A stretch of DNA of 64,000 nucleotides. Origin: Actinomycetota bacterium (GTDB taxonomy: Bacteria; Actinomycetota; Acidimicrobiia; IMCC26256; PALSA-610). The stretch is from assembly GCA_003134555.1 (NCBI GenBank), contig PLBO01000134.1, positions 1 to 64,000 on the forward strand. Reading direction: 5' to 3'. This document shows, piece after piece, positions 1-64,000 of this stretch. Made by a program: the position numbers and the translations under genes. The number at the start of each line of letters is the position of its first letter. Within the stretch, counting starts at the first letter, position 1. Below the pieces are notes generated by a model that saw only the letters and a program-made list of their open reading frames with translations, was not told where the DNA came from and ran no database searches.

Positions 1-2357
1 GCGTCGCCGAAGCTGAACACGCCTCCGTCCGAGCCGACCATGTAGTAGCCCCGGCCGGTCGGGGTCGCGATCGACGCGATGACGGGACCGTTGAGCCGTA
101 CGCCGCCCATGTCGCCGTAGAAGTGAGCATCGCCGTAGGCAAACGCGCGTCCCGACGTCGAGAACAACCAGTAGCCGTTTCCGGTCGGTGTGCCCGAGAT
201 CGTGGAAACAAATTCTCCCGGCCAGAGTAAGGGCCGGCCGCCGCGGTACGGCGCGTTGCCGAACGCGCGCACGTTCCCGGCGCCGTCGACGATCCAGTAT
301 CCGCGGCCGTCGCGTCGGGCCGAGAACGCCACCGCCGGCGCGGCCGTGCTCCCGAGGCTGGGCGCGTTGCCGAACGCGAAGACGCGGCCGTCCGAGCCGA
401 GCATCCAGTAGCCCGATCGTTCGCGGGCAACAACGGGTGCGGTGATCGCGAACTGCCGCGTGACGGATGGCGCGGGCTTGAAGATCGCATCACCCGGTTG
501 GTCGGCTCGGATGACGCACGTCCCGGCCGCGAGGAGCGCGACCTTCGCGCCGCCGGTTCCACCCGTCCGGCACACGGTCGGTGTCGTCGTCGAGAACTTC
601 ACCGGGAGATGCGACGTTGCAGCCGCCTGGGCCGTTACGGGTGAATGGGCGAGCGTCGTGTTCGATAGCGCGGGAAAGGAGATCGTCTGGTCGGCTTTCG
701 ACACGGTGAAGCTGTGCGAGACGGAAGGCGCGGCGTTGAAATCGGCGTCGCCGGGTTGGTCGGCTCGGACGGTGCAGGTTCCGGCGGCGAGGAGCGTGAT
801 GGTGGCGCCGTTCGTTCCGCTCGACGTGCACGCGGCGGGGGTTGTCGTCGAGAACGTGACCGCCAGGGTCGACGTCGTGCTCGCGGTCACGATGATCGGC
901 GATTGTTTCAGCGTCGCGGGTGAGAGGTTTGCGAAGGAGATGGTCTGATTCGTCTTCCCGACTCCGAAGCTCTGCGAGACCGTCGGCGCGGCGTTGAAGG
1001 TGGCGTTGCCGGCTTGGTCGGCTCGGACGGTACAGGTGCCCGCTGTGAGCAGAGTGATGCCGGCCCCGTCGGTACCGCCCGACGTGCACACCGCGGGTGT
1101 GGTCGTCGAGAAGGTCACGACGAGGCCGGAGGTCGAGGTGGCGCCGACGGTGATCGGGGGTCCGATCGGGGCGTTCGGGAGCGCGCCGAAGGTGATCGTC
1201 TGGTCGGCCTTGGTGACCGCGAAGCTGCGCGACACCGCCGGCGCGGGGTTGTAGATGGCGTTTCCGGCCTGGTCGGCTCGGACCGTGCACGTGCCGGTCG
1301 CGACGAGGGTGATGGTGACGCCGGTGGTTCCGCCCGACGTGCACACCGCGGGTGTGGTCGTCGAGAAGGTCACGGGGAGGCCGGAGGTCGAGGTGGCGCC
1401 GACGGTGATCGGCGCCCCGATTGGCGTGTCCGCGAGCGCGCCGAACGAAATCGTCTGCCCCGCCCGAGCGACGGTGAAGCTCCGTTCGAACGGAGTCGCC
1501 GCGTCGAACATCGCGTTGCCGGCTTGGCCGGCCTGCACGGTGCAGATGCCGGCGGCGAGCAGAGTGATGGTGGCGCCGTTGGTTCCGCCCGACGTGCACA
1601 CGGTGGGGGTGCTCGTCGAGAACGTCACGTTCAATAGCGACGTCGACGTGGCGCTCACGGTCACCGGTGACTGCACGGTGGACTTGTCGGCGAGCGCGCC
1701 GAACGTGATCGCCTGCGCGGCCTTCGACACGCCGAAGCTCTGCGACACCGGAGGCGCGGTGTCGAAGATCGCGTTACCGGCTTGGTCGGCTCGGACGGTG
1801 CAGGTGCCCACGGCGAACGGGGTGATCGTGCTGCCGTGAGTGCCGCTCGAGCCGCACACCGCGGGGGTTGTCGTCGAGAAGGAAACGGCGTATCCGGTCG
1901 ACGCTGTCGCGCTGACGACGATCGCGCTCTGGATGAGCGTCCGGTCGCTCAACGGACCGAAGGTGATCGTCTGGGTGCCCTTGGAGACGTTGAAGCTCTG
2001 TTGCGCCGGTGGCGCGGCGGCGAAGGTTGCATTGCCGGCCTGATCGGCCTGCACCGTGCACACGCCGGGGGTGCCCGGAGAAATCGTCGCGCCGTTCGTG
2101 CCGCCCGCGGAGCAGACTGCCGGCGTGGTCGTGGAAAAGACCACGACCAGTCCCGACGACGCCGACGCGCCGACCACGAGCGCGGCCTCGTTGAGCGTGC
2201 GGTCTGCCAGGAGTCCGAAGGTGATCGTCTGCGGCGTCGAGCCCACTGCCGAACCGGCCGACCAGTTCCCTAAAACGGGAGAGATCGCGCCGACAACGAG
2301 TGCGAGCGCCGCGATCTTCGCGGCGCATCGTCGCCGAGGCGATTCCCTGCTCAGCAC
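1..2357 (-). CDS. Secreted Ig-like repeat protein with C-terminal GYW repeats (partial, 3' end off window)
   Basis: Start is GTG at 2357, seven bases after a GGAGG site. The frame stays open to the window edge, so at least 785 residues are encoded and the C-terminus is missing. Residues about 8-30 form a signal peptide or anchor (Arg-rich start, then AALALVVGAISPVLG). Seven tandem Ig-like domains of about 85 residues follow, each opening with T/SFGAL-type strands and carrying FSTTTPAVCTSGGT, then CTVRADQAGNA. The last 150 visible residues hold four shorter repeats of the type GYWMLGSDGRVFAFG. The architecture suggests a cell-surface or secreted structural protein. It lies 81 bases downstream of, and on the same strand as, the FtsX-like permease, so it may belong to that operon. 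The specific function is unknown. Confidence 0.85.
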   Translation of the reverse strand, partial: MLSRESPRRRCAAKIAALALVVGAISPVLGNWSAGSAVGSTPQTITFGLLADRTLNEAALVVGASASSGLVVVFSTTTPAVCSAGGTNGATISPGTPGVCTVQADQAGNATFAAAPPAQQSFNVSKGTQTITFGPLSDRTLIQSAIVVSATASTGYAVSFSTTTPAVCGSSGTHGSTITPFAVGTCTVRADQAGNAIFDTAPPVSQSFGVSKAAQAITFGALADKSTVQSPVTVSATSTSLLNVTFSTSTPTVCTSGGTNGATITLLAAGICTVQAGQAGNAMFDAATPFERSFTVARAGQTISFGALADTPIGAPITVGATSTSGLPVTFSTTTPAVCTSGGTTGVTITLVATGTCTVRADQAGNAIYNPAPAVSRSFAVTKADQTITFGALPNAPIGPPITVGATSTSGLVVTFSTTTPAVCTSGGTDGAGITLLTAGTCTVRADQAGNATFNAAPTVSQSFGVGKTNQTISFANLSPATLKQSPIIVTASTTSTLAVTFSTTTPAACTSSGTNGATITLLAAGTCTVRADQPGDADFNAAPSVSHSFTVSKADQTISFPALSNTTLAHSPVTAQAAATSHLPVKFSTTTPTVCRTGGTGGAKVALLAAGTCVIRADQPGDAIFKPAPSVTRQFAITAPVVARERSGYWMLGSDGRVFAFGNAPSLGSTAAPAVAFSARRDGRGYWIVDGAGNVRAFGNAPYRGGRPLLWPGEFVSTISGTPTGNGYWLFSTSGRAFAYGDAHFYGDMGGVRLNGPVIASIATPTGRGYYMVGSDGGVFSFGD
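445..2235 (-). repeat. Seven tandem Ig-domain coding repeats, period 252-260 bp
   Basis: The motif encoding QTITFG recurs on the minus strand near 2221, 1962, 1707, 1447, 1191, 939 and 681. The spacing (252-260 bp) is always near 85 codons. The copies around 1075-1200 and 1325-1450 are almost identical over about 85 bases, while other pairs are clearly diverged, which suggests recent duplication or gene conversion between these two units. Confidence 0.85.
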
Positions 2358-2438
2358 CCCCGTGCCTCCATGGATCTCGTCCGAGGACGGTACCCGCACG
2401 AGCGCGCGCGGACGGGGCAATCCGAGCCGCGGCGCGCG

Positions 2439-3623
2439 CTATCCGAGCCGCAGGGTCTCGAGTGGTTCGAGTCGCGCGGCCTTGATCGAGGGATAGAGAC
2501 CGGCGCCGACCGACACGATCAACGCGAGCGTCATCCAGATCGGGATGCGGCTGTAGGCGACGACGACGACCCAGTGCGCGACCGACGAGACGAGATAGAC
2601 GATTCCGACGCCGAGGGCCGCGCCCGCGAGCCCGCCGAGGATGCCGACGAACAACGACTCGAGCAGGAACTGTGACGCGATCTTCGAACGACTGTGGCCG
2701 ACGGCGCGGCGGATGCCGATCTCGGAAGATCGTTGGATAACCGAGATCGACATGACGTTCGCGATGCCGAGCCCGCCCACACTCAATGCGAGGAGTCCGG
2801 CGAACAACGCGGTCTGTTGCAGCGTCTTGTCGGCCTGCGCCGATGCCTGCAGCACGTCGCTCGGCACTTTGGTCGATACCTGATCGGGGCCGCCGAGGTT
2901 GATCGCGGTTGGTATCGCGTCGGCCGTCTCTTGCGTGCGCCCGGTGACCGATCGCACGTACAGCTTGTTCGGTTTCCCGTCGGTAGCGAAGTCGTGTTCC
3001 GCGGCCCACTGCGTGATGAACACCGCGTTGTCGAGATCGGGGTCGAGCGCGACGCTCCCGAGAACCCCGACGACGCCGTAGTCGGTGTCGTTGAGCTTGA
3101 TGGTGCGCGTCTCGCCGGGCAGGAACGCGTACTGCTTGGCGAGCCCGGCTCCGAGGACGATCGATCGCGTATGCAGCTTGATGTCGGATTCGGTCAACCA
3201 GCGCCCGTTGATCACCGGCACTTCGAGCACGCTCGGCAACGTGAGATCGGCGGCGCGAACCGGTACCGGAAACGCCTGGTAGTAGTCGCTGCCGCCTTGG
3301 CTCGGCAACGCGACGACACTCGCGAGTTCCGCGGTAGCGGCCGCAGACGTCACCGTCGAGACGGCTTCCGCGCGATGCACCGCGTCGTCGGGGAACGTCG
3401 GGTTCTGGGAACCGAACGTGCCGCCGGCCTGCGCGATGATCAGGTTGGTTCCGAGCACGGCCAGTTTGGCCTTCAAATCGCCTTTGGCGCTCTCGGTCAG
3501 ACCGACCGCGCCGACCATGGCGGCGACGCCGACGATCGGGCCGAGCATGATGAGCAGCGTGCGCACCTTGCGCGCGGTCAGGCCGGTCCACGCGACGCCG
3601 AGCAGATCACGGAACGCGCTCAC
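2439..3623 (-). CDS. FtsX/MacB-family ABC transporter permease
   Basis: This is a 394-residue permease. One N-terminal membrane segment (about 18-42, after ARKVRTLLIMLG) is followed by a large extracytoplasmic MacB-type domain (about 45-265), and three C-terminal membrane segments (about 268-385) contain the FtsX motif IQRSSEIGIRRAVGHSR. It is the membrane half of a MacB-like exporter whose ATPase is encoded just upstream; the GTG start overlaps the ATPase stop (GTGA). The family moves substrates such as lipoproteins, peptides or drugs across the membrane mechanically rather than through a classical import channel. Order adaptor-ATPase-permease supports a tripartite system; the substrate is not evident. 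Confidence 0.9.
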   Translation of the reverse strand: MSAFRDLLGVAWTGLTARKVRTLLIMLGPIVGVAAMVGAVGLTESAKGDLKAKLAVLGTNLIIAQAGGTFGSQNPTFPDDAVHRAEAVSTVTSAAATAELASVVALPSQGGSDYYQAFPVPVRAADLTLPSVLEVPVINGRWLTESDIKLHTRSIVLGAGLAKQYAFLPGETRTIKLNDTDYGVVGVLGSVALDPDLDNAVFITQWAAEHDFATDGKPNKLYVRSVTGRTQETADAIPTAINLGGPDQVSTKVPSDVLQASAQADKTLQQTALFAGLLALSVGGLGIANVMSISVIQRSSEIGIRRAVGHSRSKIASQFLLESLFVGILGGLAGAALGVGIVYLVSSVAHWVVVVAYSRIPIWMTLALIVSVGAGLYPSIKAARLEPLETLRLG

Positions 3624-4330
3624 GACACGGCCACCTGTGGACGCTCGTCGGCGACGATACGCCCGTCGCGCATCGACACCTTGCGCCGCGCGGTGTCGGC
3701 GACCGCCGGGTCGTGCGTCACCATGACCACCGCGCGCTCGGGTGATTCGAGACCGTCGAAGATCTCGAGCACGTGAGCGGAGTTCTCGGAGTCGAGCGCG
3801 CCGGTCGGCTCGTCGGCGAGGATCATGAGCGGCTCGGTGACGATCGCGCGGGCGAGGGCGACGCGCTGCTGTTCGCCGCCCGACATCTGCACCGGTCGAT
3901 GGTGGGCGCGCGCGCCGAGCCCGAGCTCGTCGAGCGCGGCGTACGCGCGCGCTCGCCGCTCGGCGGGTCGGATATGGCGATACAGCAACGCGGTCTCGAC
4001 GTTGCCGAGCGCGCTGAGATGCGGGATGAGATGGAACTGCTGGAAGACGAATCCGATCGAGTCGCCGCGTAGCCGCGAGCGCGTCGCGTCGTCGAGCGAG
4101 CTCACGTCCTCACCGCCGATGCGGACGGTGCCGTCCGTCGGAAGATCGAGGCAGCCGAGCAACCCGAGCATCGTCGACTTGCCCGAACCCGAGGGGCCGA
4201 CGATCGACATGAAGTCGCCCGGAAGGATCTGCAGTGAGACGTCGCGCAAGGCGAAGACCAGGACCTCCTCGCCGTACACGCGCGACACCGCCTCCAGCTC
4301 GAGGAGCGGCTCGGCGGGCGTCGGGCTCAT
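3620..4330 (-). CDS. MacB/LolD-type ABC transporter ATPase
   Basis: This 236-residue ATPase has Walker A GPSGSGKST (about 45-53), the Q-loop VFQQFHL, the signature MSGGEQQRVALARA, Walker B MILADEPTGALD and the switch histidine in VMVTHD. This is the complete set for an active MacB/LolD-class nucleotide-binding subunit. Its ATG overlaps the stop of the adaptor gene (ATGA) and its own stop overlaps the permease GTG, so adaptor, ATPase and permease are translationally coupled. It powers the adjacent FtsX-like permease. Confidence 0.95.
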   Translation of the reverse strand: MSPTPAEPLLELEAVSRVYGEEVLVFALRDVSLQILPGDFMSIVGPSGSGKSTMLGLLGCLDLPTDGTVRIGGEDVSSLDDATRSRLRGDSIGFVFQQFHLIPHLSALGNVETALLYRHIRPAERRARAYAALDELGLGARAHHRPVQMSGGEQQRVALARAIVTEPLMILADEPTGALDSENSAHVLEIFDGLESPERAVVMVTHDPAVADTARRKVSMRDGRIVADERPQVAVS

Positions 4331-6810
4331 TTCGGCTGGTCCACCTCGACGATCACGGTTTCGTCGCCCTTCAGCCCCTTGGTGATCTCGATGTAGGAGC
4401 CCTCGGTGAGGCCGGTCGTCACGGGCACCTCGGTGGTGCGTCCCTTGTTCGCGAGGTTGATCACCCGCACGACGTCCTGGCCGGAGCCGTTCTGCTTCAC
4501 CGCCGCGATCGGAACCGTGAGGGCGTTGGTCTTCTGTTGCACCGTCACGTCGATGCTGACCGACGCGCCGTCGGCCGCGCCGAGATCGGCGACAGTGATC
4601 TTGCCTTCGTAGACCTGTTGCGCGGTGCCGCCCGGTTGGACCGGGGTCAGCGACGTCAGGTTCTGGTCGAGCTCCGAGATCACGCCCGGCGATTCCTTGT
4701 CGCCGCCCGTGAGCTTGACGGTGCAGTTCTGCCCGACTGCCAACTTGGTTCGGTTCGACGCCGACGCTTGCAACGTGACTGTGAAGTTGGGGTCGGTCAG
4801 CGAGAGCACCGGGGTGCCGGGAGGGAGCGGATCGCCTTCCTTCACGAACACCTGACCGATGCGAATGGGCCATGAACCGACGATCATGTCGGTCGGTAGG
4901 AACGCGACATCCTTGCGGATGGAGCGCAGCGTGACGGATACCGACAGTTGGCCCGCGTGCAACAGCGCGGTTCCGACGAGCGGGTCGAAGTCCTGTCCGG
5001 GTTGGGCGGTACCGACGACCTGATATCCGACCGACGTGTCCTTGACCGGTGCCTGATCCGCGTGGATGGTGAACGTCGCCGCACCGCCCACGGGCACGGT
5101 CGTCGTGTTGGAGGTGATCGTCAACTTGGGAATGTTCTGCGACGAGATCGTCACCACCGTGGTGTTCGGCGACCCGACGCGGTAGTTCGCGCTCGCGGCC
5201 ACGGAGACGACGAGGATGCGATCCGGCGTGACGACGTCGTCCAGAACTGTTGGCACCGCGACCGGCAACGAAGTGGTGCCGGGCGGAATGACGATGCTGC
5301 CGCCGGGAACCGTGAAGTCGGTGCCCTGGGTCGCGTTCCCGCCGTAGCTCAAGTTGATCGTGAGCGCGGTGCTCGTCGCGGCGCTCAACGAGATCGTGAC
5401 GGCGTACGGCTCGCCTTTTGCCAGATGCGTCGTCGCCGAGCGCAACGTGACGACCGGGAGTGCGTCGTCGCCGCTCGGCCCGAGGATCGTGACCACCGCG
5501 GCGCCGGGTGATCCGACCCGGTAACCGGCGGCGGGCGTGAGCGCGGCCACGATGTGCCGGTCGGGTTGGATCGTGTCGCTCGTGAGCGTGTCGATCTGGA
5601 TGGTTGCCGACGTGTGCCCCGCGCGCATGACGACCGTCGGGTTCACCGACCGGTAATCCGTGATCGGGGTTGCGTCGCCGGCGAAGGCCAGGCTGATCTG
5701 CGTGTCGCGCAACGGTGCCTGGTCGGCCCTGATGGTGAGGACCCGCGAACCGCCGGGCGTGACGCTACCGCCGCCGTCGATGTGCATCTCGGGCAGGTTG
5801 TTGTCGACGATCGTCGTCTGGGCTCGGTTCGGCGAACCGACGTTGTAGCCGGTGCCCGCCGCCAGCGCGAGCGTGAGTGACTTGTCGGGCTTCACGAGGG
5901 TGTCGACGCGCGTCGACACCGTCACCGCCACCGAACGCGCGCCGGCCGGGAGCGTGACCACCGACGGCGGGACCACGATGTCGGCGCTTCCCGCGGTTCC
6001 GCCCGTGGTCAGACGGATGTCGATCGGGCCGGCGCTCGTCGTCGACGCGTTGATGACGAACGTCGCGGGCGTTCCCTGCGAAACGGTCGCGGCGGCCGAC
6101 TGGATCGTCAGCGACGGGACCGGCCCGGCCAGGCCACCGACGCTGCGGAAAGCGGCGAGAATGGCCGAGGTCCGGCCCGTCGTCGCGCTCCTCGCCGCGG
6201 CCGCACGTGCGCCGGTGCCGGGCGGACCGATGATGAGGCCCGCGCTCGACTGCGCACCGATCGTGTAGCCGGTGGACTGCGCGAGCGACACCGACACCGT
6301 CTGCGCCGTGACCGGCGTCGCGCCGGGATAGTGGTTCGCGGCTTGCCATTGCGCGAGCGCGAACCGCGTCGCTTCGGTGAAGGTCGCGTCCATCGGGCCC
6401 GGGTTGTTGCCGGAGGCGGCCAGGATCTCCTTGAGCTGCACGACGTCGTCGCCCCGATCGCCCACCGTGAGGGGCCGGAAGAACGCCAGGGTGCCGGGCT
6501 CCGCGATTGCGTCGCGTCCGTCGATCGCGAACAGCGATTCGCCGGCCTGCGCCGTGCTGCCGTCCTTCGCGAACACCGCGCTCACGCGACCCTGGGCGAC
6601 GCTCGTGACCTTGCGTTGCTCTTGGCGCGCGAGCGTTCCCGTCAACGTGACCTTGTCCTGCAGCGTGCGCCGCTGCACGTCGTCGAGGATGATGAGGTTC
6701 TTGCTCTTCGACGTGGACGAGTCACCCCACGCCGCGTAGCCCGCGCCCGCCGCCGCGACAACAGCCACCGTCACCGCGATCGCGGTGAGAACCTTCCCGT
6801 TCCTGGTCAT
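4327..6810 (-). CDS. Membrane-fusion (HlyD/MacA-like) adaptor with peptidoglycan-binding and Calx-beta domains
   Basis: I place the start at ATG 6810, two bases after the stop of the upstream lipoprotein gene; this gives 827 residues. Order: membrane anchor (about 7-27), first half of a biotinyl-lipoyl-like domain (about 53-98), a PG_binding_1-type segment (about 112-158, LTVGDRGDDVVQLKEIL), four Calx-beta-like repeats (about 232-620), then the second lipoyl half and beta-barrel regions typical of HlyD/MacA proteins (IRIGQVFVKEGDPLPPGTPVL; LTVPIAAVKQ). In usual adaptors a coiled-coil hairpin sits where the Calx-beta array is found here. It probably couples the MacB-like ATPase/permease to the cell wall or an extracellular substrate. 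Domain identity is strong, function inferred. Confidence 0.85.
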   Translation of the reverse strand: MTRNGKVLTAIAVTVAVVAAAGAGYAAWGDSSTSKSKNLIILDDVQRRTLQDKVTLTGTLARQEQRKVTSVAQGRVSAVFAKDGSTAQAGESLFAIDGRDAIAEPGTLAFFRPLTVGDRGDDVVQLKEILAASGNNPGPMDATFTEATRFALAQWQAANHYPGATPVTAQTVSVSLAQSTGYTIGAQSSAGLIIGPPGTGARAAAARSATTGRTSAILAAFRSVGGLAGPVPSLTIQSAAATVSQGTPATFVINASTTSAGPIDIRLTTGGTAGSADIVVPPSVVTLPAGARSVAVTVSTRVDTLVKPDKSLTLALAAGTGYNVGSPNRAQTTIVDNNLPEMHIDGGGSVTPGGSRVLTIRADQAPLRDTQISLAFAGDATPITDYRSVNPTVVMRAGHTSATIQIDTLTSDTIQPDRHIVAALTPAAGYRVGSPGAAVVTILGPSGDDALPVVTLRSATTHLAKGEPYAVTISLSAATSTALTINLSYGGNATQGTDFTVPGGSIVIPPGTTSLPVAVPTVLDDVVTPDRILVVSVAASANYRVGSPNTTVVTISSQNIPKLTITSNTTTVPVGGAATFTIHADQAPVKDTSVGYQVVGTAQPGQDFDPLVGTALLHAGQLSVSVTLRSIRKDVAFLPTDMIVGSWPIRIGQVFVKEGDPLPPGTPVLSLTDPNFTVTLQASASNRTKLAVGQNCTVKLTGGDKESPGVISELDQNLTSLTPVQPGGTAQQVYEGKITVADLGAADGASVSIDVTVQQKTNALTVPIAAVKQNGSGQDVVRVINLANKGRTTEVPVTTGLTEGSYIEITKGLKGDETVIVEVDQPK

Positions 6811-6812
6811 GT

Positions 6813-7550
6813 CTATCCGCCCGTGCCCGTCCCGGAACCGGCGTCCCTCTGAGCTTCGGTCGCGCATTGGGTGACGTCGTTACTCGACAAGATGTCCTGG
6901 CCCGGAGGCGGAGTGAAGTTCGGTACCGAACCGCCGCCACCGGCGCCGAACGAGAAGAGCCGGCCCTTCGCATCGGGCTTCGGCTTGGGAATGCCCCAGC
7001 CTCGGCCGATCATGCAGTCGCGCCACTTCAGGAAGCCCTTGTTCTGGAGCTCGATCTGCGCCGGAGTCAGGTTGTCCTGCGCGGTCTGCTGGTCCTTCAG
7101 CGCCTGCACGATGTTGCTCTTGGCCGCGCACGTCGAGAGCGCCTTGATGTAGTCGGGGTTGTTCGCGGGCGAGTTGGGTTTCGACGAATCCGGGATTCCG
7201 ATGAACTTCACGCCCAGTCCCCCGAGGCAGGTCGAAAAGACATTGAGCGCTTTGAAGAACTTCGTGGTCGGATCTTCCTTGGCGAGCGGGACCGCACTGC
7301 CGGATGCGGCGGTTGCACCCGGGGAGGCCGGAGAGTTCGCGACGGCAGCCGACGACGGGGGCCGCACCGCGCCGTTCTTGGTCACCTTCCAGCCGGGCGG
7401 GAGCTGGATGTCGACCTGACCGGCGGAGATCACGTTCGACGACGTCGGCTTGGAGCTACCGCCGCAGCTCGATACCGCGAGAACGAGCGCGACGAGGGCC
7501 ACAGCTGCGAGGCGCGACCGGATACCGCGACTCTTGGATTTCCCCCCCAT
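6813..7550 (-). CDS. Lipoprotein associated with the MacB-like exporter
   Basis: A 245-residue protein with a basic N-terminus, hydrophobic core and lipobox (AVSSC, Cys at about 29), so it is probably lipid-anchored outside the membrane. The mature part carries Cys-Gly motifs such as CLGGLGVKF and WRDCMIGRGWGIP, a pattern seen in actinobacterial lipoproteins encoded beside HlyD/MacB exporters, and ends in a Gly/Thr tail. It is the first gene of the adaptor-ATPase-permease operon. A -10-like CATACT lies six bases before the ATG with no Shine-Dalgarno, so the transcript may be leaderless. No enzymatic motif is visible. Confidence 0.8.
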   Translation of the reverse strand: MGGKSKSRGIRSRLAAVALVALVLAVSSCGGSSKPTSSNVISAGQVDIQLPPGWKVTKNGAVRPPSSAAVANSPASPGATAASGSAVPLAKEDPTTKFFKALNVFSTCLGGLGVKFIGIPDSSKPNSPANNPDYIKALSTCAAKSNIVQALKDQQTAQDNLTPAQIELQNKGFLKWRDCMIGRGWGIPKPKPDAKGRLFSFGAGGGGSVPNFTPPPGQDILSSNDVTQCATEAQRDAGSGTGTGG

Positions 7551-7679
7551 GCCGGAAGTATGGCGTAACGGAGCGTTAGCTCGCCGTTAGCTGTCCGCTT
7601 AGTGCAGTTCGGGACTTGACGTGCGCCCGTTTCTGCGCGCTTCTAGGGTTCGACACGACCGATTCCGGAGGGAAGGTCC
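7551..7679. promoter_or_regulatory. Divergent promoter region between exporter operon and two-component system
   Basis: The 129-base gap holds a minus-strand CATACT close to the lipoprotein ATG and a plus-strand TAGGGT at 7644-7649. The latter would give a leader of about 25 bases that contains GGAGGGAAGG before the response-regulator ATG. The arrangement would allow the regulator to control both directions; no clear direct-repeat operator was identified by eye. Confidence 0.5.
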
Positions 7680-8336
7680 ATGCGTGTGTTGCTCGCGGAG
7701 GATGACGCGGCATTGGCCGACGTCATCGCGCGTGGACTGCGCCGAGAGGCGATGTCGGTCGACATCGTCCGCGACGGCGGCACCGCCTTGGCCAAAGCTC
7801 GCTCGATCGAATACGACGTCATCGTCCTCGATCGCGATCTGCCGGTGTTGCACGGCGACGCGGTTTGCGAAGCACTCACCGGGTCGGGCGTGCTTACTCG
7901 GATCCTCATGGTCACCGCGTCGGCTGCTATCGAAGAACGCGTAGAGGGCCTCGCGCTCGGGGCCGACGACTACTTGCCGAAGCCGTTCGCGATGTCGGAG
8001 CTTGTCGCGCGCATACGTGCCCTCGGACGGCGAGCGCTGCGCGCTCGACCGAAGGTCCTGTCGTGGGGCGACGTCTGGCTCGATCCGGCGTGCCGGCGCG
8101 CCGGTCGCGGCTCCAAGGAGCTTCGGCTCACGAATCGAGAGTTCGCATTGCTCGAGCAATTGATGGTGGAACCGGGCGCCGCCTTGAGCGCGGAGGCGCT
8201 GATGGAACGCGTCTGGGACGACCGGCTCGACCCGTTCAGCAACATCGTTCGGGTGACCGTGTTGACGCTGCGGCGCAAGCTCGGTGATCCGGCTGTCATC
8301 GAGACGGTGCCGCGAGTCGGATACCGGCTGGCTTGA
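7680..8336 (+). CDS. OmpR/PhoB-family response regulator
   Basis: This 218-residue regulator has a receiver domain (1-115) with acidic pair E7/D8-D9, phospho-acceptor D51 (VLDRDLP), T79 and K101 (YLPKPF), followed by a winged-helix DNA-binding domain ending in the typical RRKLGDPAVIETVPRVGYRLA region. All catalytic positions are present. It is followed 15 bases later by its histidine kinase. It faces the exporter operon divergently, so control of that operon is the simplest prediction. Confidence 0.95.
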   Translation: MRVLLAEDDAALADVIARGLRREAMSVDIVRDGGTALAKARSIEYDVIVLDRDLPVLHGDAVCEALTGSGVLTRILMVTASAAIEERVEGLALGADDYLPKPFAMSELVARIRALGRRALRARPKVLSWGDVWLDPACRRAGRGSKELRLTNREFALLEQLMVEPGAALSAEALMERVWDDRLDPFSNIVRVTVLTLRRKLGDPAVIETVPRVGYRLA

Positions 8337-8351
8337 GATGAAAGGCCTGAC

Positions 8352-9572
8352 GTGAAAGTACGTCTTCGCCTTGCCCTGATGATGATGCTCGCGTTGCTGG
8401 GTGCGGGCTCGATTGCGCTCCTCGTAAACGCGATCACTTTCCAGGACTCGACCTACAAGAGTCCGATCGCCTTCACCGACGCGCTCCTCGCCGAGCTGCA
8501 CGTCGACCGCGCTGCCGCCGAGGCCTACGTGAAGGCCCATCCCGAGGTGCTGTTCGAGTCCGACACGTCCGGCAGCACTCCGACCGGAGTATCGGTGAAC
8601 GCCGCTTTCCAGGACGTGCAGCACCGCGTGCAACGTGACGCGGTGAACCGCTCGAGGACCTGGACCGCGATCGCGATCGGTGTGCTCGCGATAGTCGCGG
8701 GACTCGTCGGTTGGCTGATCGCGGGCAGAGCTCTGCGACCGATCCGGCTCATCACGAGGCGCGCCCGGTCCGCGTCCGCAAACGACCTCTCGGTGCGGGT
8801 CGACCTCGAAGGACCGAACGACGAGCTCAAGGACCTGGCCGATACCTTCGACGACATGCTGGACCGTCTCGACCAGTCGTTTGTCGCCCAGCGACGCTTT
8901 TCCGCTCAGGTCTCGCACGAGCTTCGGACGCCGCTCGCCATCGTGCGCAGCGAAGCCGACATCCTGTTGGCCGAAGGCGAGAGTGAGGCGAGCCGCGCGA
9001 CGGCCGAGAACATCAAGACCGCGACGTTGCGCGCCGAGCGGATCATCTCCGCGTTGCTGGCGCTGGGGCGTGCGGAAAGTGGCCGGATCGATCATTCCGT
9101 CATCGCGCTCGACGAGCTCGTCGGTGAAACCGTGGCGGAGGTCCTCGAAAATCGGCAGTGGCGCGACATCCGCTTCGACGTCGAGCTCCATCCGGTCGCG
9201 CTGCGCGGGGACCGCGCGCTGATCGATTGCCTCGTTCGCAACCTGATCGACAACGCGGCGCGCCACAATCACCCGGGCGGCTGGGTGCGAATTCACGTCG
9301 GAACCGACGATGCCGGTTTCGCGACCATCGAGATCGCCAACTCGATGGCTCCACGAGAGGCGCGCGCGGTCGACAGTCACGGCATCGGTCTGACTGTCGT
9401 CGCGGCCGCGGCCGCCGCGCACGGCGGATCAGTCGAGCGCGAGGCCGCGGATCCGGAGAGGGTTGTCACGCGCGTGCACCTGCCGACCGGCGACATATCG
9501 CAACGCGACGACGAGCCGGCCGCGTCGGCGTCGCCGGCTGCCTCGTCTTCTTTCGTGACCGACGTGGCCTAG
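8352..9572 (+). CDS. Sensor histidine kinase
   Basis: A 406-residue kinase with two membrane segments (about 8-28 and 103-125) enclosing a short extracytoplasmic sensor, then HAMP (about 125-175), HisKA with phospho-acceptor H189 (SHELRTP), and a GHKL ATPase with N-box N297/N301 (RNLIDNAARHN) and G2 box HGIGL (343-347). The usual DxGxG (G1) box is not recognisable: the position reads IEIANSMAP. ATP binding may therefore be atypical, or the lid is shortened. It is paired with the upstream response regulator. Its TAG stop and that of the convergent PadR gene share one CTAG. Confidence 0.93.
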   Translation: MKVRLRLALMMMLALLGAGSIALLVNAITFQDSTYKSPIAFTDALLAELHVDRAAAEAYVKAHPEVLFESDTSGSTPTGVSVNAAFQDVQHRVQRDAVNRSRTWTAIAIGVLAIVAGLVGWLIAGRALRPIRLITRRARSASANDLSVRVDLEGPNDELKDLADTFDDMLDRLDQSFVAQRRFSAQVSHELRTPLAIVRSEADILLAEGESEASRATAENIKTATLRAERIISALLALGRAESGRIDHSVIALDELVGETVAEVLENRQWRDIRFDVELHPVALRGDRALIDCLVRNLIDNAARHNHPGGWVRIHVGTDDAGFATIEIANSMAPREARAVDSHGIGLTVVAAAAAAHGGSVEREAADPERVVTRVHLPTGDISQRDDEPAASASPAASSSFVTDVA

Positions 9573-10123
9573 CGGATCCCGACTGCGATGTGGGCCAGCC
9601 AACCGAGGAATGCCTCCTCGTAGGCGATGCCGAACTCGACGACGGCGGCGACGTGCCGATCGGCGGAGTCGGAATCGGCCAGGGCATCGACGAACCCGCG
9701 ATACTCCGCGAGTCGGTGTTCGTGCTCGGCGCGGTGGTCGTCGAGGAAGCGCGCGAGCGTCTCGTCGTCGAGGTGCTTGGCGAACCAGAGTGTGACCAAG
9801 AGGGGGATGCGCATCTGCTCGTGCGCAGGCTCCTGGTGGATCCAGCGCGCGAACGCGGTTCTCCCGGCGCGGGTGATCGTGAAGGGACGGCGATCGCGTG
9901 CGCCGGGCTCGCCCGCCCGCACGAGGCCGCGCGCCTCGAGTGCCTTCAGCTCGCGGTACACGTGGCTCGACGTGACGTTCCAGAATCGGGCCAACCCGCG
10001 GCGCGCCTCTTCGAGGAGGTCCCAGCCGGTCGCGGGGCCCTCGTGGAGGAGCCCGAGCAGGGATCCCTGGGTCGCGTTGAGCCCTCCGGCTTCGAGGGTG
10101 CCGACTTCCGGATCGCCGTCCAC
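9569..10123 (-). CDS. PadR-family transcriptional regulator
   Basis: Start chosen at GTG 10123, nine bases after AGAAGGG, giving 184 residues. The N-terminal winged helix (about 15-90) reads GSLLGLLHEGPATGWDLLEE then SHVYRELKALEARGLV, the PadR signature; the C-terminal half is an alpha-helical dimerisation region (Vir_act_alpha_C type). It is divergent from a PhyH-family gene, with a palindrome in between, so autoregulation plus control of the dioxygenase is likely. PadR proteins typically sense phenolics or other small hydrophobic compounds; the ligand here is unknown. Confidence 0.85.
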   Translation of the reverse strand: MDGDPEVGTLEAGGLNATQGSLLGLLHEGPATGWDLLEEARRGLARFWNVTSSHVYRELKALEARGLVRAGEPGARDRRPFTITRAGRTAFARWIHQEPAHEQMRIPLLVTLWFAKHLDDETLARFLDDHRAEHEHRLAEYRGFVDALADSDSADRHVAAVVEFGIAYEEAFLGWLAHIAVGIR

Positions 10124-10144
10124 CTTGACATTCCCTTCTGGAGG

Positions 10145-10162
10145 GTTAGCCTCGATGCTAAC
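10145..10162. promoter_or_regulatory. Candidate PadR operator palindrome
   Basis: Perfect 6-bp arms GTTAGC and GCTAAC flank a 6-base centre (CTCGAT). The site lies midway between the PadR start and the divergent PhyH-family start, flanked by GGGAGG-like repeats. Position and symmetry fit a PadR-type operator; there is no binding evidence. Confidence 0.5.
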
Positions 10163-10201
10163 AGTCCCCAAGGGAGGGTCAAACCAAAGGGAGGTGCAGG
10201 T

Positions 10202-10957
10202 GTGAGCGCGGCGACCTTGGAGGACGACGGCTACTGCGTCGTCGAAGGTGTCATCGACGGCGAGACGGTCGCCGGCATTCGCGCCGAGCTCACCCGCCTC
10301 TTCGATGCGACCCCGTTGGGGCGCGACGACTTCGAGGGCCACCGAACGCGGCGGGTCTACGCGCTCTTCGCCAAGACGCGGGCGCTGGACGAGCTCGCGG
10401 TGCATCCCATGGTGCTCGATGCGCTCGATCGCGTGCTCGGACCCGCGCAGCTGAGTGCGCCGACTGCGATCGAGATCGGTCCGGGCGAGCGCGCGCAGCC
10501 GTTGCACCCCGACGACGCGATCTACCCGGTCCCGCGTCCGCACCCGGAGCTCGTCGTCAACGTCATGTGGCCGCTCGACGACTTCACGAAGGACAATGGT
10601 GCAACGCGCGTCGTGCCGGGGAGTCACCGCTGGATCGACGAACGCCCGGGGCCCGACGCCGAGATCGTGGCCGTGACGATGCCGGCCGGCTCCGCAATGC
10701 TGTACGTCGGCAGTCTCTGGCACGGCGGTGGCGCGAACGCGACGCCGCGGTCGCGTGTAGGCGTCGTCCTCCACTACGCGGTGTCGTGGTTGCGCCAGGT
10801 CGAGAACCACGTGCTCGCGGTTCCGCCCGACGTCGTGCGCGGGCTGCCCGAACGGCTACAGGAGCTGCTCGGGTACAACGTCTACCCGCCGTTCCTCGGC
10901 TACGTCGACGGCCGTCATCCGCGCCGTCTCCTCGGCGGCGACCGAGCGACTCGCTGA
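10202..10957 (+). CDS. PhyH-family Fe(II)/2-oxoglutarate dioxygenase (first copy)
   Basis: GTG at 10202 is preceded by AGGGAGGTG at good spacing; 251 residues. The facial triad of the family is visible as H102/D104 (LHPDD) and distal H174 (LWHGG), with R183/R185 as candidate 2-oxoglutarate anchors. Family members hydroxylate lipids such as phytanoyl-CoA or small natural products using Fe(II), O2 and 2-oxoglutarate. Divergent from the PadR regulator, which probably controls it. Substrate unknown; it is clearly distinct from the second PhyH-like gene 200 bases downstream. Confidence 0.85.
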   Translation: MSAATLEDDGYCVVEGVIDGETVAGIRAELTRLFDATPLGRDDFEGHRTRRVYALFAKTRALDELAVHPMVLDALDRVLGPAQLSAPTAIEIGPGERAQPLHPDDAIYPVPRPHPELVVNVMWPLDDFTKDNGATRVVPGSHRWIDERPGPDAEIVAVTMPAGSAMLYVGSLWHGGGANATPRSRVGVVLHYAVSWLRQVENHVLAVPPDVVRGLPERLQELLGYNVYPPFLGYVDGRHPRRLLGGDRATR

Positions 10958-10975
10958 AGCGTCGGTAGCCGTTGC

Positions 10976-11092
10976 TCAGCTGCCGATGCCCGGGCGCTTG
11001 TCGTCGCGCTTCGCCTGCTTGTCGGCGCGCTTCTCTTTCAACGATTTGCCGGCCTTCTTGCTGTTCGACTTCTTGGGTGACTTGTCAGCCAT
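10976..11092 (-). CDS. 38-residue lysine-rich small protein
   Basis: ATG at 11092 opens a 38-codon frame rich in Lys, Ser and Asp (MADKSPKKSNSKKAGK at the start, PGIGS at the end). No fold is recognisable. A -10-like TATCCT ends eight bases before the ATG and there is no Shine-Dalgarno, suggesting a leaderless mRNA; the -10 and following bases (CCTGCGACCT) match those of the bL37 promoter at 41384-41389. This shared promoter supports it as a real gene. A nucleic-acid-binding role is only a guess from charge. Confidence 0.55.
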   Translation of the reverse strand: MADKSPKKSNSKKAGKSLKEKRADKQAKRDDKRPGIGS

Positions 11093-11167
11093 AAGGTCGC
11101 AGGATAATCCGCTACGGCCACACCCGCGCGCGGTTCGCGACGGTGACGGCGGCAACTGGAGGCGAGA

Positions 11168-12121
11168 ATGGGTGGGCGGTTCGCTCGCGACGAGGAGGTC
11201 GCGGCCTGGCGGGAAGACGGTTGGGTACTCCTCGACGGTCTCGTCGATACCGATGAGATCGACGCCGCCAGCGCCGACCTGCGCTACGTGTTCCCGGCGC
11301 CCGAGAAGTTCCATGCCGACCCCGAGTCGCACCGGCCGCCGGGACGCGCCGATGCCGAGCTCCGCCGCGGCTACCCGGAGATGCCGGCGACCGGTCCGGC
11401 GTTTCGACCGGAGCAGCACCGGTTCCGCAGCGAGTTCCCGTTCTACGGGAGCGGCGCGTTGTCGCGTCTCTGTGTGCATCCGGCAATCGTCGACTTCATG
11501 GAGCGCGCCCTCGGCACGATCGACCTGCGCGTCTACCAGGCGCAGGTCAGCGCGAAGTACACGGGCGACGCGAACTTCGAGCAACCGATGCACACCGATC
11601 GCAACCACTCGTTCCTGCCGCCCCGAATGGAGTCGCCGTGGTGGCACGCGGAGACGTTTCTCTACCTGACCGACGTCGACGAGGGAACAGCACCGACGCA
11701 CATCGTTTCGCGGCAGGACGCGGCCGGTCGCTCTCCGAACTCGATCTTCATGCCGGCCCGTGATCCCGAGTTGTACGCGCGCGAACGCCCGGCCGCCGCC
11801 GGCCGCGGCGGGCTGCTCGTATACGGACCCGACGTCTTCCATCGCGGCGTCGATCTCACGAAGCCGGGCGGCCATCGCTTCTTGTTGAACGTCAGCTACA
11901 AGGTCGCGGGCCACGACTGGGTCGGCTTCCACTCGCCGCAGTCGCAGGCCACGCATCCGGCGTGGGTGCAGTTCGTCGAGGGGTCGACGCCGCGTGAGCT
12001 CGCGCTGTTCGGGTTCCCGCCCCCCGGTCATCCGGTCTGGACCGCCGCGCTCGTCGACGCGACTACGGAGAAGTACCCGAAGCTCGACGCCGAGCCCTGG
12101 CGGCGCGCGCTTCCTCGATGA
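11168..12121 (+). CDS. PhyH-family dioxygenase (second copy)
   Basis: 317 residues starting at ATG 11168 behind GGAGGCGAGA. The triad is H142/D144 (PMHTDRN) and H225 (DVFHRG), with R237 as a probable 2-oxoglutarate ligand. It is longer than and divergent from the first PhyH-like gene, so a different substrate is likely. Its 3' end overlaps the convergent desaturase by 59 bases. Exact substrate cannot be read from the sequence. Confidence 0.83.
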   Translation: MGGRFARDEEVAAWREDGWVLLDGLVDTDEIDAASADLRYVFPAPEKFHADPESHRPPGRADAELRRGYPEMPATGPAFRPEQHRFRSEFPFYGSGALSRLCVHPAIVDFMERALGTIDLRVYQAQVSAKYTGDANFEQPMHTDRNHSFLPPRMESPWWHAETFLYLTDVDEGTAPTHIVSRQDAAGRSPNSIFMPARDPELYARERPAAAGRGGLLVYGPDVFHRGVDLTKPGGHRFLLNVSYKVAGHDWVGFHSPQSQATHPAWVQFVEGSTPRELALFGFPPPGHPVWTAALVDATTEKYPKLDAEPWRRALPR

Positions 12122-12992
12122 CCGTGGCGGGGACGGGCCGAAGATCGCGCACGATGCCGACCCAGCTGAGCGCGCGGAGCACGTAGTAGGTCGTGTCGAT
12201 CTGCCACCAGCGGAATCCCTGCCGGGCCGACCACGGGTAGCGGTGATGGTTGTTGTGCCATCCCTCGCCGCCGGTCGCGAGCGCGACCAGCAGATTGTTG
12301 CGGCTGGTGTCGTCGGTCTCGTATGCGCGCCGGCCGAACACGTGCGCGACCGAGTTGACCGTGAAGGTGACGTGCCAGAGCAGCACCGTCGACGCGAAGA
12401 ACCCGATGAGCAGGCCGCTCCAGCCGCCGATCAGGAAGCAGATGACGCCGAGCGTCCACGGCCCGATGAAGTCGTGCCGGTCGATGAACCGCAGCTCGGG
12501 ATAGCTCGCGAAATCGCGGATCTGGCTGCGGTCGGCCTGGTTGTACTTGTCGCAGAGGATCCAGCCGACGTGGCTCCACCAAAACCCGAGCTTCGGCGAA
12601 TGCACGTCCCGGTCGGTGTCGGCGAAACGGTGATGGTTGCGATGGTGCGCCGCCCACCACAGCGGACCCTTCTGCGCCGCCATAGTCCCGCCGAACGCCA
12701 AGGTGAACTGCGCCAGGCGGTTGAGCCGGTAGGTCTTGTGCGCGAAGTAGCGGTGATACCCGCCCGTGATGCAGAACATCCGGGTCGTGAACGTGACGAA
12801 CGCCAGGATCAGCGCGGTGCGGGTGACACCCGTGAAGATCGCGAGGAACGGAATGAGGTGCAGCGCGAAGAACGAGATCGAGGAGACGACGTTGAGCCGG
12901 TCGTCCGGGCGCCGGCGCCGTGCAGCGGGCGGCGGCGCATCGGCGACCGGTTCGTTCGCGTCGACCACGAGACCGGGGAGCGACTGGTTCAC
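12063..12992 (-). CDS. Acyl-CoA delta-9 (stearoyl-CoA type) fatty acid desaturase
   Basis: Start at GTG 12992, four bases after AGGAG; 309 residues. Three histidine boxes of the membrane di-iron desaturases are present: HRYFAH (80-85), HRNHH (about 117-121) and HNNHH near residue 245. Hydrophobic stretches around 35-75 and 170-215 provide the membrane hairpins. It would introduce a cis double bond into long-chain acyl-CoA for membrane fluidity. The 3' end overlaps the convergent PhyH-like gene. Confidence 0.93.
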   Translation of the reverse strand: MNQSLPGLVVDANEPVADAPPPAARRRRPDDRLNVVSSISFFALHLIPFLAIFTGVTRTALILAFVTFTTRMFCITGGYHRYFAHKTYRLNRLAQFTLAFGGTMAAQKGPLWWAAHHRNHHRFADTDRDVHSPKLGFWWSHVGWILCDKYNQADRSQIRDFASYPELRFIDRHDFIGPWTLGVICFLIGGWSGLLIGFFASTVLLWHVTFTVNSVAHVFGRRAYETDDTSRNNLLVALATGGEGWHNNHHRYPWSARQGFRWWQIDTTYYVLRALSWVGIVRDLRPVPATVIEEARAARARRRASGTSP

Positions 12993-13045
12993 GCGGCTCC
13001 TGTGGCTGCCGGAACGTCTCGGTAGGGGATTGGTCGGCGGGCGGA

Positions 13046-13318
13046 CTATTCCGACAGCCGCGCCGTGAGGAGTGCCATCAGCTCCGACTTCTCCTCGTCG
13101 AAGGCCTCGAAGGTGAGCCGGCCGGCGTCGTACTGCTCGTGCATCGCCGCGATGCGCTCGATCAGCTCCTCGGTGGTCGCCGAGTTCTCGTCGAACTCGG
13201 GACCGGATTCCTCGTCCTCGGGCGACTTGTCGTGCCGGCGTTCGCGCTTGGCCGTGGCCTTCGCCTGCTTCGAGCGCTCGCGTTCTCGTTTGTTCGAGGT
13301 AGTTCGCCGAGTTGCCAT
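13046..13318 (-). CDS. Small charged protein with SHOCT-like C-terminus
   Basis: 90 residues from ATG 13318, seven bases after GAGGAG. The first 30 residues are strongly basic (Arg/Lys-rich), the middle is acidic, and the C-terminal 40 residues (ELIERIAAMHEQYDAGRLTFEAFDEEKSELMALL) resemble the SHOCT short helical module that often sits at the C-terminus of bacterial proteins. It lies 53 bases upstream of the desaturase on the same strand and may be cotranscribed. No function assigned. Confidence 0.65.
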   Translation of the reverse strand: MATRRTTSNKRERERSKQAKATAKRERRHDKSPEDEESGPEFDENSATTEELIERIAAMHEQYDAGRLTFEAFDEEKSELMALLTARLSE

Positions 13319-13562
13319 ACATCGTCTCCTCATCCGGCGGCGAGAGCGCAGGACCGGCCGGCGCGCGCTCGCAAGATGATCGAAAGTGTCGTCAGCTGGT
13401 GGTCGTGGGGGGAATCGTGGTGCGAGGCTGAGATCGCCCACGCGGCTGCTCCGACAGACTAGGCGCGCGCCGCTCGAATACCCGGACAGGGCCGTCGGTC
13501 GTCGCTCGGCCGCTCACCGTCGGTCTTCGCCGGTAGGCGCAGGAAAAGGGCAGGTCAACCCG

Positions 13563-14984
13563 GTGACGCTCGCAGCATTGCTGTTCGATCATCCTTACGC
13601 CGACGGCGACCCCCTCCTGCACGGACCGCAGGAGACGGTGGCCGCGGGAGAAGCCCGGGCCCGGGCGCGGTCGGTCGCCGAAACGCTCCGCGTCGCGGGC
13701 GTCGAGCCCGGCCGGGCCGTCGCCGTCCAGCTCCCCAACGGTCCCGGTGCGATCATCGCGATGTTCGGAGTCTGGCTGGCCGGCGCCGTGTTCGTGCCCG
13801 TCAATCCGCGCTCGCCGGAGCGGGAGCGCCACGCGGTCCTCGAAGCCACTCGTCCGGCGGCGCTGCTCGCGGGCGACGAACCCCGGCCGCTCGCCGATCC
13901 CGCGACGTACGACGACGGTGTCGCGTTCGTGACGTGGACGTCGGGAACGACCGGTGCGCCCAAGCCGGTGCTGCACACGCACGCGAACTACCTGGAGCTG
14001 CTCGACCGCGTGCTCGGCCCGCTGCGCGGCCCGACGAGCGACGCGCGCCGCGACGCCGACCACCGGCCCACGCCCAACCTCGTTCCCGTGTCTCTCGCGC
14101 TCAATGCCGGCATCTACAACGTCTTGTTCGGGCTGCGCGCCGGATCCGAGATCGTCGTCATGGACGGCTTCGATCCGGGCGTGTTCGCCGAGTTGGTCGC
14201 GCGGTTCGGCATCCGGTCGACGGTGCTGCCGCCGGCCGCGATGGCGATGCTGTCCGACGATCCAACCGTGGTCGACCTCGCACCGCTGCGCTACGTACGC
14301 AGCATCACCGCGCCGCTCTCGCCCCTCCAAGCGCGCCGCTTCGCGGACAAGTTCGGCGTGGTCGTGTTGAACGGCTACGGCCAGGCCGAGATCGGTGAGG
14401 TCATCGGATGGACGGCCGCGGATGCGCGCGAGCATCCCGACAAGATCGGCGCGGTCGGGCGTCCGCATCCGGGCGTGTCGATCAAGATCGCGCCGACAGA
14501 GGTCGACGAGGAGCCCACAAGCGGCGCCGACTTCGTCGGACGGTTGCTGGTGCGACCCCCTTCTACTGCCGTCGGTATCGCGGAGTCACGGGTCGACGAA
14601 GACGGATACGTCGACACCGGCGACCTGGCGCGCGTCGACGACGAGGGTTTCGTGTGGATAGAAGGCCGGGCCGGCGACGTCATCAATCGCGGCGGGAACA
14701 AGGTCTTCCCCGAGCACGTCGAGGAGGTGCTGCGGATCGTCCCGGGCGTCGCCGAGGTCGCGGTCGTCGGGATCCCCGACGAGCGGCTGGGCGAGGTTCC
14801 GGTCGCGTACGTCGTCACGACGGCCGATGTGTCCGACGCCGACCTGATCGCCGCGTGCCGCGCGCATCTCGCTCCGTACAAGGTCCCGGTCGCGTTCCGC
14901 CGAGTCGACGCGTTGCCGAGGAGCGAAGTCGGCAAGGTGCTGCGGCGCGAGCTCGCGGGCCTCCCGGTCGATCCCGGGATCTGA
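13563..14984 (+). CDS. AMP-forming acyl-CoA synthetase
   Basis: 473 residues from GTG 13563, in the ANL superfamily. Visible motifs: phosphate loop TSGTTGAPKPV (about 127-137), GYGQAE adenine motif, DTGDLARVDDEGFVWIEGR, the hinge/A8 region RGGNKVFPEHVEE, and the catalytic lysine in EVGKVLRREL near the C-terminus. The enzyme activates a carboxylic acid to its CoA thioester via an acyl-AMP. It is shorter at the N-terminus than most fatty acyl-CoA ligases. Substrate not determinable. The 240-base region upstream (13319-13562) holds no gene that I can support. Confidence 0.9.
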   Translation: MTLAALLFDHPYADGDPLLHGPQETVAAGEARARARSVAETLRVAGVEPGRAVAVQLPNGPGAIIAMFGVWLAGAVFVPVNPRSPERERHAVLEATRPAALLAGDEPRPLADPATYDDGVAFVTWTSGTTGAPKPVLHTHANYLELLDRVLGPLRGPTSDARRDADHRPTPNLVPVSLALNAGIYNVLFGLRAGSEIVVMDGFDPGVFAELVARFGIRSTVLPPAAMAMLSDDPTVVDLAPLRYVRSITAPLSPLQARRFADKFGVVVLNGYGQAEIGEVIGWTAADAREHPDKIGAVGRPHPGVSIKIAPTEVDEEPTSGADFVGRLLVRPPSTAVGIAESRVDEDGYVDTGDLARVDDEGFVWIEGRAGDVINRGGNKVFPEHVEEVLRIVPGVAEVAVVGIPDERLGEVPVAYVVTTADVSDADLIAACRAHLAPYKVPVAFRRVDALPRSEVGKVLRRELAGLPVDPGI

Positions 14985-15016
14985 GGCGCGACGGCCCGAG
15001 ACGCGAGGCGGCGGCG

Positions 15017-15412
15017 TCAGCCGGCCGGGAGGTCACGCGACGGCCGGGCGGGCGGATCGGCCACCTCGGTGTCGGCGTGCGCGACGCGATCGCGGACCCA
15101 CGAGAGGCTGTTCTCACCTGAGGCCATCTCGTTCTCCCAACCACTCATCACGGCTTCGACGGTCGGCCGGTCGGAAACGGTCCCGAGCAACTCCACGGTC
15201 AGCTGCTCGTCGGAGACCGGGGTCGCCCCCATGTCGCCGATCACGTCGCTGACGAGACCACCGAGCGGAGCGCGCATCGCATACAGCTCGCCCGTCGCCG
15301 CTATCCACGACACCTCGGTGCGCTCGCCGCCCTCGTACCAGTCGGATCCGAATTCGAGCTCTTCGGAGTGACGGCGGCGGGGGTCGGCGTCGTAGAACTG
15401 TTCGAGATCCAC
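15017..15412 (-). CDS. Conserved actinobacterial hypothetical protein
   Basis: 131 residues from GTG 15412. The N-terminal part (LEQFYDADPRRRHSEELEFG, then TGELYAMRAP) resembles a small uncharacterised protein I have seen in many actinobacteria. No membrane segment, signal peptide or catalytic motif is visible. A TACTCT -10-like element lies about 20 bases upstream and overlaps the -10 of the divergent oxidoreductase gene. The start is uncertain because no Shine-Dalgarno is present. Confidence 0.6.
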   Translation of the reverse strand: MDLEQFYDADPRRRHSEELEFGSDWYEGGERTEVSWIAATGELYAMRAPLGGLVSDVIGDMGATPVSDEQLTVELLGTVSDRPTVEAVMSGWENEMASGENSLSWVRDRVAHADTEVADPPARPSRDLPAG

Positions 15413-15432
15413 GGGGCCATTGTGTCGCGTCG

Positions 15433-15442
15433 AGAGTACGGT
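15433..15442. promoter_or_regulatory. Overlapping divergent -10 elements
   Basis: On the plus strand TACGGT (15437-15442) ends six bases before ATG 15449. On the minus strand TACTCT occupies 15438-15433. The two share bases, so RNA polymerase can occupy only one at a time; mutually exclusive transcription of the flanking genes is expected. Confidence 0.5.
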
Positions 15443-15448
15443 CGGCGC

Positions 15449-16615
15449 ATGGTCGGTATCGATCCCTTCGCACCGGCTCGGCTCGGCCCGATCGATCTGC
15501 GCAATCGCTTCATCAAGGCCGCCACCTTCGAAGGGCGTACTCCCAAGCGCGTCGTCACGCCGGAGCTCATCGAGTTCCACCGCCGGTTCGCGGCCGGCGG
15601 GGTCGGCATGACGACGGTCGCGTATTGCGCGGTCACCCGCGCGGGCTCCACCGACGGCCACCAGGTCGTGCTCGACAATCCGGAAGTGGGCGGCGGCCTA
15701 CGGGACCTCACAGACGCGGTCCACGCCGAGGGCGCCGCCATCGCCGCGCAGATCGGTCATGCGGGCCCGGTCGCGAACCCGACGGGAACGAAGTCGCCCG
15801 CGCTCGCGCCGTCGCGTGTGTTCAGCCCGCTCGGCATGCGGCGCACTCACGCGGCGACGCCGGCCGCGATCGCCACCATCGTCGAGCAGTACGCGCACGG
15901 CGCGGGCGTGCTGCTCGACGCCGGCTTCGACGCGATCGAGGTCCACATCGGGCACGGCTACCTGTTGAGCGCGTTCCTCTCACCCAAGCTGAACAGGCGC
16001 ACCGACGAATTCGGCGGCAGCCTCGAGAACCGGGCCCGGTTCTCGCTCGACGTCGTGCGCGCGGTGCGCGCCGCGGCCGGCCGCGATGTCGCGGTCACTG
16101 CGAAGATCAACATGACCGACGGAGTGCGGGGCGGGTTCTGGCTCGACGAGAGCGTCGAGTTCGCGCGCATGCTCGAGGCCGACGGCTCGCTCGATGCGCT
16201 TACCCTCACCGGCGGCAGTTCTTTCGAGAACCCCATGTACCTGTTCCGCGGCGAGGCTCCCGTCGCGGAGATGGCGGAGATGTTCCCCGGGATCCTCAAG
16301 ATCGGCGTCAAGCTCGTCGGCGGCAGGTTCTTCAAGGAGTACCCCTTCGAGGAGGCGTACTTCCTGCCGTACGCCCGGCAGTTCCGGGCCGCGCTCGACT
16401 TGCCGCTCGTCCTGCTCGGCGGGATCAACCGGCTCGACACCGTCGCGCACGCCCTCGACGAGGGATTCGCGTTCGTGCAGATGGGTCGGGCGCTCCTCCG
16501 CGAGCCCGAGCTCCTCCTCGAGATGCGGAAAGATCCGACTAGGGAGTCGCTGTGCATCCATTGCAACAAATGCATGCCCACGATCTATACCGGCACCCGT
16601 TGCGTGATTGGGTAG
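15449..16615 (+). CDS. Old-yellow-enzyme-type NADH:flavin oxidoreductase with C-terminal Fe-S cysteine motif
   Basis: 388 residues from a probably leaderless ATG (TACGGT six bases upstream). The FMN-binding TIM barrel is complete: NRFIKAATFEGR near the start, QIGHAG, EVHIGHGYLLSAFLSPKLNRR, SLENRARF and VQMGRALLREP. The C-terminus carries CIHCNKCMP plus a later Cys, matching the [4Fe-4S] ligands of 2,4-dienoyl-CoA reductase-like enzymes, but the protein stops there. The FAD/NAD(P) domains normally following this motif are absent, so an external electron donor is implied. It probably reduces an enone or enoyl-CoA-type substrate. Confidence 0.9.
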   Translation: MVGIDPFAPARLGPIDLRNRFIKAATFEGRTPKRVVTPELIEFHRRFAAGGVGMTTVAYCAVTRAGSTDGHQVVLDNPEVGGGLRDLTDAVHAEGAAIAAQIGHAGPVANPTGTKSPALAPSRVFSPLGMRRTHAATPAAIATIVEQYAHGAGVLLDAGFDAIEVHIGHGYLLSAFLSPKLNRRTDEFGGSLENRARFSLDVVRAVRAAAGRDVAVTAKINMTDGVRGGFWLDESVEFARMLEADGSLDALTLTGGSSFENPMYLFRGEAPVAEMAEMFPGILKIGVKLVGGRFFKEYPFEEAYFLPYARQFRAALDLPLVLLGGINRLDTVAHALDEGFAFVQMGRALLREPELLLEMRKDPTRESLCIHCNKCMPTIYTGTRCVIG

Positions 16616-16622
16616 TTGGAGT

Positions 16623-16701
16623 TGCGAACACTGTTCGCATGAAGCCGTGAGCGCAGCGAACTGGCCGGAGTCCTGAGCGTCAGCGAGGCGGGTATCCCGC
16701 C
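16623..16701. terminator. Hairpins between convergent oxidoreductase and Rieske genes
   Basis: Two inverted repeats: TGCGAACA/TGTTCGCA around a single C (16623-16639), and GGCGGG/CCCGCC around TAT (16687-16701). They lie in a 108-base gap between two convergent genes, fitting bidirectional termination, although there is no T-tract. The bases between contain an imperfect triple repeat of a GAGCG-x-AGCGA core. Confidence 0.5.
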
Positions 16702-16723
16702 GAGTAGCGAAGGCGACAAAGAG

Positions 16724-18004
16724 TTATAGAACCTCGAGTTCCGACGGAGCTATCCCTAGGTACTGCTCGAGGTTCTGGTGCAGGTTCACGATTCTGCACT
16801 CCTCGGTCGGTGACACCGTGAGGTGAGTCAGGCCGGGTTGGTGCAGGCCGCGCTGACTGCGGCCGAAGTTCGCGAAGTCCTGATTGAGGATCAGACCGAT
16901 CGGCAGCTCGCCGTCGGGCGCGAGCTCCAGGTCGATCGGCTTAGTCCTCGCGCGCGCGTTGGCGGGCGCGACCCGTTCGAACGAGAACGCGTCCATGTAC
17001 GCGTCGTCGGGACTTGCGCCCGGACGTGAGCGCACCACTTGCATCATGTCGGAGAACACCAGCACGGTCAGGTTCGGGAAGAGGTTGTACTGCGACATGT
17101 CGAGGAGGTGTCCGTCGTCGAGCGACGCGAACCAGTCGTGGCCGGCGTCGACGCCGCGTTCGCGCACGATCTCGGCGATCACGCCCCGGACCGTGCCGCC
17201 CGACGGCACGTCCGGTGCCGGACCGGCGTCGCGCTGCGAGTTGTTACCGACGCGTACGCCCATCACCTCGACGAACGCGTCCCACACGCTCTGATCGTCC
17301 GGACGGTCGCGCAGGCGCGGCGAGGGCAGCCCGTACGACTGTTGAAGCTTGCCGTGGCGTTCCCAGACTCGCTGCGGACCGTTCACGTCGTCGCACATCG
17401 GCAGCATCTCGCGGTGAATTCCCTGTACGTGGTACGTCTCGCTGAAGCCGTCGATGAGCGTCTTCCAATTGCACGGCGCCGGGATCGACACCGCGGCGAC
17501 GCACCTGAACTCGTCGATCCGCGCCCACGCGCAGTCGTCGGGAACGGCGCCCAGGAAGTCGACCAATGGCTCCGCGTCGAGCGCGAGGTTCACGAACACG
17601 AGTGGGCCCCAGGTGTCGACCCGCACCGGGATCAGCCCGAACTCCTCCCCATCCGGGCCGAGCGTGCCGAATTCCCGCCGCGAGGGAACCTCGCGCAACC
17701 GTCCGGTGAGGTCGTAGGCCCACCGGTGGAACGGGCATCGGAGCTCGATCAGGTCCCGGCCGGTTCCTTCGCACAGCGCGCTCCCGCGGTGCCGGCACGC
17801 GTTCTGGAACGCGCGCAGCTCGAGGTCGTCACCCCGAACCAGGAGCACCGACAGCGGTCCCATCCGGAGCTCGTGGAAGTCGCCCGGGTTCGCCACGTGG
17901 TCGAGCGAGCACGCGAGCTGCCACACGCGCGGCCACAGCCGATCGTTCTCGAGGGCGGCAAAGTCGCCCGACGTGTAGCGCGCCGTGGGGATGGTGACGG
18001 CCAC
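16724..18004 (-). CDS. Rieske-type aromatic-ring-hydroxylating oxygenase, alpha subunit
   Basis: 426 residues from GTG 18004 (GAGGAG seven bases upstream). The Rieske [2Fe-2S] ligands are C70/H72 (CRHRG) and C90/H93 (CPFHRWAY), with exactly 17 residues between pairs. The catalytic-domain iron histidines are H192 and H197 (SETYHVQGIHREM), and the acidic ligand lies further on. These enzymes hydroxylate or demethylate aromatic or steroid-like rings with electrons from a separate reductase, which is not encoded nearby. Divergent from the ABC importer operon, perhaps for uptake and oxidation of a related compound (inference). Confidence 0.9.
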   Translation of the reverse strand: MAVTIPTARYTSGDFAALENDRLWPRVWQLACSLDHVANPGDFHELRMGPLSVLLVRGDDLELRAFQNACRHRGSALCEGTGRDLIELRCPFHRWAYDLTGRLREVPSRREFGTLGPDGEEFGLIPVRVDTWGPLVFVNLALDAEPLVDFLGAVPDDCAWARIDEFRCVAAVSIPAPCNWKTLIDGFSETYHVQGIHREMLPMCDDVNGPQRVWERHGKLQQSYGLPSPRLRDRPDDQSVWDAFVEVMGVRVGNNSQRDAGPAPDVPSGGTVRGVIAEIVRERGVDAGHDWFASLDDGHLLDMSQYNLFPNLTVLVFSDMMQVVRSRPGASPDDAYMDAFSFERVAPANARARTKPIDLELAPDGELPIGLILNQDFANFGRSQRGLHQPGLTHLTVSPTEECRIVNLHQNLEQYLGIAPSELEVL

Positions 18005-18159
18005 TGAACGGCTCCTCAGGTCGATGGCGAATCGTCGCGTCTTTCGAGTGCTCCCGGCAACCGTGCTGAACGTTCGCGAAGCCCGCGCTGCGTTTCGGAT
18101 CGACAGGCGTGCACAATGTCCCTACGCTCGGCCCGTCAACCGACCCTGGGGGAGACAGA

Positions 18160-19554
18160 ATGCGGCTGCGTTGGTGCGTCCTCGCGACGGCTTTGGTGCT
18201 CGTTGTGACTGCATGTGGGAGTAGCGGGGGCGGCACTTCGGCCGGGAACGGTCTGGGTGGTACGACCACCACGGCGCCGGCCGCCAACAGCGTTTGCAAG
18301 ACCGCCGCGCTGAAGAACACCGAGGTCGGCGTCACGGCGTCGACGATCACGGTCACGGTCGTCGCCGACGTGAACAACTCGGTCCGACCGGGCCTGTTCA
18401 AGGGTTCGTGGGACGGCATGAAGGCCTGGGGCGACTACATGAACTCCAAGGGCGGTCTCGCGTGCCGCCGGGTGGTGGTCAAGCAGGGCGACTCGAAGCT
18501 GAGTCCTACTGACGCCACCAATGCCGTCGCCGCCGCGTGCGGCAACTCGGTCGCGCTGGTGGGCACCACGGCGCTCTTCCTCCAGAACGTGAGCGGGATG
18601 GAGTCGTGCAAGGACAAAGCGGGCGTGGCGACGGGCATCCCCGACATCGCCGATCTCCAGACCGAAGTTGCGCAGCAGTGCTCGAAGATCTCGTTCGCCA
18701 CGTTGCCGACCGGCTCGGCGTGCCCGTACAGCGGCACGGGCCTGCGGACGGTCCGCGTCGGATACACGCAGTACGACTACTACTTCAAGAAGTACGGCGC
18801 GAACGCGCTGCACGGCGTGTACGTGATTCCGAAAGACCTTCCGTCGACGATCTCGGCCTCGATGCCGATCTTCCGGGCCGAGAACCGGATGGGCATCCCG
18901 AGCGACGCCGAGTTCGGCAAGAGCGGGCTCTCGATCCAGACCGACTACACCGAGGTCGCGCAGGCGCTCAAGTCGCACAAGTCGACGTACGGTCGCAACG
19001 GGCTCGACTACAAGGGGACCGTGCTCATGCGCAAGGAGGCGCAGGTTCAGGGCGTCGACACCGTCAAGGTGTGGGACTGCTCGCTGCAGTGCTACGACAA
19101 GCGCCTCATCCAAGAGGGCGGCGCCGCGATGGAGGGCCAGTACGTGTGGCTCAACTTCCTGCCGTTCGAGGACAAGGGTTCGAACCCGGAGCTCGACGCC
19201 TTCCTGAAGTACGCGAAGAACCCGGAAGGTTTCGGCGCGCAGGCGTGGATCGCGGGCGAGATCTTCGCCCGGGCCGTGAACGACACGATGAAGGCGCACA
19301 ACGGCGATCCCAACTCGATCACGCGTGCCAACCTGCTGACCGCAATCCGCAACATGCACGACTTCGACGCGAACGGCATGGTGCCCAAGATCGATGTCGG
19401 TCGCAAGACCGGGAGCACGTGCCTGGTCGGCATGCAAGTGGTCGGCGGCAAATTCAAGCGCATCGACCCGGTCCAACCTGGAACATTCGACTGCGACAAC
19501 AACAAGCCGGCCCTCTCGTTCGCGATCGACCCGGTCAAGGAGTACAAGGGTTAG
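18160..19554 (+). CDS. ABC importer substrate-binding lipoprotein (branched-chain amino acid / amide type)
   Basis: 464 residues from ATG 18160 behind GGGGGAG; a TACGCT -10-like site is at 18123-18128. The signal peptide ends in lipobox VVTAC followed by a Gly/Thr linker. The mature domain is a Peripla_BP_6 (LivK-like) fold with VGVTASTITVTVVADVNN near the start and paired Cys residues. It captures a solute outside the membrane for the LivHM-LivG-LivF machinery encoded directly downstream. Substrate may be a hydrophobic acid or amino acid; the family is too broad to say. Confidence 0.88.
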   Translation: MRLRWCVLATALVLVVTACGSSGGGTSAGNGLGGTTTTAPAANSVCKTAALKNTEVGVTASTITVTVVADVNNSVRPGLFKGSWDGMKAWGDYMNSKGGLACRRVVVKQGDSKLSPTDATNAVAAACGNSVALVGTTALFLQNVSGMESCKDKAGVATGIPDIADLQTEVAQQCSKISFATLPTGSACPYSGTGLRTVRVGYTQYDYYFKKYGANALHGVYVIPKDLPSTISASMPIFRAENRMGIPSDAEFGKSGLSIQTDYTEVAQALKSHKSTYGRNGLDYKGTVLMRKEAQVQGVDTVKVWDCSLQCYDKRLIQEGGAAMEGQYVWLNFLPFEDKGSNPELDAFLKYAKNPEGFGAQAWIAGEIFARAVNDTMKAHNGDPNSITRANLLTAIRNMHDFDANGMVPKIDVGRKTGSTCLVGMQVVGGKFKRIDPVQPGTFDCDNNKPALSFAIDPVKEYKG

Positions 19555-19591
19555 TTCGAGCTCGTCGTCGATCGCGCGAAGGAGAGCCGGC

Positions 19592-21730
19592 GTGTCGCAA
19601 CGGTGGTCGAACCTGCTGGTCTGGGCGGGAACGATCGCGTTCGTCGTCCTCGTCAGCAAGACCGCATGGGCCGGCAACCCGGTCAACGGGACGAGCCTGA
19701 CCAACCTCGTCGTTCTGGCGCTCCCGCTCGCGGGCATCATCGCCATGGCGGCGAGCGGGCTCGTCGTCGTGTACACGACAACCGGGATCTTCAATTTCGC
19801 CCAGGGTGCGATCGGTATGTTCCTGGCGTACGTCGACTGGGAGCTCACCGTCCACCACGGTTGGCCACAACTGTTCGTACTGCCCCTCGTGGTGCTGGTG
19901 ATCGCGCCCCTGCTGGGGATCGGGCTCGACCGGGCGATCATGCGCCACCTCCAGGGCAAGGCGCTGGTGGTGCAGCTCTCGGTCACGGTCGGGCTGATGT
20001 TCGCGTTCATCGGTCTGGCGAACATGCTCTGGAACCAGAACACCGCGCACTCGATGCCGGCACTGTTCCAGGGTGAAGGCTTCCACATCGGCCAGGTGTT
20101 GCTGACCTGGCACCGGTTCATCACGATCGTCGTTGCCGTCGCGCTCGCGATCGGGCTGCGCATCTTGTTGTTCCAGACGCGTATTGGCATCGCCATGCGC
20201 GCCGTGGTCGACAATCGTGATCTTGCCGCGCTCGGCGGCGCGCGCTCGTCGGTGCTCTCGAGTTTCGCCTGGGCGCTGGGGTGCTCCCTCGCGGCGCTCG
20301 CCGGCATCCTGCTTGCACCGGAAACGGCCGACATGTCGACCACCACCCTGACGTTCCTGATCATCACCGCGTTCGCCGCCGCGGTGGTCGGACGCCTGCG
20401 CAGCCTGCCGCTGACCTATCTGGGAGCGTTGATCCTCGCGCTCGCCACGCAGTGGTCGGGCTCGTTCCTCAGGTTCTCGGAGCGTTGGACCAATGTGCCC
20501 GACGCGCTGCCCACGATCATGCTCTTCATCGTGCTGTTGCTCTTGCCCCGCGCCGAGATCCAGTTTGCGCGCATCGGCCAGGTTCGGCGCGTCGAACGGG
20601 TTTCCTCCGTGCGCGACGCGGCGATCGGGATGCTCGCGCTGCTCGTGTTCATCGTGGTGATGAGCATGTTCGTCTTGTCGAACACCGATACCACCAACCT
20701 CAGCCGCTTCGCGCTCGGGATGTGCACGGCGCTCGTCGCGCTTTCACTCGTCCCGCTCACGGGTTGGGCCGGTCAGGTGTCGTTGGCGCCGCTCGCGTTC
20801 GCGGGGATCGGCGCCGTCGCCTACGCACGGCTCGGCGGCGCGCACGGCAGCATCTGGGCGGTCTTCTTGGCCGCACTCGTCACCGTACCCGTGGGTGCGC
20901 TGTTCGCGTTCCCGGCGATGCGGCTGCAAGGTCTCTACCTGGCGCTGGCGACGCTCGCGTTCGCCGCCATGGTCGAAGAGGTGTTCTATTCCCAGCCGTT
21001 CGCGATCGGCGCGGGGGAGCGCTCGGTTCAGCCTGTACATCTGCTCGGTATCGACTTCACGTCGAAGCGAGCGTTCCTGATCCTGGTGACGGTCGTCTTC
21101 GGATTGTGTGGCATCGGCATCGTGGCGCTGCGCCGCAGCGCGTTCGGACGACGGCTCGTCGCGTTGCGCGACAGCGAGGCGGCGTCGGTGACGGTCGGCG
21201 TGAACGTGCTCGAGACCAAGCTCGCGGTGTTCGCCCTGTCGGCCGGCATCGCCGGCTTCGCCGGCGCATTCTTCGCCATGAATGCGGGGACGTTGAACGG
21301 CCCGACGGGCTTCGAGATGATCGCGGGCCTCCCCATCGTGCTCGCGCTCGTCATCGGCGGAGTCGGATTCGTGGCGGGCGCATTGTTCGCGGGCATCTTC
21401 GGCCTGTCCTTGGTGATCATCCAGAGCGACTGGCACATCTCGCTGTGGATCGGACTCACCTACCTCGCGCCTGGCCTCGCGGTGCTCGGCATCATCCAGA
21501 ACCCGTCCGGCGCGGTCGTGCCGATCGGAGAAGGCTTCGCCCGCCTGCTGCCGTGGCGGCACGATGCGCGGCGCGATTACGAGGAGATGACGGCAGCGAC
21601 CGCGGAACCCGAGGTCGGTGGGCTCGGCCTGGAGCGACCGTTCGAGGAAGCAGACGTACTGCTCGTCGACCGCGAGCTCGGGATCAGCAACGAAGTTCCG
21701 CGCGCGGTCGCGGCCGCGAGGAGTGGGTGA
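19592..21730 (+). CDS. Fused LivH-LivM ABC importer permease
   Basis: 712 residues from GTG 19592 (GGAGAGCC upstream). The first half (about 15-310) is LivH-like, with GLVVVYTTTGIFNFAQGAIGMFLAY; the second half (about 330-650) is LivM-like, with PLTGWAGQVSLAPLAFAGIGAVAYA and the LALATLAFA helix. The last 70 residues form an acidic cytoplasmic tail. One polypeptide thus supplies both membrane subunits that are separate in E. coli. Gene order binding protein-permease-LivG-LivF is complete. Confidence 0.92.
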   Translation: MSQRWSNLLVWAGTIAFVVLVSKTAWAGNPVNGTSLTNLVVLALPLAGIIAMAASGLVVVYTTTGIFNFAQGAIGMFLAYVDWELTVHHGWPQLFVLPLVVLVIAPLLGIGLDRAIMRHLQGKALVVQLSVTVGLMFAFIGLANMLWNQNTAHSMPALFQGEGFHIGQVLLTWHRFITIVVAVALAIGLRILLFQTRIGIAMRAVVDNRDLAALGGARSSVLSSFAWALGCSLAALAGILLAPETADMSTTTLTFLIITAFAAAVVGRLRSLPLTYLGALILALATQWSGSFLRFSERWTNVPDALPTIMLFIVLLLLPRAEIQFARIGQVRRVERVSSVRDAAIGMLALLVFIVVMSMFVLSNTDTTNLSRFALGMCTALVALSLVPLTGWAGQVSLAPLAFAGIGAVAYARLGGAHGSIWAVFLAALVTVPVGALFAFPAMRLQGLYLALATLAFAAMVEEVFYSQPFAIGAGERSVQPVHLLGIDFTSKRAFLILVTVVFGLCGIGIVALRRSAFGRRLVALRDSEAASVTVGVNVLETKLAVFALSAGIAGFAGAFFAMNAGTLNGPTGFEMIAGLPIVLALVIGGVGFVAGALFAGIFGLSLVIIQSDWHISLWIGLTYLAPGLAVLGIIQNPSGAVVPIGEGFARLLPWRHDARRDYEEMTAATAEPEVGGLGLERPFEEADVLLVDRELGISNEVPRAVAAARSG

Positions 21731-22465
21731 ATGGGGCTGCTCGAGATCGAGGAGGTCTCCGTTCAGTTCGGTGGCCTGCTCGCCGTGGATGACGCGTCGA
21801 TCTCGGTCCCCGCGGGCTGCGTGACCGGTCTGATCGGACCCAACGGGGCGGGCAAGACCACGCTCTTCAACGTGATCACCGGTTTGCAGGCGCCGAGTGG
21901 CGGTCGCGTCGTGCTCGACGACGTAGAGGTGACGCGCCGTCGCCCGTATCGTCGGGCGCGGCTCGGTATCGCGCGCACGTTCCAACGGCTGGAGGCGTTC
22001 GGAAGCCTCACCGCGCGCGAGAACGTGCTCGTCGCGCTCGAGATGCGGCGACGATGGGCGACCGCGCGCTACGACTGCGGGAAGATCGCCGACGAGCTCC
22101 TCGAGCGCGTCGGCATCGCGCACGTCGCCGAGACACGCGTCGAGGCGCTGCCGACCGGGAGCGCTCGGCTGGTCGAGCTCGCGCGCGCGCTCGCCACTGA
22201 TCCCAAGGTGTTGTTGCTCGACGAACCGTCGTCGGGTCTCGACGAGCAGGAGACCGATGCGCTCGGCGTGCTACTCCACGAGCTCACTGCAGGCGGTCTT
22301 GCGGTGCTTCTCGTCGAGCACGACATGCCGCTCGTAATGGAAGCATGCAGCTACATCAGCGTGCTCGACTTCGGGCGCGTCATCGCGCGGGGCACGCCGC
22401 GCGAGATCCAAGCCGATCCGTCGGTGCAGCGGGCCTACCTCGGCACCGCGAAGGCCGCGTCGTGA
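21731..22465 (+). CDS. livG: LivG-type ABC transporter ATPase
   Basis: 244 residues; ATG directly abuts the permease stop. Walker A GPNGAGKTT (about 36-44), the LivG-typical GIARTFQR Q-loop, and Walker B VLLLDEPSSGLD are present, but the expected LSGG signature is degenerate: it reads LPTGSARLVELARAL. Such reduced signatures do occur in LivG-like ATPases, which pair with LivF to hydrolyse ATP. It energises the fused permease. Confidence 0.92.
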   Translation: MGLLEIEEVSVQFGGLLAVDDASISVPAGCVTGLIGPNGAGKTTLFNVITGLQAPSGGRVVLDDVEVTRRRPYRRARLGIARTFQRLEAFGSLTARENVLVALEMRRRWATARYDCGKIADELLERVGIAHVAETRVEALPTGSARLVELARALATDPKVLLLDEPSSGLDEQETDALGVLLHELTAGGLAVLLVEHDMPLVMEACSYISVLDFGRVIARGTPREIQADPSVQRAYLGTAKAAS

Positions 22466-23238
22466 CGTCGGCGGTCGCCGCGAGTCCCGCGCGCGATGCA
22501 TCGAGCGGGGTACCCGTGCTTCAGCTCGCGGCGGTGCGCGCCGGCTACGGGCGGATCGACGTGCTGCACGGCATCGATCTCGACCTTCGCCCCGGCGAGG
22601 TGTTCGCGCTCCTCGGCCCGAACGGCGCGGGCAAGTCGACCACTCTTGCCGTCTCGTCGGGTCAGATCACGCCCACCTCAGGTGGGTTGTTCCTTTGCGG
22701 ACGCGACGTCACGGGTGTGTCCCCCGATGCGCTCGCGCGCGCGGGGGTGTGCCTGATTCCGGAGGGGCGAGGGATCTTTCCGAACTTGACGGTGGCCGAG
22801 AACCTGCGCATGGCGACCTACACCGGTCGTGCCTACCACCACGTCCTCGATCTTGCCTTCGCGCAGTTCCCACGCCTGGGTGAACGGCGCAAGCAGACCG
22901 CGGGAACGCTGTCGGGCGGCGAGCAACAGATGCTCTCGATGGCCCGCGCGCTCGCGACCGAGCCCGCGGTGTTGCTCATCGACGAGCTGTCGATGGGGCT
23001 CGCGCCGATCATCGTCGAGGAGCTGTACGACCACGTTCGCCGGATCGCGGCCTCCGGCCTGTCGATCCTGATCGTGGAGCAGTTCGCGCACGAGATCCTC
23101 GGGCTCGCCGATCGGGCGGGGATCATGCTGCACGGACGCCTCTTGCACACCGGGCCACCTGCGAGCATCGCAGACGAGCTCGCCGACGCATATCTTGGCG
23201 CCGATCATGCGGCCCCACGTGTCGATTCATCCCAATGA
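22462..23238 (+). CDS. livF: LivF-type ABC transporter ATPase
   Basis: 258 residues from GTG 22462, overlapping the livG stop (GTGA). Walker A GPNGAGKSTT, LivF-like EGRGIFPNLTVAENL, signature LSGGEQQMLSMARAL, Walker B VLLIDELSMGLAP (Leu replaces the usual Pro after the Glu, as in many LivF proteins) and switch region VEQF with no His. It completes the ABC importer. The non-canonical switch residue is shared by many LivF-class proteins. Confidence 0.92.
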   Translation: MTSAVAASPARDASSGVPVLQLAAVRAGYGRIDVLHGIDLDLRPGEVFALLGPNGAGKSTTLAVSSGQITPTSGGLFLCGRDVTGVSPDALARAGVCLIPEGRGIFPNLTVAENLRMATYTGRAYHHVLDLAFAQFPRLGERRKQTAGTLSGGEQQMLSMARALATEPAVLLIDELSMGLAPIIVEELYDHVRRIAASGLSILIVEQFAHEILGLADRAGIMLHGRLLHTGPPASIADELADAYLGADHAAPRVDSSQ

Positions 23239-23251
23239 GGAGCTCCCAGTC

Positions 23252-23635
23252 ATGAACGACGAGAACACCGGTGCGGGCGGCACGATGTCGTCGTCACGCC
23301 TGGCCCAGTTCGAGGCGGAAGTCGCCAAGCTGAAGGTGACGGGCGGGGGCGCCAATCCCGAGCGACTCGGGTCGCGCTGGGGCATCGGTCTGACGATCGT
23401 CGGGTTCGTCGTCGCGGTCATCGCGTGGTTCAGCGCGAAGGACTCGGCCGACGTCAACACCATTCTGCGCTCCGAGATCTTCGCCTTCATCGGTGTCGGC
23501 ATTGCCGTCGTCGGGATCGTGATCTGGGTGCGGAATTCGCTGACTCGTTACATGCGCTACTGGATCATCCGGTTGGTATACGAACAGCGCGAACAGACCG
23601 AGCAGCTCATCCAGGCCCTGCGCGACAACAAGTAG
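23252..23635 (+). CDS. Small two-helix membrane protein at the end of the Liv operon
   Basis: 127 residues from ATG 23252 behind GAGGAG. The N-terminal 35 residues are hydrophilic, then two membrane helices (about 45-62 and 80-97) separated by a short loop, and a cytoplasmic Arg/Glu/Gln-rich helix (YEQREQTEQLIQALRDNK). No known family. The 13-base gap from livF suggests cotranscription, so it may be an accessory membrane component of the importer. Confidence 0.7.
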   Translation: MNDENTGAGGTMSSSRLAQFEAEVAKLKVTGGGANPERLGSRWGIGLTIVGFVVAVIAWFSAKDSADVNTILRSEIFAFIGVGIAVVGIVIWVRNSLTRYMRYWIIRLVYEQREQTEQLIQALRDNK

Positions 23636-23657
23636 CGCGGCTGGAAAGCGCGAACGC

Positions 23658-25373
23658 TCAGCGGATCGGCACGTTCAGGACGCCCGGGGTGTCGACGAGG
23701 CGCCCGTCGAGTACCTGCAGCACTTGCACCAGCATCTGGTATTTCCCGGCGATGGGAATCGTGGCGCCGTTCGTCAGGAAGTGGTTCGGGCCGGCGCGCA
23801 CGAGGTTCGCGGGAACGGTTGTCGAGCGGTCGGTGCTCACGAGCTTCGCCGACATGTCGCGGATGCTGAGGTCTTCTCCCTTGGGCGTGAGCGTGTAGAC
23901 GTGAATCGTGTTCAGCCCGACGCGGGCCGGATCGATGGTCACGTTGATCGTCATCGCGCTCGCGCCGGTGCCGGCGCTGACGGTTCCCGAGAACAGCTTG
24001 GGTGCGAGCTCGCTGCGCGCCGGTTGTGCGTTCACGAGCATCGCCGTGATCGCGAGCACCGCCAGGCCGAACACGACCTCGCCCGCGACCGGGCGCCGCA
24101 GGCCGGCGACGGTTCGTTCGTCGATTGCGGCGATCGCGGTGTCAGGGGCCTCGAGTGGAGCAGTTCGGTGCTTGCGCACGATTGAACGACTCGCGGCCGC
24201 GAGGCCGACGAGCACGACGACGACGCCCAGCTTGATCAAGAGGAGGTGGCCGTAGGTGGTGCTCGTGTAGCCCCGGAACACGAACCCGACTTCGCGCCAC
24301 GACGCGAACACGCCCGTCAGCACGAGCACGACGACACACCAGAACGCGATGCGCGAGAACGTGGTCAACGCGCGCCGCAGCCCGCCACTGAAACCGCCGC
24401 CGAACGCGGCGAGAACGAGCACGACCAGGCCGCCGAGCCACACGCTCATCGCGAGCACGTGGATCGTGTCGAGCGGCACCGCGAAGATCGTGAAGTCGCC
24501 CGTCGCGGCGTGCCCCGCGTACCCGGGCGTGCCGGCGAGACCGATCGCGACGACCGCGGCCGTGACCATCCACCAGATCGGGGCCCCGCGCCTGCGGTCG
24601 AGGAGCCCGAGAAACGCCAGCAGCACCAACGCGCCGACGAGCAGCAGCAGCCTGACCTCGGTCACGTGACCGAAGCGCGTCTGCAGGACGTCGTGGACGA
24701 CCGACCATTTGGCCGCATCACCGAGGCCCGAGCCGGCCGCGTACGGACCCTGCAGCATCAGCGCCGCGACGGTCGAAACCGCGAGCACGATCCAACCGAT
24801 CCAGATGGAGCGGCGCGTCGCTCGCGCCGCGCTCGTTCCGCCGGCGATGAGCAGGAGGAACACCGCGCCGCCGATCAAGAGGGCGAGACCGATGAACACT
24901 CCCGCCCGAGCGACCCCGAACAGTGCTCCCACCGTCACGCTGCTCTTGGCCGTCGTCTCGGTCGCGCAACCGCTCGCCGTCGGCGGAGGCCCGGGTCCGA
25001 TGCGGAGTGAGTACGTGCCGCCGACGGGATGCGAGTCGGCCGAGATGACGTGCCACACGATCAGGTAGATGCCGGGTGCGAGCTTCGGGACCGACACGAC
25101 GACGGTGTGACCGTTCCCGGGCGCGTGACGGGGGGAGCCGGCCGTGATGCGTGAGCCGGCGCAGGTGTAGACGCGCACGGCACCGAACGAGATCTCGACG
25201 TTCTCGCTGTACGTCAGGGAAAGCTCGGGCGGAGACTCGGCCGCGACGCCGTCCTTGGGTGGATCCGTGCTGTTCAATACGGCGTGGGCCCACGCCGGGG
25301 CGGCATTCGCGACCAGGATGATCCCCGCGAGCGCCGGCACGACGCAGAGCCGAGCCAGGCGCCCTGCTCTCAT
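23658..25373 (-). CDS. CopC-CopD fusion, copper-binding and transport protein
   Basis: 571 residues from ATG 25373 (possibly leaderless: TATTGT nine bases upstream). A signal peptide ends PAWA, so the mature protein would begin at H30 (HAVLNSTDPPKDG), the N-terminal Cu(II) ligand of CopC proteins. The CopC beta-sandwich runs to about 125 and includes WHVISADSHPVGG. Eight or so CopD membrane helices follow (about 150-440), and a C-terminal extracytoplasmic beta domain (about 455-571). Likely role: copper capture outside and passage across the membrane. Adjacent YcnI-like and His-rich membrane proteins reinforce a copper context. Confidence 0.88.
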   Translation of the reverse strand: MRAGRLARLCVVPALAGIILVANAAPAWAHAVLNSTDPPKDGVAAESPPELSLTYSENVEISFGAVRVYTCAGSRITAGSPRHAPGNGHTVVVSVPKLAPGIYLIVWHVISADSHPVGGTYSLRIGPGPPPTASGCATETTAKSSVTVGALFGVARAGVFIGLALLIGGAVFLLLIAGGTSAARATRRSIWIGWIVLAVSTVAALMLQGPYAAGSGLGDAAKWSVVHDVLQTRFGHVTEVRLLLLVGALVLLAFLGLLDRRRGAPIWWMVTAAVVAIGLAGTPGYAGHAATGDFTIFAVPLDTIHVLAMSVWLGGLVVLVLAAFGGGFSGGLRRALTTFSRIAFWCVVVLVLTGVFASWREVGFVFRGYTSTTYGHLLLIKLGVVVVLVGLAAASRSIVRKHRTAPLEAPDTAIAAIDERTVAGLRRPVAGEVVFGLAVLAITAMLVNAQPARSELAPKLFSGTVSAGTGASAMTINVTIDPARVGLNTIHVYTLTPKGEDLSIRDMSAKLVSTDRSTTVPANLVRAGPNHFLTNGATIPIAGKYQMLVQVLQVLDGRLVDTPGVLNVPIR

Positions 25374-25472
25374 GTGCCGGTCACAATACGACCCAGCGTC
25401 CCTTGGCTCGATGCGGGCTCCTCGGAGCGAGCCGATGACCGGCGCGAAGGGCGCGCGCCGTAGCGTGTCCGC

Positions 25473-26999
25473 GTGCGCTCGTGGGTCGCGATCCGAATCG
25501 CCGCGGTTGCGGTCGGGGCGATCGCGCTCGTCGGGCTGGCCGCCCCCCCCGCGTCCGCGCACACGATCTCCGGTCCCCGGCCGACGAACTACCGCAGCCG
25601 GGTCGTCGCGATCGCGCCGGCGGTTCCGGGTATCAGCGCGCGCATCGTCGATCTCGGAACCCGGTTCGAGCTCACGAACCGCAGCTCGACCGAGGTCACC
25701 GTGCTCGGGTACGAGGACGAGCCGTACCTCCGCGTCGGGCCGAACGGCGTATTCGAGAACCTGCATTCGCAGGCGACGTACATCAACCGCACGCGCGCGG
25801 GCTCGACCGTTCCAGTCGGAATCGACACTTCTCCCACTGCGGCGCCGGAGTGGAAGAAGATCTCCGGCGGTCACACGGCTCGTTGGCACGACCACCGCAT
25901 CCACTGGATGAGTCCGCAACCCCCACCCTTTGTCGCGCAGTCACCGGGCAGCTTCCACCATCTTTCGCAACAGAACATCGTCCTCCTCCGGAACGGGGAG
26001 CGCGTCGCCATCGCGGTCTCGCTCGATTGGGTCCCGGGGCCGAGTGGGGTTCCGTGGATCCCGCCGCTCGTCGTCCTGTTCGTGGTCGGTGTGCTCGTCG
26101 CCGTGGTGCCGAGGTGGTGGCGTCTGCTCGCGGTTCTCGTCGGAGTGCTCGTGCTTTCCGACATCGCCCACGCGATCGGATTCGAGATCCCGCGGCCCGG
26201 TGGCAACGTGACGAAGGTCGTCCAGTTCGTCGGCGGCAGCTTTGTGTCGATCGCGATATGGATCGCCGCGGTGCCCACAACGATCGCGCTGCTCCGCCGC
26301 CGTGCGGAGGCGCTCTACGGCGTGGTCTTCGTCGCGTTGCTCGTCGCGCTGATCGGTGGGGCGACCGATCTCTCGGCGCTGTGGAAGTCGCAACTGCCCG
26401 ATGCCGGTCCCGCCTGGCTCACACGCGCGGAGGTCGTCGTTACGCTCGGCCTCGGGGGCGGACTCGTCGTCGGCGCGCTCGTGCGCATGCTCCGTAGCCG
26501 AACCGTCGCCGCCGACGACGGCCGGCGACAATGGCTCTCGCTCCTCGTCTCGGGTCTCTCCGACGCCGAGCTCGCCCAGGTCGTGCGGGAGCTCGACGTC
26601 GACGACGTGCTCGAGGTCGCGCTCCGGGAGCTCGCGGCCCGATTCGCGCCCGTGGCCGACGCGTTCGCCGACGGGTCGCTCGCGTTCGTCGTCACCGACC
26701 AGGACGTTCCTGCCGTATGGTCCGTCGCGCGCAACGCCTCGCCCAACGTCTCGCCGAACGACGCAACTCCAGGCCTACGAGCGGCGCGTGGCCGCGTCGA
26801 ACCGGTTGCCGCCGAGATCCGCGCTCCGTTCGCGGTGACGTTGCAGGTGCTCGCAGGCACGCTCGCCGTCGACGACGCCGTCGCCCGCGCGCTGATCCTC
26901 ATCACGGGCGACGCCGCGTTCGTCGCGCGGTTGGCGCCCTACATTCCCGAGGCGCCCACGGTCACTCCGGCCCGGGAGGATCCGGCGTCCGCTTCTTGA
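25473..26999 (+). CDS. Uncharacterised membrane protein with predicted mature N-terminal histidine; putative copper protein
   Basis: 508 residues from a probably leaderless GTG (TAGCGT six bases upstream). A signal peptide ends PASA, leaving H30 as mature residue 1, as in CopC. The exported domain (30-195) has EDEPYLRVGPNGVFEN and a His cluster H134, H139, H141, H144 (WHDHRIHW) plus H162/H163. Five or so membrane helices follow (about 197-345), then a cytoplasmic domain (350-508) of no known fold with GLSDAELAQVVRELDVDDVLEVALRE-like helices. Flanked by CopC-CopD and YcnI-like genes. A copper role is inferred from context and His placement; I do not recognise the family. Confidence 0.75.
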   Translation: MRSWVAIRIAAVAVGAIALVGLAAPPASAHTISGPRPTNYRSRVVAIAPAVPGISARIVDLGTRFELTNRSSTEVTVLGYEDEPYLRVGPNGVFENLHSQATYINRTRAGSTVPVGIDTSPTAAPEWKKISGGHTARWHDHRIHWMSPQPPPFVAQSPGSFHHLSQQNIVLLRNGERVAIAVSLDWVPGPSGVPWIPPLVVLFVVGVLVAVVPRWWRLLAVLVGVLVLSDIAHAIGFEIPRPGGNVTKVVQFVGGSFVSIAIWIAAVPTTIALLRRRAEALYGVVFVALLVALIGGATDLSALWKSQLPDAGPAWLTRAEVVVTLGLGGGLVVGALVRMLRSRTVAADDGRRQWLSLLVSGLSDAELAQVVRELDVDDVLEVALRELAARFAPVADAFADGSLAFVVTDQDVPAVWSVARNASPNVSPNDATPGLRAARGRVEPVAAEIRAPFAVTLQVLAGTLAVDDAVARALILITGDAAFVARLAPYIPEAPTVTPAREDPASAS

Positions 27000-27657
27000 A
27001 CTGCTCGACCCGCGCGTGCAACTCGGCGTCGCGGTTGGTCTCGTCGCCGTCGATCTCGTCCTCGTCGTCTTGGTCGCGACCGCGTGCGCGCCACGCCCGG
27101 AACGAAAGGACCCCGGCCATGACGGCGCCGATCCCGACGAGTGCGACACTCGCGATCGTCACGGCCGAGGGGCCCTTCGACCCGGACGCGGCCGGCGGCG
27201 GTTTCACGCCCGCGTAGACGATCTGTCCCAAGGCCCGGTCGCTCGCGTTGTTCGGGTCGGGCGTCGACCGGGCGACGACCTTGCCGTCGGCCGCTCGTTG
27301 CACGACGGAGATGCCGAACGCCCCTCGGGTCGGCGCGGTGACGCCGAGCGAGAAGTACTTGCACGCGAAGGCCGGGATCGGTCCGCCGCGATAGCGCACG
27401 CTCGATCCTCGGCGCGTGAAGGTCCAGCCGGCCTTCGGGTCGACGCGCTCGAGCCGGAGTCCGGCCGGGACACCGATCTCGACGTCGGGAACAGCCGTGG
27501 CCTCGACGGTCACGCCGACGCTGATGGTCGACGATTGCCCCACGGGGATCTCCGCCGGGAGGGGGCAGATGTGTGCCGACGCGGGTGCGACGGTGAGGGC
27601 GAGCGTGGCTCCGGTTGCGAGGGCCGCCGCGAGCGCGAGATTCGCCAACCGACGCAC
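26962..27657 (-). CDS. YcnI-like (DUF1775) membrane-anchored protein
   Basis: 231 residues from a probably leaderless GTG (TAGCGT seven bases upstream). The signal peptide ends PASA, so H29 becomes the mature N-terminus (HICPLPAEIPVG), matching the mono-histidine copper site described for YcnI proteins. A beta domain extends to about 150, one membrane helix lies near 165-190, and the tail is highly charged and cytoplasmic. Cys residues in HICP and FACKYF could form a disulphide. It converges with the 508-residue membrane protein gene, overlapping it by 38 bases. DUF1775 membership is by pattern only. Confidence 0.68.
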   Translation of the reverse strand: MRRLANLALAAALATGATLALTVAPASAHICPLPAEIPVGQSSTISVGVTVEATAVPDVEIGVPAGLRLERVDPKAGWTFTRRGSSVRYRGGPIPAFACKYFSLGVTAPTRGAFGISVVQRAADGKVVARSTPDPNNASDRALGQIVYAGVKPPPAASGSKGPSAVTIASVALVGIGAVMAGVLSFRAWRARGRDQDDEDEIDGDETNRDAELHARVEQFKKRTPDPPGPE

Positions 27658-27742
27658 GCGGCGCACGCTATCTCCGGGCCCGGGCCCGCTCCGGCACGCC
27701 TCCCGACCGGCGGCGCGGGAGGCGAATCGGTACGCTCGGGTC

Positions 27743-28315
27743 GTGCGCATTCGCTTGCTCGTACCCGTTTCCGTCTCACTCGCCCTCGTGCTCGCGGCCT
27801 GCGGCGGCAGCTCGAAACCCTCCGCGAGCCCCACGACCCCGCAGGGCCCGACCACCACCGTCCACCGCGCGACGCTGGCGTCGAACGTGCCGTCGGTGTC
27901 GGCGAAGATGATCTGCACGCCCGAGGCGCAAAAGGAGATATACGACAGCGCTACGGGCGTGAAGACGATCGCGCCCTTCAAGCCGACGTGGGTCGACCAC
28001 GTGTACTCGTGCGACTACGTCTACCCCGGCGGTGCGACGATGCGCCTGTCGGTCAAAGAGGTGTCGAGCGTCGCGGAGACAACGGCCTACTTCGATTCGC
28101 TCGCGACCAAGCTGCACAAGACGGATGCGCGCTCCGGCCTCGGGCAGGGCGCCTTCCAGGTCCGTGACGGATCGCTCGTCGTCCGCAAGGACTTCAAGAT
28201 CCTGTTGATCGACGTCACGAAGCTGCCGGCCCAGTTCGGCGTTCCGGCCGACACGCGCGCGAACGTCGCCATCAACGTCGGCGTGACGATCATGGGGTGC
28301 TGGACCGGGGCGTAA
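27743..28315 (+). CDS. Lipoprotein of unknown function next to the copper cluster
   Basis: 190 residues from a probably leaderless GTG (TACGCT six bases upstream). A signal peptide ends in lipobox VLAAC followed by a Ser/Thr/Pro linker. The mature part has ICTPEAQKEIYDS, HVYSCDYVYPGG and a terminal GCW, with three Cys that could pair. It diverges from the YcnI-like gene with an 85-base gap holding both -10-like elements. No enzymatic motif; copper involvement would rest only on position. Confidence 0.75.
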   Translation: MRIRLLVPVSVSLALVLAACGGSSKPSASPTTPQGPTTTVHRATLASNVPSVSAKMICTPEAQKEIYDSATGVKTIAPFKPTWVDHVYSCDYVYPGGATMRLSVKEVSSVAETTAYFDSLATKLHKTDARSGLGQGAFQVRDGSLVVRKDFKILLIDVTKLPAQFGVPADTRANVAINVGVTIMGCWTGA

Positions 28316-28397
28316 TCCGCAACCCGGGCGCGGGCGTTTCCCACGACCTACGGTGGTGCGGCCGAATGCATCGGCGCCCCAACGGGAGGCAGGTGGA

Positions 28398-30440
28398 GTG
28401 TCCGTAGTCGTCATCGTGGCCGTCGTTGTGGTCGTCGTGCTCGCGGCGATATGCATTCTTCAGTCGATCCACTCCATCGGTCCGGTCGAGGTCGGCCTCG
28501 TCCAGAAGCGGTTCTCGTTCAAGAAGCTGCCCGCCGACAACCCCATCGCGTTCCACGGTGAGGCGGGTTACCAGGCCGAGCTGCTGACGGCGGGCCTGCG
28601 CTTCAAGTTGTGGCCGGTCTTCGGTGTGAAGAAGTTCCCGTGGGTGCAAGTGCCGGCGGGCGAGATCGGTGTGGTGATCGCCCAAGTGGGCAAGCCGTTG
28701 CCGATCGGTGCCAAGAGTGCGAACTACAAGCCGGAGTTCGAGAACTTCTCCGCGCTCGAGAGATTCATCGACGACGGTGGCCAAAAGGGCGTGCAACGTC
28801 CGGTCCTGACGCCCGGCACCTTGCTGCCGATCCATCCCGTCGCGTTCATGGTGGTGACGTCGCGCAAGGTCTACGGCCTCCCGGTCTCGCCCGACGTGTC
28901 GGAGCGGGCGCGTGCGACGGGAGGTGTGCTGCGTCCCGACTCGTTCGGCCTGACACCCGAACAGCTCCAAGTCGTGGTCATCGCGCCGCGCGGCCCGCAG
29001 GACATGATCGGCATCGTCACGACGCTCGAGGGCCCGCCGTTGCCGTCGGGCGACATCGCGAGCCGCCTCGGCGGATACGACGACATCGCGCGCATGGAAC
29101 AGGCGGCGGAGGCCCTGCAGGACTCCGAGGTCATCGAGGTCCTGCTCGGCTCGAAGAACGACCTGCACAACAATTACCAGGACTTCCAACTCTTCTTGGA
29201 GGCAGGCGGCCACATCGGGCTCCAGCACGATCCGCTGCTGTACGGCGCGTATCTGTTGAACCCGTTCCTGACCCGCGTCGAGATGGTCCCGATGCTCATC
29301 GTCAACCAGGGCGAGGTCGCGGTCATCAAGGCTTACGTCGGCTTGCCCACGCTCGACACGTCGGGCGAGGAATTCAAGTTCGGCTCGATCGTTCATCCCG
29401 GCCACCGCGGCATCTGGAGCGAGCCCCTCCGTACCGGCAAGTACCCCATCAATCCACGCGTCTACGCGGCCGAGATCGTCCCTACTTCGATCCTCACCCT
29501 CAACTGGGCCGACGCGGTGTCGACCGCGCACAACCTCGACGCGCACCTCTCGCCGATCGAGGCCAAGAGCCGCGAGGGTTTCGTGTTCAAGATCGACCTG
29601 CAGGTGCAGATCCACGTACCCGACACGCGTGCTCCGAAGGTCATATCGATGGTGGGCACGATGCAGAACCTCGTCAACGAGGTCCTGCAGGCGGCCGTCG
29701 GCAACCACTTCCGCAACACCATCCAGGATCTCGAGGCGGTTCGGTTCATCGAGACCCGGCCGGAGGTGCAGGCCAGTGCACTCGACGCGATCCGGACATA
29801 TCTGGCCGCGTACGACGTCGAGACGCGCGGCGTCTACATCCAAGACGTCGACTTCCCCGACGCGCTCGTCGAGGTACTGACCCAGCGCGAGATCGCGAAC
29901 CAGGAGAAGGAGACGTACGCGGAGGAGGAGCGCGCCGAGATCGCCCGGGTCGAACGCGAGAAGGCAAAGGGCACGGCCGACATGCAGGCCCAGCTCGCGC
30001 AGTCGGCCGTCGGGATCGAGATCAAGAACAACGAGGCGCAGGCGCGCGAGGCGCAGGCTCGAGGTGAGGCCGCATTCGTTCGGTTGACCGGTGAGGCCGA
30101 GGCGTCGAAGACGCAGGCGATCGGTCTCGCGGAGGCGAAGGCGACCGAGGCATTGGGTCTCGCGCGGGCCGCCGGTTTCCAGGCGCAGACCGAAGCGCTC
30201 GGTCAGACCGCAACCGCGCTCGTCGCGGTCGCCAACGCCGTCGCCGACGGCCACATCACTGTCGTGCCCGAAGTGCTCGTCGCCGGGGGCGGTGGCGCGA
30301 TCGAAGGTTTGGCGGCGACCCTCATGCGGACGCTCGGCGCGGGCGGCAACGGAAGCCGCGGTCGCCGGTCTGCCGACGAGCCGCCCGACGCGCCGGTCGA
30401 AGTCGACGCGGTCGAAGGGGTCGAGACTCCCGCGAGCTGA
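28398..30440 (+). CDS. Flotillin-like SPFH/band-7 protein (680 residues)
   Basis: Start at GTG 28398 behind GGGAGGCAGG; a TACGGT -10-like element is at 28349-28354. An N-terminal membrane helix (residues 2-23) is followed by a long N-terminal region, then an SPFH domain (about 290-490, with FKIDLQVQIHVPDTRAPKVI), and an Ala/Glu-rich coiled coil (about 500-590, EEERAEIARVEREKAKG) and a Gly-rich tail. It is much longer than the stomatin-like SPFH gene at 57402. Flotillins scaffold membrane microdomains; the extra N-terminal 250 residues resemble neither a protease nor NfeD. Confidence 0.82.
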   Translation: MSVVVIVAVVVVVVLAAICILQSIHSIGPVEVGLVQKRFSFKKLPADNPIAFHGEAGYQAELLTAGLRFKLWPVFGVKKFPWVQVPAGEIGVVIAQVGKPLPIGAKSANYKPEFENFSALERFIDDGGQKGVQRPVLTPGTLLPIHPVAFMVVTSRKVYGLPVSPDVSERARATGGVLRPDSFGLTPEQLQVVVIAPRGPQDMIGIVTTLEGPPLPSGDIASRLGGYDDIARMEQAAEALQDSEVIEVLLGSKNDLHNNYQDFQLFLEAGGHIGLQHDPLLYGAYLLNPFLTRVEMVPMLIVNQGEVAVIKAYVGLPTLDTSGEEFKFGSIVHPGHRGIWSEPLRTGKYPINPRVYAAEIVPTSILTLNWADAVSTAHNLDAHLSPIEAKSREGFVFKIDLQVQIHVPDTRAPKVISMVGTMQNLVNEVLQAAVGNHFRNTIQDLEAVRFIETRPEVQASALDAIRTYLAAYDVETRGVYIQDVDFPDALVEVLTQREIANQEKETYAEEERAEIARVEREKAKGTADMQAQLAQSAVGIEIKNNEAQAREAQARGEAAFVRLTGEAEASKTQAIGLAEAKATEALGLARAAGFQAQTEALGQTATALVAVANAVADGHITVVPEVLVAGGGGAIEGLAATLMRTLGAGGNGSRGRRSADEPPDAPVEVDAVEGVETPAS

Positions 30441-30461
30441 TCACCGGCGCCGTTCGGGCGT

Positions 30462-31661
30462 TCAGCGCGGGACGTCGCGCCAGGCGACACCTTTGTCGGG
30501 ACGCGGCTCTCCCGGCAGTCCGAGGACGCGTTCGCCGATGATGTTCTTCATGACCTCGTCGGAGCCGCCCGCGATGTGAGCGGCCGGCGCGCCGAGCATG
30601 GTCTGCGCGAGGCGGGTGTTCCCGGCCATGGCGTCGGCGCCCGCGAGCGAGACCGTGAGGTCGCCGAGCTGCGTCATGATCCGACCGCCGAGGAGCTTGC
30701 CGATCGATCCCTCGGGACCCGGGATCTTGCCCTTCGTCGCCGCCGTGAGCGTGCGCATCGACAGGAACTTCTGGATGCGGGTCTTCGTGTAGAGGTCGGC
30801 GAGTTGCTGGCGAACGCGCGGGTCTCCGTTGACACCGCGCTGTTGCGCGAGCGAGATGACCTGGTGCACCGAGCCGCGCCCGCCTCCGCCTCCGCCGGAG
30901 CCGATCGCCACGCGCTCGTTCATCAGCGTCGTGATCGCGACCGTCCAGCCCTCGTTGACGTCCCCGAGAACCTGATCTTCGGGCACGCGCACGTCGTCGA
31001 AGAACACCTCGTTGAAGCCCGCGCCGCCGTTCATCTGCTTGAGCGGCTTGATCGTGACACCGGGTGCTTTCATGTCGACGATGAAGGCGGTGATGCCCTT
31101 GTGCTTCTCCGCTTCCGGATTGGTGCGGCAGATGATCTCGCCGAAGTCGGAATACTGCGCGCCCGACGTCCACACCTTCTGACCGTTGATCAGCCACTCG
31201 TCGCCGTCGCGCGTCGCCGTGGTCGCCAGGGATGCGACGTCGGAGCCGGCGCCGGGTTCGCTGAAGAGCTGCGACCAGATCTCCTCGCCGCGCAACAGCT
31301 TCGTGAGGTAGCGCTCTTGTTGCGCGGGGGTGCCGGTCGCGCGCAGCGTCGGGGCGATCATGCCGAGCCCGATGATGAACGCCTCGGTGGGCACCGGGAA
31401 ACGCGACTCTTCCTGAGAGAAGATGATCTGCTGCAGCGCCGTGCCGTTGCGGCCGCCGTACTCGGGTTCCCACGTGATGCGCGCGAGACCCGCGTCGAAC
31501 TTCATCGCCTGCCAGCGCTTCGCGCGTTCGAGGTAGTCGCCACCACCGATCTCGAGGTCGTGCTCCGGCATCTCGCCCGTGACCTTCGGGGCGTTCTCCT
31601 CGAGCCAGGCGCGGAACTCTTCGCGCCATGCAGTTTCTTCGGCGGTGTCGTTGAAATCCAT
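30462..31661 (-). CDS. Acyl-CoA dehydrogenase family flavoprotein
   Basis: 399 residues from ATG 31661. FAD/substrate motifs QLFSEPGAGSDVASLAT and QKVWTSGAQYSDF are present, as is the C-terminal AGGSDEVMKNIIGERVLGLP. A glycine run near residues 255-262 sits in the loop before the C-terminal helical domain. The enzyme would catalyse alpha,beta-dehydrogenation of an acyl-CoA with electrons to ETF. The -10-like GATACT seven bases upstream and no Shine-Dalgarno suggest a leaderless mRNA. Chain-length or steroid substrate not resolvable. Confidence 0.92.
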   Translation of the reverse strand: MDFNDTAEETAWREEFRAWLEENAPKVTGEMPEHDLEIGGGDYLERAKRWQAMKFDAGLARITWEPEYGGRNGTALQQIIFSQEESRFPVPTEAFIIGLGMIAPTLRATGTPAQQERYLTKLLRGEEIWSQLFSEPGAGSDVASLATTATRDGDEWLINGQKVWTSGAQYSDFGEIICRTNPEAEKHKGITAFIVDMKAPGVTIKPLKQMNGGAGFNEVFFDDVRVPEDQVLGDVNEGWTVAITTLMNERVAIGSGGGGGGRGSVHQVISLAQQRGVNGDPRVRQQLADLYTKTRIQKFLSMRTLTAATKGKIPGPEGSIGKLLGGRIMTQLGDLTVSLAGADAMAGNTRLAQTMLGAPAAHIAGGSDEVMKNIIGERVLGLPGEPRPDKGVAWRDVPR

Positions 31662-31766
31662 GCGGCGCAGTATCCGCCCCGGCTCGTCTGACCCGCAACC
31701 CGGCTGCAGATGGGCCGCGCGCCGTCTTTGTCCGGTTCCCGGGCGAGTCGTAGCATCACGCGGATC

Positions 31767-32930
31767 ATGGCGAACCCTCTGTACGAGCGCCGTCCGGTTG
31801 CCGATCCCTCCGAGCTGGGCATCGACCCCGCCGCGCTCGACGCTCTGTTCGCGCGGGTGCAGCAGGATGTCGACGCCGGACGACTCCCGTCGTGCCAGCT
31901 CGCTCTGGCGCGTGAGGGGCGCGTCGCGGTCTGGAGCGCGTTCGGTGACGCGCCGGCGGAGTCGCGCTACGTGATCTTCTCCGCGACGAAGGCCGTCGTG
32001 GCGGGAGCGGTGTGGATCCTGATCGGCGAAGGGCTGCTCGACGTGACCCGTCCGGTCGCCGCGCTCATTCCCGAGTTCGCGCCGAACGGCAAGGAATCGA
32101 TCACCGTCGAGCAGGTGATGCTCCACACCTCGGGGTTTCCCCGCGCACCGTTCGGCGCGCTCGAGTGGGACGATCGCGAGCGCCGGCTTGCGCGGTTTTC
32201 GAGCTGGCGTTGCAACTGGGAACCCGGCACGCGTTACGAGTACCACCCGACCTCGGCGCACTGGGTACTCGCGGAGATCATCGAGCGTTGCACCGGTGGC
32301 GACTTTCGCACCTTCATCCGGGAGCGCATCCTCGAACCAATCGGACTCGTCGGGTTGCAGATCGGTGTGCCGCCCGCGCAACAGGCCGACATCAACGACC
32401 TCGTGCAAACCGGCGACCCGGCGACACCCGACGAGCTGGAAGCCGCGATCGGTGTGCGTTCGCTTCCCTTGACGGAGGTGACTCCCGAGGCGCTGATGTC
32501 GTTCAACCGGCCCGAGGTGCGCGCGGTCGGGGTTCCCGGTGGTGGTGGCGTGTCGACCGCGGCCGATCTCGCGCTCTACTACCAGGCGCTCCTCGGCGAT
32601 CCCGCGGGGATCTGGAAGCCGGAAGTGCTCGCCGACGCGACGTCGAACGTACGCAACCACCTGCCCGACTACATCGGGACGCCCGCGAACCGATCCCTCG
32701 GTCTCGTGATCGCGGGCGACGACGGTCGCGCGGCCGCGCGGGGGATGGGTCATACCGTCTCCGCGCGCGCCTTCGGGCACAACGGCGCGGGTGGGCAGAT
32801 CGCGTGGGCCGATCCCGCGACCGGCCTCTCGTTCTGTTACCTCACGAACGGACTCGACCAGCATCAGCTGCGCGAGTGGCGCCGCACGACCGGCATCGCG
32901 AGCCGGGCCGCGAACTGCGTCGTCGCTTAG
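31767..32930 (+). CDS. Serine hydrolase, beta-lactamase class C / esterase family
   Basis: 387 residues from ATG 31767 (TAGCAT ten bases upstream, no Shine-Dalgarno). The nucleophile motif SATK (about residues 72-75, IFSATKAVV) and a YEYHPTSAH region equivalent to the family YxN/YxS motif are present; the C-terminal GHNGAGGQIAWADP supplies the HxG-type element. No signal peptide, so it is cytoplasmic, favouring an esterase role rather than a beta-lactamase. Divergent from the acyl-CoA dehydrogenase gene. Confidence 0.88.
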   Translation: MANPLYERRPVADPSELGIDPAALDALFARVQQDVDAGRLPSCQLALAREGRVAVWSAFGDAPAESRYVIFSATKAVVAGAVWILIGEGLLDVTRPVAALIPEFAPNGKESITVEQVMLHTSGFPRAPFGALEWDDRERRLARFSSWRCNWEPGTRYEYHPTSAHWVLAEIIERCTGGDFRTFIRERILEPIGLVGLQIGVPPAQQADINDLVQTGDPATPDELEAAIGVRSLPLTEVTPEALMSFNRPEVRAVGVPGGGGVSTAADLALYYQALLGDPAGIWKPEVLADATSNVRNHLPDYIGTPANRSLGLVIAGDDGRAAARGMGHTVSARAFGHNGAGGQIAWADPATGLSFCYLTNGLDQHQLREWRRTTGIASRAANCVVA

Positions 32931-32993
32931 CGCGCGCTCAGATCAACCCGCGGGCGTCCGATGGGAAGGCGGTCCGGACGGTCGGAGGGAACG

Positions 32994-33239
32994 ATGAGAG
33001 CGCGTGTCGTGCTCGTGATCTCGGTGTGGTCGTCGATGATGATCGGCGCGGTGCGGCTGTTCGGCGACGGAGCCGCCCCGGCGGCCGTCGGCGCGGGCGT
33101 GCTCGTCTCGTCGCTGTCGCTGGCGTCGCGGTTCCTGCGGCGCCGGTTTCGGCCGGGGCACCGTTCGGACGAGCCGACGTTCCCCGCCGGGCCGAGGCGG
33201 GTTTTGCTCGTCGAGACCGGCTTGGCCGGTCCGAAATAG
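32994..33239 (+). CDS. Small hydrophobic protein, 81 residues
   Basis: ATG 32994 follows GGAGGGAACG. The first 55 residues are hydrophobic with two possible membrane spans (ARVVLVISVWSSMMIGAV and AAVGAGVLVSSLSLA), then an Arg-rich C-terminus (RFLRRRFRPGHR). No family recognised. The Shine-Dalgarno and membrane-like composition support a real gene, but it could be spurious. Confidence 0.5.
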   Translation: MRARVVLVISVWSSMMIGAVRLFGDGAAPAAVGAGVLVSSLSLASRFLRRRFRPGHRSDEPTFPAGPRRVLLVETGLAGPK

Positions 33240-33315
33240 CCGCGCCCGAAAAGCCGCGATCCCTCCCGTCGAGTTCGGTCGTAGGATGAGCGGAGTCGCG
33301 CAACGGGGGGAACAC

Positions 33316-34212
33316 ATGAATTCTCGATTCAGCGTCGTCAAGATCGCGGCCGGAGCAGGCGTGCTTGCACTCGCGGTCGCCGGTTGTGGCTCGAGCGCGA
33401 AGCCGTCGGCCAGCGGACCGACGACCACCGCCGCGCCGTCGACGACCACCGCGCCGCCGACCCAAGCTGTCGTGTCGGAGAGCGCCGTGCGGGTGATCCC
33501 CGGCAGCGCGACCGGCAAGTCGCCGTGCGAGAAGGCTGCTCCGACACCCGCGTCGCCGGGCCAGGTCGCCGGGGGCTCGGGCGGTACCGACTCGATCAAG
33601 ACCGCGGCCGATGTCGCCGCCGCCGAGCACGGGCTGCGCGGCAAGGTGGAGCAGGTTGCGCTGACGAAGTCGGAGCAGAGCGCGCTCGAAGCGCAGATGG
33701 CCGCGGCCAAGCGCGTCACTCGCGCCTATCCCACAGTGAAAGATGCAGAGGCGGCCGGTTATTCGATGTCGACGCCGTACGTGCCGTGCATCGGCGCGCA
33801 CTACACGAACATCTCCCTCGTGAAGAGTTTCGATGCGGCGCACCCTTCCGAGTTGTTGTACGCGGGTACGAGCCCGGATTCAAAGATCCTCGGGCTGAGT
33901 TACCTCGTGTACCACACCAACGGAGCGCCCCCCGGCTTCGCGGGACCGAACGACCGCTGGCACCAGCACAACTCGAACGGCGGCCTGTGCCTCAAGGGTT
34001 CCGTGGTCATCGCGGGCGAGGAGTCGACGCGCCAGCAGTGCGCGGCGATGGGTGGTCGCAAGACACTCCTCACCGACATCTGGATGGTCCACGCGTGGAT
34101 CGTGCCGGGGGTCGCGTGCGATTGGGGCGTCTTCAGTGGCGAATGCCCCGAACTGGGCGGACGCCTCGGTGGCACCGCAGCCGACGGTCCCTACCCCAGC
34201 AAGATCTCGTAG
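33316..34212 (+). CDS. Large lipoprotein of unknown function
   Basis: 298 residues from ATG 33316 (GGGGGGAA upstream; TAGGAT at 33282-33287). A signal peptide ends in lipobox AVAGC, followed by a Ser/Thr/Pro linker of about 40 residues. The mature domain has YPTVKDAEAAGY, YVPCIGAHYTNISLV, RWHQHNSNGGLCLKG and WMVHAWIVPGVACDWG. Several His and Cys residues could bind metal, but no established family is recognised. It probably sits on the outer face of the membrane. Confidence 0.8.
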   Translation: MNSRFSVVKIAAGAGVLALAVAGCGSSAKPSASGPTTTAAPSTTTAPPTQAVVSESAVRVIPGSATGKSPCEKAAPTPASPGQVAGGSGGTDSIKTAADVAAAEHGLRGKVEQVALTKSEQSALEAQMAAAKRVTRAYPTVKDAEAAGYSMSTPYVPCIGAHYTNISLVKSFDAAHPSELLYAGTSPDSKILGLSYLVYHTNGAPPGFAGPNDRWHQHNSNGGLCLKGSVVIAGEESTRQQCAAMGGRKTLLTDIWMVHAWIVPGVACDWGVFSGECPELGGRLGGTAADGPYPSKIS

Positions 34213-34242
34213 CACCGTTCGCGGGCGCGCCGCGTTCCCGGC

Positions 34243-34947
34243 TCAGCCGAGGGGTGACCAGGTCGCGCTGCGGAGCAAGCGGCTCTCCCAGTCGTCGCGC
34301 ACGTCGAGCGCGTCGTGCATCCACGTGCCCGGTCCTTTCACCTGCGCGGGGAGCTCTCGGGTGAACAGGCCCGGGAGCCGCTCCGGGAAGTCGACGCGCT
34401 GCCACAGGATCACCTCGCGTCGCCGCGGTGCGCCGAGTGCGGCCTGGAACACCGCGAGCAACGTGAGGAGTGAGCGTTCGGAACGTTGCTCCAGGCTCGG
34501 CGCGTAGTGCGTGCGCGCCTTCTCCAGATAGGTGTCGAGCTTCGCCTCGTAGGGCCACGCGCTGTCTTCCATGTAGAGGACGGCGTCGTGCTCGCGGCCG
34601 TCGGTGGGCACCGTCGCCAGTTCGAGGTCGCGCATCGGTGACCAATCGACGGGCAGCAACAACTTGCCCTTCACCTCGTGCCGCATGCCGTCGACGTCGG
34701 CCGCCCAGGTGCGCAGGTCGCCGGACTGTATGCGGCGGGCGAGCCGCTCGTACGCGGCGCCGTCGGCGAGCGCGGTGATGGTCGTGTGGTGGTACGCGCG
34801 GCCGGTGCCGTGGGCGAGCTTCAGGTAATAGAGGAGCCGCGCGTCGGGGTCGTGCGCAAGGGTCTTCATCCAGCCGGTGCGAAACGCGTCCTCGAACTCG
34901 TCTTCGTGGCGCCCGGCAATCGTGTGGACCTCGTGCAAGAGCAGCAT
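34243..34947 (-). CDS. Uncharacterised protein, possible dimeric alpha-beta barrel (NIPSNAP-like)
   Basis: 234 residues; ATG 34947 lies four bases after the serC stop, so the two are probably cotranscribed. The N-terminal MLLLHEVHTIAGRHEDEFEDAFRTGW and the second-half strand-helix pattern resemble two ferredoxin-like repeats of the NIPSNAP/EthD type. No catalytic motif. The link to serine synthesis is positional only. Confidence 0.65.
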   Translation of the reverse strand: MLLLHEVHTIAGRHEDEFEDAFRTGWMKTLAHDPDARLLYYLKLAHGTGRAYHHTTITALADGAAYERLARRIQSGDLRTWAADVDGMRHEVKGKLLLPVDWSPMRDLELATVPTDGREHDAVLYMEDSAWPYEAKLDTYLEKARTHYAPSLEQRSERSLLTLLAVFQAALGAPRRREVILWQRVDFPERLPGLFTRELPAQVKGPGTWMHDALDVRDDWESRLLRSATWSPLG

Positions 34948-34951
34948 CGGG

Positions 34952-36070
34952 TCAGCCTGCCATGTGCTCCAGCAGGAAGTCGATTGCGCGGGTCAGGGTG
35001 GCGACGTCGTCGGGCTCGATCGCGGGGAACAGCGCGATACGAAGCTGGTTGCGGCCGAGCTTGCGATAGGGCTCGACGTCGACGATGCCGTTGGTCCGCA
35101 ACGCCGACGCGAGCGCAGACGCGTCGACGCGCTCGTCGAAGTCGATCGTCGCCGTGACCGGGCTGCGGTGCGACGTGTCCTTCACGAACGGCGTCGCGTA
35201 CTTGTGGCCGTCGGCCCAGCCGTAGACGATGGCGGCCGACCGGTCGCAGCGACCGGCCGCGAACTCGAGCCCGCCATTGTCGAGCATCCATTGGAGTTGC
35301 TGGCGCAGGAGAAAGAGCGTGGCCAGCGAGGGTGTGTTGTACGTCTGGTCGAGTCGTGAGTTCTCGACCGCGATCGACAGGTCGAGTGTCGCCGGCATCC
35401 ACCGAGTTCCCCCGAGACGTTCGATGCGCGCGAGCGCGGCGGGCGAGCACAGCGCGAGCCACAGCCCGCCCTCGCTCGCGAAGCACTTCTGTGGCGCGAA
35501 GTAGTAGACGTCGAACGCGCCCGGGTCGACGCGCATGCCGCCCGCGGCCGAGGTTCCGTCGACGACGACGAGCGCGCCGCCGCGCGGTCGGTGCACGTCG
35601 ACGATCACGCCGGTCGACGTCTCGTTGTGCGGATAGGCATAGACGTCGCCGTCGACCGTTTCCGGCCGGATCGGCGTCTCGCCGGGCGCGGTCTCGCAGA
35701 CTTGGGGCTCGTCGAGGTGGGGCGCGGCCCGGGCGACCTGCGCGAACTTCGACGAGAACTCGCCGAGGACGAGGTGGGTGCTCCGGTGTTCGACGAGCCC
35801 GAACGACGCGGCATCCCAGAACAGCGTCGATCCTCCGACGCCGATCAGTACCTCGTAGCCCTCTGGGAGCGAGAAGAAGTCGCGCATCCCGTTGCGGATC
35901 CCCGCGACGACGGACCGCACCCCGTCGCGGCGGTGGCTCGTGCCGAGGTACTCGTGCGCGACACCGCCAAGCGCGGCGACGGCCTCGTCGCGCACCTTCG
36001 AAGGACCCGATCCGAATCGCCCGTCGCTCGGCAACAGCGAGCGCGGAAGCTTCAGGTCGTCGGGGGTCAT
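34952..36070 (-). CDS. serC: Phosphoserine aminotransferase
   Basis: 372 residues from ATG 36070, with TAGAGT six bases upstream and no Shine-Dalgarno (leaderless type). It matches the actinobacterial SerC type. PLP is expected on K195 (FAPQKCFASEGG), with the phosphate-cup GGSTLFWD near 79-86 and HNETSTG substrate region near 148-154. It transaminates 3-phosphohydroxypyruvate with glutamate to phosphoserine, in serine and pyridoxine pathways. Class V fold-type I. Confidence 0.93.
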   Translation of the reverse strand: MTPDDLKLPRSLLPSDGRFGSGPSKVRDEAVAALGGVAHEYLGTSHRRDGVRSVVAGIRNGMRDFFSLPEGYEVLIGVGGSTLFWDAASFGLVEHRSTHLVLGEFSSKFAQVARAAPHLDEPQVCETAPGETPIRPETVDGDVYAYPHNETSTGVIVDVHRPRGGALVVVDGTSAAGGMRVDPGAFDVYYFAPQKCFASEGGLWLALCSPAALARIERLGGTRWMPATLDLSIAVENSRLDQTYNTPSLATLFLLRQQLQWMLDNGGLEFAAGRCDRSAAIVYGWADGHKYATPFVKDTSHRSPVTATIDFDERVDASALASALRTNGIVDVEPYRKLGRNQLRIALFPAIEPDDVATLTRAIDFLLEHMAG

Positions 36071-36085
36071 TCCCCAACTCTATGG

Positions 36086-37495
36086 TCAGGCCAGCGCGAG
36101 GATCTCGTCGAATCCCGTCCGCAGACAGCCGAGCAGCATCTCGTGATCGGGGACGGCGACGGTGTCGATCACGACGCCGATGCAGCAGGTGTCGCAATGC
36201 GAGATCAGCGCGACGTTGAACGCCGCGCCGGCCGGTGGCGCGAATGCGTACAGCCGCTCGACGCGGGCGCCGGCGACGTACACCGGTACGGGCGCGCCGG
36301 GGATGTTCGACGTCACGAAGTCGCAGCACTTGAGCATGCCGCCGAACAACGCGGTCGTCGTCGCGGTCGGCAGCCGGTTGAGGACCCCGGCAAGCGTGCT
36401 GGTCATCTGCAGCGCCGGCTCGGCCCGCCACTCGCGAATGAGCGCGCCCAGCGCGGCGATGCGTTCGCGGGGATCGTCGATCGATGTCGGCACGGGGAAG
36501 CGAGCCGGCGCGAAGCGGTTCCCGCCCGCGTCGTCGTCGCCCTGGCGCAGGTTGATCGGCAGCGTCATGCGAAGCTCGACGGGCGCGGCGCCGTGCCGCT
36601 CGTGGTAGCGCCGCACGCCACCGACTACCGCGGCGACGAACACGTCGTTGAGACTCGCTTCACTCGCCTTCGCGACCCGGCGCAGGTCGTCGAGCGGCAC
36701 GTCGAACGCCTCGAGCCGGCGTCCGAGACCCCGCCGGATCATGATCGGCGACATCGGTGCCGTCGCGGGCGCGAGCGTGCGCACGACCGAGCGCGTCGTT
36801 CGCAGCACATCACTCGCCGAACCGACGGGGTGCCGGATCGCACGCGCGGTGGCGTGGGCGACTCCGGCGGGGACGCGCCTCGCGATCCCGAATGCGCGCC
36901 GCCGGTTGTGCGCGAGCGAGCGGCGCACGACGTCGAGCATGCGCGCGTCCTCGGGCGCGAGTGCCGCCGGGACGTCGTCACCCGAGGATTCGGCAGGGTC
37001 GGGAACGAGATCGACGAAGTGGGCGAGCAGCTCCATGCCACCTACGCCGTCGGTAACGGAGTGATGGACTTTCATCGCGAACGCGGCGCGTTCGCCGTCG
37101 GGTCCGTCGAGCCCTTCGAAGAGCGTGAACTCCCACAGCGGACGGGCGCGGTCGAAGCTCGCCGTCGCGATCGGCTGCAGCGCGTCGAGCAGGGCGCGCA
37201 TCGTTCCGGATCCGGCGAGCCGGGCCCGCCGAAGGTGGAAGTCGAGGTCGAAGGTCGGTTCCGCGGTCCAGCGCGGTGGCGCGATCCGGAACGGCGGGGA
37301 TACGACCCGCTGGCGCAATCTCGGGATGAAGCAGGTCGTGCGGTCGATGCGGCGGCGGAGCCGCTCCCAGTCGGGGACCGAGTCGAAGAGCGCGACCGCG
37401 ACGATGGTCGAGCGCAGGACGGGGTCCTTCTCGATGTTCCACATGAGCGCGTCCTCGTCGCTCATATGGTGCGCGAAACGGGCTGCTTCCGCCAT
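36086..37495 (-). CDS. WS/DGAT wax ester synthase / diacylglycerol acyltransferase
   Basis: 469 residues from ATG 37495 (GGGGGGA upstream; an internal ATG ten codons later also matches the family N-terminus MSDEDALMW). The catalytic HHxxxDG is complete at 144-150 (HHSVTDG). The C-terminal domain ends with NVALISHCDTCCIGVVIDTVAVPD, typical of the family. It would esterify acyl-CoA with fatty alcohols or diacylglycerol for wax ester or triacylglycerol storage. It lies 15 bases upstream of the serC start on the same strand, probably one transcript or with an internal promoter. Confidence 0.93.
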   Translation of the reverse strand: MAEAARFAHHMSDEDALMWNIEKDPVLRSTIVAVALFDSVPDWERLRRRIDRTTCFIPRLRQRVVSPPFRIAPPRWTAEPTFDLDFHLRRARLAGSGTMRALLDALQPIATASFDRARPLWEFTLFEGLDGPDGERAAFAMKVHHSVTDGVGGMELLAHFVDLVPDPAESSGDDVPAALAPEDARMLDVVRRSLAHNRRRAFGIARRVPAGVAHATARAIRHPVGSASDVLRTTRSVVRTLAPATAPMSPIMIRRGLGRRLEAFDVPLDDLRRVAKASEASLNDVFVAAVVGGVRRYHERHGAAPVELRMTLPINLRQGDDDAGGNRFAPARFPVPTSIDDPRERIAALGALIREWRAEPALQMTSTLAGVLNRLPTATTTALFGGMLKCCDFVTSNIPGAPVPVYVAGARVERLYAFAPPAGAAFNVALISHCDTCCIGVVIDTVAVPDHEMLLGCLRTGFDEILALA

Positions 37496-37573
37496 TGGCT
37501 GTCCCCCCAGGCGCACGTCGAGTGTCGCGACGGTACTCCCGGATCCGTTCGCTGTCCCGGGGAGTGCAGCGGA

Positions 37574-38335
37574 TCAGGTCGAGATGTCGAACACGACCGT
37601 CACGTCGACGCTCAACTGCTGCGAGCCCGGCGAGATCGGTACCGCCGCGGATCGCGTGGCCGAAGAGAAACCGCCTTGGAGGTACTGCGGCCCGGGCAGC
37701 TGCGTGCCGGTGTCGTCGATGGTTCGGATCGCGCCGAGCTTCACGCCGGCCGCTCCCGCGAGCTGCTTGCCTTGCGCGAGCGCGTCCTTGATCGCGTCGG
37801 CCCGCGCCTTGGCGACGAGGGTGCTCGTGTTGTCGATCGAGAACGACACACCCTGGAGCCGAACGTCCTGACCCGCGGTCAACGCGGCCGCGTCGATCAC
37901 CGATCCGGCCTTGGACAGGTCGCGGAGCTTCGCCGACACGGTGTTCGATGCCGAGTAGCCGGTGACGTGGAAGAACTTGTCGAAGTTCGGCGACACGTTC
38001 AGGTCGACGGTCTGGATGTCCTTGGCGGCGACGCCGTGCGCCTTCAGTGCGGAGACGAGCGCGTTGGCCCGGTCGTTGTTGCGCTGGAGCGCGGCCTGGG
38101 CCGACGGGTCGACGGTCTGCACTCCCATCGTCACCGTCATCACGTCGGGAGTGCCCTCGACCTGGCCGTGACCCGCGACATTGATCGTCGGGCCCGGAGT
38201 GACCGGCGGTGTGGTCGCGGCCGTCACGCGCACAGGCGCCGTCTTCTTCGAGCTGCCGCTGCTGCAGCCGGCGACGCCGCCTAGCGCGGCGACCGTCGCG
38301 ACCGCGGTGATCACGGACTTGGTGAGCACGCGCAT
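37574..38335 (-). CDS. SIMPL-domain (DUF541) lipoprotein
   Basis: 253 residues from ATG 38335 behind AAGGGA. A lipobox (GGVAGC) gives a lipid-anchored protein; after a Thr/Pro linker the SIMPL domain starts at INVAGHGQVEGTPDVMTVTMGV and ends with SQQLSVDVTVVFDIS. SIMPL proteins have been found in envelope stress and periplasmic quality-control contexts, with no known catalysis. Divergent from the epoxide hydrolase gene. Confidence 0.88.
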   Translation of the reverse strand: MRVLTKSVITAVATVAALGGVAGCSSGSSKKTAPVRVTAATTPPVTPGPTINVAGHGQVEGTPDVMTVTMGVQTVDPSAQAALQRNNDRANALVSALKAHGVAAKDIQTVDLNVSPNFDKFFHVTGYSASNTVSAKLRDLSKAGSVIDAAALTAGQDVRLQGVSFSIDNTSTLVAKARADAIKDALAQGKQLAGAAGVKLGAIRTIDDTGTQLPGPQYLQGGFSSATRSAAVPISPGSQQLSVDVTVVFDIST

Positions 38336-38411
38336 CGATGTCCCTTTCGTCGGTGGATCCGGGGATCCGACGACGGGGACCACCCCCGCGGTTCCCGTTA
38401 GGGTCCGAACC

Positions 38412-39296
38412 GTGCGTAGCCGGTACGTGATCGCGAACGGCATCCGCGTGTTCTGCCTCGAAGCCGGGCCCGCCGATGGGCCGGTCGTGCTGTTGCTGCA
38501 CGGCTTTCCGGAGCTCGCGTACTCCTGGCGGCACCAGGTCGCGACGCTGGGTGATGCGGGCTTCCACGTGGTCGCGCCCGACCTTCCCGGCTACGGGCGA
38601 AGTGACAAACCCGACGTCACCTACGACTGCCAGTGGATCAATGCTTGTCTCGTCGGCGTGCTCGACGCATTGGGCTGCGAGCGCGCGGTCGTCGCGGGGC
38701 ACGACTGGGGCGGGATCCTGGTGTGGATCATGGCTCGGCAATACCCCGATCGGCTGGCCGGTGTCATCGGTGTGAACACGCCCGACCTTCCGCGCCCGGC
38801 GATGCCCCCGGTGCAGTTGCTCCGTCAGATCTTCGTCGACACGCCCATCTACATCATCCAGTTCCAAGAACGCGGGCTGGCGGAATGGGTCCTCGGCACT
38901 TGGGGTCGCGGCGTCGACGACTTCGTCGAGATGATCTTCGGCGCGACGACGCAGGTTGCCGACGCGTTCCCGCCCGCGGTGCTCGACGTGTACAAGGACG
39001 CGTTCCGTCCGGTCGGCGCGCTCACCCCGCCGATCGAGTACTACCGGAACCTCGACCGCAACTGGGAGCTCACCGCCGAGATCGCCGATCGCACGATCGA
39101 CGTGCCCTGCCTGATGATCTCCGCCGCGGACGATCCCGTGCTCACCCCCGCGATGACGGCGGGCATGGAGGAGCGGGTTCCCGATCTCGAACGGGTCGTC
39201 ATCGAGCGCTGCGGTCACTGGACCCAACAAGAGCGCCCCCACGAGACGTCGCAAGCGATGCTCGCCTACCTCCGCCGCCTCCCCCCTTGGCACTAG
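38412..39296 (+). CDS. Epoxide hydrolase-like alpha/beta hydrolase
   Basis: 294 residues from a leaderless-type GTG (TAGGGT seven bases upstream). HGFPE (30-34) supplies the oxyanion hole; the nucleophile is D98 in GHDWGG, the hallmark of soluble epoxide hydrolases and related dehalogenases; the catalytic His is in CGHWTQQERP near 275, and a cap region spans about 130-220. It would hydrolyse an epoxide to a diol. No signal peptide, so cytoplasmic. Confidence 0.9.
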   Translation: MRSRYVIANGIRVFCLEAGPADGPVVLLLHGFPELAYSWRHQVATLGDAGFHVVAPDLPGYGRSDKPDVTYDCQWINACLVGVLDALGCERAVVAGHDWGGILVWIMARQYPDRLAGVIGVNTPDLPRPAMPPVQLLRQIFVDTPIYIIQFQERGLAEWVLGTWGRGVDDFVEMIFGATTQVADAFPPAVLDVYKDAFRPVGALTPPIEYYRNLDRNWELTAEIADRTIDVPCLMISAADDPVLTPAMTAGMEERVPDLERVVIERCGHWTQQERPHETSQAMLAYLRRLPPWH

Positions 39297-39315
39297 ACAC
39301 CTCACCCCTCGAATT

Positions 39316-39338
39316 TCGCGCCCAACAGTTGGGCGCGA
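39316..39338. promoter_or_regulatory. 23-bp perfect palindrome over the thioesterase promoter -35 region
   Basis: Arms TCGCGCCCAAC and GTTGGGCGCGA flank a single A. The site ends ten bases before the TACGAT -10-like element (39349-39354) of the downstream gene. It could be an operator, or a terminator hairpin for the upstream epoxide hydrolase; a one-base loop and lack of T-tract make the operator view at least as likely. Confidence 0.55.
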
Positions 39339-39360
39339 GTACGGCGCGTACGATGCCGGG

Positions 39361-40215
39361 GTGTCGGAGGATGCGATCGCGACGTACGGGGCGCTGTTCG
39401 AGCGGGACGGCTCGCGCTACGTGCCCACCCAGCTCGCGCGGGGGCCGTGGAGCCCGAAGGCGCTGCACGGCGGCGCGCCCAGCGCGCTGTTCGCAACGGT
39501 GTGCGAGTCGCACGACCCCGGTCCCGCGGGGTTCGTCGCCCGCATCACGGTCGAGTTGATGCGTCCCGTTCCGCTCGCACCGCTCGAGCTGCGCGTGCGC
39601 ACGATCCGGCCCGGCAAGAAGGTGCAGTGGCTCGAGGCCGCGCTACTCGACGGGGACGAGCACGAGGTCGCGCACGCGACCGTCCTGCGCATCCGCTCCG
39701 ACGACGTCGACACGAGCGGCTCGGTGCATCCGGCCGTCGACGCGCCGCCCGGACCCGACGCGAACGTCGCGCAGAGGTTCCCCTTCGGTGAGGGAGCGGT
39801 CGGCTTCTGGAACGTGCACGACGTCCGTCTCGTCCGCGGCAGCTGGGTGGAACCCGGCCCCGGCGTCGCGTGGTTCCGGCTGCAGTGCCCCGTCGTGGCC
39901 GGCGAGCCGATCTCGCCGATCGCGCGCGTCGCGGCCGCCGCCGATTTCGGTAGCGGTATCTCGAATCCGGTACGCCTGACCAACGCGGCCGCGATCAACC
40001 CGGACCTCACGGTGCACGTGCACCGCCATCCCGGTGGCGAGTGGGTGTGCCTCGAGTCGGGCGCGTGGGCGCAGCCGCACGGAGTCGGCATGGCCGAAAC
40101 GCGCCTGCACGACGAACGAGGCGTCATCGGTCGGTCGGTGCAGTCGCTGCTCGTCGAACCGGCGGCCGACCTCCCGATGCGCACCAACGCTGCGGCAACC
40201 GAGGCCGGCGACTGA
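39361..40215 (+). CDS. Acyl-CoA thioesterase, hot-dog fold (TesB / 4HBT_3-like)
   Basis: 284 residues from a leaderless-type GTG (TACGAT exactly six bases upstream). The N-terminal hot-dog has WSPKALHGGAPSALF and ARITVELMRPVPLAPLELR; a second half-domain includes WVCLESGAWAQPHGVGMAETRLHDERGVIGRSVQSLLVEP, giving the double hot-dog architecture of TesB-like proteins. It would hydrolyse acyl-CoA thioesters. It converges with the TnpB-like gene, eight bases apart. Confidence 0.85.
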   Translation: MSEDAIATYGALFERDGSRYVPTQLARGPWSPKALHGGAPSALFATVCESHDPGPAGFVARITVELMRPVPLAPLELRVRTIRPGKKVQWLEAALLDGDEHEVAHATVLRIRSDDVDTSGSVHPAVDAPPGPDANVAQRFPFGEGAVGFWNVHDVRLVRGSWVEPGPGVAWFRLQCPVVAGEPISPIARVAAAADFGSGISNPVRLTNAAAINPDLTVHVHRHPGGEWVCLESGAWAQPHGVGMAETRLHDERGVIGRSVQSLLVEPAADLPMRTNAAATEAGD

Positions 40216-40223
40216 TTCGTCGG

Positions 40224-40712
40224 TCAGTCGTCTTCCGACTTGCGTTCGACGTCGGTCGCCCAGAGCTCGAACTCTCCGTTGCGGTAGACGAGCGCGGCGG
40301 GACGGCCGGCGAGCGGAGGGCGCAGATCGCCGCGGCCGCGGTCGACGCGCACCGAGATCGTGCGCCGTCCCGAAGCCGTGAGCATGGTGACGCGGTCGGA
40401 GCCGCCCCATTTGAACGCGGACGCGGGCATCGCGAGCGCCTGGTACTGCGAGAACTTTTGCTGTTTGCCGGCGCGGCGTCGCAGCGACTCCTCGACCCGG
40501 TCGGCGATCGGGCGCACAAGCAGCTCCGGCAGCTTGGCTTTCTCGACCTCTTTCTTCACGATCTCGCGCAGCGGCGCGCCCTCGAACACGTTGCTCTGGA
40601 GCGCGGCGGCCCGGGCCGCGTTGCTCGTGCGGTTGGCGCGCTCCAACGTGGCTACCAGCAACTTGTGCTGATCGCCATCGGGGAGCAGCTCGACTTCGTC
40701 GACGGTCGCCAT
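40224..40712 (-). CDS. Stand-alone TnpB N-terminal-like protein without RuvC nuclease domain
   Basis: 162 residues from ATG 40712 (TACGAT ten bases upstream). The N-terminus VEVELLPDGDQHKLLVATLERANRTSN-like stretch and the later pattern of SDRVTMLTASGRRTI then LVYRNGEFELWATD follow the wedge/REC half of IS605-family TnpB proteins. The frame ends (KSEDD) exactly where TnpB would enter RuvC-I; no RuvC, zinc-ribbon or remainder is found in the next 900 bases, which are occupied by the convergent thioesterase. An intact promoter argues against a simple pseudogene. It might be a guide-RNA- or DNA-binding remnant with a new role. Homology is by motif reading only. Confidence 0.6.
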   Translation of the reverse strand: MATVDEVELLPDGDQHKLLVATLERANRTSNAARAAALQSNVFEGAPLREIVKKEVEKAKLPELLVRPIADRVEESLRRRAGKQQKFSQYQALAMPASAFKWGGSDRVTMLTASGRRTISVRVDRGRGDLRPPLAGRPAALVYRNGEFELWATDVERKSEDD

Positions 40713-40770
40713 GACGCCGAGCATCGTACCGACGTGGCTGCGACCCCGAGCCTGAACAAGAGGGCTTTCT

Positions 40771-40787
40771 CGGATAGCTAGTATCCG
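40771..40787. promoter_or_regulatory. Palindrome over the -10 of the Rrf2 gene
   Basis: CGGATA and TATCCG flank GCTAG; the -10-like TAGTAT (40779-40784) lies within it and the ATG follows seven bases later. Placement would let the Rrf2 regulator repress its own transcription. Confidence 0.5.
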
Positions 40788-40791
40788 TATT

Positions 40792-41280
40792 ATGCGATTG
40801 TCCGACGGGGTCGAGTCGGGCGTGCACGTTTGTGTGCTGTTGGCCACACTGCCCAACGGCGCCGCGCTGCCCGCCGCGAAGCTCGCCGAATATCACGGCG
40901 TGCCGGCCGCGTACCTCGCCAAGCATCTGCAGGCGCTCGCGGGCGCGGACGTGCTCCGAACCGTCAAGGGCGCTCGGGGCGGTTATCGGTTGGCGCGACC
41001 CGCCGACGAGATCACAGTGCTCGACGTGGTCGAGGCGATCGACGGCGGCGAATCGGCATTCCGGTGCAGTGAGATCCGCCGTCGCGGACCGCTGGCGATG
41101 CCGGCGCGCGAGTACACGAAGGTGTGCGGGATCCACCACGTGTTCACCCGGGCCGACGAGGTCTGGCGCGCGGAGCTCGCCCGTACGACGATCACGGACC
41201 TTCTCATGGGCGTGCTCCGCGACGTGCCGCGAGCTGCGCTCGAGAAGGGCGCCCGCTGGCTGCAGGACAGCGCGCGCTGA
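40792..41280 (+). CDS. Rrf2-family transcriptional regulator
   Basis: 162 residues from leaderless-type ATG 40792. The N-terminal winged helix (about 3-65) includes ALPAAKLAEYHGVPAAYLAKHLQALAGADVLRTVKGARGGY, characteristic of Rrf2 proteins. Only C92 and C112 remain in the region that holds three Cys in Fe-S sensors such as IscR, so an iron-sulphur cluster of the usual type is unlikely; a thiol or other signal is possible. Divergent from the TnpB-like gene across 79 bases. Confidence 0.88.
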   Translation: MRLSDGVESGVHVCVLLATLPNGAALPAAKLAEYHGVPAAYLAKHLQALAGADVLRTVKGARGGYRLARPADEITVLDVVEAIDGGESAFRCSEIRRRGPLAMPAREYTKVCGIHHVFTRADEVWRAELARTTITDLLMGVLRDVPRAALEKGARWLQDSAR

Positions 41281-41289
41281 GGGAGTGCG

Positions 41290-41373
41290 CTAGCGGCCGG
41301 CGCGCGGGCGCTTGCCGTGGTTCGCCTTGTTGCGGCGGGCCTTCAGGCGGCGTTTCTTCGTCTTCTTGCTCAT
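41290..41373 (-). CDS. Ribosomal protein bL37 (27 residues)
   Basis: ATG 41373 encodes MSKKTKKRRLKARRNK then ANHGKRPRAGR. The KANHGKRP stretch is the signature I know from the actinobacterial large-subunit protein bL37. It is almost entirely basic, as expected for a peptide threaded into rRNA. The mRNA appears near-leaderless: TAGCCT lies ten bases upstream. Genes of this size are routinely missed. Confidence 0.8.
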   Translation of the reverse strand: MSKKTKKRRLKARRNKANHGKRPRAGR

Positions 41374-41378
41374 AGGAG

Positions 41379-41409
41379 GTCGCAGGCTAGTTGATCGGTA
41401 GCCTGCGAC
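41379..41409. promoter_or_regulatory. Inverted-repeat divergent promoter (bL37 / YchF-like)
   Basis: Perfect 11-bp arms, GTCGCAGGCTA and TAGCCTGCGAC, flank nine bases. Each arm contains a TAGCCT -10-like element reading outwards, ten bases from the bL37 ATG and eight from the YchF-like ATG. Both transcripts thus share the same -10 and GC-rich discriminator (GCGAC), also found upstream of the small gene at 11092. Confidence 0.6.
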
Positions 41410-41412
41410 TCG

Positions 41413-42438
41413 ATGGAGAACCTCGGTCTCGTGGGTTTCACCGGCGCGGGCGCGAACCGTCTGTTCAGCGCCCTCACCGGCCTGCCCGTGCCCAGCGAAT
41501 ACGAGGCCGCGGTGGGTGTGGCGAGCCTGCCCGACGAACGCCTGATCCGACTGACCGAGATGTCGAAGTCGAAGAAGACGGTCGCCGCGGGCTTCGAGCT
41601 CGTCCATCTCGCGCTGCCGCCCGGGTCCAAGCCGGGGGAGGGACTCGGCGCGAAGTTCCTCGGCAGCCTGCGCAATTGCGACGCGATCCTCATCGTCCTG
41701 CGCGCGTTCGCCGACGGCGGGGTCGCGCCTGATCCCGAAGGCGACCTGGTCGCGCTCGAGCTCGAGCTCGTCCTCACCGACATCGCGAGCGTCGAGCAGC
41801 GACTCACTCGCCAGCGCCGGGCGGCGAAGAGCGGCGACAAGGAGATCGTCGCCGAGGTTGAAGTCTTGGAACGGGCGAACGCGCTGCTCTCCGACGGAAC
41901 GCCGATCCGGCGCGGCTCGTTCACGACCGAAGAGCTCGCGCGCCTCGCCCCCGTGTTCCTGCTCACGACGAAGCCGTTGCTGATCGTCGCCAACACGGGC
42001 GAAGAACAGACCACCGACGCGCCGCTGCCGACCGGTGACGAGGTGTTGTCGGTACCGATCGACATCGAGGCCGAGATCGCGGCGTGCGCGCCCGACGACC
42101 GCGCCGAGATGCGCGAGTCGTACGGTCTCGGCGAGTCGGCGCTCGACGCGGTAGCGCAGGCCGCATACCAGCTGCTCGGCCGGCGGACATTTTTCACCAC
42201 CGGTGACGACGAGTCGCGGGCCTGGACGTTTCGGGCGGGCGCCAAGGCGCCCGAGTGCGCCGGAGTCATCCACAGCGACCTGCAGCGCGGCTTCATCCGC
42301 GCCGAGGTGATCGACTGGCGCGAACTGCTCGATATCGGTTCGTGGGAGAAGGCGCGTGGGCTGAAGAAGCTGCGGGTCGAGGGCAAGGACTACGAGGTAC
42401 GAGACGGCGACGTCCTCGAGATCCGGTTCAACGTTTAG
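41413..42438 (+). CDS. YchF/Obg-like protein with degenerate P-loop and TGS domain
   Basis: 341 residues from leaderless-type ATG 41413. The overall layout is YchF-like: GLVGFTGAGANRLFSALTG (5-23), the PGEGLGAKFLGSLRNCDAILIVLRAF stretch, a helical insert, the G4-like VANTGEE, and a C-terminal TGS domain (about 275-341, ending GKDYEVRDGDVLEIRFNV). In YchF the P-loop reads NVGKST; here AGANR replaces it, removing Lys and Ser/Thr, and the DxxG of G3 is also gone. It probably cannot hydrolyse ATP/GTP normally. Divergent from bL37, suggesting a ribosome-linked role. Confidence 0.82.
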   Translation: MENLGLVGFTGAGANRLFSALTGLPVPSEYEAAVGVASLPDERLIRLTEMSKSKKTVAAGFELVHLALPPGSKPGEGLGAKFLGSLRNCDAILIVLRAFADGGVAPDPEGDLVALELELVLTDIASVEQRLTRQRRAAKSGDKEIVAEVEVLERANALLSDGTPIRRGSFTTEELARLAPVFLLTTKPLLIVANTGEEQTTDAPLPTGDEVLSVPIDIEAEIAACAPDDRAEMRESYGLGESALDAVAQAAYQLLGRRTFFTTGDDESRAWTFRAGAKAPECAGVIHSDLQRGFIRAEVIDWRELLDIGSWEKARGLKKLRVEGKDYEVRDGDVLEIRFNV

Positions 42439-42448
42439 GAACGGCGGC

Positions 42449-42778
42449 ATGCCCTGGCTGGTTCGCGACGAAGACGTGCTGGCGGTTGCCGAGGTGGCCG
42501 GCTCCCGGCGTCGACGCGCGCGCGGCCTCATGGGTCGCCAGGACGTCGAGGGTGCGTTCCTGATCCGACCCTGCCGCCAGGTGCACACGTTCGGGATGCG
42601 GTTCCCGATCGACGTCGCGTTCTGCGATCGCTCCGGGCTCGTGCTGCGCCTGTGCACGTTGCCCCCGCGTCGCGTGTCCCGCCCGGTCTGGCGCTCCTCC
42701 TTCGTGATCGAGGCGCGCGCCGGGAGCTTCGAACGCTGGAAGCTGCGAGCCGGAGACGTGGTCGAGATCAAAGGCTGA
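42449..42778 (+). CDS. DUF192 family protein
   Basis: 109 residues from ATG 42449, ten bases after the previous stop, with AGGAACGG upstream. The DUF192 core is RRRRARGLMGR, QVHTFGMRFPIDVAFCD and a C-terminal beta strand. The family is widespread and small; its role is unclear. No signal peptide is seen. It is probably cotranscribed with the YchF-like gene. Confidence 0.85.
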   Translation: MPWLVRDEDVLAVAEVAGSRRRRARGLMGRQDVEGAFLIRPCRQVHTFGMRFPIDVAFCDRSGLVLRLCTLPPRRVSRPVWRSSFVIEARAGSFERWKLRAGDVVEIKG

Positions 42779-42845
42779 CGCGACACCGACCGCCGGGGGT
42801 GGAGCGCCGGGAGCCTGAACGGGGTCAGGCAGAATAAGGGTCTCC

Positions 42846-44360
42846 ATGCCCCGCTTCTACGTCACCACTCCGATTTACTACGTCAACGACGTCCCCCACA
42901 TCGGTCACGCCTACACGACGGTGGCCGGCGACGTGCTCACCCGTTGGCGCCGCCTCTGGGGCGACGAGGTCTTCTTCCTGACCGGCACCGACGAGCACGG
43001 CCTGAAGGTGCAACGCGCCGCGGAAGCGAGGGGCATCACGCCCAAGGCACTGGTCGACGAGACGGCGGCGCACTTCCGCGACACGTGGGACGGGCTCGAT
43101 ATCGCCTACGACGACTTCATTCGCACCACCGAACCGCGCCATTACGCGGCGGTGCAGAAGTTCCTACAGACGATCTACGAGGCGGGCGACATCGAGCTCG
43201 GAACCTACGAGGGCCTCTACTGCGTCTCGTGCGAGGCGTACTACTCGGAGGACGAACTGGTCGACGGTAACTGTCCGATCCACATGCGACCCGTCGAGCA
43301 TGTCGTCGAGCAGAATTACTTCTTCAAGCTGTCGCGCTACACCGACCGGCTGCTCGCGTATTACGCCGAGCATCCCGACGCGGTGCAGCCCGAGTCGCGG
43401 ATGAACGAGGTGCTCGGTTTCATCCGGGGTGGTCTCCAGGACTTCTCGATGAGTCGCACGTCGATCAACTGGGGCGTTCCGCTCCCCTGGGACCCGAAGC
43501 ACGTCGCGTACGTGTGGGCCGACGCGTTGTTCAACTACTGCACGGCGGTGGGGTACGCGACCGACGAGGCGCGTTTCGCCAAGTGGTGGCCCGTCGACTA
43601 CCACCTGGTGGGCAAGGACATCTTGCGCTTCCACGCGGTGTACTGGCCCGCGATGTTGATGGCCGCCGGTCTCGAGCCGCCGCGGTGCGTCTTCGCACAC
43701 GGCTGGTTGCTGGTGGGTGGCGAGAAGATGAGCAAGACCCGGCTCAACCAGATCGCACCCGCCGATCTCGTCGCCGACTTCGGTGTCGACGGATTCCGCT
43801 ACCACTTCATGGTCGACCAGCGGTTCGGTCCCGACGGCGACTTCTCGTACGAGGCGATGGTGCAGCGTTACAACGCCGATCTGGCCAACAACTTCGGCAA
43901 CCTCGCCAACCGGGTGCTCAACATGGCGATGAACTACTGCGGCGGAGTCGTTCCCGACGAGCGCGCCGACGGGCCGTTGCGGGAGGCCGCCGCGAGCGCG
44001 TTCGCGGGGCAGATCGACGCGTTGGCGCGCCTCGATTTCGCGAGCGGGTTCGGCTCGGTCTGGGATCTCATCCGCGCCGCGAACGCGTACATCGAGGACA
44101 CCAAGCCGTGGGAGCTCAACAAGCAGGGCGACGCGGACGCGGTCGCGAGGGTGGTGGGCGACTGTCTCGAATCGCTGCGGATCGTCGCGCTGCTCGCGTC
44201 ACCGCTGATCCCGAACGCGGCGCACGAATTGTGGCGGCGGCTCGGTCTGACCGGACGGCCGGAGGACGAGCGGTTGCCCGAGGCGGCCGCGTGGGGGCGA
44301 TTGCCCGCCGGCGCGTCGTTGGACAAGGGCTCGCCACTCTTCCCCCGCAAGGAGACGTGA
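42846..44360 (+). CDS. metG: Methionyl-tRNA synthetase
   Basis: 504 residues. Class I signatures HIGH (PHIGHAYTT, 17-25) and KMSKT (near 297) are present, with a CxxC...CxxH knuckle in the connective peptide (YCVSCEAYYSEDELVDGNCPIH). The C-terminal tRNA-binding dimerisation domain of longer MetG proteins is absent, the usual short form. It charges tRNA-Met. First gene of the core housekeeping run; its TGA overlaps the tatD ATG (TGATG). Confidence 0.97.
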   Translation: MPRFYVTTPIYYVNDVPHIGHAYTTVAGDVLTRWRRLWGDEVFFLTGTDEHGLKVQRAAEARGITPKALVDETAAHFRDTWDGLDIAYDDFIRTTEPRHYAAVQKFLQTIYEAGDIELGTYEGLYCVSCEAYYSEDELVDGNCPIHMRPVEHVVEQNYFFKLSRYTDRLLAYYAEHPDAVQPESRMNEVLGFIRGGLQDFSMSRTSINWGVPLPWDPKHVAYVWADALFNYCTAVGYATDEARFAKWWPVDYHLVGKDILRFHAVYWPAMLMAAGLEPPRCVFAHGWLLVGGEKMSKTRLNQIAPADLVADFGVDGFRYHFMVDQRFGPDGDFSYEAMVQRYNADLANNFGNLANRVLNMAMNYCGGVVPDERADGPLREAAASAFAGQIDALARLDFASGFGSVWDLIRAANAYIEDTKPWELNKQGDADAVARVVGDCLESLRIVALLASPLIPNAAHELWRRLGLTGRPEDERLPEAAAWGRLPAGASLDKGSPLFPRKET

Positions 44361-45121
44361 TGAGCCCGCGGTGGGTCGACGCTCACTGCCACCTGCAGCT
44401 CGCGGGAGGTGACGAGCACGTCGCGCGGGCGCGCGCGGCCGGCGTCGAGTGGATGGTCTGCGTCGGAACCGATCTCGAGACCTCGCAGGCCGCGCTGATG
44501 TTCGCCGACCGGTATCCCGACGTCTATGCCACGGTCGGCCTCCATCCCCACGACGCGTCGAAGCTCTCCGCGGAGTGGGAGATGCTCGAGCCGCTCGCGG
44601 TTTCCGACGCGTGTCTCGCCATCGGTGAGTGCGGGTTCGACCTCTTCTACGAGCACTCGCCGCGCGACGAGCAGGAGACGGCGTTCCGCTTTCAGGTTCG
44701 GATCGCGAACCACGCGGGCAAGCCGCTCGTGATCCATTCGCGTGACGCGTGGAGCGACACGTTTCGGGTGCTCGACGACGAGGGTGTACCCGAGCGCACG
44801 ATCTTCCACTGTTTCACCGGCGGTCCGGAGGAAGCGCACGCCGCGCTCGAACGCGGCTGTTACCTGTCGTTCAGCGGCATCGTCTCGTTCAAGAACGCCG
44901 ACGCGCTCCGGGAAGCGGCGCGAATCACTCCCGCCGATCGCGTCCTCGTCGAGACGGATTCGCCGTTTCTCACACCCGAACCGCATCGAGGTCAGCCCAA
45001 CGAGCCTGCGCTCGTCGTCGCGGTCGGTGCCGCGCTGGCGCGGGCGCGGGGCGTCGAGCCGGAGGAGATCGCCGAGATCACGCGCGTGAACGCGGCTCGG
45101 GCCTTCGGCCTCGAACGGTGA
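44360..45121 (+). CDS. tatD: TatD-family metal-dependent hydrolase / 3'-exonuclease
   Basis: 253 residues. Metal ligands DAHCHLQ near the start, the Glu in GECGFDLF, His in PLVIHSRDA and CFTGG, and Asp in VETDSPFLTPEP match TatD. It hydrolyses DNA or RNA ends in repair or fragment turnover. Coupled to metG (one-base overlap) and to ksgA (GTGA). Mycobacteria place rpfB between tatD and ksgA; no such gene is here. Confidence 0.95.
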   Translation: MSPRWVDAHCHLQLAGGDEHVARARAAGVEWMVCVGTDLETSQAALMFADRYPDVYATVGLHPHDASKLSAEWEMLEPLAVSDACLAIGECGFDLFYEHSPRDEQETAFRFQVRIANHAGKPLVIHSRDAWSDTFRVLDDEGVPERTIFHCFTGGPEEAHAALERGCYLSFSGIVSFKNADALREAARITPADRVLVETDSPFLTPEPHRGQPNEPALVVAVGAALARARGVEPEEIAEITRVNAARAFGLER

Positions 45122-45918
45122 CCCCGAGCGAGATCCGCGAGCTGCTCACGCGGCACGGGATCCGGCCGTCGAGGGCGCTGGGTCAGAACTTCCTCGCCGA
45201 TCCGAACACCGCGCGCCGGATCGTGCGCCTCGCAGAATTGCGGCCCGACGAACGGGTCGTCGAGGTGGGTCCGGGGGTGGGGTCGTTGACTCTGGCGTTG
45301 GCCGACGCGGGTGTGCACGTGTGCGCGATCGAGCTCGATCGTCATCTCGTGCCGATCCTCGAGGAGGTCGTCGCCGGGCGCGATGTCGAGGTGGTGCAGG
45401 ACGACGCCGTGCGGGTCGACTGGAACGCACGGCTCGGCGACCGTCCTTGGGTCATGGTGGCGAACCTGCCGTACAACGTCGCGACCACGGTCGTCGTACG
45501 CGCGCTCGAGACCGCCCCCATGATCGAGAGACTCGTCGTGATGGTGCAGCGTGAGGTCGGGGAGCGGCTGGCCGCGGGTGTCGGGGACGACGCGTACGGT
45601 GCCGTGTCGGTGAAGGTCGCGTACTACGCAATGGCGAAGGTGGTGGGAACGGTGTCGCCGAACGTCTTCGTTCCCAAGCCCAAGGTCGGGAGCGCGCTCG
45701 TGCGGTTCGTTCGTCACGTCCGTCCGCCCGTGAGTGTGCACGACGTCGATCGCATGTTCGAGCTCGTACGGGCGGGCTTCGCGACGCGGCGCAAGACGTT
45801 GCGCAACACCTTGGAAGGAAGGATCGACGCCGAACGATTCGCGCGGGCGCAGGTCGATCCCCAAGCGCGGGCCGAGACCCTCTCGCTCGCCGATTGGGCA
45901 AGGCTCGCCGATGCGTGA
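45118..45918 (+). CDS. ksgA: 16S rRNA dimethyladenosine transferase
   Basis: 266 residues from GTG 45118, overlapping the tatD stop. SAM motif EVGPGVGSLTLAL (about 42-54), NLPYN catalytic motif (about 117-121), and the C-terminal FVPKPKVGSALV and RRKTLRN segments are typical. It dimethylates two adenines in the 3' hairpin of 16S rRNA during small-subunit maturation. Overlaps ispE by eight bases. Confidence 0.96.
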   Translation: MTPSEIRELLTRHGIRPSRALGQNFLADPNTARRIVRLAELRPDERVVEVGPGVGSLTLALADAGVHVCAIELDRHLVPILEEVVAGRDVEVVQDDAVRVDWNARLGDRPWVMVANLPYNVATTVVVRALETAPMIERLVVMVQREVGERLAAGVGDDAYGAVSVKVAYYAMAKVVGTVSPNVFVPKPKVGSALVRFVRHVRPPVSVHDVDRMFELVRAGFATRRKTLRNTLEGRIDAERFARAQVDPQARAETLSLADWARLADA

Positions 45919-46684
45919 GGTCAGGGTCGACGCGTTCGCGAAGCTCACGCTGTCGTTGCACGTCACCGGCACACGCGCCGACGGCTACCACGAGCTCGAC
46001 GCGACGATGGTGTCGATCGACGAACCGCACGATTCACTCGTCGTCCAACCGGCGACGCGTACGTCGTTGACGATCACCGGTCCGTTCGCGGAAGGTGTAC
46101 CGGCCGATGCGTCGAATCTCGCGTGGCGCGCGGCCGACGCGTGCGGTGCGACGGTGGAGATCGCCCTGCACAAGGGCATTCCGTCCGGCGCCGGGCTGGG
46201 TGGTGGTTCGGCCGACGCGGCCGCGGTGCTCACCGCGCTCGGCGCGGATCCCGCGATCGCGGCGTCGCTCGGGGCCGACGTGCCGTTCTGCATGCGCGGC
46301 GGGTTCGCGCGCGTCGGCGGAATCGGCGACGAGTTGCAGCCCGGTGACACTCCGGCGCTCGCGATCGTGGTCGCGACCCCGCCCTTCGGGTGCTCGACCG
46401 CCGCGGTGTACCGCGCGTGGGACGAGCTCGGCGGTCCTCGCTCCGAGGTCAACGACCTAGAGGCTGCGGCCGGGCGCGTCGAACCGCGGCTGGTCGAGTT
46501 CAAACGACAGGTAGAGGCGGCGGCGGGCGCCCCCGCGATCCTGGCCGGAAGCGGCTCGTCGTACGCGGTCGTGTTCGAGCACATCGCAGATGCCGAGCCC
46601 GCCCGCGCCCGCGTTGCCGCCGCAGTCGCGGGTTCGGCGTGGCTCGCCTCGACCATCGGCGCCGGCGTGTTGGTGAGTCCGTGA
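45911..46684 (+). CDS. ispE: 4-diphosphocytidyl-2-C-methyl-D-erythritol kinase
   Basis: 257 residues. GHMP-kinase motifs: AFAKLTLSLHVTGTRADGYHEL at the start, the ATP loop PSGAGLGGGSADAAA (about 91-105) and GSGSSYAVVFE near the end. It phosphorylates CDP-ME in the non-mevalonate isoprenoid pathway. ATG lies inside the ksgA 3' end, so expression is coupled. Confidence 0.95.
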   Translation: MREVRVDAFAKLTLSLHVTGTRADGYHELDATMVSIDEPHDSLVVQPATRTSLTITGPFAEGVPADASNLAWRAADACGATVEIALHKGIPSGAGLGGGSADAAAVLTALGADPAIAASLGADVPFCMRGGFARVGGIGDELQPGDTPALAIVVATPPFGCSTAAVYRAWDELGGPRSEVNDLEAAAGRVEPRLVEFKRQVEAAAGAPAILAGSGSSYAVVFEHIADAEPARARVAAAVAGSAWLASTIGAGVLVSP

Positions 46685-46708
46685 CTCGCGTTCACGGCGA
46701 ACGCGAAA

Positions 46709-46731
46709 CGGCCGCCCCGGAGGGGCGGCCG
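46709..46731. terminator. Bidirectional terminator hairpin between ispE and bS22
   Basis: Perfect 10-bp arms CGGCCGCCCC and GGGGCGGCCG with a GGA loop, centred between two convergent genes. No T-tract, so it may act as a GC-rich or Rho-assisted terminator. Confidence 0.75.
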
Positions 46732-46735
46732 CTGC

Positions 46736-46837
46736 CTACTTACCCTGCTGACGACGTTGCCAGCGGGTCTTCTTCAGCAGCTTCTTGTGCTTCTTCTTGC
46801 GCATGCGCTTGCGGCGCTTCTTGATCAATGAACCCAT
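46736..46837 (-). CDS. Ribosomal protein bS22 (AURKAIP1/COX24-domain, 33 residues)
   Basis: ATG 46837 encodes MGSLIKKRRKRMRKKKHK then KLLKKTRWQRRQQGK, which matches the actinobacterial small-subunit protein bS22 (AURKAIP1/COX24 motif). It is basic throughout. TAGGTT lies 11 bases before the ATG. It binds near the decoding centre in mycobacterial ribosomes (family knowledge). Confidence 0.88.
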   Translation of the reverse strand: MGSLIKKRRKRMRKKKHKKLLKKTRWQRRQQGK

Positions 46838-46887
46838 GGCGAGGGTGGAACCTACCAGAAGCCGCGAGTAGCCCCCGCAGCGGCCGC

Positions 46888-46893
46888 TATCGT
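46888..46893 (+). promoter_or_regulatory. -10 element of tRNA-Gln
   Basis: TATCGT ends ten bases before the mature tRNA 5' end; no clear -35 hexamer is identified. Confidence 0.45.
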
Positions 46894-46903
46894 CGATGAC
46901 GTT

Positions 46904-46974
46904 TCGGGGGTGGTGTAACGGCAGCACAAGGTCCTTTGGAGTCCTGAGTCGAGGTTCGAACCCTCGCCCCCGAG
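46904..46974 (+). tRNA. tRNA-Gln (anticodon TTG)
   Basis: The cloverleaf is complete: acceptor TCGGGGG/CCCCCGA, D arm GTGT/GCAC, anticodon loop CTTTGGA (TTG), T arm CGAGG/CCTCG with TTCGAAC. The anticodon stem AGGTC/GTCCT contains one T-T mismatch. CCA is not encoded. It lies between bS22 (opposite strand) and glmU, 36 bases before the glmU start. Confidence 0.95.
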
Positions 46975-46996
46975 CCCGAGAGCAGAGGGAGCTCGT

Positions 46997-47014
46997 ATGA
47001 GGCAGCATCGATGA
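46997..47014 (+). other. Five-codon leader ORF overlapping the glmU start
   Basis: ATG AGG CAG CAT CGA TGA begins seven to eight bases after GAGGGAG; its TGA overlaps the glmU ATG (ATGA). The glmU start repeats the same ATGAGGCAG nine-mer 14 bases later. It may couple glmU translation, or it may simply be a duplicated start. Confidence 0.4.
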
Positions 47015-48405
47015 GGCAGTACCGACCCCTGAGCGCAGTAGTCCTCGCAGCCGGGGAGGGCACGCGGATGCGGTCGGGGACGCCGAAGGTGTTGCATCCG
47101 CTCTGTGGTCGGCCGATGGTGCTGCACGTCGTCGACGCGCTCGCCGAACTGCCGCTCGAGCGGATCGTCGTGGTCGTCGGGCACGCGGCGGAATGGGTGA
47201 CGAAGACGTTGCACGACCAGCTCGTCACCGAGGTGCCGGTGGAGTTCGTCGAGCAACGGGTGCAGCGCGGCACGGGCGACGCGGTGAGCGTGGCGCTCAC
47301 CGTCTTCGACGACCTCGACGCCGAGGACGACATCCTCGTTCTTCCCGGCGACGCGCCGCTCGTGCGCGCGGAGACGATCGCCCGGCTCGCGACCGAGCAC
47401 CGCCTGCAGGACGCGGCGGCCGCGATCCTCACTGCAACCGTCGCGGAACCCGACGGTCTCGGCCGCATCGTGCGCGGCAAGGACGGGCGCGTCGCGGCGG
47501 TCGTCGAACACGCCGACGCCACGGCCGAAGAGCGCGAGATCAACGAGATCAACACCTCGATCTACTGCTTCCGGCGGGGGCTCCTCGCTCCGACGTTGCG
47601 CCGGTTGAGCCCGGAGAACGCGAGTGGCGAGTACTACCTCACCGACGCGATCGCCGTCCTGCGCGACGCGGGCCACAAGGTGATCGCGCTCGAGACCGAG
47701 GATCCGGGCGAGGCCATCATGGTCAACGACCGCGTGCAGCTCGCCGACGCCGAGGCCGAGCTGCGGCGGCGCATCAATCGCGTGTGGATGCGCGCCGGTG
47801 TCACGATGGTCGATCCGGCGCGCACCTACATCGACGCGACGGTCGAGCTCGAGACCGACGTCCGGCTCCTGCCGGGCACGATCCTCGAGGGTCGGACGGT
47901 CGTCGGCGCGGGCTCTGTCGTCGGACCTGACTGCCGCCTGACCGACGTCGTCGTCGGCGAGGGCGTGCACATCTCGAACACGGTTGCGCGCGAATGCGAG
48001 ATCGGCGACGAGTGCGAGGTGGGTCCGTACGCCTTCGTGCGGCCGGGGACGCGCCTGGCCACGGGCGTGAAGGTCGGGACCTACGTCGAGATCAAGAACT
48101 CCGAGATCGGCGAGGGAACGAAGGTGCCGCACCTCTCCTACGTCGGCGACGCCGACATCGGAACGGGTGTGAACCTCGGCGCCAGCACGATCACCGCCAA
48201 CTACGACGGCGAGAGCAAGCACCGCACCAAGATCGGCGACGGTGTCCACACGGGCGTCCACACCTCGCTCGTCGCTCCGGTCGAGATCGGTGACGATGCC
48301 GACACGGGCGCGGGGTCGGTCGTCACCCACGATGTCGCCCCCGGTCGCCACGTGCGCGGGATTCCGGCGCGCGACACGCGGCCGACGCGCGAGGATGGCT
48401 CCTGA
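47011..48405 (+). CDS. glmU: Bifunctional GlcNAc-1-phosphate uridyltransferase / glucosamine-1-phosphate acetyltransferase
   Basis: 464 residues. The N-terminal pyrophosphorylase domain begins LSAVVLAAGEGTRMRSGTPKVLHPL (about 7-31); the C-terminal left-handed beta-helix (about 265-450) includes GPYAFVRPG and NLGASTITANYDGESKHRT. It makes UDP-GlcNAc for peptidoglycan. Translation start has an overlapping mini-ORF. Its stop overlaps the prs start (TGATG). Confidence 0.96.
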   Translation: MRQYRPLSAVVLAAGEGTRMRSGTPKVLHPLCGRPMVLHVVDALAELPLERIVVVVGHAAEWVTKTLHDQLVTEVPVEFVEQRVQRGTGDAVSVALTVFDDLDAEDDILVLPGDAPLVRAETIARLATEHRLQDAAAAILTATVAEPDGLGRIVRGKDGRVAAVVEHADATAEEREINEINTSIYCFRRGLLAPTLRRLSPENASGEYYLTDAIAVLRDAGHKVIALETEDPGEAIMVNDRVQLADAEAELRRRINRVWMRAGVTMVDPARTYIDATVELETDVRLLPGTILEGRTVVGAGSVVGPDCRLTDVVVGEGVHISNTVARECEIGDECEVGPYAFVRPGTRLATGVKVGTYVEIKNSEIGEGTKVPHLSYVGDADIGTGVNLGASTITANYDGESKHRTKIGDGVHTGVHTSLVAPVEIGDDADTGAGSVVTHDVAPGRHVRGIPARDTRPTREDGS

Positions 48406-49373
48406 TGGAGCTCATCACCAAGAAGCGGCTGATCCTCGTCGCGGGCCGGGGCCACTCGGAGCTGTCGAACGAGGTCGCCGAGCACCTCAAGATCCCACTC
48501 GGCGAATGCGTGCTGTCGACGTTCGCCAACGGTGAGATCTACTGCCGTTACGGCGAGAACATCCGCAGCGCCGACGTCTTCGTGTTCCAGACGCACGGTG
48601 GCTCGATCAACGATCTGCTCATGGAGCAGCTCATCATGATCGACGCCGCGAAACGCGCGTCGGCAAAGCGGATCACCGCGGTTTGCCCGTTCTACGGGTA
48701 CGCGCGCCAGGACCGGAAGGCCGAGGGCCGGGAGCCGATCACCGCGCGCCTCGTCGCCGACATGTTGACGTGCGCGGGCGCGGATCGCGTCGTCACCGTC
48801 GACCTGCACACCGGCCAGATCCAAGGCTTCTTCGACTATCCGGTCGACCACCTCACTGCGGTGCCCGTGATCGCCGAGTACCTGAAGGACAATGTCGTTG
48901 GCGACGCGGTGATCGTCGCCCCCGACGCGGGCGGCGGCAAGCTCGCCCGCCGGTTCGCCGACCGGCTCAACTCCGACATCGCGTTCATCGACAAGCGGCG
49001 GCCGAAGGGCACGCACAACGTCGCGGTCGCGACGGAGGTCGTCGGCGACATCGACGGCCGCACCTGCATCATCGTCGACGACATGATCGACACCGCCGGC
49101 ACTGTGGTGAGCGCGGCGAACCTGCTCATCGATCGCGGCGCGGTCGAGGTGTACATCGCGGCGACGCACGGCTTGCTTTCCGGCCCCGCCGTCGACCGCC
49201 TGAAGAACGGACCGGTTCGCGAGGTCGTCGTCACCAACACGGTGCCGATCTCCGACGAGAAGCGTTTCGACAACCTGCGCGTGCTCTCGATCGCGCCGCT
49301 CCTGGCCGAGGCGATCGACGCCGTGTTCGAAGACGGCTCGGTGAGCGAGCTCTTCGGCGGCGACAACATGTGA
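48405..49373 (+). CDS. prs: Ribose-phosphate pyrophosphokinase
   Basis: 322 residues. PRPP-binding loop CIIVDDMIDTAGTVVSAA (about 224-241), regulatory flap YARQDRKAEGREPITARLVA, and metal site DLHTGQIQGFF are intact. It makes PRPP from ribose-5-phosphate and ATP for nucleotides, His and Trp. The glmU-prs pairing is the usual actinobacterial one. Confidence 0.97.
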   Translation: MELITKKRLILVAGRGHSELSNEVAEHLKIPLGECVLSTFANGEIYCRYGENIRSADVFVFQTHGGSINDLLMEQLIMIDAAKRASAKRITAVCPFYGYARQDRKAEGREPITARLVADMLTCAGADRVVTVDLHTGQIQGFFDYPVDHLTAVPVIAEYLKDNVVGDAVIVAPDAGGGKLARRFADRLNSDIAFIDKRRPKGTHNVAVATEVVGDIDGRTCIIVDDMIDTAGTVVSAANLLIDRGAVEVYIAATHGLLSGPAVDRLKNGPVREVVVTNTVPISDEKRFDNLRVLSIAPLLAEAIDAVFEDGSVSELFGGDNM

Positions 49374-50050
49374 TGAAGAGAGATGTGATGAACGCCCGCG
49401 CGTTCGTGCTCGTTCTCGTCGCGCTTGCGCTGTCGGTCGCGGCGTGCGGTAGCTCGTCGAAGTCCGCGGCCGGCCAGAGCACCGCGCCGATAGTCGCACC
49501 CAAGTCAGCGGCGTCCGATCCGCAGCCTTGGCCGGCGCCGAGTGATCCGATGGCCCGAGCGCGCGCCGCGGGAGTCGTCCCCGAAAACGCGGAACAGCTG
49601 CAGTATCACGTGCACGCGCATCTCGACGTCTTCATCGACGGCAGTCACATCCTCGTACCGGCCGGTCTCGGGATCGACATCGCGAATCCGCGTGTGCATC
49701 GATTCACGACCGACGGGTTGCCGTCGTACGGCGGGATCGTGATTCCGTGCGATCAACCGTGCATCTCGCCTCTGCACACGCACGACGTCACGGGCATCCT
49801 GCACACCGAGTCGCCCACCCAGAAGGACAACACGCTCGGTCAGTTCTTCATCGAGTGGAACGTGCGCCTCGACGCGAACTGCGTCGCGACCTACTGCAAG
49901 CCGGCTGCGGCCGTCGCGATCTACGTGAACGGCACGAGGTTCGCCGGCGACCCGACGACCATCCCGCTGAGCGATCACACCGAGATCGCCGTCGTCATCG
50001 GCACGCCGCCGGCCCAGATCCCCAACGCGGCCGATTGGACCCAGATCTAG
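49373..50050 (+). CDS. Histidine-rich lipoprotein between prs and rplY
   Basis: 225 residues if translation starts at ATG 49373, coupled to the prs stop; ATG 49388 with AAGAGAGAT upstream is the alternative. Lipobox SVAAC follows. The mature domain has QYHVHAHLDVFIDG, an IPCDQPC pair, PLHTHDVTGILHTE and a Cys pair near the end (NCVATYC). The H-x-H-x-H and C/H groups look metal-binding, possibly copper or zinc. I do not recognise a named family. Confidence 0.78.
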   Translation: MKRDVMNARAFVLVLVALALSVAACGSSSKSAAGQSTAPIVAPKSAASDPQPWPAPSDPMARARAAGVVPENAEQLQYHVHAHLDVFIDGSHILVPAGLGIDIANPRVHRFTTDGLPSYGGIVIPCDQPCISPLHTHDVTGILHTESPTQKDNTLGQFFIEWNVRLDANCVATYCKPAAAVAIYVNGTRFAGDPTTIPLSDHTEIAVVIGTPPAQIPNAADWTQI

Positions 50051-50124
50051 GGGATTCTCGTCTGCCCCCCGTGGTGCGCGACAATCTCCTGTTCACCTTT
50101 TCGTCTCACGAGGATCGACGCGCC

Positions 50125-50772
50125 ATGGCTGACGCCACGCTCATTGCAGAACGCCGTCCCGCCGCCGGCAAGGGTCCGGCCGGCCGCATCCGTCGGGAGG
50201 GGCTCGTCCCGGCCGTTGTGTACGGCCTCGGCGCCGACAATGTCTCGGTCTCCGTCTCCTCGCGCGAGCTGGTGCACATCCTGTCGGGTGGCAGTGGCAT
50301 GAACACGCTGATCACGTTGAAGATCGACGGCACCGACGAGCTCGCGATCGCCCGGCAGATCCAGCGCCATCCGGTCAAGGGTTCGGTGATGCACGTCGAC
50401 TTCGTGCGTGTACGCGCCGACCAGACCATCCAGGCCGAGATTCCCGTGCACCTCGTCGGCGAGGCCGAGGGCGCGGTACGGGGCGGTGTTCTCGAGCAGC
50501 TCGTGCACACGCTCACCGTCGAGGCGAAGCCGAGCGACTTCCCGCCGTCGATCGAGCACGACGTCACTGCGATCGAGATCGGTGGACAGGTGTACGTGCG
50601 CGATCTCACGGTTCCCGCCGGTGTCACCGTGCTCCAGAACGGCGACGACCTCGTCGCGCAGATCTCCGCCCCGCGGGTCGCGGAAGTGCCCGAAGGTGCC
50701 GAAGGCGAAGTCGCCGAGGGTGCGGTTGCCGAAGGCGCGGCGCCGCCGGCCGAGGCGCCGCCCGAGGAGTAG
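50125..50772 (+). CDS. rplY: 50S ribosomal protein bL25, long (CTC) form
   Basis: 215 residues from ATG 50125, ten to twelve bases after an ACGAGGA site. The N-terminal 5S rRNA-binding domain (about 5-95: AGRIRREGLVPAVVYG, QRHPVKGSVMHVDFVRV) is followed by the C-terminal CTC beta domain and an Ala/Glu/Pro-rich tail of about 35 residues. It binds 5S rRNA. The CTC form often has a stress role in bacteria. Confidence 0.95.
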   Translation: MADATLIAERRPAAGKGPAGRIRREGLVPAVVYGLGADNVSVSVSSRELVHILSGGSGMNTLITLKIDGTDELAIARQIQRHPVKGSVMHVDFVRVRADQTIQAEIPVHLVGEAEGAVRGGVLEQLVHTLTVEAKPSDFPPSIEHDVTAIEIGGQVYVRDLTVPAGVTVLQNGDDLVAQISAPRVAEVPEGAEGEVAEGAVAEGAAPPAEAPPEE

Positions 50773-50780
50773 CAGGTTCC

Positions 50781-51368
50781 GTGCCCGTCGACCTGTTGGT
50801 GGTCGGGCTCGGCAATCCCGGCGACGAGTACGCGCGTACGCGTCACAACGTCGGCGCCGAGGTCGTCGAGCTGCTCGCGCGCCGACATGGCGGGAAGTTG
50901 CGCGGCTCGAAGGGTCGCGCCCGCGGCGACGAGGTGCGCGTCGGCGACAAGCGAGTGGCGCTCGCGATCCCGCTCACCTACATGAACGATTCGGGTGAGG
51001 CGGTCGGCGCGCTGGCGCGCCGGCTGGGCGTCGAACCCGAACAGATCGTGATCGTGCACGACGAGCTCGATCTCGAACCGGCCGTGCTGCGGGTGAAAGT
51101 CGGCGGCGGGCTGGCCGGCCACAACGGCCTGCGCTCGATCAAGCAGCATCTGCACACCGACGAGTTCATCCGCGTGCGAATCGGCGTCGGCAAGCCTCCC
51201 TCGAAGGAGCGCGGCGCCGACCACGTGTTGTCACGCGTCTCCAAGCGCGAGCGCGAGGCGATGGACGTCACCATCGAAGAGGCGGCCGACGCCGTCGAGT
51301 GCATCGTGAACGACGGGGTCGAGGCGGCGATGAACCGCTACAACGGCCGCGTACCCGGCCCCGACTGA
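50781..51368 (+). CDS. pth: Peptidyl-tRNA hydrolase
   Basis: 195 residues from GTG 50781 (GAGGAG upstream). Catalytic H in RTRHNVGAE (near residue 22), N in TYMNDSG and the D in VHDELDL are present, with GGGLAGHNGLRS. It cleaves peptidyl-tRNA released from ribosomes. The gene order rplY-pth is conserved. Confidence 0.96.
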   Translation: MPVDLLVVGLGNPGDEYARTRHNVGAEVVELLARRHGGKLRGSKGRARGDEVRVGDKRVALAIPLTYMNDSGEAVGALARRLGVEPEQIVIVHDELDLEPAVLRVKVGGGLAGHNGLRSIKQHLHTDEFIRVRIGVGKPPSKERGADHVLSRVSKREREAMDVTIEEAADAVECIVNDGVEAAMNRYNGRVPGPD

Positions 51369-51451
51369 GGGCTCGAGCCCGGACCTCAGCGTCTACTCTG
51401 GACGGATCACACCCGGGGGCGCGCCCGCGCTCTCGGGTCGAACGCGCGCCC

Positions 51452-54400
51452 ATGCAGCCGACACTCGCCGGACTCACCACTCTGTTTGCCGACGACCCGG
51501 TCGTCGTCGCGGCCACCGGGGGTCGCGCGCGCCCGGTCGCGGTTCCGGAGCCGGCCCGCGCGCTCTTCGCCGCCACGCTCGCCCGCGCTACGGCCCGGCG
51601 TCCGATCGTCGTGGCGGTGCCCACCGGTGTCGAGGCCGAGCGAATCGCCGCCGACTTGCGCGAGTACCTGGGCGACGACGCAGTCGAGCTCTTCCCCGCG
51701 TGGGAGACGCTGCCGTTCGAACGGGTCTCGCCTGCGACGGAGACGATGGGTCGCCGGTTGCGGGTCATCTGGCGGTTGCGCGCCGGCGGCGAGCACTTGC
51801 CCCAAGCGATCGTCGCGCCCGTGCGCGCGCTCGTGCAACGCCTCGGCCCGCATGTCGAGGACGTGGAGCCGGTCGTCGTGCGTGCCGGCGCGCGGATCGA
51901 CCGCGACGAGCTGGTCGAGCGGCTGGTCACGATCGGCTACCGGCGGGAGTATCAGGTCGAGGCGCGCGGCGAGGTCGCGGTGCGGGGCTCGATCGTCGAC
52001 GTCTATCCCGCAACGGCCGATCATCCGGTTCGCATCGATCTGTGGGGCGACGAGGTCGATCGCCTCTCACATTTCTCGGTCGCCGATCAGCGCTCGACGG
52101 GCGAGATTGCCGAGTCGTGGATCTTCCCGGTGCGCGAGCTGCTACCGACCGACGAGGTCAGGGCGCGCGCTCGCCAGCTCCTCCAGACTCACCCGTGGGG
52201 TCGTGAGCAATGGGAACGGCTCGCCGAGGGCAACACCTTCGACGGCATGGAGTCGTGGTTGCCGTGGCTGACCGCCGACGAGCACCTGCTGCCCGATCTC
52301 CTGCCGCCTTCCGCGCTCGTCGCGATCATCGAGCCCCGGCGCCTCCGCGATCGCGCGCAAGAGTTGCTCGACGAGGAGGCCGCGCTCGCGGGCACGCTCG
52401 CGATCACCTGGGGTGCGGAGGTCGACGGCGCCGACACACCGCGCCTTTCGCTTCCCTTCGACCGGCTGCTCGCGCACACCAAGGCGCAACCCGTTCCCGT
52501 GCTCGCCGTTTCCGACCACCCGGACACGCCCGTGCTCGCGGCGAGCGCGTTCGATCCGGTCGTGGGCGACTCCGACGCGCTCGCGCAACGACTCAGTGCG
52601 CTCAAGCGCGACGGGTTCAAGGTGTTCATCGCGGCCGAGGGCAGCGGCAGCGCCGATCGCATCGAGCAGATCCTCGGCGACGAGGGTGTGACCGTCGATC
52701 GGATCACCGATATCCCCGACGACGGCGCGGTCCTGCGCGCACCCGGCATTCACATCGTGGTCGCGCCGCTCGACCGCGGTGCGGTGCTCCCCATCCAGCA
52801 GGTCGCGGTCGTTGCCGAGGCCGACCTGACCGGGCGCCGGCGCGTCCACCGTCGCGCGCGCGGTGCCCGCAAAGGTCTCGACCACTACGAAGGCCTGACC
52901 GTCGGCGACTATGTCGTGCATCGGGTGCACGGAGTGGGCCGGTACCACGGCATGGAGACCAAGGAGATGTTCGGCGTCACGCGCGACCGGCTCGTCGTCG
53001 AATTCAAGGGCGGCGATCGCGTCTACGTCGATTCCGAGGACATCGGTCTCATCCGCAAGTACACGGGTGGCGAGGAGCCCAAGCTCTCGAAGATGGGCGG
53101 TGCCGATTGGGACAAGACGCGGGCGCGCGTGCGCAAGGCGGTGCGCGACATCGCCGGCGAGCTCGTGGTGCTGTACCGGCGGCGGCTCGCGACGGAGGGA
53201 CACACGTTCGGGCCGGACACGCCGTTCCAGCACCAGATCGAGGAGGCCTTTCCCTTTGAGGAGACGCCCGACCAGGCCAAGGCGATCATCGAGACCAAGG
53301 CCGACATGGAACGCCCGGTGCCCATGGACCGCCTCATCTGCGGCGACGTCGGTTACGGCAAGACCGAGGTCGCGTTGCGCGCGGCCGCCAAAGCGGTGTT
53401 CGACGGCAAACAGGTCGCGATCCTCGTGCCGACCACGCTCCTCGCGAGCCAGCACGGGCAGACGTTCCGCGAGCGGTTCGCGAACTACCCGGTGCGCGTC
53501 GAGGTGCTCTCGCGCTTTCTGACGGTCAAAGAACAGAACGAGGTCGTGAAGGGATTGCGCGACGGCACGGTCGACATCGTGATCGGAACCCATCGCCTCC
53601 TCGGAGCCGACATCGCGTTCAAGGACGTCGGTCTGCTCGTCGTCGACGAGGAGCAGCGCTTCGGCGTGCAGCACAAGGAGCGGATCAAGGAGTGGCGCAC
53701 GAACGTCGACGTTCTGACGCTCACTGCCACGCCCATACCACGCACGCTCGAGATGTCGCTCACGGGAATCCGCGATCTCTCGCTGGTGAACACGCCGCCC
53801 GAGGATCGCCAACCCATCCTCACGTACGTGGGCGAGCTCGACGAGCGAGCCGTGAGCGAGGCGATCCGGCGGGAGCTGTTGCGCGAAGGCCAAGTGCTCT
53901 ACGTGCACAACCGCGTGCACGACATCGCGCACGTTGCCGACGATGTGAAGCGCCTCGTTCCCGAGGCCCGAGTCGCGATCGCGCACGGTCAGCTCGACGA
54001 GAGCCGGCTCGAGCGCGTCGTGCAGGAGTTCTGGGACCGAGAGTACGACGTGCTCGTCTGCACGACGATCGTCGAGAGCGGACTCGACATGCCGACGGTC
54101 AACACACTCGTGGTCGATCGAGCCGACATGTTGGGTCTCTCGCAGCTGTACCAGTTGCGCGGACGGGTCGGGCGCCGCGGTCAGCGCGCGTACGCGTATC
54201 TGCTCTACCCGCCCGATCGATCGCTGAGCGAGCAGGCGTACGAACGGTTGAAGACGATCGGTGAGTTCACCGATCTCGGCTCCGGCTTCAAGATCGCGAT
54301 GCGCGACCTCGAGATCCGCGGCGCGGGCAACCTGCTCGGCGCCGAACAGTCGGGCCACATCGCGGCGGTGGGTTTCGATCTCTACGTCGAGATGGTCACC

Positions 54401-54925
54401 GAAGCGGTGGGAGAGTTGACCGGCGAGCTCCCCGAGCACCCGGCCGAGGTACAGATCGACCTGCCGGTTACCGCGCATCTTCCGGCCGACTACATCGCGC
54501 GCGACGACGTGCGCATGGAGGCGTACCGGCGCCTCGCCGCGGTCACGTCCCCCACCGACGTCGACGACGTGCGCGCCGAATGGGAGGACCGCTACGGACC
54601 GCCGCCGGCACCGGCCGCGGCGCTGCTCGACGTCGCGCGCCTGCGCGCCGCGTCGCTGCGTCTCGGTATCCGGGCGGTGTCGGTGCAGAAGGGCCACGCT
54701 CGCCTCGACGGCTGGCATCTGCTGAAGTCGCAGGAAGTGCGTTTGCAGCGCATGGTCGCGCGGGCTCGCGTCCTCCCCGATGCGGTCGTCGTCCCGGTCA
54801 CGGCGAGCGGTGAGGTCTCGATCGCTCAGGCGTTGCTCAGGTTGCTCGACGCGATTACCCCGCCCGACGCGGACGGTGCGCAGACCGTGCACGCGCAGAC
54901 GGCCCAGGTACCATCCGCCGGATGA
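51452..54925 (+). CDS. mfd: Transcription-repair coupling factor
   Basis: 1157 residues. The UvrB-homologous N-terminal region (about 1-330) includes LFPAWETLPFERVSPATETMGRR; the RNA polymerase-interacting domain near 470-540 starts YVVHRVHGVGRYHGM; the helicase motor has Walker A GDVGYGKTE, DEEQRFGV, and TATPIPRT; a C-terminal TRCF domain completes it. It removes stalled RNA polymerase and recruits UvrA. TACTCT at 51394-51399 would give a leader of about 45 bases. Coupled to the next gene. Confidence 0.96.
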   Translation: MQPTLAGLTTLFADDPVVVAATGGRARPVAVPEPARALFAATLARATARRPIVVAVPTGVEAERIAADLREYLGDDAVELFPAWETLPFERVSPATETMGRRLRVIWRLRAGGEHLPQAIVAPVRALVQRLGPHVEDVEPVVVRAGARIDRDELVERLVTIGYRREYQVEARGEVAVRGSIVDVYPATADHPVRIDLWGDEVDRLSHFSVADQRSTGEIAESWIFPVRELLPTDEVRARARQLLQTHPWGREQWERLAEGNTFDGMESWLPWLTADEHLLPDLLPPSALVAIIEPRRLRDRAQELLDEEAALAGTLAITWGAEVDGADTPRLSLPFDRLLAHTKAQPVPVLAVSDHPDTPVLAASAFDPVVGDSDALAQRLSALKRDGFKVFIAAEGSGSADRIEQILGDEGVTVDRITDIPDDGAVLRAPGIHIVVAPLDRGAVLPIQQVAVVAEADLTGRRRVHRRARGARKGLDHYEGLTVGDYVVHRVHGVGRYHGMETKEMFGVTRDRLVVEFKGGDRVYVDSEDIGLIRKYTGGEEPKLSKMGGADWDKTRARVRKAVRDIAGELVVLYRRRLATEGHTFGPDTPFQHQIEEAFPFEETPDQAKAIIETKADMERPVPMDRLICGDVGYGKTEVALRAAAKAVFDGKQVAILVPTTLLASQHGQTFRERFANYPVRVEVLSRFLTVKEQNEVVKGLRDGTVDIVIGTHRLLGADIAFKDVGLLVVDEEQRFGVQHKERIKEWRTNVDVLTLTATPIPRTLEMSLTGIRDLSLVNTPPEDRQPILTYVGELDERAVSEAIRRELLREGQVLYVHNRVHDIAHVADDVKRLVPEARVAIAHGQLDESRLERVVQEFWDREYDVLVCTTIVESGLDMPTVNTLVVDRADMLGLSQLYQLRGRVGRRGQRAYAYLLYPPDRSLSEQAYERLKTIGEFTDLGSGFKIAMRDLEIRGAGNLLGAEQSGHIAAVGFDLYVEMVTEAVGELTGELPEHPAEVQIDLPVTAHLPADYIARDDVRMEAYRRLAAVTSPTDVDDVRAEWEDRYGPPPAPAAALLDVARLRAASLRLGIRAVSVQKGHARLDGWHLLKSQEVRLQRMVARARVLPDAVVVPVTASGEVSIAQALLRLLDAITPPDADGAQTVHAQTAQVPSAG

Positions 54926-55947
54926 TCGCTCGCCGATTCCGCTTCTTCGCGGTTCCCCTCGTCGTCGGTGTGATCGGGCTCGGCCTGAGTGGTTGTTCCA
55001 GCCGGCTCTCGGACGCCGCGACGGTCACCTTCCACGACAGCCGTGGCGACCACACCGCCCACATCAGCCGGAGCGAGCTCGATCAAGAGTTGCACGACCT
55101 GGTCTCGAACACCAAGTTCGTCAAGGCGCTGAAGACGAGCGGGATCTTCCCCAACGTGGTGGGCGTTGACACCACAGACCCGCAATTGTCGACGCGCTGG
55201 CTCACCACGCTCATTTCGCAGACGGCCATCGACGCGGAGTTCCAGAGCGAGCGGCTCGAGGTCACGCCGGCCGACACCGCGAGCGCGACCACCGATCAGG
55301 TGAACACGTTCTCCCAGCCAATTCTCGACTCGTTCTCGAAGCCGTTCGTGGCCAAGCTCGTCGCTCGCCGCGCGCGGCTGTTCGCTCTATATCGCTATTA
55401 CCAGACGTGTCCGTCGGGTCGATTCGTCTCGCACATCTTGGTCAAGACCAAGGCTCAGGCCGATGCCGCCTTGGCGCGCATTCGCTCCGGACAGAAGTTC
55501 GCCGCGATCGCCACTACGCAGTCGACCGACACCACTTCCGCCAAGCAGGGTGGTGCGCTCGGCTGCCTGGCGGCCGGCGAGTTCGTCCCCGATTTCCAGA
55601 ACGCGGCCGATGCTGCACCGCTCGGTGTCGTGACCGGCCCGGTCAAGACTCAGTTCGGTTACCACCTGATCCTCGTGCGGCGTTGGGACGCGGTCGGCGA
55701 CAAGCAGTACGCGCAAGCACTCACGCAGGCCGCGGGCGCCGCCTTGAGCGTGCGCCTGAAGGATCTCCACGTGTGGGTCAACCCGAGGTACGGGACCTGG
55801 GGCCAATCGACCGATGCGAGCGGCAGCACCAGCTTCTCCGTGTCACCACCGGCGGTTCCGAACCCGCGCATCTGCCGCGAGAAGACGGCCGCGTGCACGC
55901 CGACCTCGACGACCACCACGACGACGACCGTTCCCGCGGGCGGGTGA
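54922..55947 (+). CDS. Lipoprotein peptidyl-prolyl isomerase / foldase (SurA/PrsA-like)
   Basis: 341 residues; ATG overlaps the mfd stop, and a TACCAT seven bases upstream could also give a leaderless internal transcript. Lipobox LSGC near residue 25, helical N-terminal domain, then a parvulin (PPIC) domain around 165-260 (HILVKTKAQADAALARI, GGALGCLAAGEFVPDFQNA, GYHLILVRRWD), and a Thr-rich C-terminal tail. It assists folding of exported proteins at the outer membrane face. Confidence 0.9.
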   Translation: MIARRFRFFAVPLVVGVIGLGLSGCSSRLSDAATVTFHDSRGDHTAHISRSELDQELHDLVSNTKFVKALKTSGIFPNVVGVDTTDPQLSTRWLTTLISQTAIDAEFQSERLEVTPADTASATTDQVNTFSQPILDSFSKPFVAKLVARRARLFALYRYYQTCPSGRFVSHILVKTKAQADAALARIRSGQKFAAIATTQSTDTTSAKQGGALGCLAAGEFVPDFQNAADAAPLGVVTGPVKTQFGYHLILVRRWDAVGDKQYAQALTQAAGAALSVRLKDLHVWVNPRYGTWGQSTDASGSTSFSVSPPAVPNPRICREKTAACTPTSTTTTTTTVPAGG

Positions 55948-57377
55948 GCCGACCGCGCGTGGTCGTGGTCGGCCTCGGGCCGGCCGGAGTCGATCTGCTG
56001 TTGCCCGCGGCCCGCGCCGCGCTCCAGCGGATACCGGTGCGCTACACGCGCACGTCGCGACATCCGGCCGTTGACGATCTCGCGCGCGAAGGCTTGGTGC
56101 TCGAGCCGCTCGACCTGCTCTACGACGCGGGCGACGACCTCGACACGGTGTACGCGGCTATCGCAGCGCGGGTCGTCGCCGCGGCACAAGAGCACGGCGA
56201 GGTCGCGTACGCCGTGCCGGGTAGCCCGTCGGTGGCGGAGCGGACGGTCTCGCTGCTGCGCGGCGCAGGTATCGACATCGAGATCGTCCCGGGTCTGTCG
56301 TTCGCGGATCTCGCGTGGAACCGCCTCGGTATCGATCCGATGACCGGCGCCCGCGTCGTCGACGCGCGCACGTTCGCGATCGATTCCGCCGGTTTCGCGG
56401 GGGCGATGCTGCTCGCCCAGTGCGACACCCGGTTCGTGATGTCCGACGTCAAGCTCGCATTGCTCGAGGTGCTCCCGCCCGAGCACGAGGTGATCGTGCT
56501 CCAGGGCCTCGGCTTGCCCGGCGAGAAGTTGGTGCCGCTCGCGCTCGCGGACCTCGATCAGGTGGTCGAACCCGATCACCTCACGTCGGTGTTCGTCGAC
56601 ACCGGCGACGTCTCGGTGGCCGGTGAGCTCGCGCGCCTGCTGGCGCTCACGGAGCGACTCCGCGGTCCAGGCGGGTGCCCGTGGGACGCCGCCCAGACCC
56701 ACCACACCCTCCGGCGGCACGTGCTCGAAGAGGCGTACGAGGTGGCGGCGGCGATCGACGAGCTGCCTCCGGAAGCGCCGGGCGGAGAAGTGGCCGCCGG
56801 CGCGTACGACGCGCTCGAGGACGAGCTCGGCGATCTGCTGTTCCAGGTGATGATCCATTCCGTTCTCGCGGCCGAGGCCGGCGCGTTCACCATCGCCGAT
56901 GTGGCACGCGGCGTTCACGCCAAGCTCGTACGCCGTCATCCCCACGTGTTCGGCGAGGTCGAGGCCGTCACGCCCGACGCGGTCATTGCCAACTGGGAGC
57001 AGATCAAAAAGGACGAGAAGGGCCATGGGTCGCTGGTCGAGGGCATCACGCCCGGGCTGCCGTCGCTGCTCTACGTCCAGAAGCTGATGCGCAAGGCCCA
57101 GTCGATCGGACTGTCGATCGGGCTCGCGCCGCAGCTTCCGGGAGATTCGACCGTCGGTGACGAGCGCGCCCTCGGCGATGCACTCGCCGCGCTTGTCGCC
57201 GCGGGTGCGCGCGCCGGTATCGACGGAGAATCGGCGCTGACGGCATGGGCGGGGCGCTTCAAGGACCGGTTCACCCGGATGGAACAGCTCGCGCTCGCCG
57301 ACCACGTCGACCTCGCCGGCGCCGACGCGACGACCGTTCAGGCGCTCTGGGATCGCGCCGGCATCCCGCGGGACTGA
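55944..57377 (+). CDS. mazG: MazG nucleoside triphosphate pyrophosphohydrolase fused to a tetrapyrrole-methylase-like domain
   Basis: 477 residues from GTG 55944, overlapping the upstream stop. The N-terminal about 225 residues resemble SAM-dependent tetrapyrrole methylases (VVVVGLGPAGVDLLLPAARAAL, YAVPGSPSVAERTV), as in YabN-type proteins. The MazG domain follows, with GGCPWDAAQTHHTLRRHVLEEAYEV and the metal-binding EDELGDLLFQV. It hydrolyses aberrant or signalling nucleotides. mfd-mazG proximity is conserved. Confidence 0.93.
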   Translation: MSRPRVVVVGLGPAGVDLLLPAARAALQRIPVRYTRTSRHPAVDDLAREGLVLEPLDLLYDAGDDLDTVYAAIAARVVAAAQEHGEVAYAVPGSPSVAERTVSLLRGAGIDIEIVPGLSFADLAWNRLGIDPMTGARVVDARTFAIDSAGFAGAMLLAQCDTRFVMSDVKLALLEVLPPEHEVIVLQGLGLPGEKLVPLALADLDQVVEPDHLTSVFVDTGDVSVAGELARLLALTERLRGPGGCPWDAAQTHHTLRRHVLEEAYEVAAAIDELPPEAPGGEVAAGAYDALEDELGDLLFQVMIHSVLAAEAGAFTIADVARGVHAKLVRRHPHVFGEVEAVTPDAVIANWEQIKKDEKGHGSLVEGITPGLPSLLYVQKLMRKAQSIGLSIGLAPQLPGDSTVGDERALGDALAALVAAGARAGIDGESALTAWAGRFKDRFTRMEQLALADHVDLAGADATTVQALWDRAGIPRD

Positions 57378-57401
57378 CACGATCAGGACAAGAATGCCGG
57401 C

Positions 57402-58196
57402 GTGGCAGTAGCCGGAATTCTCGCGGTCATCCTCGTCTTGATCTTGTTGTGGCTGGTCGCGTCGGGCGTCCGGGTCGTGCAGGAGTACGAGCGGGGCGTG
57501 CTGTTCGTGTTCGGGCGGTGCCGGGGTGCGCGCGGACCGGGCATCTTCGTCGTGCCGCCGTTCATCAGCCGGATCGTCCGGGTCAACCTGCAGACGCAGG
57601 CGGTCCCCGTGGCATCGCAACAGGTCATCACGAAGGACAACGTCACGGTCGCGGTCGACGCGGTGGCGTACTTCCGGGTCAAGGACCCGGTCGCGTCGGT
57701 GCTCAAGATCCAGAACTGGTACAACGCGGCGCAACTCGTCGCACAGACGTCGCTGCGATCGATCATCGGCCGCCACGAGCTCGACCAGCTGCTCGGCGAG
57801 CGCGATCGGATCAACCTGGAACTGAAGGTCGCGCTGGATCAGCAGACCGAGTCGTGGGGGGTCGAGGTCGATCTGGTCGAGATCCGCGACGTGGGGCTCC
57901 CGGAGCAGATGCAGCGGGCCATGGCGCGCCAGGCCGAGGCCGAGCGCGAGCGGCGGGCGAAGATCATCGCGGCCGACGGCGAGATGCAGGCTTCCGCGAA
58001 ACTCGGCGAGGCGGCGATGACGATGGCCGCGAGCCCGGGAGCGATGCAGCTGCGGACCCTGCAGACCATGGCCGAGATCTCGGCCGAGCGGAACTCGACG
58101 ATCATCTTCCCGATTCCCGTCGAGCTCCTCGACGTGTTCCGCTCCATATCCGGGGTCACGCCTCCGCCGCGACCGGCCCCGCCGGCCTCGAGCTGA
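57402..58196 (+). CDS. Stomatin-like SPFH membrane protein
   Basis: 264 residues from GTG 57402. An N-terminal membrane helix (1-23) precedes the SPFH core VVQEYERGVLFVFGRCRGARGPG to VEIRDVGLPEQMQ, then a coiled coil rich in Ala/Glu/Arg and a Pro-rich end. It may organise membrane proteases or microdomains. In mycobacteria this position between mazG and eno is taken by a lipoprotein gene, so the insertion is a local difference. No NfeD partner is adjacent. Confidence 0.92.
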   Translation: MAVAGILAVILVLILLWLVASGVRVVQEYERGVLFVFGRCRGARGPGIFVVPPFISRIVRVNLQTQAVPVASQQVITKDNVTVAVDAVAYFRVKDPVASVLKIQNWYNAAQLVAQTSLRSIIGRHELDQLLGERDRINLELKVALDQQTESWGVEVDLVEIRDVGLPEQMQRAMARQAEAERERRAKIIAADGEMQASAKLGEAAMTMAASPGAMQLRTLQTMAEISAERNSTIIFPIPVELLDVFRSISGVTPPPRPAPPASS

Positions 58197-59866
<1,670 letters not shown>

Positions 59867-59913
59867 CCGGCTCCGGAAACGAGTCCGGATCTGCCCGTCC
59901 GTAGACTCGGCTC

Positions 59914-60384
59914 GTGCCGACGACCGACTCGCCGACCGCCGATTCGCAGCGTGAGCGCGATGTCGCGGCGCTCACGCAGCTGCTCGGCCGGGTGCCCCGC
60001 GCCGGGTTCGAGGTCGTCGTGCGCAACGCGCAGGCAGCCCCGGTGGTGATACGCAACGCGCCGCTGTTCGACGACGGCACGCCCATGCCGACGCGCTACT
60101 GGCTCGTCGACCCGGAGCTCTCGCTCCGCGTGGCGAGGCTCGAGTCGGCCGGCGGTGTGCGCGCCGCCGAGGCCGCCGTTGCCCCCGAAGCTCTCGGTTC
60201 GGCGCACGAACGCTACGCCCGCGAGCGCGATGCCGCCCTCGCCCCCGATCACGTCGGACCGCGACCGAGCGGAGGGGTCGGCGGCACGGGGCGCGGCGTG
60301 AAGTGCCTGCACGCCCACTTCGCGTACCACCTCGCGGGAGGCGACGATCCCGTGGGTCGCTGGGTAGAAGCGAACCTGCCATGA
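59914..60384 (+). CDS. DUF501 protein
   Basis: 156 residues from leaderless-type GTG (TAGACT six bases upstream). DUF501 features: QLLGRVPRAGFEVVVRNAQAAPVVIRN, PTRYWLVDPELSLRVARLESAGGVRAAEA and VKCLHAHFAYHLAGGDDPVG with a Cys/His cluster (C-x-x-x-x-H-x-x-x-H pattern). Function unknown; partnered with ppx, with which it overlaps (ATGA). Confidence 0.93.
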   Translation: MPTTDSPTADSQRERDVAALTQLLGRVPRAGFEVVVRNAQAAPVVIRNAPLFDDGTPMPTRYWLVDPELSLRVARLESAGGVRAAEAAVAPEALGSAHERYARERDAALAPDHVGPRPSGGVGGTGRGVKCLHAHFAYHLAGGDDPVGRWVEANLP

Positions 60385-61304
60385 CCCGCGTCGCCGCGGT
60401 CGACATGGGCACCAACTCGACGCGCCTGCTCGTCGCCGACGTCGAAGGCCGCGGCCGTGACGCCAAGCTCGTGCCCCTCGACCGGCGGACCCGGATCACG
60501 CGCCTGGGCCAAGGCGTCGATCGTCAGCGCACGCTTCATCCCGACGCGATCGAGCGCACGCTCGCGGTGCTGCGCGAGTACCGGGAGGTCATCGACGATC
60601 TCGGCGTCGAGCGCGTTCGCGCGACGGCCACGAGCGCGTCACGAGATGCGAGCAATCGTGACGAGCTGTTCGACCCCGTCGAACGCGTGCTGGGTGTACG
60701 GCCCGAGCTCCTGGCGGGTGAAGCCGAGGCGCGGCTCGAGTTCCTGGGAGCGACCGCGGGCCTGACCGAGCCCGGCCCGTACCTCGTCGTCGACGTGGGC
60801 GGGGGCTCGACCGAATTCATCGTCGGTTCCGACGAGCCCGAGGGCCTCCTCTCGATCGATATCGGCTGCGTTCGCTTGACCGAGCAATTCCTCCACTCCG
60901 ATCCGCCGACGGCCGAGGAGTTGAGCCAGGCCGTGTCGGTTGTGCGCGACCAGCTCGCCGACGTCGGGCGGGCGTTGCCGGCCGCGCTGCGTGCGCCGAC
61001 GCTCGTCGGCACGGCCGGGACCATGTGGACGCTGGCGGCGATCGAGCTCGGCGTCGATGCCGCGAGGAGTGATCTCATCGACCACTTCCGTCTCACCAGG
61101 GACGCGGCCGAGGAGGTCTTCCGGACCCTCGCGACCGAGCCGGTCGACCGGCGGCGGCACAATCCCGGGCTCGAGCCGGGCCGGGTCGACGTCATCGTGG
61201 GCGGTGCCGTCGTCGTCGTGAGCGTCATGCGCCAGTGGGGCTTCGACTCGCTGCTCGTCTCCGAGGCCGACATTCTCGACGGTCTCGCCCGCGACTCTGC
61301 TTGA
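60381..61304 (+). CDS. ppx: Exopolyphosphatase / pppGpp phosphohydrolase family
   Basis: 307 residues. The ASKHA ATPase motifs are VAAVDMGTNSTRLLVAD (3-20) and VVDVGGGSTEF (near 137-147), and GTAGTMWTLAA is near 213. The short form lacks the C-terminal HD-type domain of E. coli Ppx/GppA. It removes terminal phosphate from polyphosphate or pppGpp. Start is coupled to the DUF501 stop. Confidence 0.93.
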   Translation: MTRVAAVDMGTNSTRLLVADVEGRGRDAKLVPLDRRTRITRLGQGVDRQRTLHPDAIERTLAVLREYREVIDDLGVERVRATATSASRDASNRDELFDPVERVLGVRPELLAGEAEARLEFLGATAGLTEPGPYLVVDVGGGSTEFIVGSDEPEGLLSIDIGCVRLTEQFLHSDPPTAEELSQAVSVVRDQLADVGRALPAALRAPTLVGTAGTMWTLAAIELGVDAARSDLIDHFRLTRDAAEEVFRTLATEPVDRRRHNPGLEPGRVDVIVGGAVVVVSVMRQWGFDSLLVSEADILDGLARDSA

Positions 61305-61317
61305 CGCTGCGCCGACC

Positions 61318-61340
61318 GAGGGCCGCGCCGCTCGGCCCTC
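61318..61340 (+). terminator. Hairpin after ppx
   Basis: Arms GAGGGCCG and CGGCCCTC with a seven-base loop, 14 bases past the ppx stop. No strong T-tract follows. It marks the end of the eno-ppx block. Confidence 0.6.
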
Positions 61341-61386
61341 AGGGGCCCGCGCTTTACTCGAGCCCTGATTTGCCGAGATAACAGAT

Positions 61387-61779
61387 GTGGATCTCGTGGT
61401 CTTCGGACAGGCGCTCGCCCAGCTGAGTTTCGACGACGTCCGCTCGATCGCGTCCGACCTGCATGCCTCGTGCGTGTCGACGGCCGACGAGATCGCGAAC
61501 ACCCGCGCCATGCTCATGATCGAGCAGACGCTCCGGCGCACCCGCCGGTTGCACGATGCGGCCACGGCTTCCCTCGCGGCGGCGACGAAGGTGCAGCAGG
61601 TCGCCGTGCGAGCGAACGTCGACCTGCCCGACGACGACGTCACGCACGTCGCGCGGGCCGCGGCTCAACTCGCTCGCGGCATGGTCGTGGGTGACCATCC
61701 GGGAATCGACGAAGCACTGCACGTGCTCGGCAAAGGCTGGCACCGTCTGCCCTGCCTCGCCGAGTTCCAAGCCGCGTAA
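61387..61779 (+). CDS. Conserved helical hypothetical protein
   Basis: 130 residues from GTG 61387. Predicted mainly alpha-helical (SFDDVRSIASDLHASCVSTADEI, MLMIEQTLRRTRRLHDAATASLAAATKVQQVAV). No signal peptide or catalytic motif. The start is weakly supported: no Shine-Dalgarno and no good -10 at leaderless distance. Next gene follows 28 bases later. Confidence 0.6.
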   Translation: MDLVVFGQALAQLSFDDVRSIASDLHASCVSTADEIANTRAMLMIEQTLRRTRRLHDAATASLAAATKVQQVAVRANVDLPDDDVTHVARAAAQLARGMVVGDHPGIDEALHVLGKGWHRLPCLAEFQAA

Positions 61780-61807
61780 CTCGCGTCGCGCTCGGTAATC
61801 TCCGATC

Positions 61808-62902
61808 GTGGTTCATTCCGATCGGTTGTTGCTCGGCCCGGGACCTTCGAATCCCTATCCCGAGGTGATGGAAGCGTTCCAACGTCCGGTGCTCGGGCAC
61901 CTCGATCCCGAATTCCTTTCGGTGCTCGACGAGATCGCCGATCGTTTGCGACTCCTCTTTCGCACCGAGAACGTGTTGACGCTTCCGATCAGCGGCACCG
62001 GTTCGGCGGGCATGGAAGCGTGTTTCGTCAACCTGCTCGAACCGGGCGACACCGCGATCATCGGTGTGAACGGCGTGTTCGGCGAACGCATGTGCGAGGT
62101 TGCGCGGCGGTGCGGTGCCGCGGTGGTACGGGTCGAGGCGCCGTGGGGGCGGGCGATCGATCCGCAACAGTTGCTCGACGCGCATCGCGCGCATCCCGGC
62201 GCGCGCGTGCTCGCGGTCGTGCACGCCGAGACGTCGACGGGCGTCGAGAACGAGATCGCGCCACTCGCGGCGTTGCAGCAGACCGACACCTTGCTGTTGG
62301 TCGACACCGTCACCTCACTCGGGGGCATTCCCGTCGACGTCGACGGGTGGGGGATCGACGCGGTCTACTCGGGTACCCAGAAGTGTCTCGGCGTACCGCC
62401 CGGATTGTCGCCGGTGAGCTTCTCGCCGCGCGCGGTCGAGCGGGTGCGGGGCCGGTCGCAGCCCGCGCAGTCGTGGTACCTCGATCTCAGCTTGCTCGCC
62501 GACTACGTGGGCACCGCGCGGCGGTATCACCACACCGCGCCGATCTCGATGTTGTACGCCTTGCACGCGGGGCTGGGCGTGGTGCTCGACGAAGGACTCG
62601 AGGCGGCACACGCCCGTCACCGCGACGCGGGCGCGCGGTTGCAGGGCGCGCTTCCCGAACTGGGATTCCGGCCCTTTGCGCTCGACCGGCCGTTGCCGCA
62701 GCTCACATCCGTGTGGCTACCGGATGGCGTCGACGACGCCAAGATGAGAGCCGAGCTCCTGGTGCGCTTCGGCATCGAGGTCGGCGGCGGGCTCGGCGAG
62801 CTCGCCGGCAAGGGCTGGCGCATCGGGCTCATGGGCCACTCGGCCCGGGAACGCTCGGTGATCACCCTTCTCGGGGCGTTGGGCGCTCTCCTGCAGGAAT
62901 GA
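61808..62902 (+). CDS. Alanine/serine-glyoxylate aminotransferase family (class V)
   Basis: 364 residues from leaderless-type GTG (TAATCT six bases upstream). N-terminal LLLGPGPSNPYPEVMEAFQRPVLGHLDPEF is the family signature; PLP lysine is K192 (SGTQKCLG), with SGTGSAGME near 62-70 and D166 in LLLVDTVTS. It would transaminate alanine or serine with glyoxylate. The 3' end overlaps orn (opposite strand) by 41 bases. Confidence 0.92.
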   Translation: MVHSDRLLLGPGPSNPYPEVMEAFQRPVLGHLDPEFLSVLDEIADRLRLLFRTENVLTLPISGTGSAGMEACFVNLLEPGDTAIIGVNGVFGERMCEVARRCGAAVVRVEAPWGRAIDPQQLLDAHRAHPGARVLAVVHAETSTGVENEIAPLAALQQTDTLLLVDTVTSLGGIPVDVDGWGIDAVYSGTQKCLGVPPGLSPVSFSPRAVERVRGRSQPAQSWYLDLSLLADYVGTARRYHHTAPISMLYALHAGLGVVLDEGLEAAHARHRDAGARLQGALPELGFRPFALDRPLPQLTSVWLPDGVDDAKMRAELLVRFGIEVGGGLGELAGKGWRIGLMGHSARERSVITLLGALGALLQE

Positions 62903-63449
62903 ACAACTGCTGCCGGTAGAAGCGGAGCTCCTCGATCGATTCGCGGATGTCGTCGAGCGCGCGGTGTTGCTCCGACTTTCCGGGACGCTTCGTGTAGATC
63001 TCGGGGTACCAGCGCCGGCACAGCTCCTTCAAGGACGAGACGTCGATGCTGCGGTAGTGCAGGTAGGTGTCGAGGTCGTGCATGTAACGATCGAGAAATC
63101 TGCGGTCGGTGCCGATGCTGTTGCCGCAGAGCGGGGCGCTTCCGGGCGCCGGCACGTGGCTCCGGACGTATTCGAGCGTTCGGGCGCGGGCGGCGTCGAG
63201 GCTCACGTCGGACGCGCTGATCGCCGTGAGCAACCCGGACTTCGTGTGCATCTTGCGTACGAAATCGTCCATACGCGCGAGCGCGTCGGCATCCTGATGA
63301 ATGACGATGTCGATGCCGTCGTCGACGAGCGCGAGCTCGGAGTCGGTGACGATGCACGCGATCTCGACGATCGTGTGCCGCTCGACGTCGAGGCCGGTCA
63401 TCTCGAGGTCGAGCCACACCAGATGGTCGTCGTCCGCGACAGCGGTCAT
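62862..63449 (-). CDS. orn: Oligoribonuclease
   Basis: 195 residues from leaderless-type ATG 63449 (TAGCGT seven bases upstream; an ATG nine bases further out is within the -10 gap). DEDDh exonuclease: LDLEMTGLD near 13-21, NSIGTDRRFLDRYM, and HRALDDIRES near the end. It degrades oligoribonucleotides and pGpG, the end of RNA and cyclic-di-GMP turnover. Confidence 0.95.
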   Translation of the reverse strand: MTAVADDDHLVWLDLEMTGLDVERHTIVEIACIVTDSELALVDDGIDIVIHQDADALARMDDFVRKMHTKSGLLTAISASDVSLDAARARTLEYVRSHVPAPGSAPLCGNSIGTDRRFLDRYMHDLDTYLHYRSIDVSSLKELCRRWYPEIYTKRPGKSEQHRALDDIRESIEELRFYRQQLFIPAGERPTPREG

Positions 63450-63508
63450 GAGCCGCACGCTATCCGGCCACGGACTTGCAACGGCTCAGGGGTTAGATTC
63501 GGCGGCCG

Positions 63509-64000
63509 ATGACCGCTCCCCCCGTCGTCTGGCGTCCCGACGAAGCCATGCTGCGCGAGAGCAACGTCGCTCGCTTCATGGCCGCCGAGCAGGTCGACGG
63601 CTTCGCGACGCTCGTCGCGCGCTCGATCGACGAACCAGAGTGGTTCTGGGACGCGGTGGTGCGGTTCCTCGGTCTGGCGTTCGACACTCCCTACGACCGC
63701 GTGCTCGACACGTCGGCGGGTATCGAATGGGCAACGTGGTTCGTCGGCGGTCGATGCAACGCGGCGACGATGTGTCTCGAACATCTGGCCGCCGATCGTC
63801 CGGCCGTGATCTGGGAAGGTGAGGACGGCGAGACCCGCACGCTCACCGGCGCCGAGTTGCGCGCGCTCACCGATCGCATCGCGTCGGGATTGGCGGCGCG
63901 CGGTGTGAGCGAAGGCGACGCCGTCGGCTTGTTCATGCCGATGGTGCCGGAGACCGTCGCGGCGTTGTTCGCGATCGCGAAGCTCGGCGCGATCTTCCTG
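63509..64000 (+). CDS. Acetyl/acetoacetyl-CoA synthetase-like enzyme (partial, 3' end off window)
   Basis: 164 codons visible from ATG 63509 (TAGATT nine bases upstream), open to the window end. The N-terminal ACS-type region (RESNVARFMAAEQVDGFATLVARSIDEPEWFWDAVVRFLG) precedes the ANL domain start RPAVIWEGEDGETRTLTGAELRAL and GLFMPMVPETVAALFAIAKLGAIF. It activates a short acid or acetoacetate to CoA. The AMP-binding motif lies beyond the window. Confidence 0.85.
   Translation, partial: MTAPPVVWRPDEAMLRESNVARFMAAEQVDGFATLVARSIDEPEWFWDAVVRFLGLAFDTPYDRVLDTSAGIEWATWFVGGRCNAATMCLEHLAADRPAVIWEGEDGETRTLTGAELRALTDRIASGLAARGVSEGDAVGLFMPMVPETVAALFAIAKLGAIFL

Follow-up and report, generated by a model that had tools for sequence, protein, structure and literature searches.

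Three neighboring genes in the window, the 64,000-nucleotide stretch of actinobacterial DNA analyzed here, encode proteins that each place a His directly after a predicted AxA signal-peptidase site. One of them is an unrecognized membrane protein of 508 residues, and the locus raises the question of what this protein does between a CopC-CopD fusion and a YcnI-like protein; an earlier note had proposed a histidine-brace copper protein. All three open reading frames were found as that note described them. The CopC-CopD fusion, a YcnJ-like predicted copper importer (positions 23658..25373, minus strand), is recognized by the Pfam models CopC (E = 2e-17) and CopD (E = 1.8e-18). Its N terminus reads MRAGR...AAPAWA^H30, where the caret marks the predicted cleavage site, and the codon for His30, the predicted mature residue 1, is at 25284..25286 (minus strand). 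It also has an ADSHP sequence at residue 112, and His30, Asp113 and His115 together form what we take to be the CopC Cu(II) ligand set. A divergent intergenic region of 99 bp (25374..25472) leads to the gene of the 508-residue protein (25473..26999, plus strand). The predicted Sec signal peptide of that protein (residues 1 to 29; 25473..25559, plus strand) ends in APPASA^H30, with His30 (25560..25562, plus strand) as predicted mature residue 1. The third gene (26962..27660, minus strand) encodes a divergent YcnI-like protein with the predicted signal end VAPASA^H29 (His29 codon at 27574..27576, minus strand). Cleavage sites were predicted from the -3/-1 rule and homology, and alternative AxA sites lie a few residues upstream in the CopC and YcnI-like proteins. 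As an N-terminal His is expected for CopC and YcnI, the 508-residue protein is the informative case.

Searches of Pfam, NCBIfam and PDB sequences with the 508-residue protein returned chance matches only. It did not match CopC (PF04234) at E values up to 10, and the Pfam search detected neither DUF1775 (PF07987) nor a HupE/UreJ permease domain. Designed beta-trefoils also matched (best E = 6.5e-5), but we attributed this to a YLRIxPDG hairpin present in both rather than to common descent. Homologues are present in all 14 genomes of the taxonomic family, in 41 of the 46 genomes of the order, and in 31 of the 197 genomes sampled across the phylum. A contig scan retrieved them from records labeled actinobacterial or unplaced, plus one labeled Thermoanaerobacterales. 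Judged from these sequences, the protein belongs to a real, widespread actinobacterial family that has no Pfam or NCBIfam model, in support of its earlier description as an undescribed protein.

The link of this family to copper, as read from gene content and gene order, is strong. CopC was found in 30 of the 31 family-positive genomes of the phylum versus 72 of the 166 family-negative ones (Fisher p = 4e-9), a co-occurrence that partly reflects shared ancestry, and it lies within approximately 3 kb of the family gene in 14 of those 31. At the level of the order, 24 of 41 family copies are at most 1.5 kb from CopC, with 23 of the 24 pairs arranged head-to-head, whereas the other 17 are not beside CopC. 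The neighbors of CopC-less copies showed no common metal theme and no shared metal genes, and one phylum genome (G169) has the family gene and no CopC. Iterated CopD and zf-HC2 profiles matched unrelated hydrophobic helices, so these counts were discarded and single-sequence matches kept. The co-occurrence and synteny with copC anticipated from the window were thus observed across genomes. On an Iamia plasmid, the family gene sits among genes for a cupredoxin, CopD, a CDF transporter, ArsR, DUF1775 and DUF305. ECF sigma factor genes adjoin the family gene at about 10 loci, and an ECF factor has a precedent in copper supply in SigC of Mycobacterium tuberculosis, which prevents copper starvation (PMC7924339).

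A YcnI gene also frequently adjoins the family gene. The YcnI-like protein of the window can be aligned with the DUF1775-type proteins of these loci, but its own DUF1775 match (E = 0.086, 13.6 bits) is under the curated cutoff of 25. It retains His29 and the Glu; the Trp ligand is replaced, with VVARSTPDP at the position where relatives have VVRWIE. Because of the low score and the loss of the Trp, its His, previously considered an established copper ligand, can be given that status only with qualification.

Taken from family membership, conservation, synteny and fusions, all read from sequence, we infer that the 508-residue protein binds a metal and that this metal is copper. At a probability of roughly 0.6, it is the extracytoplasmic metal-binding partner, from an undescribed family, of the YcnJ-like CopC-CopD copper importer.

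In the AlphaFold2 model, residues 30 to 195 (25560..26057, plus strand) form a beta-sandwich domain (mean pLDDT 92.8), followed by about five predicted transmembrane helices (residues ~198 to 340; 26064..26492, plus strand) assigned from hydropathy and the helices of the model. A fold search with the outer domain found no convincing solved relative (best Z 5.0), so the fold lends no functional support. AmoB and PmoB chains scored Z 3.6 to 4.0 amid unrelated Ig-like rows. The C-terminal part (26505..26996, plus strand) matched 3bdq with a Z of 8.9 over 98 aligned residues (rmsd 3.3, ~20% identity), as well as other SCP2 chains, and Foldseek assigned the 3bdq match a probability of 1.00 (E 0.018). 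In the model, this domain thus has an SCP2-like fold, mostly at pLDDT 50 to 70, and the predicted topology would place it in the cytoplasm, in agreement with the separate cytoplasmic domain suggested earlier. Aligned tails show it only in genus-level relatives.

The proposed core metal site lies in the outer domain, in the motif W138-HDHRIHWM (25884..25910, plus strand). W138, H139, D140, H141 and H144, which make up the pattern W-H-D-H-x-x-H, are invariant in 78 of 78 sequences, as is W127, and E83 and Y85 are nearly so. Within the segment H134 to H144, in which conservation had been expected, H134 proved not to be conserved, in contrast with the three histidines of the pattern. A literature search on the HDHxxH-type motif found nothing relevant.

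Conservation around the cleavage site depends on the taxonomic range. A29 is invariant and A27 is at least 90% conserved in the 78 homologues, and the 14 sequences of the protein's own taxonomic family share A29-H30 without exception, so that the mature protein is predicted to start with His. Wider sampling limited the expected conservation of His30: position 30 is His in 46 of 77 homologues but Asp in 25. Asp, Gly, Asn or Glu takes its place in the Nocardioidaceae and in a large Acidimicrobiia/Nitriliruptoria group, and these homologues still adjoin CopC in many cases. His is rare at mature position +1 (2.6% in the SignalP 6.0 training set; PMC12537917), a published value that we took as background in place of our own signal-peptide set (0 of 52), which is crude and small. 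The presence of the +1 His in 46 of 77 homologues with only 4 changes of state on the family tree argues that it is inherited and did not arise by chance. Conversely, the 25 homologues with Asp keep the rest of the motif intact, showing that the N-terminal His is not essential family-wide. The tree held too few independent pairs to relate His1 to copper-gene adjacency.

A true histidine brace, as in CopC and LPMOs, would consist of the amino and imidazole nitrogens of His30 plus one of H139, H141 or H144, with the Asp1 lineages as derived losses. This reading overlaps that of a CopC-CopD partner and specifies its site. The invariance of His30 in the taxonomic family, its inheritance on the tree and the second ligands offered by HDHxxH are consistent with a brace. 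The replacement of His30 by Asp elsewhere and the first four mature residues, which are left unplaced in the model (pLDDT below 50), argue against it. We rate a brace at somewhat less than even odds.

The genes fused or adjacent to family members suggest further readings. Besides the ECF sigma factor genes, probable zf-HC2 proteins are found beside the family gene at some loci. The domain might then bind extracytoplasmic copper and signal to an adjacent pair of ECF sigma factor and probable zf-HC2 anti-sigma factor controlling copCD. Such a sensor or regulator is unlikely, as no ECF gene is beside the window copy or most other family copies, and as the fusions described below suit metal handling better than sensing.

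DyP peroxidase fusions occur in 11 of 78 family members and cupredoxin domains in 3, with at least one relative fused to both; Catellatospora, Catenulispora and their relatives have DyP as a fused or adjacent partner. Both DyP and cupredoxin are also part of EfeUOB iron uptake. TIGR01412, an EfeB-like iron-uptake deferrochelatase/peroxidase model, recognizes the fused peroxidase, and elsewhere a cupredoxin lipoprotein gene adjoins the family gene, as would suit an iron-binding component of an EfeUOB-type oxidation and uptake system. However, CopC-CopD is immediately upstream of the Catenulispora DyP fusions (L014, L015, L020), the CopC association holds at the genome level, and a DyP of this kind, DtpA, encoded in a copper-trafficking operon in Streptomyces, serves that trafficking (PMC4736821), making the iron reading improbable as well. 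A copper oxidase or monooxygenase-like enzyme is very unlikely: the invariant Trp/His-rich cluster, the existence of His-brace enzymes and a galactose-oxidase-like gene adjoining a Pseudonocardia homologue would fit catalytic use of the site, but the fold searches matched the domain to no known enzyme and the recurrent link is to an importer, not to a substrate pathway.

As a metal-binding partner of CopC-CopD, the 508-residue protein would be exported by Sec and cleaved at PASA^H, so that its beta-sandwich faces outward, anchored by the membrane helices. The HDHxxH cluster would be the probable core copper site, and in this lineage His30, with its free N terminus, probably supplies a further ligand. 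By analogy with Bacillus subtilis, in which YcnI and the CopC domain of YcnJ exchange Cu(II) (PMC12154828), Cu(II) would be bound by this domain on the outside of the membrane and exchanged with the His1/Asp/His site of CopC, which may pass it on for import through CopD. The DyP and cupredoxin fusions suggest redox chemistry alongside copper transfer in some lineages. Of the initial copper-protein reading, the undescribed family, the copC link, the HDHxxH motif, the separate C-terminal domain and His30 in close relatives have stood; the brace, a family-wide His30 and the YcnI ligand were weakened or gained no support.

The protein shares with CopC a secreted domain, an N-terminal His after AxA, the CopD link and the copper context, but it has HDHxxH on WHDHRIHWM in place of the ADxHP of CopC, and its His30 is replaceable. 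YcnI (DUF1775, a monohistidine brace) likewise has an N-terminal His, a membrane anchor and a CopC-CopD neighbor that is its likely exchange partner; its ligands are His, Glu and Trp, its anchor is a single C-terminal helix, and there is no sequence match between the two. The anglerases Ang-1 and Ang-2, the latter also in Actinomycetota, carry N-terminal-His domains on HupE/UreJ permeases (PMC12537917). They resemble the 508-residue protein in joining such an extracytoplasmic domain to a membrane domain, but by description their His is 100% conserved and their permease is of a nickel type. DtpA and EfeB peroxidases with cupredoxin partners correspond to fused or adjacent partners of the family, whereas DyP is absent from the window protein and DtpA of S. 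lividans is a separate protein. The SCP2-like likeness is one of fold at low identity, here in the cytoplasmic tail of a membrane protein.

Copper gathering and passing at the outer membrane face of Gram-positive bacteria is poorly known, with YcnI-YcnJ as one worked example. Most genomes of the order, and about one-sixth of the sampled actinobacterial genomes, contain the present family. We tentatively propose that it represents an extracytoplasmic copper site of a new class, in which HDHxxH on a beta-sandwich would hold copper and a lineage-dependent N-terminal His would tune it. It may be a third outer-face component of CopC-CopD-YcnI import in Actinomycetota, in some lineages within one polypeptide with DyP and cupredoxin. 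The family yields concrete predictions, namely three histidines that do not vary, an N-terminal His that can be replaced and CopC as partner, and the occurrence of either His or Asp at position 1 in nature offers a way to learn how an N-terminal His contributes to a copper site.

The CopC-CopD gene (25373..23658, minus strand), the gene for the 508-residue membrane protein (25473..26999, plus strand) and the YcnI-like gene (27660..26962, minus strand) all encode a signal region ending in AxA followed by His (PAWA then H30, PASA then H30 and PASA then H29, respectively), at the positions in the earlier note. Cleavage sites were predicted from the -3/-1 rule and conservation; A29 never varies among 78 homologues of the 508-residue protein, in which A27 reaches at least 90% conservation. 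Mature proteins seldom start with His (2.6% of the SignalP 6.0 training set; PMC12537917). The 508-residue and YcnI-like genes overlap tail to tail by 38 bases (26962-26999). The trio is flanked by genes for a small membrane protein (23252-23635), a probable lipoprotein (27743-28315) and a Band-7/SPFH protein (28353-30440), whose order is the same in close relatives (locus L003; partly L002 and L004).

CopC-CopD, a YcnJ-like predicted copper importer, matched both domains (CopC, E=2e-17; CopD, E=1.8e-18), and its CopC part carries the Cu(II) ligand set His1, Asp and His (ADSHP). The YcnI premise of the earlier note is weakened. Aligned with YcnI-type proteins of the fetched loci, the YcnI-like protein keeps the His and Glu of the monohistidine brace but lacks its Trp (VVARSTPDP vs VVRWIE in relatives), and its DUF1775 score is 13.6 bits where the cutoff is 25; His and Trp are kept in about 95% of DUF1775 proteins (PMC8424229). 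Elsewhere, the window's genome encodes a second CopC. It also holds a divergent YcnI-like stretch (G000 C52:10228-10674) and a canonical DUF1775 protein (C2:63314-63754).

The family of the 508-residue protein is real and new as a family. Pfam and NCBIfam contain no model for the protein, and a scan of genome contigs found 80 family loci, nearly all actinobacterial. The 78 aligned sequences all carry N96, W127, W138, H139, D140, H141 and H144; G79, Y80, E83, Y85, G92, S99, N105, R142, I143, W145 and M146 are nearly invariant. A Pseudonocardia plasmid homologue (L085 5926-7038) appears to contain two domains in tandem, the motif being degenerate in the second, and adjoins a galactose-oxidase-like gene (3371-5770).

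The family's association with copper is strong. In a phylum sample of 197 genomes (family in 31, CopC in 102), CopC occurs in 30/31 family-positive vs 72/166 other genomes (Fisher p = 4e-9) and DUF1775 in 13/31 vs 23/166 (p = 7e-4), both without a correction for ancestry. In 14 of the 31, the family gene has CopC no more than about 3 kb away. In the window's order, the family is present in 41 of 46 genomes and CopC in 40, with CopC within 1.5 kb of 24/41 family copies, of which 23 share the window's head-to-head arrangement. In examined pairs spaced about 1.4 kb apart, the intervening DNA encodes, upstream of the family gene, an ECF sigma factor (Pfam-confirmed at several loci) and, towards CopC, a probable zf-HC2 anti-sigma factor that scores under Pfam's cutoff. 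On a named Iamia plasmid, the family gene shares a metal island with genes for cupredoxin, CopD, CDF, ArsR, DUF1775 and DUF305 proteins. Mutually similar ECF sigma factors adjoin the family gene at L099-L102, L006, L009, L033, L042, L048 and L090, and probable zf-HC2 proteins lie nearby at some ECF-bearing loci.

AlphaFold2 modelled residues 30-190 as a confident beta-sandwich (mean pLDDT 92.8), followed by about five membrane helices according to hydropathy. A fold search of this outer domain against the PDB found no clear relative (best Z 5.0), AmoB/PmoB chains scoring about Z 4 amid unrelated rows. The less confidently modelled C-terminal part adopts an SCP2-like fold (98 residues aligned with 3bdq at Z 8.9); homologues outside the genus stop short of this tail or continue differently.

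The earlier note had proposed a histidine-brace protein, and this model is partly supported. In the window's taxonomic family, where each of 14/14 genomes has a single copy, A29, H30 and the HDHxxH residues (H139, D140, H141 and H144) are invariant, 10 of the sequences coming from outside the genus. Across the wider family, however, mature position 1 is His in 46/77, Asp in 25/77 and another residue in 6/77. The His state changes four times on the family tree, and in the 36-row clade including the window His is absent only in five Nocardioidaceae rows. Because a third of homologues have Asp in place of His30, the family does not require a histidine brace; a strict brace is possible in the window's lineage. 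The first four mature residues have pLDDT <50 in both AlphaFold2 models, so His30 is not placed relative to the HDHxxH cluster.

Fusion to a DyP peroxidase occurs in 11 of the 78 family members (L014 6035-8911; L015, L020; L007, L012, L018, L019, L021-L023 and L025), and three match cupredoxin models; Catenulispora-type L014 combines family domain, DyP and cupredoxin in a single polypeptide. In Catellatospora (L019), Hamadaea (L018) and Longispora (L007), the family gene is followed by that of a cupredoxin-like lipoprotein, called from its His/Cys/His/Met pattern.

The best-supported reading, drawn by analogy with the Cu(II) exchange of YcnI and YcnJ in B. subtilis (PMC12154828), is that the outward-facing domain of the 508-residue protein would bind metal, presumably copper, through a putative ligand set, and would exchange Cu(II) with the importer's CopC domain, the transfer and its direction likewise being presumed. 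The DyP and cupredoxin fusions would fit a redox step alongside, as DtpA is active in Streptomyces copper trafficking (PMC4736821).
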